The position numbers and the translations under genes are program-made. The notes under the pieces are model-generated. The model was not told the origin of the DNA. It saw only the letters and a list, made by a program, of their open reading frames with translations, and made no database searches. From assembly GCA_030432595.1 (NCBI GenBank), contig JAUIGU010000031.1, positions 1-46,911 on the forward strand: a stretch of 46,911 nucleotides of DNA. Reading direction: 5' to 3'. Of the stretch, positions 1 to 46,911 are shown one piece after another. This DNA is from Phycisphaerae bacterium (lineage in GTDB: Bacteria > Planctomycetota > Phycisphaerae > Phycisphaerales > Phycisphaeraceae). How positions within the stretch are numbered: position 1 is the stretch's first letter; the number at the start of each line of letters is the position of its first letter.

Positions 1-909
1 CAGATCGTTGGTGTCGAAAGACAAGGCTTCGGAGAAGATGTCGTCGTCGATCTCGTTGCCGTTCGAGTCGTAGAGCTTGCCGCCCTGGATGTAGGCGTGG
101 TAGATACTCGTGTTGTAGTCGCGGGGGTGGTACTCGGTGGCGACGATGTCGATGCGGTCCGTGCCGTTGGAGATGTACTTGTAGTACCCGTTGACGTAGC
201 TGCTTGAGGGCGGCGTCGCGTTCTGCTTGGTCAGTTGTCCGCCGTACGACCAGGTCGCACCGTTGTCGTCGGAGTACATGACATGCGGGCTCTGCTGGGT
301 ACGGGTAACGTTGTAGAGACGTCCGTTTCCGTCGCCGTTCGCGTCCTCGGCCGAGAGCTGGAACACATTGGAGTAGGTCGTGCCGCCGGAGCCTGGGGCG
401 CTGGCGGGGATGTGGTCCCACCAGTGCCACTCCGACTCGCCGCCCCAGGTCTGGGTGGCGCTGTCGAACGTGCGGTAGTAGCTGCGGTCGTCCTCGGTGT
501 TCACCAGCCGGTTGTGCGCGGCGTAGAACGCAAGGATGTCGCCGTCTTCCTTGACCAAGAGGCCCGGCAGGTTGTGGTCGTCGCCGGCGCCGTAGGACTC
601 CAGGTCCCCCAACACCGCGAGGTCTCGCACACCGGAACTCAGGTCATAGCGGGTGACGCGAACGTGGCCGTCCACCGCCGAGCCGCCGACGCCGTTCTGA
701 TTCGCGACCGCACCGACGAAGAGTTGCCCGGTGGCGGTGTCGATGACCGCGCGCTCGTCCTGGAACCAGCTCCATGCGCCGTTGTCCATGAACTGGATCA
801 GGTTGCCGTGGACAATGTCGTCTGACCCGCTCTGCGCCGCGGCGTGGCCGAGGACGAATAAAAAAACAGCGATGCAAACTGGCCGAAACATCCGAACTGC
901 TGAACACAT
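1..909 (-). CDS. Secreted BNR_4 beta-propeller protein, candidate polysaccharide lyase (C-terminus outside window)
   Basis: The frame stays open from an ATG at 909 to the window edge, 303 codons, so the C-terminus is missing. Residues 1-26 are a signal peptide: short basic start, hydrophobic core, then AAAQS. The rest resembles the BNR_4 repeat family, with motifs GDDHNLPG (about residues 109-116), AHNR (about 131-134) and ATEYHPRDYNTSIYHAY (about 257-273). In that family the conserved His, Tyr and Arg residues lie at the centre of a seven-bladed propeller, and several members are polyuronate (for example ulvan) lyases; that activity is inferred here from family and context. A second in-frame ATG at 891 would also leave a workable signal peptide. 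No strong Shine-Dalgarno stands before either start. The neighbours are a prepilin-like gene and, across a regulator, uronate catabolism genes. Confidence 0.8.
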   Translation of the reverse strand, partial: MCSAVRMFRPVCIAVFLFVLGHAAAQSGSDDIVHGNLIQFMDNGAWSWFQDERAVIDTATGQLFVGAVANQNGVGGSAVDGHVRVTRYDLSSGVRDLAVLGDLESYGAGDDHNLPGLLVKEDGDILAFYAAHNRLVNTEDDRSYYRTFDSATQTWGGESEWHWWDHIPASAPGSGGTTYSNVFQLSAEDANGDGNGRLYNVTRTQQSPHVMYSDDNGATWSYGGQLTKQNATPPSSSYVNGYYKYISNGTDRIDIVATEYHPRDYNTSIYHAYIQGGKLYDSNGNEIDDDIFSEALSFDTNDL

Positions 910-985
910 CGAGATCACAGAACTGCTCCAACTCCGCCGTTAAGCATGTCAACCAATCAAGGCACGCCGCACGTCCCGCGACACC

Positions 986-1837
986 TCAGAAACCGCCGCC
1001 GCTGCCGCTGTCCTCGGGCGGGGTCAGGTCGTCGTTGAACGAACTGAGCGGCATCTCGTCGGGGGAAATCTCCAGCACTGCGGCGTGCCCGTCGAAATAC
1101 GCGCGCGTCGAATTGCCGCGGTGGCGAAGGTCCTCGGCGTGGATGGTGCGGGCAGTCGATAGCGGATTGCCCGCGGCGGAAAACGTCAGGTGGAGGGGAT
1201 CGTAGATGCCGGCAAGCGCCATCTGCCAATTCTTCACGGTGTACCCACCGCCCGGTGAAGGCAGGCTGGTGTTGTTCATTTCACAGAACAGGAAGGTGGT
1301 GGTGGGGTTTCTCACGATCTCGATAAGCTCTACCGCGGACCAGCGCTGTCCGTCGCGGAACGAAACTTCGTCATATGCACCGGCACTGCGGTACCGCTGG
1401 AATGACAGCGAGTTCACCCCGTAATCGAGCGAGTAGGTATCGTCATCGACCGAGGGGCAGAGGAAGAGTTCCGGGTATTCATCCATCCAGTCGGAGATCA
1501 CCGTGGACCCGGTGCCCACGATGTCGCCGGTCGGCTTGGTCAGGCTGAGGTAGTCCGCCAGGGCGTAGAAGGTGAATCCTTCCCCGTTGGTGGTATTGCC
1601 CGGTCCGAAGTCACTGAATAGATTGTCGCGGTAGCCGCCACGGATCATGTAACCCTTGTTGTCAGCTGCAAACGTGTAATTGGCTTGGCCGAAGCTGCGG
1701 ATCGACGCGAGGCATCGCGTCTGCCGGGCGGTCTCCCGTGCTGCGCCCAACGCGGGTAGCAGGATCCCGATCAAGAGCGCAATGATGCTGATGACCACCA
1801 GGAGTTCGATAAGGGTGAATGCTCGTGACGATTTCAT
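986..1837 (-). CDS. Prepilin-type N-terminal methylation protein with H-X9-DG C-terminal motif
   Basis: The 283-residue product begins [19 protein letters not shown], a type IV prepilin/pseudopilin leader. Cleavage is expected between Ala6 and Phe7, with Glu at position +5 of the mature protein and a hydrophobic helix continuing to about residue 32. Near residue 250 a histidine is followed nine residues later by DG ([12 protein letters not shown]), the H-X9-DG signature of a large planctomycete pseudopilin-like family. The tail ends in a Gly/Ser-rich SGSGGGF. The start at 1837 gives the usual short basic leader; an ATG four codons upstream (1849) sits directly after an AAGG. Function is unknown: these proteins are inferred to be surface or type II secretion-like components. 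It lies between a PEP-CTERM gene and a secreted propeller gene, a frequent combination in planctomycete carbohydrate loci. Confidence 0.85.
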
Positions 1838-1969
1838 GTTGGCGACCATGCCTTGCTTGAGTGATCGGAGGGTTTGGAGGTTCGGGCGGGGAGCAGATCG
1901 ACGGAGATTCGAGAATCTGAGGCCGACAGTCACGGACGATCGAAACTTCGAACACACGCCGCGTCAGAG

Positions 1970-1997
1970 GACAAAAGCGCGAGGGCGTTTTCACGCC
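1970..1997 (-). terminator. Short terminator-like hairpin after the PEP-CTERM gene
   Basis: On the minus strand GGCGT-GAAA-ACGCC forms a perfect 5-bp stem with a GNRA tetraloop (1984-1997). It is followed by CTCGCGCTTTTG, and lies 22 nt after the stop codon at 2020. The stem is short and the T-run only four bases, so it may be a weak terminator or an mRNA end-stabilising hairpin. Confidence 0.4.
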
Positions 1998-2019
1998 GTC
2001 ACGCGGAAGGAGGAAAAGG

Positions 2020-2751
2020 TCACGCATGCGACGCACTGCGGCGGCCGAGCACGGCCAAGCCACTGAGTCCCAGCACCAAAAGGCTCGCCGGTTCCGGGAC
2101 GTCGGTAATCTCGCCGCGGAGCGCGTCGAAGTGCGTGTTGCCTGCCGAGCCGCCGCCGGTCCGGGCGTTGACGATCTCGATCAGCATCGACTGCGCGCCG
2201 ACCGGCACGGCGCCGGTCAGGTTCTGCGCGACCCACGGCGCGGGCGTGTTGTCCAGCGGCCCGGTGTCGGCGAGGACGCCGGTGGTCAGGCCCGTCCCGA
2301 CCGACGCGGTGCCGGCGAGGTCGGAGAAGAAGTTGATGTTGACCGTGCCCTCATCGTTGCCGTCGTTGTCGGCGAACATGAAGTCCAGGCTGACGAACGC
2401 GCCGCCCGAGGCGATCAGCGCGGCGTCGGCGGTGATATCGACCAGTTGACTGATCACCTGCGGGTCGTTGCTCGAGCCCGCGCCGGTCACAAGTCTGTTG
2501 CTCGAGAGCCAGTTCACGCCCTCGGCCGCGGCGTCGGGGTCGACCGCCGAATCGGGCGCACCCGCCGTGGAAGTGAACCAGTCCGTCCCGCCCGAGTTGA
2601 TGGTCCAGCCGGTCGCACCGTCGGTGGGCGCGACATCGGTTTCGAAGCCCGCATTGTTGATACTCAGCGGTGCGGCGAACGCCGACCCGGCGAAGCAAGC
2701 CGAAGCGATACCCAAAACGGACACTGGATTGATGGCTTTCTTGACGTTCAT
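2020..2751 (-). CDS. PEP-CTERM sorting-signal protein
   Basis: The 243-residue secreted protein has an N-terminal signal peptide (MNVKKAINPVSVLGIASACF then AGSAFAAP) and a C-terminal PEP-CTERM tail: VPEP, a hydrophobic stretch (ASLLVLGLSGLAVLG), then RRSASHA. PEP-CTERM tails are recognised by an exosortase and mark proteins for the cell surface or matrix. The body (about residues 27-215) is rich in Asp, Gly, Thr and Ser and looks like a beta-sandwich, similar to the carbohydrate-binding-like domains found in this class; no catalytic motif is visible. The start is well supported: GAGGAG lies 8 nt before the ATG at 2751. It probably belongs with the prepilin-like and BNR_4 genes downstream on the same strand. 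Ligand and partners are unknown. Confidence 0.85.
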   Translation of the reverse strand: MNVKKAINPVSVLGIASACFAGSAFAAPLSINNAGFETDVAPTDGATGWTINSGGTDWFTSTAGAPDSAVDPDAAAEGVNWLSSNRLVTGAGSSNDPQVISQLVDITADAALIASGGAFVSLDFMFADNDGNDEGTVNINFFSDLAGTASVGTGLTTGVLADTGPLDNTPAPWVAQNLTGAVPVGAQSMLIEIVNARTGGGSAGNTHFDALRGEITDVPEPASLLVLGLSGLAVLGRRSASHA

Positions 2752-3044
2752 TTCGAATGCTCTCCTCACATAGAAAAGGCTGAAAGGGGAAGAAAATGAC
2801 CAGAACCGAAAACGGAATCCACGAACGGCTGAAACACTGAAACGCCGTCGATAGAACCGAGCCGCAGATGCGGAATCCTGCGCCAAGCTCAAAGTATCCC
2901 CGCCAGAACTTCGCACAAGGAGCCACTTGCGAAGGGCGGGGTACTGAAATGCGAAATGTCGAGGGAATCGAGTATTGAGCGGCTTGCCGCTCTTCTCGCT
3001 CCGTTCCGGACCGCCCCGATTCGGGCTATCCGCTTAAAGCTAGA
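2752..3044. other. Non-coding gap between the PEP-CTERM gene and the regulator
   Basis: No supported gene lies in these 293 bases. The stretch nearest the PEP-CTERM start (2752-2830) is pyrimidine-rich on the minus strand and would be the 5' leader. A perfect 7-bp inverted repeat GAGCGGC-TT-GCCGCTC lies at 2977-2992, about 50 nt beyond the regulator's stop codon; it could end the regulator transcript but has no T-run on that strand. Confidence 0.5.
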
Positions 3045-4327
3045 TCATGGACGCTGGGTGTCAGCCCACGCCAGCGCGGGTCCAGATGCCTCGTCGATGG
3101 CCTGGCGGAACTTGCTGGGGGTCTGCCCGGTGATCTTGGCGAAGACCTTGCGCAGGTGTCGGCCGTCACGGAAGCCGCAAGCCTTGGCGATGTCTTGCAG
3201 CGGCAAGGCTTCGTCTCGGATCAGTTGCTGCGCGTGCTCGACGCGCAGCGAGCAGATGAATTCGTAGGGCGTCTGCCCGGTGGCCTCCTTGATGCATTGT
3301 TCGAGCCGGCGTCGGCTGACGCCGATGTGCTCGGCGACCTGCTCGGCCCCGAACGGCTCGTCAATGTGGTCACGCACTAGCGATGTGCCGTAGTCGCGTG
3401 CGGGTTCGAGAAGATGCCGATGTCGGTGGATTCGCGGGCCACGATGTCGCCCGGGGGGACGACGGTGTCCGCGTCGCTCGCTTCCCCGCGCATCAGTTTG
3501 TCCAACTGCTCGGCGGCGCGGTAGCCGATCAACTCGCGGTTGCCGGGGATGCTGGTCAGCGTCGGCGAGCCGAACTCGCACATGACTTCGTTGTTGTCCA
3601 CACCCACGATCGCGATCTCGTCGGGCACGCGAATCCCCGCTTCCTGGCTCGCGTCGGCCACCGCGCGGGCCCGCGCGTCGTTCACCGCCAGGATGCCCAC
3701 GGGTTTAGGCAGCGCGGTCAGCCAGTCGCGCAGATTTCCGCTGACGTTTTCGAGCGTCAGCGTGGCACGGGCGTCGCTGCCGGCCGTGAGCACCGCGGGC
3801 GTGTGCGGCTGAATCGCTTCGCAGAAACCGCGCAGGCGTTCCTGGGCGTACAGGCTTTCGGTGATGCCGTAGAACGCAAAATGCTCGAATCCGCACGACC
3901 GCAGGTGTTCGCCGGCGATGCGCCCAATCTTGCGATGGTCGGCCCGGACGTGGCAGATGGCAGGGTCGTCGGAGATGCTCATCGAGACGAAGGGGATGGT
4001 GAGCCGTCCCGCCTCTTCGCGGTCTTCCTGTGAATACATCACGCCGATCGCGCCGCTGCCCTGCCAGTTCCGCAGCGACCGGAGGCTGATGTCCGTCATC
4101 TCGGGGTTGAGGACCAGCGACCACTCGGTGTGCTCGCGGACGTAAGCCTTGATCCCGTGCAGGGTCCGGTTCAGGTGCGCGAGCCCGACGGGAAACGCCA
4201 GGGCCACACGCGGTCGCAGGGGGGTTGGGGGTGTCAAATCGGCCCTCGATCGGCGGTCGCTCGGATGAACAAAGTCTGCCAACGAACGGCGGAAAATCTT
4301 CGTATTACGCCCCATCGGTGTTCGCAA
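3045..4327 (-). pseudogene. XylR-type (LacI-like sensor plus AraC HTH) sugar regulator, apparently frameshifted
   Basis: Two overlapping reading frames together make one XylR-family regulator. The first (4327 to 3377) carries the periplasmic-binding-like sensor: RVALAFPVGLAHLNRTL at about residue 38, AVNDARARAVADA, AIVGVDNNEVMCEF, then ARESTDIGIFSNP. It then runs into a stop. The second frame, running from about 3404 down to 3045, continues with ARDYGTSLVRDHIDEPF and a complete AraC/XylS double HTH (VAEHIGVSRRRLEQCIKEATG, IAKACGFRDGRHLRKVF). One extra C in the CCC at 3402-3404 would join them as SNPARDYG, giving about 427 residues, close to the family size. So a one-base loss, a sequencing error or recoding must be assumed. 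The start is TTG at 4327 (AAGGGG just upstream) or ATG at 4315. It is divergent from the SDR-uxuA-GH115 series and is its expected regulator. Confidence 0.75.
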
Positions 4328-4416
4328 ATGACCCCTTAAGCGAAATCAGTCTATCGCATAGCATCACTTTCCGTCATCACATTGAAGAATTCGAACGCCG
4401 TCTTGGGCTTCTCGAC

Positions 4417-5262
4417 ATGTCTCCGCCGTCCACTTCTGCTCAACAAAACGCGCTCTCGGGCCTGCTAAAGTCGCGGGTCGTGGCAGAGGCAGACCCGCGT
4501 GGCGTGGACGATCCATTCCGGCTGGACCGGCAGGTCGCCGTCGTCACCGGGGGGGGCACGGGGCTGGGGTACGCCATCGCCGACGCCATCACCCAACTCG
4601 GGGGCCGCGTCGCGATCGTTGGGCGTCGCGCGGATGTCCTCCGTGACGCGGCCGACCGCCTCGGCGATCAGGTCAAAGCGTTCTCGGCCGACGTCAACGA
4701 CCCCGCGGTGCCCGCGACGCTCCTCGAGCGCGTGTCTCAGGACTTGGACCGGCCCTCGATCCTGGTCAACAACGCGGGCATCCACCTCAAACGTCCATCG
4801 ACCGAGACGGCGGACCGGGACTTCGCCGAGGTGATGCAGACGCATGTCTCCTCGGCGTTCGCCCTGTCGCGCGAGTTCGGTCGCCACATGGCCGAGGCGG
4901 GATCGGGGTCGATCCTGTTCATCACGTCGATGGCGGCGATCTTCGGCATCCCGGATGTGTCGGCGTACTCGGCGGCGAAAACTGCGCAAGTCGGGCTGGT
5001 GCGTTCGTTGGCCGTCGAGCTTGCCGGTCGCGGCGTCCGGGTCAACGGCATCGCCCCGGGATGGATTGAGACGCCGATGTCGCGTAAAGCCTTGAACAAC
5101 GACGAGCAGCGCCGCCGCCGCGTGATCCAACGCACACCGATGGGCCGGATGGGCCGGCCGGAAGAGATCGGCCGGGTCGCCGCGTTCCTCTGCACCGACG
5201 CGGCGAGCTACATCAACGGGGCCATCCTGCCGGTTGACGGCGGGACGAGTATCGGGTTCTGA
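4417..5262 (+). CDS. SDR-family oxidoreductase, probable D-mannonate/fructuronate oxidoreductase
   Basis: The 281-residue product is a classical short-chain dehydrogenase/reductase. It has the cofactor motif TGGGTGLG (about residues 44-51), LVNNAG (about 117-122), and the catalytic Ser with Y-x3-K in ITSMAAIFG and SAYSAAK. It closes with the usual PVDGGTSIGF. It sits 25 nt upstream of a mannonate dehydratase. In several bacteria (for example the Bacillus UxuB type) an SDR paired with UxuA interconverts D-fructuronate and D-mannonate, so that is the inferred reaction; a gluconate 5-dehydrogenase-like activity is the alternative. The reading frame is open far upstream, so the start is uncertain: ATG at 4417 is chosen, with a GTG at 4478 as an option. 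It is the first gene of the rightward series, divergent from the XylR-type regulator. Confidence 0.8.
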   Translation: MSPPSTSAQQNALSGLLKSRVVAEADPRGVDDPFRLDRQVAVVTGGGTGLGYAIADAITQLGGRVAIVGRRADVLRDAADRLGDQVKAFSADVNDPAVPATLLERVSQDLDRPSILVNNAGIHLKRPSTETADRDFAEVMQTHVSSAFALSREFGRHMAEAGSGSILFITSMAAIFGIPDVSAYSAAKTAQVGLVRSLAVELAGRGVRVNGIAPGWIETPMSRKALNNDEQRRRRVIQRTPMGRMGRPEEIGRVAAFLCTDAASYINGAILPVDGGTSIGF

Positions 5263-5287
5263 ACTCACCACCGCCTGTGTCGCTGAC

Positions 5288-6352
5288 ATGAAGATCGGTC
5301 TAGGCCTCTATCGCCGGATGCTCCGCGATGACAACTTTCGCTTCGCGAAGCAGGCCGGGTGTACGCACATCGTCGCGCACCTGGTCGATTACTTCCGCGA
5401 GGGGCGTGTCCACGGCAGCGACGGCCAGAACTCCTGGGGCCCGGCCGGCGACCCCGACCAACTCTGGACGCTCGAAGAACTGACCGACCTCAAGCGCGCC
5501 GTCAACGCTCACGGCCTCGAACTGGCGGCCATCGAGAATTTCGACCCGGCGCACTGGCACGACGTGTTGCTCGCCGGCCCAAAACGCGACCGGCAACTCG
5601 ACAACCTCAAGGCGCTCATCCAACGCATCGGCGAAGTCGGCGTACCGGTCATGGGCTACAACTTCAGCATCGCCGGTGTGTGGGCCCACCAGGAACTTCC
5701 GTGTGCCCGAGGCGACGCGATGGCCGTCGGTTTCGACAACCCGACGGATCAGCCGCCGATCCCCAACGGCCACGTCTGGAACATGACCTACGACCCGCAG
5801 GCCGGCCCGGGGGACATCGGCACGGTCGATTCCGATGAGCTCTGGGATCGACTGCGTGTCTTCCTGGAAGCGATCGTTCCGGTCGCCGAGGAGGCCGGCG
5901 TTCGTCTCGCCGCCCACCCCGACGACCCGCCGATGCCGACGCTGCGCGACACCGCACGCCTCGTCTACCAGCCGCAACGCTACGACCGGCTGCTAGACCT
6001 GGTGCCAAGCCGGGCGAACGCGTTGGAGTTCTGTGTCGGCACGTTGGCCGAGATGACCGAAGGCGATGTCTACGAAGCCCTCGCGCATTATGCACGCCGC
6101 GACGCCATCGCGTATGTGCACCTCCGCAACGTGCGCGGCAAGGTGCCGAGCTACCGCGAGGTGTTCATCGACGAGGGCGACGTCGACATGCTCCGGGCGC
6201 TCCGCATCCTGCACGGACACGACTACGACGGCGTCATCATCCCCGACCACACCCCGCAGATGACTTGCGACGCGCCATGGCACGCGGGCATGGCTCACGC
6301 CATCGGGTACATCCGCGCCGGCATCCAGGCCGTTCAGCGCGGGTTGAAATAG
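5288..6352 (+). CDS. uxuA: Mannonate dehydratase (UxuA type)
   Basis: The 354-residue TIM-barrel enzyme should dehydrate D-mannonate to 2-keto-3-deoxy-D-gluconate in the cytoplasm, the step that brings glucuronate into the Entner-Doudoroff pathway. The expected metal ligands of the family are visible as a His in LAAHPDDPP, a Cys in LEFCVGTLAEM, a His in YVHLRNVRG and an Asp in IIPDHTPQM. The N-terminus MKIGLGLYRRML resembles the family start, and the length is somewhat shorter than the E. coli enzyme (about 394). The start at 5288 is preferred over an upstream in-frame ATG inside the SDR end. It lies 25 nt after the SDR and 21 nt before GH115, so co-transcription is likely. Confidence 0.9.
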   Translation: MKIGLGLYRRMLRDDNFRFAKQAGCTHIVAHLVDYFREGRVHGSDGQNSWGPAGDPDQLWTLEELTDLKRAVNAHGLELAAIENFDPAHWHDVLLAGPKRDRQLDNLKALIQRIGEVGVPVMGYNFSIAGVWAHQELPCARGDAMAVGFDNPTDQPPIPNGHVWNMTYDPQAGPGDIGTVDSDELWDRLRVFLEAIVPVAEEAGVRLAAHPDDPPMPTLRDTARLVYQPQRYDRLLDLVPSRANALEFCVGTLAEMTEGDVYEALAHYARRDAIAYVHLRNVRGKVPSYREVFIDEGDVDMLRALRILHGHDYDGVIIPDHTPQMTCDAPWHAGMAHAIGYIRAGIQAVQRGLK

Positions 6353-6373
6353 TTCAGAGTTTCGAGACACATC

Positions 6374-9300
6374 ATGCGATATCTCCTATTCCTGGTTGGC
6401 TTCTCGACTTTCTTCTCAGTCACCGTTTCTGTCCGACCGCTTGAGGTCTCGGAGAGCGCGGGACCGGATTCGTTCGCGCTGGTGGATGGTACGGCCGCCA
6501 CGGTCTGGGTCGATCCAGACGAGCCGGCGGTGGTGCGCGAGGTCGCGGCGGACGCGTTTGTCGCCGACGTTGAACGCGTAACCGATGTGAAGCCACGACT
6601 GAAAGTCGCCAATGAGTGGGACAGCAATGGCCCGGCCGTCATCATCGGCACGGCCGGTCAGAGCGATCTTCTTGCAAAGCTCAATAACGAGGGGTTGCTT
6701 GACACCGCCGACCTCGACGGCCGGTGGGAAGCCTTCAAGATCGTGCACTTGCCGGAACAAAACGCGTTGGTCATCGCCGGTAGCGACCGGCGGGGCACCG
6801 CATACGGCGTGTTCGAAGTCAGCCGCGCGATCGGCGTTTCGCCTTGGTATTGGTGGGCCGACGTGCCCATCAAGCAATCCGAGTCACTGCATCTGACGAC
6901 TGACGGCCAACGCATCGGCCCGCCCTCGGTCAAGTACCGCGGCATCTTCTTGAACGACGAAGACTGGGGCCTGCAGCCCTGGGCCGCCAAGACCTACGAG
7001 CCGGACACCAACGACATCGGCCCCAAAACCTATGCGGCGATCTTCGAGCTGCTGCTGCGCCTCAAAGCAAACTACATCTGGCCGGCGATGCACCCCTCGA
7101 CGCGAGCCTTCAACTATTACCCGGACAACAAACTTGTCGCCGACCGCTACGCGATCGTCATGGGCTCCAGCCACGCCGAGCCGATGCTGCGCAACAACGT
7201 CGACGAGTGGGAGCGTGACGGCTCGGGCGAGTGGAATTTCGTGTCCAACCCCGACGCGATCCTCAAGTATTGGGACGAGCGCGTCGCCGAGAACGGCCGG
7301 TTCGAAAACGTCTACACCATCGGCATGCGCGGGATTCATGACAGCGCAATGGTTGGCGGCGGCCGGATGGACGAGAAGGTCGGCCGGCTCGAACAGATCT
7401 TTTCCGCCCAGCGCGATATGCTCAAACGCCACGTCGGCAAACCCGCTGACCAAGTCCCACAGGTCTTCGTGCCTTATAAAGAAGTGCTCGGCATCTATCG
7501 TGGCGGCCTCGAGGTGCCGCCCGACGTCACCCTTGGTTGGGTCGATGACAACCACGGGTTCATCCGCCAACTCTCCAACGCCGACGAACGGAAGCGTCCC
7601 GGCGGCGCCGGCGTGTACTACCACTTGTCTTACTGGGGCCGGCCTCACGACTTCCTCTGGATCGACTCGATCTCGCCCGGGCTGACTTGGGAAGAGATGA
7701 CTAAGGCTTATGAGTACGAGGCAGACCGGTTGTGGGTGGTCAATGTGGGCGACATCAAGCCCAACGAAATCGGGATGGACTGGTTTCTCCGGATCGCCTG
7801 GGAGGTAGACCGCTACGGGCCGGACGACGCACGGCAGGGGCTTATTGACTTTTCTCGAGAGAGCTTCGGCGACAATCACGCCGAGGCAATTGCTGAGATT
7901 TTGTTCGAGTACTACCGACTCAACTTTCCGCGCAAGCCCGAACATATGGGGTGGTCGACCGTTTATCCCACAACCCCGATCCAGGACAGCGAGATGTCGC
8001 ACTGGGCACACGGCGACGAGGCGCAGCGTCGGCTCGACGCCTTTGACGCGATGGAATCCCGGGCGGAAGCACTCGGAGAATCTCTGCCGGACGAGGCACG
8101 CGACGCGTTCTTCCAACTCGTCCTCTATCCGGTGTCCGGTGCCGCGGACATGAACCGCAAGATCATCCACGCCGAAAAAAGCCGCTTGCTGGCGCAGCGC
8201 GGCTGGCCCGCAGCCAACGAGCACGCGCGCCTGGCGCAGTCGGCCCACGACCGCATCCAGGAAAACACCCGCCACTACAACGGGCACGTCGCCGACGGCA
8301 AGTGGAATGGCATGATGACCGCCGACCCGCGCGGGCTGCCGGTGTACGGCATGCCGACCGTCGGCACGGTCGAAGCGTCAGGCCGGCCCGTCCTCGCCGT
8401 TCGCCTTGAAGGCAAGAGCGTTCCGGCGCTCGCCGACGGCGAATCCACCGAGACGGACTCCGCTGTCCCCCGACGCATCCCGCTCGATCTCGCCGACGCT
8501 CAGGTCGCCGGAAACCTCAAGCGCGCCCGCACGTCGGGCGGCACCGTCGTCGGGCTGCCCCAGACCGACGAAGACGGCTTCGCGCAGCCCGCGGACGGTT
8601 CGAGCCGCGCCAGGTTCCGTTTCACGGTCGATGCGCCAGGCAAGTACATCCTGCGTTTCGAAGTCAACCACCCGGATGACCGGGCCGACTCCTGGCACCT
8701 TCAACTCGATGACAACGCGCCGACCACCTGGAATGACCACCAGACCGACGGCCAATGGCAGTGGTTCGATGTTGCGGAATACGCGCTATCGGCTGGCCGT
8801 CACCAGCTCGACGTGATCGCCCGTGAAGACGGGGCCCAGCTTCGTAACCTCGTGCTCATGCCAGCCGATTCGTCGCCCGTCGCGGACAGCCCCGCGTTGA
8901 CCGAGACGCCCAACGAACTGCCGACGCTCAATCGGTACACCCGCCGCCAAGCCTTCATCGACCTGCACAACACCGGCAGCGGGTCGGTCAATTGGGTGGT
9001 TACCGCCCGCGAACCGTGGGTCAAATTCAGCACCGGGCAAGGCAACCTTGAAACACATCGTCGGGTCTTGGTTGATGTCGATTACGATCAGGCGCCCCGG
9101 CAAGACCGCGTGGTCGCCAACATCGAGATCCGAAGTGACACCAAGCAGTTTACGCTCACCCTTCCCGTCCGCAACCCCGCCGATGATCTACCCGCCGGGA
9201 CGTTCGTTCAGGAGAACAATTACATCGCCATCGACGCCGAGCACTTTGCCGCCAGTGAGGTTGGCCCGAGCGCGGTCGCGTGGCGGGTGATCGAAGGGGT

Positions 9301-9751
9301 CGGCTACTCCGGCGCTGCGGCGGGCGTCTTCCCGCGGCTGCTGCCAGACGGCGTCGAGCTCTCCGCCGACGGCCAAGCGCCCACGCTGAGCTACCCTCTG
9401 CACGTCTTCGACGGCGGGCCGGCCACGCTTACCCTGCAGGCCCTGCCCACGCACGAGATCAACGATGACCACGCCCTCGTGTGTGCCATCGCACTCAACG
9501 ACGGCCCGCCTCAGACCATCCGTTTTGCCCACGGCAACGACGAACACAACCGAACCTGGCAGCGCAACGTCCTTCGCGGCGCGATGACCGGCACGACTTC
9601 CCTCGACTTGACACCGGGAAGACACACGCTGAAGGTTTACGGCCTCGATCCCAGCGTCGTGCTCGACCGTCTCTTTGTCTCGTTCGAGCCGGCCACGCCG
9701 GCGTATTTCGGACCCCGCGAAACCCGCATCGGTGATCCAGGATCTCCGTGA
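6374..9751 (+). CDS. Glycoside hydrolase family 115, alpha-glucuronidase
   Basis: The 1125-residue product has a signal peptide (first 20 residues, MRYLLFLVGFSTFFSV), so it acts outside the cytoplasm. GH115 features are strong: IAGSDRRGTAYGVFEVSR and GVSPWYWWADVP (about residues 133-166), KYRGIFLNDEDWGLQPW (from about 187), LKANYIWPAMHPST, VMGSSHAEPMLRNN, and NEIGMDWFLRIAWEVDRYG. The C-terminal part (about 930-1110, starting FVQENNYIAIDAEHFAA) matches the GH115 C-terminal beta domain. Known members remove 4-O-methyl-glucuronic or glucuronic acid from xylan or arabinogalactan side chains. Released uronate fits the uxuA and TRAP genes in the same series. Length is typical for GH115 with the accessory domain. 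Confidence 0.92.
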   Translation: MRYLLFLVGFSTFFSVTVSVRPLEVSESAGPDSFALVDGTAATVWVDPDEPAVVREVAADAFVADVERVTDVKPRLKVANEWDSNGPAVIIGTAGQSDLLAKLNNEGLLDTADLDGRWEAFKIVHLPEQNALVIAGSDRRGTAYGVFEVSRAIGVSPWYWWADVPIKQSESLHLTTDGQRIGPPSVKYRGIFLNDEDWGLQPWAAKTYEPDTNDIGPKTYAAIFELLLRLKANYIWPAMHPSTRAFNYYPDNKLVADRYAIVMGSSHAEPMLRNNVDEWERDGSGEWNFVSNPDAILKYWDERVAENGRFENVYTIGMRGIHDSAMVGGGRMDEKVGRLEQIFSAQRDMLKRHVGKPADQVPQVFVPYKEVLGIYRGGLEVPPDVTLGWVDDNHGFIRQLSNADERKRPGGAGVYYHLSYWGRPHDFLWIDSISPGLTWEEMTKAYEYEADRLWVVNVGDIKPNEIGMDWFLRIAWEVDRYGPDDARQGLIDFSRESFGDNHAEAIAEILFEYYRLNFPRKPEHMGWSTVYPTTPIQDSEMSHWAHGDEAQRRLDAFDAMESRAEALGESLPDEARDAFFQLVLYPVSGAADMNRKIIHAEKSRLLAQRGWPAANEHARLAQSAHDRIQENTRHYNGHVADGKWNGMMTADPRGLPVYGMPTVGTVEASGRPVLAVRLEGKSVPALADGESTETDSAVPRRIPLDLADAQVAGNLKRARTSGGTVVGLPQTDEDGFAQPADGSSRARFRFTVDAPGKYILRFEVNHPDDRADSWHLQLDDNAPTTWNDHQTDGQWQWFDVAEYALSAGRHQLDVIAREDGAQLRNLVLMPADSSPVADSPALTETPNELPTLNRYTRRQAFIDLHNTGSGSVNWVVTAREPWVKFSTGQGNLETHRRVLVDVDYDQAPRQDRVVANIEIRSDTKQFTLTLPVRNPADDLPAGTFVQENNYIAIDAEHFAASEVGPSAVAWRVIEGVGYSGAAAGVFPRLLPDGVELSADGQAPTLSYPLHVFDGGPATLTLQALPTHEINDDHALVCAIALNDGPPQTIRFAHGNDEHNRTWQRNVLRGAMTGTTSLDLTPGRHTLKVYGLDPSVVLDRLFVSFEPATPAYFGPRETRIGDPGSP

Positions 9752-9842
9752 CGGACCCGCGATCCGGCAGACCGAACCACGTCTCGCGGATTATTGCTTC
9801 TGCCGCCGTGTCTGCAGTATTCATCACCCATTAAGCAACGCC

Positions 9843-12800
9843 ATGCATCGACTCATCTCCGCCTCGCTCCTCGTCTTTGTTTGTTGGTCCGCTGTGCAAG
9901 CGTCTGCCAATCCGCCCAACACATTGCCGACTTCGCCAGCGAACCCGCGGGCAACGTACAATTTCAACCCCGGTTGGATGGTCGCCATGGGTGACATTGA
10001 CGGCGCGGAAGCGACCGGCTTTGACGACGCAGAGTGGAAACCCGTCACCCTGCCCTACGCCTGGAACGAAGACGAAGCGTTTGCCAAGGAGATCTTCGAC
10101 TGGAGCGTCGACCGCAACGAGAACCCCGCCGGCGGGCAGGGCGGACTCAGCACTGGCGTCGCGTGGTACCGCAAGCAATTCTCGCTGCCCGAGGGAAGCG
10201 AGAACAAGAAAGTCTTCATCGAGTTCCAGGGCGTGCGGCATATCGGCGATGTCTGGGTGAATAGCAAACACGTCGGCTACGAAGACAACGGCGTCATGGC
10301 GTTCGGCTTCGACATCACCGACCAGATCAACCCGCCGGGCGAAACCAACGTCATCGCCGTCCGTACGGACAGCTCCTGGGACGTCCGCGAGCGCGAGACC
10401 AACACGCCGTTCCAGTGGAACGACCGCAACTTCAACGCGAACTACGGCGGGATCAATAAGAACGTCGTGCTCCACGTTACCGACAGGCTGTATCAGACCC
10501 TGCCGCTGTATTCGAAACTCGGTACCACCGGCACCTACGTCTACGCCGACGATTTCGACATCGCCGGTCGATCCGCGACGATCACGGCCGAAACCGAAGT
10601 CCGCAACGAACACGATCGGCCCCAAACCTTTGAGTACCTCGTCACGATCCACGACGCCGATGATCAACAGGTTGCGCGCTTTGAAGGCGGCGAGCACACG
10701 CTGCAACCGGGGCAGACCGCCGTCGTCCGCGCGGCCGGCCGAGCGGAAAGCCTGAATTTCTGGAGCTGGGGGTACGGCTATTTGTACGACGTGGACACGA
10801 CCCTGATTGTGGACGGCGAGCCGGTGGATACGGTCACCACGCGCACCGGCTTCCGAAAGACCGGCTTTGCCAACGGGTACGTCACGCTCAACGATCGCCC
10901 GATCCAGCTCAAAGGCTACGCCCAACGCACCACGAACGAATGGCCGGCCGTGGGCGTCGACATCCCGCCGTGGGTCAGCGACTTCAGCAACGCCTTGATG
11001 TTGGAGAGCAACGGCAACTTCGTGCGCTGGATGCACGTTACGCCATCGAAGCAGGACGTGGAGTCGTGCGACCGCGTCGGGCTCATGCAGGCCATGCCCG
11101 CCGGCGACGCCGAGCGCGACCCCAGTGGCCGGCGCTGGGAGATGCGGGTCGAGCTGATGCGCGACGCGATCATCTACCACCGCAATAATCCGAGCATCAT
11201 CATGTACGAGGCGGGCAACGACACGGTCAGCGAAGCCCACATGCAGGAGATGATCGACGTGCGGAACGCGTTCGACCCCCGCGGCGGCCGGGCGATGGGC
11301 AGCCGCGAGATGCTCGACAGCGAGGTCGCCGAGTGGGGCGGCGAGATGCTCTACATCAACAAGAGCGCCGGCAAGCCGATGTGGGCGACCGAGTACTCAC
11401 GCGACGAAGGACTGCGTCGCTACGCCGACGAACACACGCCGCCGTTTCACCGGGAAGGCGACGGCCCACTCTATAAAGGACGCTCTGCTCGATCTTATAA
11501 CCACAACCAGGACGAGCACGCCATCGAGAACGTCCGCCGGTGGTACGACTACTGGCGGGAGCGCCCCGGCACCGGAACCCGCGTCAGCGCCGGCGGCACC
11601 AACATCATTTTCTCCGACACCAACACGCACCACCGCGGCGAAGCCAACTACCGCACCAGCGGTGAGGTCGACCCGGTACGGCTGCCCAAGGCCGGCTTCT
11701 TCGCCCACCAGGTCATGTGGGACGGGTGGGTCGATGTTGAACGGCCGCGCACGCACATCATCGGCCACTGGAACTACGCGATCGATACCGTGAAAGACAT
11801 CCACGTGGTGTCCAGCGCCCCGCGGGTCGAGTTGTTCATCAATGGTGAATTGATCGGTGACGCGGACGATCACCGGTGCCACTTTCTGCACACGTTCAAC
11901 GATGTGAACTGGGAGCCGGGCACGCTTCGCGCCGTAGGCTTCGACGCCGAGGGCATCGCGGTAAGTGAGCATGTCATTGAAACCGCCGGCAAAGCCACCG
12001 CGATCCGCCTGACGCCGCGCACCGGGCCGGGCGGGATGCGTGCCGATGGCGCCGACCTGATGCTGGTGGACGTGGAGGTTGTCGACGCCGACGGCCGGCG
12101 CGTGTCCACGGCGTTCAATGAGGTCCACTTCAAATTGGAAGGCCCCGCGGAGTGGCGCGGCGGCATCGCGCTCGGGCCCAACAACTACATCCTCAGCCAA
12201 ACCTTGCCGGTGGAGTTGGGCGTCAACCGTGTTTTGGTTCGTTCAACCACCGACGCCGGCACGCTCACGCTTAGCGCCGAGGCGGACGGCCTCGAGTCAG
12301 ACTCGATCGAGGTCGCGACGCTGCCGTTCGAGGTTGTCGGCGGCTTGGCGGATGCGCGGCCCGCCGACGGTCTGCCTCCCAGACTCGACCGCGGCCCGAC
12401 ACCATCGACGGATTCGATCATGCCGACACGCCGGCCGATCCAAATCGCTTCCGCAAGGGCCGGTGCGAGTGAAAGCCGTGCCACCCACGCCTTCGACGAC
12501 GATGAAACCACAGCCTGGTCAAACGAGGGCGATGTCCAGAACGGTTGGATCACCCTGCATCTCCCGGAAGCGAGCACCGTCAACGCGTTAACCATGAGGC
12601 TCGGCCGCTTTCGCGACCGGACGTACCCGATCCGTGTGCTCGTTGACGATCATGTGGTCTTTACCGGAGAAACCGACCGGAGCCTGGGCTACGTCACGAT
12701 TCCCTTCGAGCCAACGCGCGGCGAGCAGGTCACGGTTGAACTCAGCGGCCGCACCCGCTCGGGTGACGCATTCGACGAGATCACCGAACTGGAAGACCAG

Positions 12801-12887
12801 AATCAAACCGACACCGGCGGACGCGGCGGAGCGTCCACCCTCGAGATCGTGGAACTCGAGGTCTATGGCCCACTCCATCAGGATTGA
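9843..12887 (+). CDS. Glycoside hydrolase family 2-like protein with C-terminal F5/8-type C domain
   Basis: The 1014-residue secreted protein has a signal peptide (MHRLISASLLVFVCWSAVQA). Then come a GH2 sugar-binding jelly roll (about 35-215: GVAWYRKQFSLPEG, VFIEFQGVRHIGDVWVN), an Ig-like domain, a TIM barrel (about 340-640), a DUF4982-like beta domain (VVSSAPRVELFINGELIG) and a discoidin-like domain (about 868-1010: ATHAFDDDETTAWSNEG). The nucleophile is expected at Glu517 in MWATEYSRDEG. In the acid/base slot the sequence reads AGND (Asp460) where GH2 enzymes normally have GNE; activity may be reduced or the residue may come from elsewhere, for example Glu464 in TVSEAHM. The substrate is unknown, possibly a beta-galactoside or beta-glucuronide. 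The start at 9843 fits the signal peptide. It lies in the same series as GH115. Confidence 0.85.
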   Translation: MHRLISASLLVFVCWSAVQASANPPNTLPTSPANPRATYNFNPGWMVAMGDIDGAEATGFDDAEWKPVTLPYAWNEDEAFAKEIFDWSVDRNENPAGGQGGLSTGVAWYRKQFSLPEGSENKKVFIEFQGVRHIGDVWVNSKHVGYEDNGVMAFGFDITDQINPPGETNVIAVRTDSSWDVRERETNTPFQWNDRNFNANYGGINKNVVLHVTDRLYQTLPLYSKLGTTGTYVYADDFDIAGRSATITAETEVRNEHDRPQTFEYLVTIHDADDQQVARFEGGEHTLQPGQTAVVRAAGRAESLNFWSWGYGYLYDVDTTLIVDGEPVDTVTTRTGFRKTGFANGYVTLNDRPIQLKGYAQRTTNEWPAVGVDIPPWVSDFSNALMLESNGNFVRWMHVTPSKQDVESCDRVGLMQAMPAGDAERDPSGRRWEMRVELMRDAIIYHRNNPSIIMYEAGNDTVSEAHMQEMIDVRNAFDPRGGRAMGSREMLDSEVAEWGGEMLYINKSAGKPMWATEYSRDEGLRRYADEHTPPFHREGDGPLYKGRSARSYNHNQDEHAIENVRRWYDYWRERPGTGTRVSAGGTNIIFSDTNTHHRGEANYRTSGEVDPVRLPKAGFFAHQVMWDGWVDVERPRTHIIGHWNYAIDTVKDIHVVSSAPRVELFINGELIGDADDHRCHFLHTFNDVNWEPGTLRAVGFDAEGIAVSEHVIETAGKATAIRLTPRTGPGGMRADGADLMLVDVEVVDADGRRVSTAFNEVHFKLEGPAEWRGGIALGPNNYILSQTLPVELGVNRVLVRSTTDAGTLTLSAEADGLESDSIEVATLPFEVVGGLADARPADGLPPRLDRGPTPSTDSIMPTRRPIQIASARAGASESRATHAFDDDETTAWSNEGDVQNGWITLHLPEASTVNALTMRLGRFRDRTYPIRVLVDDHVVFTGETDRSLGYVTIPFEPTRGEQVTVELSGRTRSGDAFDEITELEDQNQTDTGGRGGASTLEIVELEVYGPLHQD

Positions 12888-12927
12888 ACTGGCATTTAAC
12901 TTCGCGCATCAGACTCACGTTGACACC

Positions 12928-13968
12928 ATGACCCAGATAACCTGGAGCAAGTCGAACTCGATGTTCGTCGCGGGCCTAATGATGGGACTCGTGTCGGCGT
13001 CTGCGCTATTCGCGGTGTTGGGTAGCCGCGGCAATACGGAAGGTTCGGCGAAGGTGCTGCGCCTGGCGCACGGCCTCGACCCGAACCACCCGGTCCATCA
13101 AGGCATGGTGCACCTGGCCGACCGGCTCGCGGAGATCTCCGGCGGACAGATGCGGATCGACATCTACCCCAGCGGCCAACTCGGCAGCGAGACCGAGAGT
13201 CTCGAGAAGCTCCAGTCCGGCACGCTGGCCATGACCAAGACCAGCAGCGCGACGCTGGGCAGCTTCGTGGAACGGATGCAGGCCTTTAGCCTGCCCTACA
13301 TCTTCCGCGACCACGACCACTACTGGCGGGTGCTGGACGGCACGATCGGCCAAGAGCTGTTGACCGGCCTCGTCCAGCGCGACGACGGGCAGGCGTCGGG
13401 CCTGATGGGCGTGTGCTTCTTCGATGCCGGCAGCCGCAACTATTACGCCCGCGATCGTCAGGTCACCGCCCCGGATGATCTTCAAGGCTTGAAGATGCGG
13501 GTGATGAACGACCCGATGGCGATCCGGATGGTCGATGCGATGGGCGGCAGTGCGACGCCTATCCCATGGGGCGAGCTCTACACCTCGCTACAGCAAGGTG
13601 TCGTCGACGGCGCGGAGAACAATCCGCCCAGCTTTGTGTCCAGCGCACACTACGAGGTCTGCAAGTATTTCAGCTTCAACGAGCACACGCGCATCCCGGA
13701 CGTGCTCGTGATCAGTGCCGTGGTTTGGGATCGCCTCAGCCCGCAGCAACAGCAGTGGCTGACGCAGGCCGCGAATGAAGCCAGCGTTTACCAGCGTGGC
13801 CTTTGGCGACGCAGCAGTGACGAAGCGTTGGCGTTCATGGTCGAGCACGGCGTGGACGTTGTGTATCCCGACCAGACACCGTTCCGTGAGGCGGCCGCGC
13901 CGCTTCTGGAGTCGTACGCCGACACGCCCGCCGGACAACTGGCCCGCCGGATCATCGAACACGAATGA
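12928..13968 (+). CDS. dctP: TRAP transporter solute-binding protein (DctP family)
   Basis: The 346-residue protein has an N-terminal hydrophobic helix (about residues 12-32) acting as signal or anchor, followed by a DctP fold. Family marks are LRLAHGLDPNHPVHQGM, IDIYPSGQLGSETESLEKLQ, DLQGLKMRVMNDPM with the conserved Arg that binds the substrate carboxylate, PWGELYTSLQQGVVDGAENN, and a long C-terminal helix. It captures an organic acid in the periplasm and hands it to the DctQM membrane pair, driven by a sodium gradient. Next to GH115 and uxuA the likely ligand is a hexuronate or a short uronate oligomer; this is inference from context. The stop overlaps the dctQ start by 4 nt (ATGA). Confidence 0.92.
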   Translation: MTQITWSKSNSMFVAGLMMGLVSASALFAVLGSRGNTEGSAKVLRLAHGLDPNHPVHQGMVHLADRLAEISGGQMRIDIYPSGQLGSETESLEKLQSGTLAMTKTSSATLGSFVERMQAFSLPYIFRDHDHYWRVLDGTIGQELLTGLVQRDDGQASGLMGVCFFDAGSRNYYARDRQVTAPDDLQGLKMRVMNDPMAIRMVDAMGGSATPIPWGELYTSLQQGVVDGAENNPPSFVSSAHYEVCKYFSFNEHTRIPDVLVISAVVWDRLSPQQQQWLTQAANEASVYQRGLWRRSSDEALAFMVEHGVDVVYPDQTPFREAAAPLLESYADTPAGQLARRIIEHE

Positions 13969-14489
13969 AACGACTGCTCTTGAAAATCAAACAGGCGTTG
14001 AGCCTGACGCTCAGCGTCGTGCTGGTCGCGAGCCTGATCGTGCTGACGCTGGACGTGCTCTGGGGCGTGTTTTCACGTTACGTGCTGGGTTCCCAGAGCC
14101 CGTGGACCGAGGAACTCGCCCGGCTGCTGCTGGTCTGGGTGACGATGCTCGGCGGCGCGCTTGCGTTTGGTGAAGGCGCGCACCTGGGCGTAGACCTGAT
14201 CGCGGAGAAGCTGGAGACGGACGCCCGCCGCATCGTCGAGGTCGCGGTGCAACTGCTGTGCGTGTTTTTCGCGGCGTATGTGATGATTCTGGGCGGCGGA
14301 CGGCTCACGCTCGAACGGCTGGACGCCGGGCAGATGCTCCCGGCGATGCAGGTCTCGCGGGCTTGGGTCTACGTGTCGGTGCCCGTGGCGGGCGTGCTGA
14401 TCACGGCGTACGGCATCGAATCCCTGCTGCGGCTGACCGTCGGCGGCGTCGATCCGTCGAGGCTGCACCGCCGGGCGGTGGACGTCTGA
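13965..14489 (+). CDS. dctQ: TRAP transporter small membrane subunit (DctQ)
   Basis: The 174-residue membrane protein has four predicted helices (about residues 10-32, 48-66, 86-108, 128-150), the standard DctQ layout. It contains the family signature FSRYVLGSQSPWTEELARLLLVW between helices 1 and 2. It pairs with DctM to form the membrane part of the TRAP uptake system. Its start lies inside the dctP stop (4-nt overlap) and dctM starts 2 nt after its stop, so the three subunits are translationally coupled. A longer start is not needed because the N-terminus MKRLLLKIKQAL is a typical short basic lead-in. Confidence 0.92.
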   Translation: MKRLLLKIKQALSLTLSVVLVASLIVLTLDVLWGVFSRYVLGSQSPWTEELARLLLVWVTMLGGALAFGEGAHLGVDLIAEKLETDARRIVEVAVQLLCVFFAAYVMILGGGRLTLERLDAGQMLPAMQVSRAWVYVSVPVAGVLITAYGIESLLRLTVGGVDPSRLHRRAVDV

Positions 14490-14491
14490 GC

Positions 14492-15841
14492 ATGACGAGT
14501 GCCATGGCCATTCTGGTCGTCCTGTTCGTGACGCTCATCGCGATGCGGGTCCCGATTGCGTTCGTCCTGGGGCTGGCGTGCCTCGGAGCCGCGGTCGCGC
14601 TGGGCCACCCGGACGCCGCCCTGACCATCGCCAGCGACATGGCCAACGGCGTGGACAGCTTCGCGCTGCTGGCGATCCCCTTTTTCATCATCGCCGGCGA
14701 GATCATGGGCGCCGGCGGCATGGCGCGGCGGCTGGTGAACCTCGCGGCCGTGCTCGTCGGCCGACTGCCCGGCGGACTCGCGCTAGTCAACACGGTCACG
14801 TGCATGCTCTTCGGCGCGTTGTCCGGCTCGGCGGCGGCGGCGATCTCCTCCATCGGCGCCTTCATGATCCCCGAGATGGAACGCAAGGGCTACCGCACCG
14901 ACTTCTCCATCGCCGTCACCACCGCCTCGGCGACCACCGGCCTGCTCATCCCGCCCAGCAACATCATGATCGTCTACGCGGTCGTCGCCTCCAACGTCTC
15001 GGTCGCGGCGCTGTTCCTGGCGGGCGTATTCCCGGGTGTGCTGATCGGGTTGTGCATCGGATTCGTGTGCGTCCTGCTGGGCGGCAAGTCTGGCGGCCGC
15101 GGCGATGCGTCCAGCCTGCGGCAACTGCTCCGCGCCGCGGTCCAGGCGTTCCCCGGGATCCTCTTGGTTGTCTTTGTACTCGGCGCGATCATGACCGGCG
15201 TGTGCACAGCCACCGAAGCGGCCGCGCTCGCCGTCGCCTACGCAATGCTGCTCTGGATCGCGGACCGTTTCGTCGAAGCCCGGCAAGAAAAACCTTCGCT
15301 CGCCCGGGCGGGGGCGCTGGCGCTCGACCGGGTCTTCCGCCGGGAGTTGACGCCACTGCTGCTGCGCAGCGCACGGACCACGGCGATCGTGCTTCTGCTC
15401 ATCGCCACCAGCCGAGCCATCAGCGTGCTCCTCGCCGCCGAGCAGGTCCCGCAACAGGTGAGCGCCGCGCTGCTCGGCCTGTCCGAAAACCCGTTCCTGC
15501 TGCTGCTGCTGATCAACCTGACGCTAATCGTCGTGGGCACGGTGATGGACATGACGCCCGCCGTGCTGATCTTCACGCCGATCCTGTTGCCCGTTTCCAT
15601 CGAACTCGGGCTGGACCCGGTCCACTTCGGCATCATCCTCATCGCGAACCTGAGCATCGGCCTGTGCACGCCGCCGGTGGGCACTTGCCTGTTTCTCGGC
15701 TGCTCGGTGGGCAACCGTTCGATTGCCGACGTGTCGCGTTCGATGCTGCCGTTCTACGTCGCGATGGCCTTGGCTTTGTTACTCATCACTTTCTTCCCAG
15801 CGCTATCGACCTGGCTGCCCACTTGGATGGGGCAGATGTGA
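14492..15841 (+). CDS. dctM: TRAP transporter large permease subunit (DctM)
   Basis: The 449-residue protein is a multi-helix membrane permease. DctM landmarks are RVPIAFVLGLACLGAA near the N-terminus, FALLAIPFFIIAGEIM (about 55-70), FGALSGSAAAAISSIG, SATTGLLIPPSNIMIVYA, and near the C-terminus DMTPAVLIFTPILLPV and SIGLCTPPVGTCLF. It carries the translocation path for sodium-coupled uptake of the acid bound by DctP. A variable charged loop at about 260-295 (RFVEARQEKPSLARAG) is slightly longer than in many homologues. The start is ATG at 14492, 2 nt after dctQ. It is the last gene of the rightward series; after it comes a stretch with no intact gene. Confidence 0.92.
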   Translation: MTSAMAILVVLFVTLIAMRVPIAFVLGLACLGAAVALGHPDAALTIASDMANGVDSFALLAIPFFIIAGEIMGAGGMARRLVNLAAVLVGRLPGGLALVNTVTCMLFGALSGSAAAAISSIGAFMIPEMERKGYRTDFSIAVTTASATTGLLIPPSNIMIVYAVVASNVSVAALFLAGVFPGVLIGLCIGFVCVLLGGKSGGRGDASSLRQLLRAAVQAFPGILLVVFVLGAIMTGVCTATEAAALAVAYAMLLWIADRFVEARQEKPSLARAGALALDRVFRRELTPLLLRSARTTAIVLLLIATSRAISVLLAAEQVPQQVSAALLGLSENPFLLLLLINLTLIVVGTVMDMTPAVLIFTPILLPVSIELGLDPVHFGIILIANLSIGLCTPPVGTCLFLGCSVGNRSIADVSRSMLPFYVAMALALLLITFFPALSTWLPTWMGQM

Positions 15842-15958
15842 GCCGAGTACGTATGGCAAATTGGATGGCCTAAAGAGTTTTTCAGATCGTTCAAATCGTA
15901 AACCTATCTCATGATCTATATCGCGAGTAAGGTTTTCGATGGCAGTACACCTTGTTTT

Positions 15959-16174
15959 CTAACAATCGACAAAGTGCTGTGGGAATACGCCCAGCCCCTC
16001 AGCCATGCTGTGCAGCGTGGTGAGTCTGGGGTTCCGATGCCCGTTTTCGATTTGGCTGACAAAGTTCCGGCTGAATTTGGCCCGGTAGGCTAATTCTTCC
16101 TAGGAGAGCCCGTCTGCCTCCCGCAGGTCGGCGAGGAAGCGGCCGAAGCGGCGGAGCAGGACGGCGTCACGCAT
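15959..16174 (-). pseudogene. XRE-family HTH regulator broken by one nonsense codon
   Basis: Reading from ATG at 16174 the minus strand encodes RRFGRFLADLREADGLS, then TAG (16102-16100), then EELAYRAKFSRNFVSQIENG and HRNPRLTTLHSMAEGLGVF up to a stop at 15959. This is a near-complete Cro/C1-type helix-turn-helix domain: family members read GLSQEELA exactly where the TAG falls, so a single CAG to TAG change explains the break. The rest of the domain is intact, which suggests recent loss or, less likely, suppression. Length (71 codons) fits small regulators of mobile elements. It lies near tRNA-Gly among other remnants. The bases between dctM and this remnant (15842-15958) are AT-richer than the surroundings and hold nothing I recognise. 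Confidence 0.75.
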
Positions 16175-16189
16175 CCGAGTGAAATGGTC

Positions 16190-16425
16190 GGACGCGACCG
16201 CGGGTCTACGACGCCGTCGCGAGCAGAAAGGCGGCGCGACCCGCATCATCACGATCGCCAAGTTCCGCTGACATGGGGCGCGGCGCAGATCTTGGAGCAG
16301 CGGCTGGCCGGCCGCAATCTGGACGCCGCGGAAGTGGGTCGCGTCCGTGTCCTCGGTGACGCCCCGATACAGTCACATGTATCCGACGGAAAAGCGATAA
16401 GAACACGGCGAACGCGAAACCTTCA
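16190..16425 (+). pseudogene. Possible decayed tyrosine recombinase fragment
   Basis: No single open frame is convincing, but pieces of two plus-strand frames read in order like the C-terminal half of a phage-type integrase. They are QKGGATRIITIAKFR (from about 16223), RQVPLTWGAAQILEQRLAGR (from about 16257), and in another frame SSVTPRYSHMYPTEKR ending in a stop at about 16407. Intact enzymes have a KTRRVPLTPEALAIL-like strand and helix, and end with a GHSS-type helix then RYSHLSP with the catalytic Tyr. The match is short and needs frameshifts, so this is a tentative reading. Its place on the 3' side of a tRNA gene, beside a broken XRE regulator, fits a leftover of an integrated element. 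An open frame 16184-16516 overlaps it but has no recognisable content. Confidence 0.3.
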
Positions 16426-16496
16426 AAAGTGCTTTGGTTTGTGTCCTCTTTACTTCGGAGAACTCAGCATGCGTCATGATCAGAACGACCAAAACA

Positions 16497-16588
16497 GCCG
16501 GCTCTTTGGCAAGTGAAGCAAGGGCGTAAGGAGCTCTACGAAAACACGAGAGAAGAGAAGAAGCCCACGTTTACTGAACGCGGGCTTC
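16497..16588 (+). repeat. Dispersed 92-nt repeat, copy A, ending in a GAAGCCC/GGGCTTC hairpin
   Basis: This stretch matches the reverse complement of 46719-46809 with about 90 percent identity and one 1-nt indel (comparison by eye). It starts GCCGGCTCTTTGGCAAGTGA, continues through GCGTAAGGAGCTC and CACGAGAGAAGAGA, and ends in a hairpin of 7 bp (GAAGCCC/GGGCTTC), one mismatch and 4 bp (CGTT/AACG). The first part resembles the boxA antitermination signal of rRNA leaders (TGCTCTTTAACAA). It could be a leader-derived repeat or a small non-autonomous element. One frame reads VKQGRKELYENTREE in this copy and VKQGRKELHESTREE in the other, so a coding origin is not fully excluded. Confidence 0.7.
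16548..16588 (-). terminator. Hairpin terminator downstream of tRNA-Gly
   Basis: Read on the minus strand, the hairpin (stem 16560-16566 with 16582-16588 plus an inner 4-bp stem, loop 16572-16576) lies 27 nt after the 3' end of tRNA-Gly. It is followed by a pyrimidine tract TTCTCTTCTCTC. It is the hairpin part of the dispersed repeat and probably ends the tRNA transcript. Confidence 0.5.
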
Positions 16589-16615
16589 GGGGTGGTCATC
16601 GGTCCGGGTCTGCAA

Positions 16616-16688
16616 AGCGGGCGAAGGGACTCGAACCCTCAACATTCAGCTTGGAAGGCTGACGCTCTACCAATTGAGCTACGCCCGC
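16616..16688 (-). tRNA. tRNA-Gly (anticodon UCC)
   Basis: The minus strand gives a full cloverleaf of 73 nt. The acceptor stem is GCGGGCG/CGCCCGC. The D arm is GCTC-AATTGGTAGA-GCG-type. The anticodon stem is TCAGC/GCTGA with loop CTTCCAA, so the anticodon is TCC for glycine GGA codons. The variable loop is ATGTT, and the T arm has loop TTCGAGT closed by GAGGG/CCCTT. The discriminator base is T and CCA is not encoded. A TATCCT box about 15 nt upstream (16704-16709) could be its -10. The 3' side faces the remnant integrase and XRE regulator, as expected where an element used the tRNA 3' end as attachment site; no duplicated 3' end is visible inside the window. Confidence 0.95.
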
Positions 16689-16811
16689 GGCGGCCGCACA
16701 GGATAGCAGCCGCGCGGTCGGCGGGCGTGGGGTACACTCCACGGCATACACGGCGGAACGGGGCGGCTGGGGCGCGTGTTCGGACGTTCACCTCTGCCCT
16801 CGGCCCATCCC

Positions 16812-18434
16812 ATGCAAATCGACATCCACATCGACGCCGGCAAGACGCTCGGCCCGCTCCGTCAGATCTGGCGGTTCTTCGGTTACGACGAGCCCAACTA
16901 CACCTACATGAGGCACGGTCGCAAGCTCGTCCAGCAGATCGGCGAGATGAACGGCCCGCACGTGCCGGGCATCTACTTCCGCTGCCACAACCTGCTGACC
17001 ACCGGCGACGGCGAGCCGGCCCTCAAGTGGGGCTCGACCAACGCGTACACCGAGGACGACAGCGGCAAACCGGTCTACGACTGGACCATCGTCGATCAGA
17101 TCTTCGACACCTACATCGACAACGGCTGCAAGCCCTACGTGCAGGTCGGCTTCATGCCGCAGGCGTTGTCAACGGTGAAAGAGCCTTACCGGCATTACTG
17201 GAAGCCCGGCGTGGACTACTGGGACATCGTGACCGGCTGGGCTCACCCGCCGGAGGACTACGAGAAGTGGTGGCAGCTCGTGCACGCGTGGGTGATGCAC
17301 TGCGTCGACAAGTACGGCCGGGACGAGGTCGCGAGTTGGTACTGGCAGACGTGGAACGAGGCGAACATCCCGTACTGGAAGGGCACGCCCGAGGAGTTCC
17401 ACAAGTTGCACGACTACACGATCGACGCGATCCGCGCGGTGATGCCCGAGGCGCGCGTCGGCGGGCCGGACTCGGCGGGCGGCGGGACGTGGCTGCGGCG
17501 GTTCCTCTGGCACTGCGCCGAGGGCACGAACCACAAAACCGGCAAAAAGGGCACGCCGACCGACTTTGTTTCGTTTCACGCCAAGGGCGACCCGAAGTTC
17601 GTGGAAAAGGCGGACGGGGAAGGCCACGTCCGCATGGGCATCGCGAACCAGCTCCGCGTGATCGACGAGAACTTCTCGATCATCGCGTCGATCCCGGCGA
17701 TGAAGGACAAGCCCATCGTCATCGGCGAGTCGGACCCCGAGGGCTGCGCCGCGTGCCAGGGGCCGAACCTCGCGTACCGCAACGGCACAATGTATTCGAG
17801 CTACACCGCTGCCAGCTTCGCACGCAAGCAGGACCTCGCGGATCGGTACGGCGTGAACTTCGCGGGCGCGCTGACGTGGGCGTTCGAGTTCGAAGACCAG
17901 CCGTACTTCGCGGGCTTCCGGGCGCTGGCGACCAACGGCATCGCGAAGCCCGTGCTCAACACGTTCCGCATGATGAGCAAGATGAGCGGCGACCGGCTGG
18001 AGGTGCAGAGCAGCGGGGCGGTGTCGCTGGACGACATGATGCACCACGGCGTGCGTGACGAGGCGGATGTCCACGCGTTGTCGAGCTACGACCCACAGAC
18101 CAAGAAGCTCTGCGTGCTGACGTGGCACTACCACGACGACGACGTGCCGGGCGACGTCGCGGAGGTCAGGCTCAAGCTCGCGAACCTGCCCGGCGAACGC
18201 TGGACGATGAATCACTACCTCATCGACGAAGACCACAGCAACGCGTACACCGCGTGGCAGCGGATGGGTGAGCCGCAGTCGCCGAGCGATGCGCAGTACG
18301 CGGAGCTGGACGCAGCCTCGGAATTGCAGACTGCTGCGGACGAGCGCACGGTATCGACGCCCGGCGGGTCGGGCGAGCTGAGCGTGTCGCTGACGCGGCA
18401 GGCGGTGGCGTTGCTGGTGTTGACGCTGGCGTGA
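16812..18434 (+). CDS. Glycoside hydrolase family 39-like, beta-xylosidase type
   Basis: The 540-residue protein has no signal peptide (MQIDIHIDAGKTLGPL), so it should act in the cytoplasm on imported oligosaccharides. GH39 features include the opening RQIWRFFGYDEPNYTY, the acid/base Glu183 in QTWNEANIPYW, SFHAKGDP, and the nucleophile Glu306 in VIGESDPEGC. A C-terminal beta domain (about 430-540) carries SSYDPQTKKLCVLTWHYHDD. Family members cleave beta-xylosides or related glycosides. The start at 16812 is chosen because it matches the family N-terminus; an upstream in-frame ATG (16776) would add 12 residues. It is separated from the uronate series by the tRNA and remnant region but fits the same substrate, for example glucuronoxylan or ulvan-type chains. 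Confidence 0.88.
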   Translation: MQIDIHIDAGKTLGPLRQIWRFFGYDEPNYTYMRHGRKLVQQIGEMNGPHVPGIYFRCHNLLTTGDGEPALKWGSTNAYTEDDSGKPVYDWTIVDQIFDTYIDNGCKPYVQVGFMPQALSTVKEPYRHYWKPGVDYWDIVTGWAHPPEDYEKWWQLVHAWVMHCVDKYGRDEVASWYWQTWNEANIPYWKGTPEEFHKLHDYTIDAIRAVMPEARVGGPDSAGGGTWLRRFLWHCAEGTNHKTGKKGTPTDFVSFHAKGDPKFVEKADGEGHVRMGIANQLRVIDENFSIIASIPAMKDKPIVIGESDPEGCAACQGPNLAYRNGTMYSSYTAASFARKQDLADRYGVNFAGALTWAFEFEDQPYFAGFRALATNGIAKPVLNTFRMMSKMSGDRLEVQSSGAVSLDDMMHHGVRDEADVHALSSYDPQTKKLCVLTWHYHDDDVPGDVAEVRLKLANLPGERWTMNHYLIDEDHSNAYTAWQRMGEPQSPSDAQYAELDAASELQTAADERTVSTPGGSGELSVSLTRQAVALLVLTLA

Positions 18435-18605
18435 TTCGTGGAACGTGATGTGGGGCGGAAGGCTTGAACGTCCGACGAGCTCGCGCGAGTTGATCCTCAC
18501 GCCCGAGTTATGGGAACGACCGCAACTCGGCAGGCATGAGCACGGGGGTCGGATTTTGCCGGCGTCAAGCGGGGTTCACGGCGGGTCGATGCTCACGGCA
18601 GACTC

Positions 18606-19844
18606 ATGCCGCGACGTTTCGGACCAGCCAGGGCCTGGGGGTGGACGGCGGTGGCCGCGTGGTTTGCCGTGGGCGTGTGTGTGCCCGTGACGGCCCGTGC
18701 GGACACGCTGACGCTGGCGACCGGGGAAACCCTCGTGGGCATCGTCGTCTCGGAAGGCGAGGAGGGCGTGGTGTTCGATCACCCGCTGCTAGGCCGGCTG
18801 GAGCTGGAGCCCGCGGCGGTGGCCTCGGTGGATCGCGAAACCGCGGCCGAGGCGTTGGAAGATTCGTTCGAGAAGCTGGACACAACGGAAGGCTTGCCGA
18901 TCGCGCCGTCGGCGGTGAATACAGAGGTGACCTCGCCGGCCGCGCCGACGCCTTTGCTTGAGTTTCCGGAGGGCAAGGAAGCGGAACCGGAAGGAGTTGA
19001 GGTGGAAGCGGGCGTGTCCGACGAAACGCAGGTCGAGACACCCGAGCCCGCAGCGCACCCAAAAGACCAACCCGAACCCAAGCCTGAAGCCCAGGCGGAA
19101 CCCGAGCCCGAACCTGATCCGGAACCGGTCGCGGAGCCCGAGCCTGAACCGGCGCCCGAACCGCTCGGCGGGTTTTTCAACACGGGCCTGCTCGCGGACT
19201 GGAAGACGAACATCTCGCTGGGGCTGAGCGGGTTCACGGGCGAGAACGACCGCATCGACTTCTACGGCCGGCTCTCGGCGAAGCAGTCGGACGAGCGCGG
19301 GTTCATTCAACTCAACGCCGAGGCGTTCTACGCGGAGACGCCCGACGGGTCGGCCCGCAACGAGGGGCGCGTCGAGGCGACGAAGCGCTGGACCAACCCG
19401 CAGACGCAGTGGTTCGTGTTCTCGACCGGGCGTTACCAGTACAACCGCCTGAAGGCGTGGGACGAGCGCGTGTCGGCGTACGCGGGGCTGGGACGGACGT
19501 TCGTGAAGAAGGACGGCCTGGAGTTCTCGGCCGAGGTCGGGCTGGGCGGAAACTACGAGTTCGGCACGGTGAACGACTTCACGCCCGAGGCGGTGTTCGG
19601 CGCGAGTGCGGTGGCGTGGCAGTTCACGCCGCGGCAGACCATCAAGGCCAAGACTACGCTGTACCCCAACCTTGAGTTTCTTGGTGACCTGCGGGTCGAG
19701 TCGGACCTGGAGTGGCGGCTCAAGCTCGACGCGCAGACCGACACGCTGCTCAAGCTGGGGCTGCGCCACGAGTACGAGTCGCGCGACCACGAAGACGAGC
19801 GTTCGGACCTGAAGTATTTTGCGGCGGTGGAGTTCTCGTTCTGA
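18606..19844 (+). CDS. DUF481 outer-membrane beta-barrel protein with Pro/Glu-rich linker
   Basis: The 412-residue protein has a signal peptide (to about residue 32, ending VTARADTLTLA). A small all-beta segment follows (32-75, TGETLVGIVVSEGEEGVVF), like the domain that precedes DUF481 in planctomycete proteins. Next is an acidic Pro/Glu-rich linker (about 85-185 with many PEP and PEPE units), then a DUF481 barrel (190-412) of alternating strands ending KYFAAVEFSF, a typical C-terminal aromatic outer-membrane signal. DUF481 proteins (E. coli YdiY-like) are presumed outer-membrane barrels of unknown role. The linker may span periplasm or peptidoglycan; that is inference. It is followed after 83 nt by a secreted dienelactone hydrolase on the same strand. 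Confidence 0.85.
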   Translation: MPRRFGPARAWGWTAVAAWFAVGVCVPVTARADTLTLATGETLVGIVVSEGEEGVVFDHPLLGRLELEPAAVASVDRETAAEALEDSFEKLDTTEGLPIAPSAVNTEVTSPAAPTPLLEFPEGKEAEPEGVEVEAGVSDETQVETPEPAAHPKDQPEPKPEAQAEPEPEPDPEPVAEPEPEPAPEPLGGFFNTGLLADWKTNISLGLSGFTGENDRIDFYGRLSAKQSDERGFIQLNAEAFYAETPDGSARNEGRVEATKRWTNPQTQWFVFSTGRYQYNRLKAWDERVSAYAGLGRTFVKKDGLEFSAEVGLGGNYEFGTVNDFTPEAVFGASAVAWQFTPRQTIKAKTTLYPNLEFLGDLRVESDLEWRLKLDAQTDTLLKLGLRHEYESRDHEDERSDLKYFAAVEFSF

Positions 19845-19927
19845 GGTGAGTGGCAGACCGGGCGGGGTGGGTGGGGCGGCGAAGGTCGTGGGAACAGGCA
19901 TCGGGTGTGGGCGCCTACCATCGGGGC

Positions 19928-20776
19928 ATGAAACACCTCTCCCCCCTCATGTCGTTTTCGTTGTGTCTTACCGTGTGGTGCCTGAGCTCGTCGGCTTTTG
20001 CGGAGGATGTCGCGTTGCCGCCGGGCGCGGACGCCGCGGCGGCGCAGGTCGCGGACTCGCCCCGGCACGGCGAGTGGGTCGATGTTGAGCTTCCGGACAG
20101 CGATCACGCGATCAAGACGTGGGTCGTGTACCCCGAGCGGGCGGACAACGCGCCGGTGGTGATCGTGATCCACGAGATCTTCGGGATGAGCGACTGGATC
20201 CGCGGCGTGGCGGACCAGCTCGCGGCCGAGGGGTTCATCGCGGTCGCGCCGGATTTGTTGTCGGGGATGGGACCGGACGGCGGCGGCACGGAGTCGTTGG
20301 GGCGCGAGGTGCGCAGCGTGATCCGGCAACTGTCGCCGGACGACCGCACGCAGCGGCTCAACGCGATCCGTGAGTACGCGTTGGCGTTGCCTTCGGCGAA
20401 CGGGAAGTTGGGATGCGTCGGCTTCTGCTGGGGCGGCAGCACGAGTTTCATCTACGCGACCTCGCAGCCGGAGCTTGATGCCGCGGTGGTCTATTACGGC
20501 AGCGCGCCGGACGACGCCGACGTGTTCGCGAACGTTGGTTGCCCGGTGCTGGGCCTTTACGGCGAAGACGACAACCGCATCAACAGCACCATCCCGGCCA
20601 CGCAAAATGCGATGGACACATACGGCAAGGCGTACACGACACACATCTACGACGGCGCGGGACACGGGTTCCTCCGCCAGCAGGACGGCCGCGACGGGGC
20701 GAATCTCGAAGCGACCAAACAGGCGTGGCCGGAGACGCTGGCGTTCTTCCGGGAGCATTTGGAAGCGGGGGAGTGA
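19928..20776 (+). CDS. Secreted dienelactone hydrolase family protein
   Basis: The 282-residue alpha/beta hydrolase has a signal peptide (MKHLSPLMSFSLCLTVWCLS to SSAFA). The catalytic triad of dienelactone hydrolases is visible: nucleophile Cys167 in GFCWGGS, an Asp in YGEDDNRI (214 or 215), and His246 in GAGHGFLRQ. Oxyanion and substrate-side motifs VIVIHEIFGMSDWIR and AVAPDLLSGM are also present. Such proteins hydrolyse dienelactones or other esters; the physiological substrate here is unknown and the secreted location points to an environmental ester. The start at 19928 is chosen for the signal peptide. A strong terminator follows 46 nt after the stop. Confidence 0.9.
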   Translation: MKHLSPLMSFSLCLTVWCLSSSAFAEDVALPPGADAAAAQVADSPRHGEWVDVELPDSDHAIKTWVVYPERADNAPVVIVIHEIFGMSDWIRGVADQLAAEGFIAVAPDLLSGMGPDGGGTESLGREVRSVIRQLSPDDRTQRLNAIREYALALPSANGKLGCVGFCWGGSTSFIYATSQPELDAAVVYYGSAPDDADVFANVGCPVLGLYGEDDNRINSTIPATQNAMDTYGKAYTTHIYDGAGHGFLRQQDGRDGANLEATKQAWPETLAFFREHLEAGE

Positions 20777-20820
20777 GTTCGCGAAGCTGTTGAATGGCTT
20801 GAAACCAACTTGTAACCAAT

Positions 20821-20865
20821 AAAGAAAGCCCACGGTGAGACACCGTGGGCTTCTTTGTTTTCACC
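20821..20865. terminator. Bidirectional rho-independent terminator between DLH gene and ahcY
   Basis: A perfect 12-bp stem AAGCCCACGGTG/CACCGTGGGCTT with loop AGA (20826-20852) is flanked by AAAGA on the left and TCTTTGTTTT on the right. It can terminate both the rightward hydrolase gene and the leftward ahcY gene, which converge here. Confidence 0.9.
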
Positions 20866-20886
20866 TTGTTTTTCTGGTGTTTCTGC

Positions 20887-22398
<1,512 letters not shown>

Positions 22399-22491
22399 GG
22401 TGTGTTCCTAAAAAAGTGAGGGGGAGGTTGGTGGTGTGGTCCGGATTGGTTTCGTCGGTCAATCCACAACGCGTGGCTTGTGTGGGAGGTT

Positions 22492-23469
22492 TCAGGCCGA
22501 GGCCTTGGTCGTCGAGCCGGTCGCGAGCAGCAGCGCAGGGCCGGTCGCGTCGGGGTGCGGGGGGATTTCGGTCACGCTCGCGTCCTGCACGCCGGCGTCT
22601 TCGAGCATCTGCTTGAGCTGGCGTTTCGCGAAGCCGTTGGTCTGCTGGCCCATGTCGCGGCGGAAGTCGTCGCGGTCGTGGCGGAGCAGGTCGATGACGA
22701 CGACGCTGCCGCCGGGCCGGGTGACGCGCGTCATCTCGTTGACGACCTCGGCCGGGGCGTCGGTGTAGGTGAGCGCGAGGACGCACAGGGCGGCGTCGGC
22801 GGTGTCGGTGCTGAGGGGTGTGTCGGTCAGGTCGGCCTCGTGGAGCGCGGCGTTGCGGTGCGGCGCGAGGCGGGCCTTGGCCGCGGTGAGCATCTCGGGC
22901 GAGGCGTCGATGCCGTGGACGTGCTCAGCGTGGGGCGCGAGCGTGGCGAGCAGGGCGCCGGTGCCGCAGCCGAAATCGGCGACGGTGCGGACCGGGTGGG
23001 CGGCGGCGAGCAGGGCGGCGAGGGCGTGGGCGTTGACCGCCGGCCCGTAGACCGTGTCGCGGGTGTCGTCCCACCGCTCGGCGAGCCCGGCGAAGAAGGC
23101 GCGGGCCTGGCCCGAGGACGACGCAAGTCGGGCGGCCAGGCGGGCGGCGTCCTGACGGAGGGTGGCCCAGTCGGCGACCTGGTCGCGGGTGAGCCGCCAG
23201 AGGTCGCGCTGGGCGGGCGTGAGCTCGTCGGCGATCAGGCGGTAGAGGTGGGTCGTGCCCTGCCGGCGGTGGGTCACCCAGCCTTGCTCGGCGAGGACTT
23301 TGAGGTGCCGGGAAACGGTGGACTGGGGCAGTTGAAGCACCGCACAGAGGTCCGAGACGCCCAATTCCTGCGGCTCGACGAGGCGCAGGAGGCGGACCCG
23401 GGTGGCGTCCGAGAGGCAGGACATCCAGCCGAGGACGGCGTCGGGTTGGGGTTCGGCGGCTTGAATCAT
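22492..23469 (-). CDS. ArsR-type HTH fused to SAM-methyltransferase domain, SahR-like regulator
   Basis: The 325-residue protein has an N-terminal ArsR winged helix (about 10-90: MSCLSDATRVRLLRLVE, LPQSTVSRHLKVLAEQGWV, THRRQGTTHLYRL). It is joined to a class I methyltransferase domain (about 160-300) with motif I ADFGCGTGALLA and an acidic residue in HGIDASPEM. This architecture is that of SahR, known in Proteobacteria as an S-adenosylhomocysteine-responsive repressor of ahcY and methionine-cycle genes. Its position directly before ahcY fits the same role. It lacks the zinc-binding Cys set of metal-sensing ArsR proteins. The start at 23469 has no clear Shine-Dalgarno, and AT-rich palindromic sequence lies immediately upstream (23475-23497). 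Whether the methyltransferase fold is catalytic or only a sensor is open. Confidence 0.85.
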   Translation of the reverse strand: MIQAAEPQPDAVLGWMSCLSDATRVRLLRLVEPQELGVSDLCAVLQLPQSTVSRHLKVLAEQGWVTHRRQGTTHLYRLIADELTPAQRDLWRLTRDQVADWATLRQDAARLAARLASSSGQARAFFAGLAERWDDTRDTVYGPAVNAHALAALLAAAHPVRTVADFGCGTGALLATLAPHAEHVHGIDASPEMLTAAKARLAPHRNAALHEADLTDTPLSTDTADAALCVLALTYTDAPAEVVNEMTRVTRPGGSVVVIDLLRHDRDDFRRDMGQQTNGFAKRQLKQMLEDAGVQDASVTEIPPHPDATGPALLLATGSTTKASA

Positions 23470-23474
23470 CCGTC

Positions 23475-23497
23475 TATCCGGATATTAGGATATATCG
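23475..23497. promoter_or_regulatory. Candidate operator upstream of the SahR-like gene
   Basis: A perfect 10-bp palindrome TATCCGGATA (23475-23484) overlaps a repeated half-site: on the minus strand ATATCC-TA-ATATCC-GG-ATA. It sits 6-28 nt before the start codon, in an AT-rich island within otherwise GC-rich DNA. The position suggests promoter overlap and autoregulation by the ArsR-type domain. This is inferred from symmetry and location only. Confidence 0.5.
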
Positions 23498-23529
23498 GCC
23501 GCATCGGTTCGAGAATTCCGCAAAATGTC

Positions 23530-23562
23530 CAGAAAAACGACAAAACCGCCCCGGAGGGCGGT
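23530..23562 (-). terminator. Rho-independent terminator of the small secreted-protein gene
   Basis: On the minus strand ACCGCCC-TCCG-GGGCGGT (23545-23562) is followed by TTTTGTCGTTTTTC. It lies about 50 nt after the stop codon at 23612. Confidence 0.85.
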
Positions 23563-23611
23563 CTTGCAGGGATGGTTAGTGCGTCGTTTTGGGCGGTCAC
23601 GCGGGCCGTTG

Positions 23612-24082
23612 TCAGTCTGCGGCGGCGGCTTCCCGGACGGCCTGGACCTTGGCGGCCGCGTCGGCGCGACTGGCCCTGATGTCCTCGATCGCGGCCTTCG
23701 CGGCGTCGTGGACGGATTCGGCCAGGGCGTCTTCGCCGACGTGCCGCAGGTATCCGACGGCGCGGCGGTTGGTGTTGCGGACGGCATCGACGCAACGGGC
23801 GGCGGTGGCGTTGATGCTGGACAGGGCGCGGCGGAGGACGATCGTGTGCTCGCCGCCGGACTCTTCGTACACGGCAATCGCGCGGTCCGCGATGCCGTGG
23901 AGGCGGGTGTCGCAGCGGTCGGCGATGCCCTCGATACGTTCGATGGCTTGGTCGGCGACGGCCTGCGGGTCGGGCGGCTGGCGGTCGGGGGCGTCTTCCT
24001 GAGCCAGTGACGGTGCGGCCAGCAGACCCAGCATCAGCAGGGGGACGAGCCAGGCGCGCAACGATCGACGTGCAGTGGTCAT
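23612..24082 (-). CDS. Small secreted helical protein of unknown function
   Basis: The 156-residue protein starts at 24082 with AAGGAG 6 nt upstream, a clear ribosome binding site. Residues 1-28 are a signal peptide (MTTARRSLRAWLVPLLMLG ending SLAQE). The mature part is Ala-rich and looks all-helical, with DPQAVADQAIERIEGIADRC, RALSSINATAARCVDAVR and a final coiled-coil-like AAAKVQAVREAAAAD. It contains two Cys residues that could pair. I do not recognise a family. It is transcribed alone: a terminator follows, and the divergent ExbB-like gene begins 174 nt away. Confidence 0.75.
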   Translation of the reverse strand: MTTARRSLRAWLVPLLMLGLLAAPSLAQEDAPDRQPPDPQAVADQAIERIEGIADRCDTRLHGIADRAIAVYEESGGEHTIVLRRALSSINATAARCVDAVRNTNRRAVGYLRHVGEDALAESVHDAAKAAIEDIRASRADAAAKVQAVREAAAAD

Positions 24083-24255
24083 GGGGAACTCCTTCGCAGG
24101 GATGAGAAGCGGGTGGTGGGGCCGGCCTTGTGCCAACTTCGGCACGGTGGAGTAACGCGGGGGCCGAGGGGGTATTGCTTTTAAAACGGGAAAAACGCAG
24201 GCACCGCGGCGCGAGGCCGGGCCCGCGTGGATTCTGTGGTTGTTACGCTGAGGCC

Positions 24256-24861
24256 ATGTGGACGGACTGGCTTTCGGTGATGGAGCGCGGCGGGCCGGTG
24301 ATGTGGCCGTTGTTGGCGCTGAGCGTGCTGGCGGTGACGCTGGTGCTGGAACGCGGCTGGTTCTTTGCGTCGATCAACCGCGGGTCGCATTGGTCGCGCG
24401 CCACCGAAGCAGCGAAGGCCTGCCGGGAACGCAACACTCCCAAAGCCCGACAGGTCCTGGAGGGACAGTCCGGGGTTTACGCGCCGCTGCTGCGAGACGT
24501 ATTGGACGAGCCGGCGTCGGACGCCGCGCTCGCGGAAGCCGTGGAGTCGCAGCGTCACCGGCTGGAGCGGTTCATGCCGACATTGTCGACGATTATCACC
24601 GCGGCGCCGATGCTCGGCATCCTCGGCACGGTGCTGGGCATCATCGACAGCTTCGAGTTGCTCGGTCAGCAGACCACCGGCGCGGACCCGCGCCAGGTCG
24701 GGGCGGGGATTGCGGAAGCGCTCATCAGCACGGCGGCGGGCCTGGTGGTCGCGCTGCTGATCCTGCTGCCGTACAACGTGCTGCGGGCGCAGGCCGACCG
24801 CACGCTGGGGCGCATCGAAGCGCTGGTCGCGTCGGTGCGAGAAGGGGGCGGACTGTCATGA
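24256..24861 (+). CDS. MotA/TolQ/ExbB-type proton channel protein
   Basis: The 201-residue protein has the three-helix ExbB/TolQ layout: helix 1 at about residues 15-33 (MWPLLALSVLAVTLVLERG), then a cytoplasmic domain. Helices 2 and 3 are at about 107-128 and 153-176, with TAAPMLGILGTVLGIIDSFE and GIAEALISTAAGLVVALLIL carrying the conserved Gly/Pro and Thr/Ser residues of the proton channel. Such proteins form pentamers around an ExbD/TolR dimer and use proton flow to energise outer-membrane processes. No ExbD or TolR is visible nearby; instead the stop overlaps the start of an unrelated soluble protein by 4 nt. The start at 24256 excludes a basic leader that would not fit the family. Confidence 0.88.
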   Translation: MWTDWLSVMERGGPVMWPLLALSVLAVTLVLERGWFFASINRGSHWSRATEAAKACRERNTPKARQVLEGQSGVYAPLLRDVLDEPASDAALAEAVESQRHRLERFMPTLSTIITAAPMLGILGTVLGIIDSFELLGQQTTGADPRQVGAGIAEALISTAAGLVVALLILLPYNVLRAQADRTLGRIEALVASVREGGGLS

Positions 24862-25319
24862 CCGAAACCGGGTCGAATCCTGCAGACGCGACGCCCGCGC
24901 TGTTTGAGACCTCGGACGAGGCGCTGCTGATCAGCGTGTACCAGCGCGTCGGGCGCACGCTCGACGACCTGCCGTACACCGACGACTTCGAGGCGATCTA
25001 CACCGCGATGTACGGCCCCGAAGGCCGGGATGCGCAGGGGGTGACGCGCACGGACGTGTTTCATCGGCTGCACAATCTCCGCAAGGCCGGGAAGCTGCCG
25101 CGGCTGGGACGGGCGGTGGGCAAGCCCGCGAAGATCGAGCCCGAACACGAAACGTTGTTGACGATGATGGTCGAGGACGCGGTGGGCAAGCTCTCGCTGC
25201 GTGACCGGCTCGTGTACGCCGGGGCGTTTGATGAAGTCGTGGATGCGTTCAATACGCAGGCCGGGCTATCGCTGTCGCACCACGACGTGTGGCGGATCGT
25301 GGCGAAGCTCGCGAAGTGA
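24858..25319 (+). CDS. Unrecognised soluble protein coupled to the ExbB-like gene
   Basis: The 153-residue product begins in the ATGA overlap with the ExbB-like gene, so the two are translationally coupled. It has no signal peptide or membrane helix. The sequence looks largely helical, with ALLISVYQRVGRTLDDLPYT, DVFHRLHNLRKAGKLPRLG, VEDAVGKLSLRDRLVYAG and a C-terminal HHDVWRIVAKLAK. The basic middle segment RLHNLRKAGKLPRLGRAVGK could be a winged-helix recognition element, as in proteins that bind nucleic acid, but I do not recognise a family. It occupies the place where exbD or tolR normally stands, without the single helix plus periplasmic domain of those proteins. A role as cytoplasmic partner or regulator of the channel is speculation. 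Confidence 0.7.
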   Translation: MTETGSNPADATPALFETSDEALLISVYQRVGRTLDDLPYTDDFEAIYTAMYGPEGRDAQGVTRTDVFHRLHNLRKAGKLPRLGRAVGKPAKIEPEHETLLTMMVEDAVGKLSLRDRLVYAGAFDEVVDAFNTQAGLSLSHHDVWRIVAKLAK

Positions 25320-25356
25320 TACGGATCGATTGAAGCGGTTAAGGCACGTCTCGACC

Positions 25357-25875
25357 ATGGCGCCGAAGTTCCAGGCCGACTACCCCGGTGCCGTCGCGGC
25401 GTTCAAGGGCGAGGCGTGCGCCGTGTTGGACGATTGTCGGGAGCGGATGTTGCACGCGCTGACGCAGATCGGTGAAAGCGATTTGTGGTGGCGGCCGAAC
25501 CCCGCGATGAACGCGCCGGCCAACGTCGTCCTGCACGTCTGCGGCAACCTGCGGCAGTGGATCATCGTCGGCTGCGACCCCGAGCAGGCGCTGCCCGACG
25601 AGCGCGACCGCCCCGGCGAGTTTGCCGCGACCGGCGGCTTTGCCCTCGAAGGCCTCGCGGACAAACTCACGCAAACCATCGACGAAGCGAAAGCCACGAT
25701 CCGGCGCCTCAACAAAGACCACCTGCTCGCGCCTCGCCACATCCAGATCGGGGACGTCACCGGCATGGGCGCGGTCTGGCACTCGGTGTCGCACCTCGAA
25801 GGCCACACCCAGGAACTGATCTACATCGCACGGCTGCGGCGCGGCGAAGATTACCGGTTCAAGGATGCGTACTGA
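25357..25875 (+). CDS. DinB-like (DUF1572 type) putative metal-dependent protein
   Basis: The 172-residue protein is a four-helix bundle of the DinB/YfiT superfamily. Putative metal ligands are His in VVLHVCGNLRQW (about residue 53) and the two His in HSVSHLEGHTQELIYIARL (about 148-156), the three-histidine pattern of this fold. Members include small-thiol-dependent S-transferases and proteins of unknown function; no specific reaction can be assigned. The start at 25357 gives the usual length. It lies 37 nt after the unrecognised gene and 56 nt before thiL on the same strand. Confidence 0.8.
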   Translation: MAPKFQADYPGAVAAFKGEACAVLDDCRERMLHALTQIGESDLWWRPNPAMNAPANVVLHVCGNLRQWIIVGCDPEQALPDERDRPGEFAATGGFALEGLADKLTQTIDEAKATIRRLNKDHLLAPRHIQIGDVTGMGAVWHSVSHLEGHTQELIYIARLRRGEDYRFKDAY

Positions 25876-25931
25876 GCGTTGGTGCCGTGCCGACTATACG
25901 GCGGCCGCGACACGGGGTGTAGAGTAATCCC

Positions 25932-26813
25932 GTGCTACGCGAGAACGACCTGCTCAAACTGTTCGCCCGGGCCAACGCGGCGTTGCCGGCGGGCGTGGCG
26001 ATCCCGCCGGGCGACGACATGGCGATGCTCAAGGTCGGCGGGGCGGACGTGCTGATCGCGGTGGACCCGCTGATCGAGGGGGTGCATTTCGACCGCGCGG
26101 CGGCCACGATCGAACAGATCGGCCGCAAGGCGATCACCCGCAACCTCTCGGACGTTGCGGCGATGGCGGCGCAGCCGGTGGGCGCGGTCGTGGCCGCGTC
26201 GCTGCCGCGCGGGATGTCGATGGACGACGCGGCCGCGCTTTACGAAGCGCTGCGCGGAACGTGCGCGCGTTACGCCTGCCCGCTGATCGGCGGGGACACG
26301 TCGATCTGGGATGGGCCGCTGACGCTGACCACGACCGTGCTCGCCGAGCCCGCGGGCGTCGAACCGGTGCGGCGCGGCACGTCGAAGGCGGGTGATGTGC
26401 TATACGTCACGGGGCAACTCGGCCACAGCCTGGCCGGGCACCACCTCGATTTTGAACCGCGACTTAACATCGCCCGCGCACTGGCCGGCGATGTTGTAAC
26501 CCGACCGTCCGCGATGATGGACCTGTCGGACGGGTTGGCGATGGACCTGCCGCGGCTTTGCGAACACGCTCAAGTTAACGTCGATGCCTTGCCGGTCCGC
26601 CCGGGCACGCCCGACCCAGCGTGGAAGCACGCGGTTGGCGACGGTGAAGATTACGAACTGCTTTTCGCGTCGTCGGGCGACATCCCCGAAGCGATCGATG
26701 ACGTCGCGATCACGCGTGTCGGCGAAGTCACAGCCGGGGGCGGCGTCCGTTTCGTGAACAACCAGGGCGACGTGCTCGACGCGGCGGGCCTGGGCTGGGA
26801 GCACGCCGGCTGA
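25932..26813 (+). CDS. thiL: Thiamine-monophosphate kinase
   Basis: The 293-residue protein phosphorylates thiamine monophosphate to the diphosphate cofactor. It starts with GTG at 25932. Family motifs are ENDLLKLFARA, the metal/phosphate motif IPPGDDMAML (about residues 24-33), AVDPLIEGVHF, RKAITRNLSDVAAMAAQPVG, IGGDTSIWDG, and DLSDGLAMDLPRLCEHA, followed by GDGEDYELLF. Length is slightly below E. coli ThiL (325). The stop shares one base with the start of tsaE (TGATG), so translation is coupled to the downstream genes. Confidence 0.93.
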   Translation: MLRENDLLKLFARANAALPAGVAIPPGDDMAMLKVGGADVLIAVDPLIEGVHFDRAAATIEQIGRKAITRNLSDVAAMAAQPVGAVVAASLPRGMSMDDAAALYEALRGTCARYACPLIGGDTSIWDGPLTLTTTVLAEPAGVEPVRRGTSKAGDVLYVTGQLGHSLAGHHLDFEPRLNIARALAGDVVTRPSAMMDLSDGLAMDLPRLCEHAQVNVDALPVRPGTPDPAWKHAVGDGEDYELLFASSGDIPEAIDDVAITRVGEVTAGGGVRFVNNQGDVLDAAGLGWEHAG

Positions 26814-27313
26814 TGCGGATCGTGAGCGAACGACTTGCGGATACGGTGTCGCTGGGTCGCGCGGTCGGTTTGTGTGCCCGGCCGAGCGATGTGATTGCGC
26901 TTGACGGCGAACTGGGCGCGGGCAAAACGCAGTTCGTGCGCGGCCTGGCCGAGGGCATGGGGCTGGACCCGCGGCAGGTGAGCAGCCCGACGTTCGTGTT
27001 CGTGCAGGAGTACGTCCCTGACGAAACGCACGGAACAGCCAATGCGGAAACCACGGACACACCGGTGCTGGTCCACATCGACGCGTACCGGCTGGACAGT
27101 GCCGAACAACTCGACTCGATCGGCTGGAGCGAGGAGTTGCGGGCCGGGGCGGTGCTGGCGGTGGAGTGGGCCGAGCGGATCCGGGGCGCGTTGGACGGCG
27201 ACGTGTTGACGGTGGCCATCGAGCACCTCGGCGGCGATTGCCGCGCGCTCACGCTGACGCCGACGGGGACGTGGGGGTCTAGGATGTCCGCGATCGAGGA
27301 ACGTCTGACATGA
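26813..27313 (+). CDS. tsaE: tRNA threonylcarbamoyladenosine biosynthesis ATPase TsaE
   Basis: The 166-residue P-loop ATPase works with TsaB and TsaD to make the t6A modification at position 37 of ANN-decoding tRNAs. It shows the Walker A motif GELGAGKTQFVRGLAEGMG (about residues 32-50), the SSPTFVFVQEY strand, and HIDAYRLDSAEQLDSIGW followed by AVEWAERI, all standard TsaE features. A hydrophilic insert of about 17 residues (DETHGTANAETTDTP) sits between the SPTF and the HIDAYR strands. The start overlaps the thiL stop and the stop overlaps the yacG start by 4 nt, so the three form one coupled unit. Confidence 0.94.
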   Translation: MRIVSERLADTVSLGRAVGLCARPSDVIALDGELGAGKTQFVRGLAEGMGLDPRQVSSPTFVFVQEYVPDETHGTANAETTDTPVLVHIDAYRLDSAEQLDSIGWSEELRAGAVLAVEWAERIRGALDGDVLTVAIEHLGGDCRALTLTPTGTWGSRMSAIEERLT

Positions 27314-27513
27314 ATGAACGGAACAACACCCAGAACGCGAAGCGAGCCCCGACGCGCTGTCCCGTGTGCCGTGGCGCGGTCGCGGCGGGCGCGGAATCAT
27401 TCCCGTTCTGCTCGGACCGCTGCCGGAAGGTCGATCTGGGCCGGTGGCTCGACGAGGGCTACCGGATCAGCCGGCCGATCGAGCAGCGGGACTTGGAAGA
27501 AGGCGTGGATTAA
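27310..27513 (+). CDS. yacG: DNA gyrase inhibitor YacG
   Basis: The 67-residue zinc protein has the YacG four-cysteine pattern: CPVC (residues 17-20) and CSDRC (34-38), with PFCSDRCRKVDLGRWLDEGY matching the family core. YacG binds GyrB and inhibits gyrase. The first 14 residues (MNERNNTQNAKRAP) are a charged extension. It overlaps tsaE by 4 nt (ATGA) and is the last gene of this coupled unit; an inverted repeat follows. Confidence 0.93.
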   Translation: MNERNNTQNAKRAPTRCPVCRGAVAAGAESFPFCSDRCRKVDLGRWLDEGYRISRPIEQRDLEEGVD

Positions 27514-27524
27514 AGCGGTCGTTG

Positions 27525-27595
27525 ACCGGTCGCTGACGCTTCCGGCTCTGTGTGCAGCATTGACCGATTCAGCGCCGGGAGCGTGAGCGACCGGT
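27525..27595. repeat. Inverted repeat with 22-nt arms between yacG and hemW
   Basis: The left arm ACCGGTCGCTGACGCTTCCGGC (first 20 bases at 27525-27544, ending 27546) is complementary to the right arm at 27574-27595 with two mismatches. The 27-nt spacer is TCTGTG-rich. Similar ACCGGTCGCTCACGCTCCCGG arms are familiar to me as a scattered repeat in planctomycete genomes. The long hairpin lies between two convergent genes and could act as a transcription end, or it may be a REP-like element. Confidence 0.7.
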
Positions 27596-27622
27596 TGCTT
27601 TCGCTTGGTGAAGCGCGGACGC

Positions 27623-28924
27623 TCAAAGCAATCGCGCGAGGATCGTGTCCGCGACGAACCGGCCTTGCCGCGTGAGGCGGAGATGCGATTCGGTTTTCTC
27701 GAGCAGGCCCAGTGCGATGACTTCCTCGAGGTAAGCATTCCGGGCGTCGCCGGGTTCGAGTGCCGCGTCGATCCATGCGCGCTCGACGCCGGCGCTCGTG
27801 CGCAGGCCGAGCATGAGTTGTTCGCCGAAGCGCAGAGGTGGTGGCAGCGTTTCTTCATCCACGCGCGGCGGGTTCGGCGAGCCCGACACATAACGCGGGA
27901 GGTTGGGGGCGTTGCGCCAACGCTGCCCGTCGCGGTGGCTCGCGGCGGCGGGTCCGAGCCCGAGCCAGTTGTGGTTCTGCCAGTAGCCCAGGTTGTGCCG
28001 GCAACGCAGGTCGCGGGTGGGATCGCGGCGCGCCCAGTTCGACAGTTCGTACTGTTCGTAGCCGGCGGCGTCGAGGCGGGTCATGACGTGGTCGTACATC
28101 GCGCGTTCCGTGTCTTCGTCGACGCGCTGAACCTGGCCGACGCGCAGGCGGGCGGTCAGGGCGGTCTGCGGCTCGTAGGTCAGGCCGTAGATCGAGAGGT
28201 GTTCGGGCTGTAGTTCGAGCAGGCGTTCGAGGTCGCGGTTGAGCATGTCGAGGGTTTGGCCGGGGATCGCGAAGATCAGGTCCAGCGAGACGTTGTCGAG
28301 GCCCGCGTTGCGGCAGAGCTCGACGGCGCGGGGCACATTGTCCGGGTCGTGCCAGCGTTCCAGGGCTTTAAGTGAACCGCGGTCGAAGCTCTGGGCGCCG
28401 ATGGAGACTCGGTTGACGCCGCCGTCCACGAGCATGTCCATCAACGCCGGCGTCACGGTTTCGGGGTTGGCTTCGACGGTGAATTCGTCCACGTGTTGCA
28501 GCACGCGATGGCCGTGTAGATCGTGCAGCAGCGTTTTCCAGCACGAGGGTTTGAGGAACGTGGGCGTGCCCCCGCCGGCGAAGACCGTGGCCGGCGCGAG
28601 CGGTTCACCCTGATCCTGCAACGACACGACCCAACGCCGCAGTTCCGCGCACAGGGCCGCGGTGAATGCATCTTGAATGTCGGGTGCGTTTTCGGCGTTC
28701 CCGTTGGTTCGCGCCGGTTCCTTGGCGGGCACGACGCTGTAGAAATCGCAGTAGTGGCACTTGTGGAAGCAGAAGGGCAGGTGGAGATAGAGCCCTTGAA
28801 ACCCGCCGGGGGCGGACCGGGCTTGGGGATTCTGGGCTTCGGGGTTCGGGGCGTTCCCGGTATCTTGCTTAGGGTCCGTGGGTCCGATATGCTCGGGTGT
28901 TGTTCTGTTGATCGGGAGGTTCAT
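27623..28924 (-). CDS. hemW: Radical SAM protein HemW (heme chaperone, coproporphyrinogen oxidase-like)
   Basis: The 433-residue protein has the radical-SAM cluster motif with HemW spacing, HLPFCFHKCHYCDF (Cys52, Cys56, Cys59). It is followed by FAGGGTPTFL, EANPETVTPALMDML, VNRVSIGAQSFDRGSL, LDLIFAIPGQTLDM, YGLTYEPQTAL and a C-terminal HemN-like winged domain. HemW binds heme and inserts it into respiratory proteins; it is not the HemN enzyme. The N-terminus before the Cys motif is about 50 residues, unusually long, and rich in Pro, Asn and Gln (NAPNPEAQNPQARSAPGG), so either the extension is lineage-specific or the true start lies further in at a non-ATG codon. The ATG at 28924 overlaps the divergent FHA start by 2 nt. 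Confidence 0.9.
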   Translation of the reverse strand: MNLPINRTTPEHIGPTDPKQDTGNAPNPEAQNPQARSAPGGFQGLYLHLPFCFHKCHYCDFYSVVPAKEPARTNGNAENAPDIQDAFTAALCAELRRWVVSLQDQGEPLAPATVFAGGGTPTFLKPSCWKTLLHDLHGHRVLQHVDEFTVEANPETVTPALMDMLVDGGVNRVSIGAQSFDRGSLKALERWHDPDNVPRAVELCRNAGLDNVSLDLIFAIPGQTLDMLNRDLERLLELQPEHLSIYGLTYEPQTALTARLRVGQVQRVDEDTERAMYDHVMTRLDAAGYEQYELSNWARRDPTRDLRCRHNLGYWQNHNWLGLGPAAASHRDGQRWRNAPNLPRYVSGSPNPPRVDEETLPPPLRFGEQLMLGLRTSAGVERAWIDAALEPGDARNAYLEEVIALGLLEKTESHLRLTRQGRFVADTILARLL

Positions 28925-29507
28925 GAACGCAGCCTTGGTCATGTTCAAAGCCGACGGCACCCGGCGCGAGTTCGCGCTGCGGGCCGGGGCTACGGTGCTG
29001 GGCCGCAAGAACACCTGCGACCTGCGCATCCCGCTGACCAGCGTATCCCGTCAGCACTGCGAAATCCGTGTGGAAGACGGGGCGGTGCTGTTGCGGGACT
29101 TGGGGTCCAGCAACGGCACTTACCACAACGGCTCACGGGTGCAGGAGGCCGAGCTTGCCGCCGGCGACGAGGTGGTGGTCGGCCCGGTGAACTTCCGCCT
29201 CACGGTGGACGGCCAGCCGGAAGACCTTGGTTCCAGCCGGACCAACGTGGGGCTCGCTGCGATCCCCGCCGCCGCGCCCGCGGACGACAACAGCCCGACG
29301 GTGGACCTCGCCGCGGGTATCGACCCCGCGCCGCCTTCGGACAGCTCGGCCGATCCCACCGACGACGAAGACGACGACCTCGCCGAAGCGATGGCGATGA
29401 TGGACGTGGACGACCCGGAGGGCAGCAGCGCGTTCAGCCTGGATTTCGGAGACGACTCGGGCCTGGACGTCGAAGTGCTCGACGCGGAAGATGACGACGA
29501 CCTCTGA
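28923..29507 (+). CDS. FHA-domain protein with acidic C-terminal tail
   Basis: The 194-residue protein has an N-terminal FHA domain (residues 1-100) with the expected phosphothreonine-binding residues: GRKNTCDLRIP, SVSRQHCEIR and LGSSNGTYHNG. The rest is disordered and very acidic, ending in EVLDAEDDDDL. No transmembrane segment is present. FHA domains bind phosphothreonine in kinase signalling partners, which are not visible here. GGGAGG stands 3 nt before the ATG at 28923, a tight spacing; an ATG at 28941 is a weaker alternative. It is divergent from hemW with the two start codons overlapping, so the promoters must lie inside each other's coding region. Confidence 0.88.
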   Translation: MNAALVMFKADGTRREFALRAGATVLGRKNTCDLRIPLTSVSRQHCEIRVEDGAVLLRDLGSSNGTYHNGSRVQEAELAAGDEVVVGPVNFRLTVDGQPEDLGSSRTNVGLAAIPAAAPADDNSPTVDLAAGIDPAPPSDSSADPTDDEDDDLAEAMAMMDVDDPEGSSAFSLDFGDDSGLDVEVLDAEDDDDL

Positions 29508-29551
29508 GCGCTGGCTTCAGGGCGACTAGAGGCGTCTCGATTGATAACGGT

Positions 29552-29737
29552 TCACGCCGCTTTGGGGTCTTTATCGGCCCCGTCGGCCTTGTTCTCCGCC
29601 GGCTGCTTGCCGCCGGGCACCGCGATCCGCATCCCGCAATTGCGGCAACGGACGGTCTTGCCCCGGGCGATCTGCGGGACCGACAGGATTGTGCGGCACT
29701 TGAGGTTCGGGCAGATCAGGCGGACGGAACTGGACAT
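29552..29737 (-). CDS. Small zinc-ribbon protein
   Basis: The 61-residue protein carries two CxxxxC/CxxC-type pairs, RLICPNLKCRTIL and RGKTVRCRNCGMRIAVPG, forming a small zinc ribbon (residues 7-42). A Lys/Ala/Asp-rich disordered tail follows. Small ribbons of this kind, with CPNLKCR...RGK.VRC..CG, are common in Planctomycetes and their role is unknown; nucleic acid or protein binding is possible. It converges with the FHA gene (44-nt gap) and is divergent from the SLC13 permease. Confidence 0.75.
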   Translation of the reverse strand: MSSSVRLICPNLKCRTILSVPQIARGKTVRCRNCGMRIAVPGGKQPAENKADGADKDPKAA

Positions 29738-29853
29738 GGGCGTGGCTTTCTCCGGCGGCGGCTATGGGGGTGTATCGAACCGGTCAAGGCGCGGCTTGAA
29801 CGCGGACGATGATCCAGCCGTAGTTGTCGGAATTCCGCCCGGAGCGACGTGCC

Positions 29854-31650
29854 ATGTTTGACAGTTGGGAACCCTGGGTGGTGTTGGGGGTCTTGCTGGC
29901 GGTGCTGGTGGGGCTGTTGCGTGGTTTCGCGGGGCCGGAGGTGTTGCTTTTGGGGGCGGTGACGCTGTTGATGGGGTTGAGTGTCCTGAGTGACCGGTTA
30001 CCGGACCCTGGGAAGATGATCGCAGGGTTCGGGTCGGAGGGGATCGTGACGGTGGCGGCGCTGTTCATCGTGGCGGCGGGGCTGACGCAGACGGGGGCGA
30101 CGCAGCGTATGACCGAGCCGCTCTTGGGCCGTCCGAAGTCGTACGGCGGTGCGCTGTCGCGGCTGACGCTGCCGGTGGCGGGCTTGTCGGCGTTCCTGAA
30201 CAACACGCCGGTGGTGGCGATGCTGCTGCCGGTGGTCAAGGACTGGTCGGCCCGGAGCGGGATCGCGCCCTCGAAGCTGTTCATCCCGCTGAGCTACGCG
30301 GCGGTGCTGGGGGGGACGTGCACGCTGATCGGCACATCGACGAACCTGATCGTCGCGGACCTTTTGCACGACACGCCGGACGCGCCGCGGCTGGGCATCT
30401 TCAGCATCGGCGCGGTCGGGTTGCCGTGCCTGCTCGTGGGGTTGGTCTATATGTTCACGGTCGGGCGTTGGTTGCTCCCGGACCGGCGGAGCGTGCTGAC
30501 CGACGGGCAGGACGTGCGTCAGTACAGCGTCGAGATGCAGGTCACCGAGGGCAGCCCGCTGGCGGGCAAGACCATCGAACAGGCGGGGCTGCGCAGCCTT
30601 GCGGGGCTGTACCTGCTCGAGATCGAGCGTGAGGGCGAGTTGTTCCCGGCGGTGGGGCCTGAGCATGTTCTGCACGAGCGTGACCGGCTGGTGTTCGTGG
30701 GTGTGGTGGATTCGGTGGTCGAGTTGCGCAGCGTGCGCGGGTTGGCGCCGGTGACGGACCAGGTGTTCAAGCTCGAGGGCTCAACGACCCGGCGGGCGAT
30801 GGTGGAGGCGGTCGTGGCGCCGGCGTGCCCGCTGGTAGGGCGGAGCATCCGCGAGGGGCGGTTCCGCACGGTCTACAACGCGGCCGTGATCGCCGTGGCC
30901 CGCGACGGCCAGCGCCTCAAACAGAAGATTGGTGACATCGTGCTCCGCGCGGGCGACACGCTGCTGCTCGAGACCCAGCCCGGCTTCGCCGAGCGGCAAC
31001 GCAACCGCCGGGACTTCTTTCTGGTCAGCGCGGTGCAGGGCGCGGCCCCCAAGCGCCACGGCAAGGCGCCGGTGGCGCTGGCGGTGCTGGCGGGCATGGT
31101 GGCGGTTGTCGCGCTGGGTTGGGTGAGCATGCTCGTCGCGGCGCTGTGGGCTGCGGGGTGCATGTGGTTGTTCAAGTGCGTCACCGGCAACGAGGCGCGG
31201 CGCTCGCTCGACGGGCAGGTGTTGCTGGTCATCGGCGCCGCAATCGGGCTCGGGCAGGCCGTCCTCGACTCGGGACTGGCGCACGGCGTGGCGACGGGGA
31301 TCCTCGGCGCCGTCGGCGACCACCCGCTGATCGCGCTCGCGGCGGTGTACCTCCTCACCAACGTCTTCACCGAAATGGTGACCAACAACGCCGCGGCCGT
31401 GCTCATGTTCCCCATTGCCCAGACCACGGCCCAGTCCCTCGGCGACGGCGTGAGCGCCACCCCCTTTGCCGTCGCCGTGATGATCGCCGCCTCGGCCAGC
31501 TTCTCGACCCCGATCGGCTACCAGACCAACCTCATGGTGTATGGCCCCGGCGGCTACCGGTTCACGGACTACCTCAAGGTCGGGCTGCCGCTGAACGTGA
31601 TCATCTTTGCGGTCACGCTGACCGTGACGCCGTGGGTGTTCCCGTTCTGA
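29854..31650 (+). CDS. SLC13-family anion permease with two RCK_C domains
   Basis: The 598-residue protein has two membrane halves around a cytoplasmic pair of RCK_C (TrkA-C) domains, the layout of SAC1/SdcS-like transporters. The first half (about 1-195) holds SAFLNNTPVVAMLLPVV and LGGTCTLIGTSTNLIVADLL. RCK_C domains are at about 220-300 (SVEMQVTEGSPLAGKTI) and 315-385 (AVVAPACPLVGRSIREG). The second half holds NVFTEMVTNNAAAVLMFPIA and FSTPIGYQTNLMVYGPGGY. Both sodium/substrate hairpin motifs (NNTP and TNN, GTSTN and YQTN) are present. Substrates in the family include sulfate and dicarboxylates; none can be assigned. GGAG lies 9 nt before the ATG at 29854; an in-frame TTG at 29824 is less likely. 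Confidence 0.9.
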   Translation: MFDSWEPWVVLGVLLAVLVGLLRGFAGPEVLLLGAVTLLMGLSVLSDRLPDPGKMIAGFGSEGIVTVAALFIVAAGLTQTGATQRMTEPLLGRPKSYGGALSRLTLPVAGLSAFLNNTPVVAMLLPVVKDWSARSGIAPSKLFIPLSYAAVLGGTCTLIGTSTNLIVADLLHDTPDAPRLGIFSIGAVGLPCLLVGLVYMFTVGRWLLPDRRSVLTDGQDVRQYSVEMQVTEGSPLAGKTIEQAGLRSLAGLYLLEIEREGELFPAVGPEHVLHERDRLVFVGVVDSVVELRSVRGLAPVTDQVFKLEGSTTRRAMVEAVVAPACPLVGRSIREGRFRTVYNAAVIAVARDGQRLKQKIGDIVLRAGDTLLLETQPGFAERQRNRRDFFLVSAVQGAAPKRHGKAPVALAVLAGMVAVVALGWVSMLVAALWAAGCMWLFKCVTGNEARRSLDGQVLLVIGAAIGLGQAVLDSGLAHGVATGILGAVGDHPLIALAAVYLLTNVFTEMVTNNAAAVLMFPIAQTTAQSLGDGVSATPFAVAVMIAASASFSTPIGYQTNLMVYGPGGYRFTDYLKVGLPLNVIIFAVTLTVTPWVFPF

Positions 31651-31681
31651 TCCGTGTGCCGGGGGATTGATGTCGCGTCGG

Positions 31682-32152
31682 TCAGCGCGGGAGTTCCGGG
31701 TCGAAGTCGGCGGCCGGCGGCGTGGGTGGAAAGACACGCGCCGGCGCGATGGAACCGGTGTCATCTTCCGGCGGAGCGGCCGGTTCGCGCAGCGCGGTAT
31801 CGACCCGGACCTTCACCCTACGCAGCGCTTTGCCCCGGCACGCCTCGGCCAGCTTCACGGCCAGGCCGTCGCGGATCAACGCGTCCAGCCGGTAGTGCGT
31901 CGCGGACGAGTCCACCGCGACGGTCAACACGCCGCGCTGCAGCGATTCGAGCCGGCACCGCGCGTGCAGGTCGGCGGGCACGAGCTGGGCCCACGCCTCG
32001 CACAGCCCTTCGAGCTGTTTGAACGGCCGCGCGACTTCGTGCTTGAACTGCTCGGCCAGGAAGCCCAACGACCGGTCGGCGGCGCCGAAGTTCCGCCGCT
32101 GCCGGAGCCGGGCGAGGCGGGCGTTCTGGAGTTCGACGTCGTGCGTCGCCAT
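31682..32152 (-). CDS. DciA-like protein (DUF721)
   Basis: The 156-residue protein matches the DUF721 family: LGFLAEQFKHEVARPFKQLE, CEAWAQLVPADLHARCRLES, then RGVLTVAVDSSATHYRLDAL. It ends in a Pro-rich disordered tail (PPEDDTGSIAPARVFPPTPP). DciA interacts with the replicative helicase DnaB and helps load it in bacteria without DnaC. It is divergent from aroK with a 48-nt gap, and converges with the SLC13 gene. Confidence 0.8.
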   Translation of the reverse strand: MATHDVELQNARLARLRQRRNFGAADRSLGFLAEQFKHEVARPFKQLEGLCEAWAQLVPADLHARCRLESLQRGVLTVAVDSSATHYRLDALIRDGLAVKLAEACRGKALRRVKVRVDTALREPAAPPEDDTGSIAPARVFPPTPPAADFDPELPR

Positions 32153-32200
32153 GGGCAGATTCTAACGATGCGCCCACGCTGAACGCGGTACGATGCCCGC

Positions 32201-32743
32201 GTGAACCGGCGGAGCATCATTTTGTTGGGTTACCGCGGCAGCGGGAAGTCCACCGTCGGTCGTGCGCTGGCCGAACACCTCGGGCTCTCGTTTGTCGACA
32301 CGGACGGTCAGGTGATCGCGGCGTTCGGCGGGCGGTCGGTGACCGATATCTGGGCACAGCTCGGCGAGCCGGCTTTCCGAGAGGTCGAGGCCGAGGTGAT
32401 TGCAAACGTCGTCAAGGAGTCGGGCCGGGTCATCGCCCTGGGCGGCGGGTCTGTGAACCGCAGCGCCGCGGCCCGCGCGGCGGTGGCGTCGTGCAAGGCG
32501 TTGCGGGTATATCTCGAAGCGCCGGCCGAGGTACTGGCCGAACGCATCGCCAGCGACGCCAAGAACGCCGCCGAGCGCCCGAGCCTGACCGGCAAGGGCA
32601 GCGCCGCGGACGAGGTCGCCGAGGTGCTGCGTCACCGCGAGCGCGTCTATCGCTCCGTGGCCGACGTCGTGGTCGACGTGTCGAAGTCGGGCATCGAGCC
32701 GATCGTCGAAGCGATTGTGGAGCAGTACGAAGCGAATCCGTGA
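32201..32743 (+). CDS. aroK: Shikimate kinase
   Basis: The 180-residue P-loop kinase phosphorylates shikimate to shikimate 3-phosphate in aromatic amino acid synthesis. It has Walker A GYRGSGKSTVGRALAEHLG (residues 10-28), the shikimate-binding FVDTDGQVIAAFGGRSV, EPAFREVEAEVI, IALGGGSVNR and the lid RPSLTGKGSAADEVAEVL with its Arg. Start is GTG at 32201. No Shine-Dalgarno is obvious. Upstream is the divergent dciA gene. Confidence 0.93.
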   Translation: MNRRSIILLGYRGSGKSTVGRALAEHLGLSFVDTDGQVIAAFGGRSVTDIWAQLGEPAFREVEAEVIANVVKESGRVIALGGGSVNRSAAARAAVASCKALRVYLEAPAEVLAERIASDAKNAAERPSLTGKGSAADEVAEVLRHRERVYRSVADVVVDVSKSGIEPIVEAIVEQYEANP

Positions 32744-32783
32744 AATGCTTTAGCGGGTTGCCGGTCGCTTCAGACCATCGCCG

Positions 32784-33434
32784 TCACGGCATCGTGCCGA
32801 AGATCCGGTCGCCCGCGTCGCCCAGCCCCGGCAGGATGTAGCCCACGTCGTTCAGCTCCCGGTCCAGCGCCGCCAGCACCACCGGCACGTCCGGGTGCGC
32901 GTCGCGCAGCTTCGCCAAACCCTCGGGCGCCGCGATCACCCCCACGAACGTCAGGTCGTCACACCCGCGCGACTTGAGCAGGTCCAGACACGCCACCGCG
33001 CTGCCCCCGGTCGCCAGCATCGGGTCGCACACCAGCACCGGCCCGTCCGCGATCGACGGCGGCAGCTTGTCGTAATAACTCACGGGCTTGAGCGCATCCT
33101 CGTCCCGGAACATGCCCACGTGCCCCATCTGCGCCTCGGGGATGATCCGCAGCATCCCCGCGGTCAACCCGGCACCGGCGCGGAGGATGCAGACCAGCGT
33201 GACCCGTTCTGCGAAGCGATTCGCCTGGGTTTTCTCCAGAGGCGTGACAACTTCGACCTCGGTCGTGGGCGTGGAGCGCAACGCCTCGTAGGCCAACAGC
33301 TCGCCGAGCTGTTCCATCACTTCCCGGAAGCGTGGCACGGACGTCGCCGCCGACCGCAGCTCGCCGACCATGTGGGCGACCATCGGGTGATCGACCACGC
33401 GCACGTTCGGGTCGGGCGTTTCCGGTTGCGTCAT
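32784..33434 (-). CDS. upp: Uracil phosphoribosyltransferase
   Basis: The 216-residue enzyme salvages uracil with PRPP to UMP. The PRPP-binding loop LVCDPMLATGGSAVACLDLL (about residues 129-148), RAGAGLTAGMLRIIPEAQMG and the uracil-binding C-terminus NDVGYILPGLGDAGDRIFG are all present. AAGGAG lies 7 nt before the ATG at 33434, which fixes the start. It follows the large membrane protein gene on the same strand with a 54-nt gap and converges with aroK. Confidence 0.97.
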   Translation of the reverse strand: MTQPETPDPNVRVVDHPMVAHMVGELRSAATSVPRFREVMEQLGELLAYEALRSTPTTEVEVVTPLEKTQANRFAERVTLVCILRAGAGLTAGMLRIIPEAQMGHVGMFRDEDALKPVSYYDKLPPSIADGPVLVCDPMLATGGSAVACLDLLKSRGCDDLTFVGVIAAPEGLAKLRDAHPDVPVVLAALDRELNDVGYILPGLGDAGDRIFGTMP

Positions 33435-33488
33435 GCCGGGTCTCCTTGAAAGTGTGCCGGGAAGCATACCGAACGACACCGAAGATGT

Positions 33489-35696
33489 TCAGTTCTGTTG
33501 GTTTGCAGGCGGCACCGCGACCAGCGTCGAGCCGCCCAGGTCCACCACGACCGGCCAGCCCGCGATGACCGCACGGAGGCGATCCTCGGTGACGCGCTCG
33601 TCGTGGCCGTACGTCGCGTGCAATCGACGCAGCTCCGACCAGCCGATCCAGACATGCGTCACGCCGCGCTCGGCGAGGACGGACGCGGGCGAAATCTCCT
33701 GCTCCCGCGCGGCGTCGAGCACATCCCCCATCGGGCTGCGGTCGAACGCGCTGGCGTACACCAGCGTCGGCTGGAAGTAGAACAGCCGCGACGTGTCCGC
33801 CACGACCAGCACCGTCGCGTCGGGCGGCAACTGATTGATGGGGTGGTGGGTCGGATGAAATGGGTGCGTGTCACTCGCCAGCGCATCGGCGAGCGCCCAC
33901 GGCGGCAGGGGCGCAGACTCGCCGGTGACTTCGTCGAGCCCCAACTGCGTCTGCGACCAGAACGTGAGCATCGACAACACGGTCAGGCCTGCAACGAGCC
34001 CCACCGCCCACACGTTCCCGAGAATCATTCGGTTCCGCGTATCTGGTGAGAACATCAAACTCAGACCAACGCCGACCAGCACAACCCCCGGCACCAGCGT
34101 CGTCACGAGGAACCGGCTCTGGAGATGCGTCACGACGTGCCACGCAACAAGTTGGAACCCGATCCACAAAAACAGCACCACCGCGATGCGGCGCGACGCC
34201 GGTTTGGCCAGCGCCAAGACCGCCCCGGTGATCGCACTCAGCCACAGCAGCGGCACGCCGTACTCCCGGCCGAACCGCGCGATATTCCGGGCTTCCGTTG
34301 GCTTTTCCCACCCGCCGACCGCTCCGTACCCCGTGTTAAAAAGCCACTGCCGCATCAGCGCGGTCGGCTCAAACCCTTCCGTGCCAGCGAGCCCGTGTCC
34401 CGCATTCCAACGCTCGACGAGCCCGCCGTCCCAATGCCCGGCCCCGAGCGTCGAGGCGGCGAAGGGGAATACGGGGTTGCCGGTCCACGCCGCATTGCGG
34501 ATCAGGTACGGAGACAGCACTGCCACGCCGACCAGCGCGGCCGTCAGCGCAGCAGCAAACGACCGCCGAAGGTTGTTGGCGTCCCCCGCGGTGTCTGCTT
34601 GGCCTGCGAAGAGTGGCCCCAGCAACAGCATCAACCCCAGCGGGATCGCGACCATGAACCCCGCGGTCAGTTTGGCGAGCGTCGCCGCGCCCACGAGCAG
34701 CCCGACCGCCGCGCCGCGCGACCACCATGGAAAGTTCTCCACGTCGAGCGCGACCCGCAACGCCGCCGCCGCCAACGCAAGCACGACCATCTCGTTGTAC
34801 GCCAGCGAACCGGTGATCAGCACCCACGGAACCGCGAGAAGCGCCGCCGCACAGCACCACGCCGCCGCCACGCTGCCGCTCACACGCTTAACGATCTGGC
34901 CCACCGCCAGCGCCGCGATCAGCGCCCAAGACACGTGAAACCCCTGCGCGAGATACACCGCGTCGGGCGACGCCGTGCCTCGCAACGCGAAGAACATCCC
35001 GAACGTCGCCTCGACCAGGTTGGGCAGGTAGCCGTACACGTCGTGCGGCAGGGCGGTCATCGCGCCGGCGTCGAACCACTGCCGGGGCACGTTGAGGTGG
35101 TAGCTGAGCACGTCGTACCCGAACGCCTCGGTCCGCCACAACGTCCCGGCGGGCAGCGTGAACGCGACCGCGAGCAGCGCCAGCGGCGGCGCGAGCAAGG
35201 CGGCGGTCCACGGCAGCGGCGGGAGCGCGAACTCGTCTGTTTTGATTCGTTTCCACACGCCGGGCCCGCGCAAGCCCGCCCACGCCGCAATACCGACGAT
35301 GATCAGGCTCGCCATCGTGATGCGGTTCAACCCCACCCCCCACTGCGTGACCCACGTCAGCAGCATGAGCGTCGTGCCGCCGAGGCAGAGCGAAACGATC
35401 GGGTCGTCGTCGTCTTTCAGGCGAAGCACGCGACACACGCACGCGCCCCAGCCGCACGCGGACCACCACCACAACGCCAACCATGGCAGCACGCCCAGCC
35501 AGATCATGACGCTGCCGGCCAGCGTCGCCCACGCCGCCGACGGGTGCCCGGGGCCCGGCTTCTGATGCGCGACCGCCGCGACGATCACGAACAACGCCGC
35601 CGCGCTCAGCCACGCCCAAACGGGCGACCGACGCAAGGGGGTTGCCGGGTCAATCCGCGGCGCGGTTGTCGTCTTTGTGGGATGGGGGCCGGGCAC
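33489..35696 (-). CDS. Large multi-pass membrane protein, glycosyltransferase-like (GT-C fold suspected)
   Basis: The product (about 735 residues) has some 12-14 transmembrane helices and a soluble C-terminal part (about 600-735). The loop after the early helices, FGYDVLSYHLNVPRQWFDAG then LPHDVYGYLPNLVEATFGMF, resembles the first lumenal loop of GT-C glycosyltransferases and oligosaccharyltransferase-like proteins, with an Asp that may be catalytic. PYLIRNAAWTGNPVFPF is another typical motif. The donor would be a polyprenyl-linked sugar; the acceptor is unknown. The start is unsure: GTG at 35696 lies inside the end of hemA (47-nt overlap), and TTG at 35636 is an alternative just after it; neither has a ribosome binding site. 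It is probably co-transcribed with hemA. Confidence 0.75.
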   Translation of the reverse strand: MPGPHPTKTTTAPRIDPATPLRRSPVWAWLSAAALFVIVAAVAHQKPGPGHPSAAWATLAGSVMIWLGVLPWLALWWWSACGWGACVCRVLRLKDDDDPIVSLCLGGTTLMLLTWVTQWGVGLNRITMASLIIVGIAAWAGLRGPGVWKRIKTDEFALPPLPWTAALLAPPLALLAVAFTLPAGTLWRTEAFGYDVLSYHLNVPRQWFDAGAMTALPHDVYGYLPNLVEATFGMFFALRGTASPDAVYLAQGFHVSWALIAALAVGQIVKRVSGSVAAAWCCAAALLAVPWVLITGSLAYNEMVVLALAAAALRVALDVENFPWWSRGAAVGLLVGAATLAKLTAGFMVAIPLGLMLLLGPLFAGQADTAGDANNLRRSFAAALTAALVGVAVLSPYLIRNAAWTGNPVFPFAASTLGAGHWDGGLVERWNAGHGLAGTEGFEPTALMRQWLFNTGYGAVGGWEKPTEARNIARFGREYGVPLLWLSAITGAVLALAKPASRRIAVVLFLWIGFQLVAWHVVTHLQSRFLVTTLVPGVVLVGVGLSLMFSPDTRNRMILGNVWAVGLVAGLTVLSMLTFWSQTQLGLDEVTGESAPLPPWALADALASDTHPFHPTHHPINQLPPDATVLVVADTSRLFYFQPTLVYASAFDRSPMGDVLDAAREQEISPASVLAERGVTHVWIGWSELRRLHATYGHDERVTEDRLRAVIAGWPVVVDLGGSTLVAVPPANQQN

Positions 35697-37113
35697 TGCA
35701 GGAGTGTAATTCGTGGCCGCCGGGGGTCGGAGTCTTGATGTGGATCTTGCTCGATTCGGACGTTGTCGGGTGGTCCGCGTTGTGGGCGTCGGGCGAATCT
35801 TCGCGATCCGTGCTTTCGTCGTCCTGCAGGTCGAACAGACGCCGCAGCGCCGCGGCGTAGAAACCGAGGCTACCGTCTTCACGCGTCGCGTCGAGTTGTT
35901 GCAGCGGCAGATGGAGAAACTTGTTGATCAGCCGGTGACCGAGTTCGCCGAGCAGGGCTTCGACCGCGTCCCGCTCATCGTCGTTGAGTCGAGACCCGAG
36001 CTTGCGGAGGCTGCGCTGCTGTTCCTGGTCGGCCATGCTCTGCATCTTGTGACGGAGTTGACGGACAAGTTGGCCGACGTCGCGGTGTTGCAAGCGGCGG
36101 TGGCACGTGGAGGCGGCGGCGGCGAGTTGTTGCTCACAGTCGCGGATGGCCTGTTGGCGCTGCGGGTCGTGGTCGACGACCTCGCACAGGTCGTCGATAT
36201 TGTAGAGGAAGACGTTTTTCAAGCCGCCGACGCGTTCCTCCACATCGCGCGGCACCGCGAGGTCCAGCACCACCAGCGGGCGGCTGCGGCGCTTTCGGAT
36301 CAGCGGCCGCATCCACGCCTCGGCCAGGATCGGCTCGGGCGCACCGGTTGCGCAGATCAGCACGTCCGACTCGACGACGACGGCTTCGAGGTCGTCCCAC
36401 GCGCGTGGCCCGCCGTTGGGTGGTTCGAGGTTCATCGCACCCGCCAGCTCTCGTGCGTTGGCCGGCGTTCGGTTGACGATCCACGTCTTTTGCGGGTTCT
36501 GCCGCAGCAGCCGGCGCAGCGTCGACTTGGCGATCTCCCCGGCACCGATGCAACCGATCGTCTTGCCTTCGAGTGTGTCGAAGACGGTGCGTGCAAACTG
36601 CAGCGCGACCGAACCGACCGAAGCACTCTGTCGGCTCAACCCGGTCTCTCGGCGGGCCTTGCGTGCCGCGGCGATCGTCGCCTGGAAGACCTGGTGCATC
36701 ACCGGCCCGGCGGTCTCGGCATCGCACGCCGCGTCGTACGCCCGCTTGACTTGGTGCTGAACCTCCGGCTCGCCGACGACGCGCGAGTCCAGCCCGCCGG
36801 CCACGCGGAACAGGTGACGTACCGCCGCCGCCTGTTCACGCTCGACGGTCGCACCGCCGAGCTCGTCGCGGCTGACCGGCCGGCGCTGAGCCCACCAATC
36901 ACGCAGTGCGTCGGCGTCGATTGCAGAGCTCGCCGGGTGCGCGAGGTAGAACTCCGTGCGGTTGCACGTCGAGAGCACCACCGCTTCACACCCCGGGAAA
37001 GCGGAACGCAGACCGGCGAGCGCGGCGGGCAGGTCCGCAGCGCCCAGCGTCGCGCGTTCGCGCAGCGCGACGTCTGCCGTCCGGTGGTTCATGCCCAGCA
37101 GCGTGAAACGCAT
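35650..37113 (-). CDS. hemA: Glutamyl-tRNA reductase
   Basis: The 487-residue enzyme reduces glutamyl-tRNA(Glu) to glutamate-1-semialdehyde, the first committed step of C5 tetrapyrrole synthesis. It shows GMNHRTADVALRERATL, the catalytic Cys in VLSTCNRTEFY (about residue 50), GGLDSRVVGEPEVQHQVKRA, the NADPH site IGCIGAGEIAKSTLRRL (about 187-203), and VVLDLAVPRDVEERVGGL. The C-terminal dimerisation helices run to about 435. The last 50 residues (DDESTDREDSPDAHNADHPT onwards) are a hydrophilic disordered tail not usual in the family. The start shares one base with the ccsA-like stop (TGATG), so the two are coupled. Confidence 0.95.
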   Translation of the reverse strand: MRFTLLGMNHRTADVALRERATLGAADLPAALAGLRSAFPGCEAVVLSTCNRTEFYLAHPASSAIDADALRDWWAQRRPVSRDELGGATVEREQAAAVRHLFRVAGGLDSRVVGEPEVQHQVKRAYDAACDAETAGPVMHQVFQATIAAARKARRETGLSRQSASVGSVALQFARTVFDTLEGKTIGCIGAGEIAKSTLRRLLRQNPQKTWIVNRTPANARELAGAMNLEPPNGGPRAWDDLEAVVVESDVLICATGAPEPILAEAWMRPLIRKRRSRPLVVLDLAVPRDVEERVGGLKNVFLYNIDDLCEVVDHDPQRQQAIRDCEQQLAAAASTCHRRLQHRDVGQLVRQLRHKMQSMADQEQQRSLRKLGSRLNDDERDAVEALLGELGHRLINKFLHLPLQQLDATREDGSLGFYAAALRRLFDLQDDESTDREDSPDAHNADHPTTSESSKIHIKTPTPGGHELHSCSARPPSHKDDNRAAD

Positions 37114-38006
37114 CAGGCGCGGCCCTCCGGTTCCGGCGGTGCGGTCAGGTTCACGTCGTGATCGTTCGGCCCTTCGAGCGCGTTGGGCATCGCGTTGACC
37201 GCGCCGTACACCCCCAGCAGCAGGACGAACCCGCCGATCGCCAGGTACGCCGCGCGCCGGCCGCGAAACGTTGACGTGAACCGCAGGTTCATCAGCACCG
37301 CGTACGCGCCCCAGGCGAGCACCGCGAGCACAACCTTGGGCGACACCCACCACCCCGGCGCGACCGCGCGGCCGTCGCCGAGCATGATCACCAGCCCGCT
37401 GGCCAGCCCGACGGTCAGCAGCGCAAAGCCCAGCGCGGCGCTGCGTTGAACCGTGCTTTCGAGTTTCTCGAGCGAAGCGAAGCGGTCGAGGTGCTCGACG
37501 TCGTCTTTGTGTTTGATCCGGCGGTGGACGTAGAGGTAGAGCGTTCCGGCGACGGCGGCGAGCGCGGCGGTCGCGGTGCCGATGTACACGCACGCCAGAT
37601 GCAACCCCGTCCAGACCGGTTCCAGCGTGTCCAGGCGGAACGGCCGGTACGTCCACGTCGCGGCACAGAACGACCACAGCAGCAGCAAGAGCACGACCGG
37701 TGCGCCGAACGCGGCCACCCCGATCCAGCGCGGCGTCGTGGTCAGATACAGCAGCGCCGCGACCAACACCGCCGTAATCAGAAGCAGCCCATCGACGTGG
37801 GCGTGAAGCGGTTGCCACGAGTCCGACGTGTTGATCCAACGCCAGACGAACAGTGCCAACGCGCCCAGACCCACGGCGCTCCAGAGCGCGACCAGGACGC
37901 CCGCCTGCTCGCTCCGTCCGCGCAGCCGAGACCAGCTTTGGACGGTGGCCCCGACGCAAAGCGCGATGAGCAGGCCGATGCCGGCGGTGGTGACGGGGTC
38001 GATCAT
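37113..38006 (-). CDS. CcsA/HemX-type cytochrome c assembly membrane protein
   Basis: The 297-residue membrane protein has about eight helices. It belongs to the CcsA/ResC/HemX group: a helix pair with LHLACVYIGTATAALAAVAG (about residues 150-170) carrying a conserved His, then GWWVSPKVVLAVLAWGAYAVL with WxSP, and a conserved His in PLHAHVDGLLL. Members handle heme for cytochrome c maturation, or as HemX modulate glutamyl-tRNA reductase. It stands between a MET8-like gene (4-nt overlap) and hemA (1-nt overlap), an arrangement that favours the HemX-like role. The C-terminal tail after about 272 is soluble and Pro/Glu-rich. Confidence 0.85.
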   Translation of the reverse strand: MIDPVTTAGIGLLIALCVGATVQSWSRLRGRSEQAGVLVALWSAVGLGALALFVWRWINTSDSWQPLHAHVDGLLLITAVLVAALLYLTTTPRWIGVAAFGAPVVLLLLLWSFCAATWTYRPFRLDTLEPVWTGLHLACVYIGTATAALAAVAGTLYLYVHRRIKHKDDVEHLDRFASLEKLESTVQRSAALGFALLTVGLASGLVIMLGDGRAVAPGWWVSPKVVLAVLAWGAYAVLMNLRFTSTFRGRRAAYLAIGGFVLLLGVYGAVNAMPNALEGPNDHDVNLTAPPEPEGRA

Positions 38007-38650
38007 GTCGGGGACGTGGGGTCGCCGGCAGGGGATTCGGCGACAAGGGTTTCCATCCAGGCGTTCACCGCGTCGGGCCCGCCGTCTTGCAGAATACGCG
38101 AACCCTCCGGCCCCGTGAGCCGTTTCAGCAAACCGGATCGACGCCCCGTGTCAAGATCGGCACGGCGCAGGCGTTTCCGCCAACCCGCCGCGACCTCCAG
38201 CAAAGCCGGGAGGCTCGGATCGATCTGACCCAGTAATTCGTCGCGCAGAGTGGACGCGGTCGATGCCGACGCGCCGCCGGTATCGACCGCCACCGTGATC
38301 GGGCCGCGCCGGGCGTGGGCGGGGACGGTGAAGTCGCCGGCCGGGCCGTCGTCGCAGCGGTTCACGAGGACGTCGCGGGCGCGCGCTTCGTTGGCGATCC
38401 GTTCGTTCAGTTCGGGGTCGTCGGTCGCGGTGCACACGGCGAACGCGCCGTCGAGGTCGCCGGGCCGGTAGGGCCGTTCGGCCTTGTCCACGTCGAGTTG
38501 GCGGGCGGCGTCATCGAACCGGATCGCCACCATGGAGACGGTGGCTCGGTATTCGAGAAACGTGGAAGCACGCCGACACGCGACGCCGCCGCCGCCGACG
38601 ATCAGCACTCGGCGGCCGGTCAACTCCAGCATGACGGGCAGGAACGACAT
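38003..38650 (-). CDS. Precorrin-2 dehydrogenase/sirohydrochlorin ferrochelatase-like (MET8/CysG N-terminal type)
   Basis: The 215-residue protein has the NAD-binding motif RRVLIVGGGGVACRRAS (about residues 13-29), then ERPYRPGDLDGAFAVCTATD, and VNRCDDGPAGDFTVPAHARR with the conserved Asp used in dehydrogenation and chelation. This is followed by TVAVDTGGASASTASTLRDE and the helical dimerisation part. Such proteins oxidise precorrin-2 and insert iron to form siroheme. The length equals stand-alone MET8-type proteins rather than full CysG. It is the first gene of a coupled set (MET8-like, ccsA-like, hemA), all in tetrapyrrole metabolism. Confidence 0.88.
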   Translation of the reverse strand: MSFLPVMLELTGRRVLIVGGGGVACRRASTFLEYRATVSMVAIRFDDAARQLDVDKAERPYRPGDLDGAFAVCTATDDPELNERIANEARARDVLVNRCDDGPAGDFTVPAHARRGPITVAVDTGGASASTASTLRDELLGQIDPSLPALLEVAAGWRKRLRRADLDTGRRSGLLKRLTGPEGSRILQDGGPDAVNAWMETLVAESPAGDPTSPT

Positions 38651-38669
38651 CGGCGCAGTCTAAACCAGA

Positions 38670-38715
38670 CGCAGAAACAAAAAAGACGCGCCCGGGCGTG
38701 GGGCCCGGGCGCGTC
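38670..38715 (-). terminator. Strong rho-independent terminator of the chemoreceptor gene
   Basis: On the minus strand GACGCGCCCGGGC/GCCCGGGCGCGTC forms a perfect 13-bp stem (38685-38697 with 38703-38715, 5-nt loop) followed by TTTTTTG. It lies 31 nt after the stop codon at 38746. Confidence 0.95.
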
Positions 38716-38745
38716 GGTTCGGTCGAAGCATGGGGTGCATCGGCG

Positions 38746-40875
38746 TTACGCCGCGGCCTTGAAAGCCCTGGCGGCCTGCTTGATGGGGTCTTCCAGATCG
38801 TTGTTTTTGGTTTGGTTGTTGGCGTTTGAGCCCGCGGTGTTGTTGGCTCTTGCGTTGGCCTTCTCGTCGGTCTTGAACTGGTTGACGAGTCTTAGGAGCT
38901 CCTCGGCCTTGTGGGAGAGCTGCATGGAGGCGGTGGCGGCCTGGTCGGTGCCTTGCTTGGCGGCGGCGGTGACGCCGGTGATGTTCTCGAGGTTGCGTGC
39001 GACCTCTTCGGAGGTGGCGGACTGCTCCTCGGTGGCGGCGGCGATGGACTGGATCATCTCGGCGACGGCGTTGGCGTTGGTGACGATGGAGGTCAGGGCG
39101 GTGCCGGCCTCGGTGGCCTTGGTGACGCCGTTGTTGACCTGCTGGCTTCCGGCGTTCATGTTGTTGACGGCCTGGGTGGTCTCGGTCTGGATGGCGGTGA
39201 TGGACTCGGCGATCTCTTCGGTGGCCTGGGTGGTGCGGTCGGCAAGCTTGCGGACCTCGTCGGCGACGACGGCGAAGCCCCGCCCGTGCTCGCCGGCGCG
39301 TGCGGCCTCGATGGCGGCGTTGAGTGCGAGGAGGTTGGTCTGGTCGGCGATGTCGTTGATGGTGGCGACGATCTCGCCGATCTGCTCGCCACGTTTCCCG
39401 AGGTTCTCGACGGCCTTGGCGGAGCAATCGACGGCGTCGGAGATGGCCCTCATTTCGGAGATGGTCTGGTCGACAACGGCGCCGCCTTCCTGTGCGGCCT
39501 TGCCGGACTGTTGTGCGTTGCCGGCGGCGTCGGCGGACTTCTTGGCGACCTCGATGACGGAGGCGGACATCTGTTCGACGGCGGCAGAGATCTGGGTGAC
39601 CTGGGAGGACTGCTCCTCCATGCCGCGGGCCATCTCGTCGGAGGTGGCGGCGATCTCGGTGGCCGCAGACGCCACCTCGTTCGTCGCGCGGGCGACGGTC
39701 GAGATCATGTTCGAGACTTTACCCACCATCTCGTTGAATCCTTGGGCCAGGTCGCCGCACTCGTCGTTGCTCTTCACATCAACCGTCACGGTCAGGTCGC
39801 CGTCGGCCACCTGCTGCGCAGCCTTGGCGGCGCGGATGATCGGCGGGCAGATCGAACGACGCAGCAGCAGCGCGATCACGATCGCTGCAACCACCGCAAC
39901 CACCGCCGACACCAGCACCGCTTGCTGTACGAACGTCGAGCTGGCGGTCAGGTCGTCCTCGTGGGCGGCGATGATGGATTCAGCGTGCTCGATGATCCGC
40001 CCGATCACTTCGTCGGCCTGGCCGGCCAGCGGGGTCACAGTGTTGAGGCAGATGTACTCCGCTTGATTCCAGTCCGGGGCGTTGCGCTGGGCGATCACCT
40101 GCTTGGCGACACTCAGGAAGTTGTCGCGCGCCGCGATGTAGGCGTCGAAGTCGGCCTTCTGACCGGGCGTAAACAGGCCGGTCTTGGTCTTCAGCCGCGC
40201 CACCGACGCGGAGCACGCATCCACTTCCTGGTTAAGCACGGCCAGCTGTGCGTCCGAACCGTCGCTGAGGAACTGCGTCAACTCGGCGGTCACCTTCAAC
40301 AGGTGGGCTTCCGCGCGGCTGACGTAATCCACCAGGAGCTTACGGTCACCCGTGGCTTCCTCGCGCGTCTCCGAATCAAGGATCGCCTCGAGGTGCTCCT
40401 GCATCTTCTTGCCTAACGGCAACGCCTGAGTCTCAAAGAGCAGGCGGGCCGGCTCGTTCTCGGGCGTGTGCGCACACTGGACGATCTGCTCCTGCGCGCT
40501 GCTGAACTCGGCGAGGATGCCGCGCAGCTCCGACACCATGGCGACGGCGTCGGGGTCGTGCTGCGCCTCGACGAGCTGTGCGAGTTCGGCGGATTCGGCG
40601 TTGATGCTCTCCCAGATGTTGGACCGCTCCTCCTTGAGGACCGGCAGGCCGAGGATCATGTAGCCGCGGTGGGCGGACAGCGCGGCATGGATGCGCCCGC
40701 GGAGCTTAAGGGAGAGCGTCTGTGTCGGGAGGTCCTGGTTGATCACGGTTTCCTGACCCTTGACCAGGCCCGAGACCTGCGTGAGCGTCAAGACCGACAT
40801 GGCCACGAGTACCGCGACGACCGCGCCGAAGCCGAAGGTGAGCTTGCGTCCGATGGTGATACGCGGTTTCGCCAT
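38746..40875 (-). CDS. Methyl-accepting chemotaxis protein
   Basis: The 709-residue receptor has a first membrane helix at about residues 14-35 ([20 protein letters not shown]). A helical sensory domain follows (about 36-320, with [20 protein letters not shown]). A second helix at about 325-347 ([20 protein letters not shown]) leads into HAMP ([20 protein letters not shown]), a long coiled coil, and the signalling tip [20 protein letters not shown] plus [20 protein letters not shown]. The tip binds CheA and CheW, none of which are encoded here. No C-terminal NWETF-like tether is present; it ends AFKAAA. Two starts are possible: ATG 40875 (used) and ATG 40884, which stands 3 nt after AGGA. A strong terminator follows. 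Confidence 0.93.
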
Positions 40876-41162
40876 GGTGATCATCTTTCCTGGAGAGACT
40901 GTGGCTGTGAGAGCGGCGCTCTCACCCGGACCCGCCCCGCGAGCCATCATCGGCCGGGGCCGCCGGGCGTTTAAGTTCAGCCGGCAACGACCGAATGAAA
41001 TCCCGTGAAACGTGCGGGATGTGACGGTGCTGCGGCGACCCCCGATAATCGTGGGGTATCGACGCCGTAGATCGGATGCCGACGCAACGCCTTCGCGATC
41101 GCCGCGTGCTGCAAACGGCTCGGGACAACACGTGGCGACGTGCCCGGGCCTACGCTGTGGCC

Positions 41163-42578
41163 ATGCCGGACCTGTTCGAGTCCCGCCGCGAGACCTTCCG
41201 CCGCGCCGCCGAGCCGCTGGCGGCGCGGATGCGGCCGCGCACGCTCGGCGAGTTCGCCGGACAGCGGCATTTCCTCGGCGAAGGCAGGTTATTGCGACGC
41301 ATGCTCGAGGCGGATCGGCTCAGTTCGGTCCTGTTTTACGGCCCGCCGGGCACGGGCAAGACCACCCTCGCCGAACTCATCGCCCGGCAGACCTCGGCCC
41401 ACTTCGAGCGCGGCAACGCCGCCGCCGTCGGGGTCAAGGACGTCCGCCACGTGCTCGACGGCGCGAAACGCCGCCTCGAAGCCGATGGCCAGCGCACCAT
41501 CTTCTTCCTCGACGAGATCCACCGCTTCAACAAGGCCCAGCAGGACGTGCTGCTCGGCGACGTCGAGCGCGGCGTGATCACGCTGATCGGTGCAACGACC
41601 GAGAACCCGTACTTCGCGGTCAACAGCGCCCTGGTCAGCCGGTCGCAGGCCTTCAACTTCGAGCCGCTCGACGAGGCGGATATCGAGGCGGTGCTGCGGC
41701 GCGCGATCATCGACGAGGAGCGCGGTTTCGGCAAACTCGACCTGGCCGTGGACGACGACGCCATCACCCACTTGGCCGTGACCAGCGACGGCGACGCGCG
41801 GCGGGCGCTGACGGCGCTCGAGATCGCCGTGTTGTCGGAGAGGGATCGTGGTGCGGGTCTGGGGTCTGGGGCTTGGCCGGAATCGGTCCTTCGCCAAGAC
41901 GCGTCGGATTCTGATGCTGACCAAGACCCAAACCCCAAGCCCCAGACCCCACTGCACATCACCCTCGACATCGCCGAACAAAGCATCCAGCAGAAAGCCG
42001 TCGTCTACGACCGTGCCGGCGACGAGCACTACGACACGATCTCCGCGTTCATCAAGTCCGTGCGCGGGAGCGACCCCGACGCCGCGGTCTACTGGCTGGC
42101 CAAAATGCTCGTCGCCGGCGAGGACCCGATGTTCATCGCCCGCCGCATCGCGATCCTCGCCAGCGAAGACATCGGCAACGCCGACCCGCGCGGCATCATG
42201 GTCGCCAACGCCGCTTACGACATCACACACCGCATCGGTCTGCCCGAATGTCGGATCACGCTCGCGCAGGCGACGATCTATCTCGCCTCCGCTCCCAAGA
42301 GCAACGCCAGCTACGCCGCGGTCAACGCCGCCATGACCGACGTGAAACAGAACCGCACCCAACCAGTACCGAAATACCTGCGTTCCTCGAAGCCCCGCAA
42401 GGAGGGCCAGCAATACCAGTACGCCCACGACGGACAGGGCGGGTACGTTGATCAGGACTACCTCGGCGTCGACGTGAACTACTACCAGCCCACCGACCGC
42501 GGCTACGAGAAACGCATCGCCGAATACCTCGCCTGGGTCGAAGGCCAACGCGCGATGCCCGCGCGGGCGGGGAATTGA
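41163..42578 (+). CDS. rarA: Replication-associated recombination protein A (RarA/MgsA)
   Basis: The 471-residue AAA+ ATPase acts at stalled replication forks. It has the N-terminal [20 protein letters not shown], Walker [19 protein letters not shown] (about residues 56-73), Walker [18 protein letters not shown] (about 115-131), sensor 1 [13 protein letters not shown] and the arginine-finger region. The C-terminal MgsA part is [37 protein letters not shown] and [15 protein letters not shown]. Between [16 protein letters not shown] and ITLDIAEQ lies an extra segment of about 30 residues (233-262) encoded by a palindromic 90-nt insertion that keeps the frame. The start at 41163 matches the family; upstream in-frame ATG 41076 would add 29 basic residues without family support. 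Confidence 0.93.
41861..41950. repeat. 90-nt palindromic element inserted in frame inside rarA
   Basis: The two ends are perfect 16-nt inverted repeats, GGGGTCTGGGGCTTGG (41861-41876) and CCAAGCCCCAGACCCC (41935-41950), with 58 nt between. The total of 90 nt is a multiple of three and encodes about 30 low-complexity residues ([20 protein letters not shown], then [10 protein letters not shown]). RarA homologues have no such segment at this place. It looks like a small mobile palindrome tolerated in a surface loop, comparable in principle to Rickettsia palindromic elements. Confidence 0.75.
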
Positions 42579-42642
42579 TCCTGTGTCGCGCGTCTGCGCT
42601 CGGTAAACAGGATGAGCGGGCCGCGCTTGCGGGCGGTGTCGC

Positions 42643-43980
42643 TCACGTGGTCTCCGCCACCGCGGCGCGGTCGGCCACCGGGCGCGGCGGCTCGGTCATG
42701 GTGACCACGGGTTGCGGTTTGGTGGCGGTGTCGGCGTCAGCTTGTGCAGCGGCGGCCGTCCCGGACGGTTTTCGCGTCCGGATCCACCGCCGGATCGCTT
42801 CACGGTCGGCCGACCAACTGCCGCCGATGCGCCGCTTGAGAAATGCGGCGTACACCGCGTCGAGCAGGCCCGCGAGCTGCGTCGTCAGGTCCAGGCGGGC
42901 CTCGGTGAGTTCGCGCGGGCTCTGCGCGTCGGGGACGTCGGGGAGCTTCGCGCTGCCGACGGTCCAGGCGTCGCCGGAGAGCGTGAACTCCCACTGGCTC
43001 GCGCCGTCGGCGAGGATCACGCCCGCCTTGCGCGGCCACTTGCCGGTGCGCAGCGCCTCGGCCGATTCGCGGTAACGCGTGGGCCCGTCGCCCTTGACGC
43101 CGACCTTGCCGGCCATGCCCCACGCGCAGTCGAGGTCGATCGCACGATCGAAGGCGACGTACGCGTCGCCCTTGTCCGTCGCGACCTTGCCCTCGTTCGT
43201 CTCGCTCTGCCACCACAGCCACATCAGCAACTCGTTGCCGAGGTAGTCCTTGAGGTCCACCGACTTGGCGACCCACGGCACACGCGGCAGGCTCGGGTCT
43301 TCACGCGACTCGTCCGAGTCGTCTTCGCCGCGCGCGTCGGCCGGCGGGGCGGTGAACTTGCTGGGGTGCACGTCTTCGTAGTCCCGGCTGCGCCCGTCGC
43401 CTTTAAGCAGTTGCCCCGCCGCGACGCCCGCGCTTAGCAGCGACAACTCTACGGCAAACGCCTGCCGGAACAACCGCACGACCTGCTCGACAACCGTGTT
43501 GCCTGTCGCGCCGCAGAACACCTGCGCCGACGCGAAGTCCCACAGCACCGGCACGACCTTGCTCTTGCGGTACATGCCCTTGGCCAGGTCTTCACGCACC
43601 TGCCGGTCGGCCAACTCGATCGCCTCGCGCTTCTGCCCCTTGCTCGCAAAGCCCGAAGAGTTGCCCGCCGCCACGGCCTGCTCGTTCATCACCCGGTACG
43701 CACGACGCACGTCGGCCGGCACCTTGTGCGTGTCGATCCGTACCGCGAGCAAGGCCTGCGAACCGTTCGGCCCGTACCCGACCTTCTCGAACGTGAACCG
43801 CGTGTCCAGCAAGTGCTCGGGCGTGACAAACCCGCACTCGACCTCGTCGGGCGTGCCGATCTCGACCTCGCGGAAGCGGTGTTCATGGAGGATTGACAGC
43901 ACCGCATCGTCCACCGACGACGGGGCGTCCCCGCCGACCGCGAACCGGCAAAACGTCACACGTCCGGAGTCAAAAGGCAT
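42643..43980 (-). CDS. RdgC-like recombination-associated protein
   Basis: The 445-residue protein resembles the RdgC family. It has an N-terminal part with VECGFVTPEHLLDTRFTFEK and ALLAVRIDTHKVPADVRRAY. Then comes the core KREAIELADRQVREDLAKGM, VVPVLWDFASAQVFCGATG, NTVVEQVVRLFRQAF, matching the stretch where RdgC reads EVxxxLLPRAF...WID...DxASxKKAExxLxLLR. The C-terminal half has YLGNELLMWLWWQSETNEGK and EALRTGKWPRKAGVILADGA, typical of long RdgC-like proteins. RdgC is a ring-shaped DNA-binding protein that limits RecA. The last 50 residues are disordered. The assignment is by motif pattern and moderately sure. It converges with rarA, so two recombination genes meet tail to tail. Confidence 0.68.
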   Translation of the reverse strand: MPFDSGRVTFCRFAVGGDAPSSVDDAVLSILHEHRFREVEIGTPDEVECGFVTPEHLLDTRFTFEKVGYGPNGSQALLAVRIDTHKVPADVRRAYRVMNEQAVAAGNSSGFASKGQKREAIELADRQVREDLAKGMYRKSKVVPVLWDFASAQVFCGATGNTVVEQVVRLFRQAFAVELSLLSAGVAAGQLLKGDGRSRDYEDVHPSKFTAPPADARGEDDSDESREDPSLPRVPWVAKSVDLKDYLGNELLMWLWWQSETNEGKVATDKGDAYVAFDRAIDLDCAWGMAGKVGVKGDGPTRYRESAEALRTGKWPRKAGVILADGASQWEFTLSGDAWTVGSAKLPDVPDAQSPRELTEARLDLTTQLAGLLDAVYAAFLKRRIGGSWSADREAIRRWIRTRKPSGTAAAAQADADTATKPQPVVTMTEPPRPVADRAAVAETT

Positions 43981-44049
43981 CGGGCGATGGTAGATGACGA
44001 GCCGATTCGATCCGGCAATCGACAAACCAATGTCAGGTTTTCCACAGCC

Positions 44050-44152
44050 GTTTCCACTCAGAGCCGCGGAGGGGACGAGACGCAGTGAAAAGATTAATCC
44101 GGATTTCCCCTTTGTCTGCAGCTCAGCGACTCTGCGTCCTCCGCGTTGAAAC
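44050..44152. repeat. Imperfect inverted repeat with CTGCGTC...CTCCGCG arms, overlapping a gene end
   Basis: The right part (about 44120-44152) reads CAGCGACTCTGCGTCCTCCG then CGTTGAAACGG. The left part (44050-44090), reverse-complemented, reads CTGCGTC, CTCCGCG and TGGAAACGG in the same order with two short insertions. Phrases like TCTGCGTCCTCCGCGTTGAA are scattered in many planctomycete and related genomes. The element supplies the C-terminal end of the neighbouring membrane protein (RFNAEDAESLS). Confidence 0.45.
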
Positions 44153-45419
44153 GGCCGACCGGTACCAGCTTCGCCAACGTGATCACGCCCAGCGACCCGA
44201 GCAGCCACCCACTCGGGCCGGTGACGAACCCGACGAACCCCATCGGCACCGCGAGCAGAATCGTCACGAAGAACCGCATCAGCATCGCTTTGTTCACCGG
44301 CCTTCGGCTGAGCACGACCAGCCAGACGTACGCCGGGAACACCAGACCGTACATCAGCAGGAACGACCGGTACCCGACCTCGGGCCACGCGACGCCGAAC
44401 ACGCCGCTGCCGAACCAGTCCGGCTGCCGCGTCAGCAGCACGAGGATGAACGCGGCGACGAGGGTGACGACAATGCCGAAGCCGTGCCGGCCTTGGTGGT
44501 TCAACGCTTCGCGTTCACGCAGGTGCAGCGTCATCGTGAACGCGGCCTGGGTGAGGATGTGGATGCCCAACAGGATCGGAAGCGTCCCGGTCAACACGAC
44601 GGGCTTGCCTTCAAACGCCGGCTCCAAAAGGTCGGCGTAGATGACTGAGAACACGATCATGCTGAAGAACACGACGCCGAAGCCGAACGCGAAGGCAAAG
44701 CGTCCGGTGTTCGGTCCGGTCTTCGCCCTTGCTCTTAAGAAGGTCCCGTCCAAGTAAGGGCAGCAGAGGAAACCGGAGACCGACGCGGGGATGAAGATCA
44801 AGAGGTCGAGCAGCGGCAGTCGGGGTTGAGGCCGAATGATCGCCATGCCGGCGTCAGCCATTTCGTGGTCGATGCTGTCCCATTGCGTGACATCAGCGTC
44901 GAGTATGACGAGCCCGTATTCGGCATCTAGGCCGGACTCAAAAAAACCAAAACACCCCCAACTCACCAGCGCCACCCCCAGCGCCACCGTCGGCAGCCAC
45001 GGCCCCCACGCCTTGCGTCGGCTCTCGGGCAGGATCAGCAGCGGCACCGCGCATGCCGCCCACGCGATCGGGCCGAACAGCTCCGTGCCCAGCCACATCA
45101 AGACGAAGACATGGAACGCGAGCGTGACGTCGCTGAACCACCGCACCGCGCCGGCGTGTTTATCCCAAAGCCGTTTCGCACTGCCGGGGGTGAGCACGAA
45201 GCCCATCGCCGCGGCGCCGATCACGTTCGGCGCCGCGAACGCGACCCAGCCCCAGAGGCCGTAGTCCCGCAGCAGCAGCACCGGGAAGAACATCCCGATC
45301 ACCCACGTCCACGAACACCCCAGGAAGCACGCCCACAGCACCGCCCAGCCGGGCCCGGCCTTGAGCGTCGTCTCGTCGTTCACGATGGAAAGGGCGTCGC
45401 GGCCCGCGTCCGTGCTCAT
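44094..45419 (-). CDS. Multi-pass membrane protein of unknown function
   Basis: The 441-residue protein has about 11 hydrophobic helices, starting with AVLWACFLGCSWTWVIGMFF (about residues 24-43) and LWGWVAFAAPNVIGAAAMGF. An early loop with NVIGAAAMGFVLTPGSAKRL resembles the beginning of some sodium:solute symporters, but I cannot assign a family. A soluble loop of about 35 residues (about 167-202, LDADVTQWDSIDHEMADAGM) lies between helices. The C-terminal 20 residues (RFNAEDAESLSCRQRGNPD) fall in a repeat-like element and probably are not native. The start at 45419 drops an 8-residue upstream extension. It lies 113 nt after the RdgC-like gene region and is co-oriented with pilT, separated by two hairpins. 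Confidence 0.7.
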   Translation of the reverse strand: MSTDAGRDALSIVNDETTLKAGPGWAVLWACFLGCSWTWVIGMFFPVLLLRDYGLWGWVAFAAPNVIGAAAMGFVLTPGSAKRLWDKHAGAVRWFSDVTLAFHVFVLMWLGTELFGPIAWAACAVPLLILPESRRKAWGPWLPTVALGVALVSWGCFGFFESGLDAEYGLVILDADVTQWDSIDHEMADAGMAIIRPQPRLPLLDLLIFIPASVSGFLCCPYLDGTFLRARAKTGPNTGRFAFAFGFGVVFFSMIVFSVIYADLLEPAFEGKPVVLTGTLPILLGIHILTQAAFTMTLHLREREALNHQGRHGFGIVVTLVAAFILVLLTRQPDWFGSGVFGVAWPEVGYRSFLLMYGLVFPAYVWLVVLSRRPVNKAMLMRFFVTILLAVPMGFVGFVTGPSGWLLGSLGVITLAKLVPVGRFNAEDAESLSCRQRGNPD

Positions 45420-45449
45420 CGGCCGTGGATCGTAACGCCTCACGTGAAG

Positions 45450-45498
45450 CCCAGCCCTTGCAGGGCTGGGTTACCCACGTTCATAGAACGTGGGCTTC
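45450..45498. terminator. Two tandem perfect hairpins downstream of pilT
   Basis: CCCAGCCC-TTGCA-GGGCTGGG (45450-45470) is followed after three bases by CCCACGTTC-ATA-GAACGTGGG (45474-45494) and then CTTCC. Both stems are perfect (8 and 9 bp). They stand 30 nt after the pilT stop on the minus strand. No long T-run is present. The second hairpin shares CGTTCA...AACGTGGGCTTC with the hairpin of the dispersed repeat at 46719-46747, so this may be a repeat family as well as a transcript end. Confidence 0.65.
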
Positions 45499-45527
45499 CG
45501 ATAGTCATCGATCGTGATCGTGCGTCC

Positions 45528-46652
45528 TCACATGTTCACGCCGCGGAACTGCATCTCCAACTGCTCGGGCTTCATCGACGCCCCGACCAGCACGTCCCGC
45601 CCGACCCAGTTCTTTTCGAACAGGTTCTTGAGCGAGAAGTTGAAGTCGTGCGAGCTGCCCAGCGACGAGGTCTTGGGGTTGCTCAGGATCGTGGCCAGGT
45701 CGTCGTCGTGCTCGGGGTCGCGGAGGTACTCGCGGACGACCGAGGTGTTGATGAGGACTTCGGTGGCCGGCACGCGAGAGGGCACGCCCTGCTCCTGCGC
45801 CTCCTTCAACGTCGGCAGCAGCATCTGGTTCATCACGGCGATCAAGGTCGACGAGAGGTTCTGACGCACGCCCATCTCCTCGTGCGGCGGGAAGAAGTAG
45901 AGGATGCGGCTGATCGCCTCGGGCGCGGTCGCGGTGTGTAGCGAGGTCAGCACCAGGTGCCCGGTCTCGGCGGCGGCGATGGCGGCCCGGACGGTCTCGC
46001 TGTCGCGCAGCTCGCCGATGAGGATCACGTCCGGGTCTTCACGCACGACGGCCCGCAGCGCGTCGGGGAAGTCGATGAAGTCCTCGCCGAGCTCTCGCTG
46101 GTTGATCTTGGCCTGCTTGTTGGGCAGGACGTACTCGATGGGGTCTTCGATGGTGACGATGTGCTTGGGCTTGCGGGCGTTGATGTAGTCGAGCATGCAC
46201 GCGAGCGTGGTGGACTTGCCCGAGCCCGTCTCGCCGCCGACGATGACGATCCCCTTGGGCCGAAGCGTGGTGGCCTTCTCGTAGATCGGCGGGAGGCGCA
46301 GCGCCTCGAAGTCGAGCATCGCGGTCTTGATCCGCCGCAGCGCCCCGGTGATCGAGCCCCGGCTGCGGTACAGGTGCATGCGGTAACGCACCGTCTTCAT
46401 CTCGCCATTGACATCGCACTCGGTCTCGAAGGCGTAGTCGACGTAGCCGCGCTTCTGGTAATGCTCCCACTTGGCGTCGGACATGGTGGGCCGGAGCACC
46501 GCGGTGATCTCTTCCTCGTTGAGCGGCTCGTCCTTGGCCGGCGCGAGCCGACCGCCCACGCGGAAGTAGGCCGGCTCCCCGCAGGTCAGGTGGATATCCG
46601 AGGCGTCGAACACCTCGGCCGTGGCGAACAGCCGGTGCAGATGGTCTTGCAT
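45528..46652 (-). CDS. PilT-type twitching motility ATPase
   Basis: The 374-residue secretion ATPase shows DASDIHLTCGEPAYFRVGG (from about residue 16), Walker A IVIVGGETGSGKSTTLACML (about 130-149), the Asp box TIEDPIEYVLPNKQAKINQR, Walker B LREDPDVILIGELRDSETV-type sequence, and the His box AAETGHLVLTSLHTATAPEA. Length and the missing N1 domain fit PilT/PilU retraction ATPases rather than PilB or GspE. It would power pilus retraction; no other pilus gene is in the window apart from the distant prepilin-like gene. GGAG lies 7 nt before the ATG at 46652, which rejects a 47-residue upstream extension that runs into the dispersed repeat. Confidence 0.9.
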   Translation of the reverse strand: MQDHLHRLFATAEVFDASDIHLTCGEPAYFRVGGRLAPAKDEPLNEEEITAVLRPTMSDAKWEHYQKRGYVDYAFETECDVNGEMKTVRYRMHLYRSRGSITGALRRIKTAMLDFEALRLPPIYEKATTLRPKGIVIVGGETGSGKSTTLACMLDYINARKPKHIVTIEDPIEYVLPNKQAKINQRELGEDFIDFPDALRAVVREDPDVILIGELRDSETVRAAIAAAETGHLVLTSLHTATAPEAISRILYFFPPHEEMGVRQNLSSTLIAVMNQMLLPTLKEAQEQGVPSRVPATEVLINTSVVREYLRDPEHDDDLATILSNPKTSSLGSSHDFNFSLKNLFEKNWVGRDVLVGASMKPEQLEMQFRGVNM

Positions 46653-46718
46653 GGGTACGCTCCGGAGAAAAACCGACGTGCCTGCATCGTACCAGACCGA
46701 CCCCGAGCGCAGCCCTTT

Positions 46719-46809
46719 GAAGCCCTCGTTCACCGAACGTGGGCTTCTCTCTTCTCTCGTGCTTTCGTGGAGCTCCTTACGCCCCTGCTTCACTTGTCAA
46801 AGAGCCGGC
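46719..46809 (-). repeat. Dispersed repeat, copy B (inverted relative to copy A)
   Basis: On the minus strand this reads GCCGGCTCTTTGACAAGTGA, then GCGTAAGGAGCTCCACGAAA, GCACGAGAGAAGAGA and a hairpin GAAGCCC...GGGCTTC (46719-46747, inner stem CGTTC/GAACG). It matches 16497-16588 at about nine of ten positions. It lies 67 nt upstream of the pilT start. Here the boxA-like part, GGCTCTTTGACAA, is closer to the rRNA leader signal than in copy A. Confidence 0.7.
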
Positions 46810-46911
46810 AGCTCTACAAAGCGGCGGCCGGTGGCCGCCGTCGAGCGCTCGCAAACACACGCGCCCCGAACGGCCGACACCGTCGGCCGCTTTATATCGC
46901 CACCTTCACCA
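46810..46911. other. Non-coding window end with a short palindrome
   Basis: No supported gene is seen in the last 100 bases. CGGCCGAC-ACC-GTCGGCCG (46880-46898) is a perfect 8-bp stem. On the minus strand the sequence GATATAAAGCGG lies just upstream of it and could be part of a promoter reading toward the repeat and pilT. The window stops too soon to say what lies beyond. Confidence 0.4.

Follow-up and report, generated by a model that had tools for sequence, protein, structure and literature searches.

A palindromic segment in the DNA-maintenance gene rarA of an uncultured Phycisphaeraceae bacterium (genome G000) is best explained, with a probability of about 0.7, as one copy of a lineage-specific, dispersed family of palindromic repeats with arms of 7-nt units, which would have spread by insertion with arms supplied separately and interiors acquired anew. 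An arm of the family is present at roughly fifty loci of the genome, in most cases paired with an inverted partner across a unique interior; the figure is an estimate drawn from at least 40 BLAST clusters and 56 looser clusters. The window is the whole stretch of DNA analyzed, 46,911 nt.

The rarA palindrome and its host gene

The rarA product contains the Pfam domains MgsA_C (over cut-off), AAA_assoc_2 and AAA, and is matched below cut-off by the NCBIfam RarA model and related models. Its closest solved relative is RarA 3PVS (E = 2.5e-108), which we take to be the E. coli protein, and the match is interrupted between residues 226 and 277. The features in the window are as follows.

41163–42578, plus strand: rarA (mgsA) coding sequence, 471 amino acids plus stop; 41163 is the chosen start, and in-frame starts also lie upstream
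41855–41876, plus strand: G-rich heptad arm, GGGTCTG GGGTCTG GGGCTTGG
41879–41926, no strand: element interior as parsed, 48 nt; comparison with 39 other interiors gave nothing beyond shuffles
41927–41951, plus strand: C-rich arm, the family arm in reverse complement
41856–41948, no strand: full extent of the parsed palindromic element, 93 nt, encoding about residues 232–262 of RarA
28819–28851, plus strand: candidate for a lone, degenerate heptad arm within the part of hemW that encodes the N-terminus; the gene is on the minus strand and the HemW model starts at residue 51

The 16-nt inverted repeats described here by an initial annotation (41861–41876 and 41935–41950) are exactly complementary, and one more outer pair extends them to perfect 17-nt arms (41860–41876 and 41935–41951). 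The rarA frame is open across the palindrome, with 41861 as a third codon base. The annotation also gave a length of 30 codons, which holds for the distance from one outer end of the 16-nt arm pair to the other (90 nt) but not as an insertion boundary, because heptads continue outward to about 41855. This pair is the sole perfect 16-nt inverted repeat in the window with a spacer of ≤110 nt, and such a repeat was present in 0/20 first-order Markov copies of the window. The fold of a 130-nt stretch of rarA reached −66.4 kcal/mol (z = −4.9), with 0/200 shuffles as good. G-rich text noticed earlier at hemW is real and consists, by eye, of units of about 7 nt (28819–28851); this heptad-like arm is located upstream of the conserved HemW domain, and inspection by eye of its surroundings revealed no partner C-arm.

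Compared with the shortest loop among relatives, the insert in rarA adds about 31–32 codons (manual count from the alignment). The rarA genes of relatives, against which the annotation had proposed to check its reading, were compared in 30 rows, of which two (L055 and L058) were dropped; they share no conserved segment, and the loop differs in length, being short in some and occupied by other repeats, judged by eye, in others. In the same-genus genome G001, the rarA contig stops at the loop, 5 nt beyond the match. RarA was modeled with AlphaFold from a 27-row alignment (mean pLDDT 84, pTM only 0.54). Residues 232–258 have pLDDT <50 and are flanked by a helix (212–230) and a strand (264–266), the only other stretches with pLDDT <50 being two of three residues each; in this model, the rarA copy sits in a loop predicted to be disordered. 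The insert is most likely tolerated by the RarA protein and not used.

Copies in the genome and its relatives

The arms of the family are built from the 7-nt units GGGGTCT, GGGGCTT and GGGGTTT in a preferred order from outside to inside, TCT tending to come first, followed by CTT and then TTT. BLAST of the 130-nt rarA stretch against G000 gave at least 131 matches in at least 40 clusters, a lower bound as the best 40 of 73 candidates were scored. The 16-nt arm at ≤1 mismatch matched 79 times, versus 11 for the reversed pattern, and 41 inverted pairs were parsed with looser arms (42 less one nested duplicate, L104, with L097 and L099 excluded as duplicate loci); the second copies that the annotation had expected are thus present genome-wide. 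At ≤2 mismatches, 44 fetched regions, which had been picked for their arm matches, and the window together held 56 clusters (39 two-armed, 8 with the G-arm only, 9 with the C-arm only), a few of which are probably chance matches in coding text. The G-arm preceded the C-arm in 39/39 two-armed clusters. Interior length ranged from 16 to 155 nt, which rules out a fixed element length. Many arms contain three or more G-tracts, and GAGCGCG-like text was seen by eye outside many of them. Two further kinds of palindrome were noted in this genome. In dnaE (L079), at about codons 640–690, an AGTCCGA-type heptad palindrome adjoins an arm of the GGGGTCT family, both in frame. GAAGCCC...GGGCTTC hairpins occur at four sites of the window (16497–16588, 46719–46809, 20829–20853 and 45474–45498), and two of the four adjoin a 62-nt, 94% inverted pair 30 kb apart.

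Genes were predicted with an in-house codon-score script rather than an established gene finder. By these predictions 10/41 pairs lie within genes, namely lipB, gcvP, nadE, lysS, mutS, rarA, an NAD-dependent epimerase gene, an N-carbamoylputrescine-amidase-like gene and two frames of one 5-kb contig, for which searches (NCBIfam for both, Pfam for one) gave no family match. Three further frames, dnaE, hisF and an unidentified one (L080), contain arms for which no partner was parsed. At hisG, glycyl-tRNA synthetase and ychF, other arms reach into the predicted N-terminus; the predicted starts of these genes may be too early. The copy overlapping ychF is a complete pair and was tallied as intergenic. 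The reading frame varies among copies. None of the six frames of the arm consensus contains a stop codon, so translation can pass through any copy that has an open interior and a length compatible with the frame, and selection would retain only the readable copies in genes. Stop-free arms are not a general rule: the arm of the sister-genus genome G010 has stops in three frames of one strand, and that of G036 has a stop in one frame per strand. In-gene pairs were shorter than intergenic pairs (p = 0.013), with a median of 90 nt in genes and 124 nt for all pairs.

For 12 in-gene cases, orthologues were aligned from as many as five related genomes; 10 of the cases had usable ones. The epimerase insert was absent from 3/3 relatives and the gcvP insert from 5/5, so that arms and interior together represent extra DNA; the genomes with empty sites belong to other genera and one congener, and none is a strain of the same species. 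In the remaining cases, loop lengths varied among comparators, some of which carried repeats of their own. Mobility of the element, which the annotation had suspected, is suggested by its dispersal together with the empty sites.

Intergenic pairs (31/41, many ≤60 nt from a gene end) lay in 20 tandem, 10 divergent and 1 convergent gap; control gaps taken from these regions numbered 66, 14 and 21, respectively. Convergent gaps were under-used (1/31 pairs versus 21/101 control gaps, p = 0.025) and divergent gaps over-used (10/31 versus 14/101, p = 0.031), in both cases with small numbers.

Across 61 genomes, arm matches numbered 79 in G000, 1 in G001 and 0–9 in the other 59, and the family appears from these counts to be lineage-specific. 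The repeats may be absent from the assembly of G001, as it consists of 260 contigs with the rarA contig ending at the loop. The sister genus has a family of the same plan with a different unit: G010 yielded 20 parsed pairs with 31-nt arms of ordered heptads (mean arm identity 0.84) and without G-runs, and among 17 loci examined, two elements, in mutS and purL, were in frame. Matches to the G010 element numbered 50 in G010 and at most 1 in each of seven other genomes. The unit of G036 is less specific, with 85 matches in G036, 20 in G019, 11 in G000, 7 in G009 and 0 in four others.

At the MutS loop that precedes Walker A, 4/5 comparators clearly carried another repeat and G001 was borderline. 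In a wider survey of 61 genomes, MutS loops were parsed from 55, the other 6 being unparsed by the search pattern. Fold z was below −3 in 8/55 loops, and 7-nt periodicity exceeded z = 3 in 10/55, G000 included, with differing units. Two loops had 8-nt periodicity, and 7- or 8-nt periodicity together marked 11 genomes; the 6-nt control was passed by three loops, two of them among the 11. All 11 belong to the window's own family (11/36 parsed genomes, versus 0/19 of other families). The units, read by eye, were GGGGTCT, CGGGTNT, GGGATTN, AGTGANG, GGGTCTN, AGTCCNG, AACTCGA and octads. The mutS loop of G022 (L354) is 249 nt, in frame and mostly made of repeated GGGGGCAA-type units.

Origin of arms and interiors

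Forty interiors of G000 were compared, one of <20 nt having been dropped, and the best score was 16, against shuffle maxima of 15–19; for 12 interiors of G010, the best was 11, against shuffle maxima with a mean of 9.7 and a highest value of 12. Capture of interiors from elsewhere in the genome was also considered and set aside: 12 of 24 prepared G000 interiors were searched in the genome, with the best 40 of 59 candidates scored, and gave self matches only. Within-element arms were no more alike than arms across elements, the observed similarity being reached by 1160/2000 permutations in G000 and 1319/2000 in G010; the test was limited to consensus-like arm pairs (≤3/16 mismatches in G000, ≤9/31 in G010), which narrows the variation because both arms of each pair had to resemble the consensus. 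Snap-back or paired homogenization of arms is unsupported by these permutations in either genome. Interiors are not wholly free, since a weak AAGGC/AGGCA motif, chosen post hoc, is shared at their edges (8/20 G010 elements; 7/82 G000 edges versus 0.7 expected), recurring in both genomes despite the differing arms; no excess of it was found in the overall fetched sequence of either. Miniature inverted-repeat transposable elements combine terminal inverted repeats with a target-site duplication; no target duplication of 2–5 nt above expectation was detected in the 20 G010 elements, and the ends of G000 elements are fuzzy.

Elements that moved as units would have interiors about as alike as their arms, which leaves either maintained arms with drifting interiors or separately laid arms with new interiors. 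We prefer the latter with modest confidence; conversion or selection keeping the arms alike while interiors drift could produce an identical picture. In the preferred reading, an element would arise by insertion without target duplication, its arms would be copied at each event from a common pool and its interior would be newly acquired, because interiors are unrelated while arms stay well conserved, and arms paired in one element resemble each other no more than arms of different elements. These genome comparisons revealed neither movement of an element nor a responsible enzyme.

Among the alternatives, a REPIN-like origin stands first and is possible, though doubtful: a Y1 (HUH) transposase, for example a RAYT, would mobilize the inverted pair in trans as a unit, with recognition by the enzyme conserving the arms while spacers drift. 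The elements do have two inverted, conserved ends and a spacer and could form a hairpin, and conserved inverted ends with a less conserved spacer and a hairpin are the geometry of REPINs according to the available text of PMC3116915. The lack of target duplication in G010 also fits, and Y1_Tnp matches number three in G000 and at least one in 49/61 genomes. They occur in 11/11 genomes with a 7-/8-nt periodic MutS loop versus 35/44 others (Fisher p = 0.18, not significant) and, within the family, in 11/11 versus 20/25 (p = 0.30), a tally slightly in favor of this origin and compatible with it but not significant. However, the regions of the three G000 Y1 matches carry other palindromes, and an arm scan of these regions at ≤3 mismatches gave one lone match without heptads (L111, position 2810); ends shared with RAYT flanks were not found there. 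The spacer of 16–155 nt, moreover, is not fixed, and its similarity between copies is not beyond shuffles. The palindromes of the Y1_Tnp (RAYT-like) gene regions, at 1920–2020 of L111 and at 1839–1926 and 2474–2550 of L112, are long and distinct from the heptad family; one palindrome arm in these regions ends in GTAG.

Local origin, in which 7-nt units expand by polymerase slippage and the inverted arm arises by template switching, with no dispersal, is unlikely. In its favor, units at the MutS loop differ between species, and heptanucleotide repeats are the most abundant class in most surveyed genomes, with slippage proposed (as cited in the available text of PMC4679880). The same units in a preferred order nevertheless recur throughout one genome, and snap-back copying predicts the best match within an element, which the arms do not show.

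Telomerase adds G-rich repeats. A similarly improbable mechanism would add the arms one at a time to DNA ends in much this manner, all from one shared template, a chromosome break being healed as G-arm, filler and C-arm; the template would change between species, so that the same loops hold different heptads. A reverse transcriptase link was pursued and dropped, no reverse transcriptase being common to all, with a trend that is nonetheless favorable: PF00078 matches were present in 6/8 chosen genomes with a repeat-bearing MutS loop versus 2/5 chosen without (Fisher p = 0.29), and none were found in G009 and G029 (66% complete). The eight proteins from six genomes are by eye of different kinds, with the look-alike pairs L361/L364 and L362/L367, and that of G000 scores highest with a general reverse transcriptase model of PADLOC. 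The resemblance of L361 (G010) and L364 (G019), also judged by eye, includes a hydrophobic N-terminal stretch.

A role as a selected RNA or DNA structure, be it a terminator, a G-quadruplex or a regulatory hairpin, with the rarA copy incidental, is very unlikely. That 31/41 pairs lie outside predicted genes, often close to a gene end, would suit it, and the available text of PMC4692102 gives CD spectroscopy evidence of quadruplexes for the G-rich heptamers of Xanthomonas and Nostoc; but few convergent and many divergent pairs (1/31 and 10/31) are ill suited to terminators, and the G010 arms, being without G-runs, rule out a quadruplex as the shared property. An ordinary variable RarA linker, palindromic by chance, accords with the variable loop length in relatives but is scarcely credible, given the Markov windows (0/20), and is refuted by the further copies of an arm that recurs genome-wide.

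Comparison with known repeat systems

In the literature covered, most accounts of in-frame palindromic repeats concern Rickettsia or REP dimers. The present family adds another lineage with a different build, in which arrays of short units serve as arms around unique interiors and, at one and the same loop of MutS and of some other proteins, the unit differs between species. Two questions are thereby made testable: what spreads heptamer repeats in bacteria, and whether selfish DNA has preferred entry points in essential proteins. STRR repeats, for their part, are cyanobacterial.

Nearest in build are the heptamers GGGAATC of Xanthomonas and GGGGA(C/T)T of Nostoc, of which the available text of PMC4692102 reports G-rich, paired repeats of usually four units, dispersed genome-wide, with inverted pairs in 70 and 75 cases in Xanthomonas, at least partial overlap with genes for 11% and 7%, and positions between divergent genes for 8% and 7%. 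G000 likewise has dispersed, G-rich 7-nt arrays, partly as inverted pairs, as in heptameric simple sequence repeats of the inverted-pair type. It differs in that 10/41 pairs lie inside predicted genes for named proteins, that 10/31 intergenic pairs are divergent, a placement rare for the Xanthomonas heptamers, that units differ between related species at one protein loop, and that the sister family has no G-runs; the available text on the heptamers deals neither with loops in frame nor with interiors.

Nearest in behavior are the Rickettsia palindromic elements (RPEs) and intragenic REP dimers. The likeness to RPEs proposed by the annotation serves as a working analogy: as the available text of PMC10969869 describes them, RPEs too are palindromic DNA in frame in many unrelated metabolic genes, and the G000 copies, read from sequence, are in-frame palindromes in many unrelated housekeeping genes. 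The element is nonetheless not an RPE, because its interiors are unconserved between copies; RPE families measure about 150 bp and code for a conserved peptide, whereas only the arms are common to copies in G000, where interiors are unrelated and arms are read in more than one frame.

REPs are, in the available text of PMC3733652, inverted doublets in species-specific families, whose intragenic dimers or groups encode 20–30 amino acids, many of them in DNA synthesis and repair genes of O. terrae and R. conorii; the recB genes of two Xanthomonas species carry different REPs at about one site. REPs lie mostly between unidirectional and convergent genes, unlike the G000 pairs (1/31 convergent, 10/31 divergent). 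Most surveyed REPs are tagged GTAG or CGTC and REPINs accompany RAYTs (available text of PMC3733652 and PMC3116915), whereas the G000 arms are heptads without a constant tag: of 82 outer arm ends, GTAG occurred near 5 and CGTC near 4, and each occurred near 1/82 inner ends. Literature searches, with most subscription papers outside their scope, turned up neither this family nor any description of heptad palindromes from Phycisphaerales. New with respect to these systems is a family of heptad-armed palindromes that lie in frame within housekeeping proteins and whose units, at loops shared by related species, vary from one species to the next.
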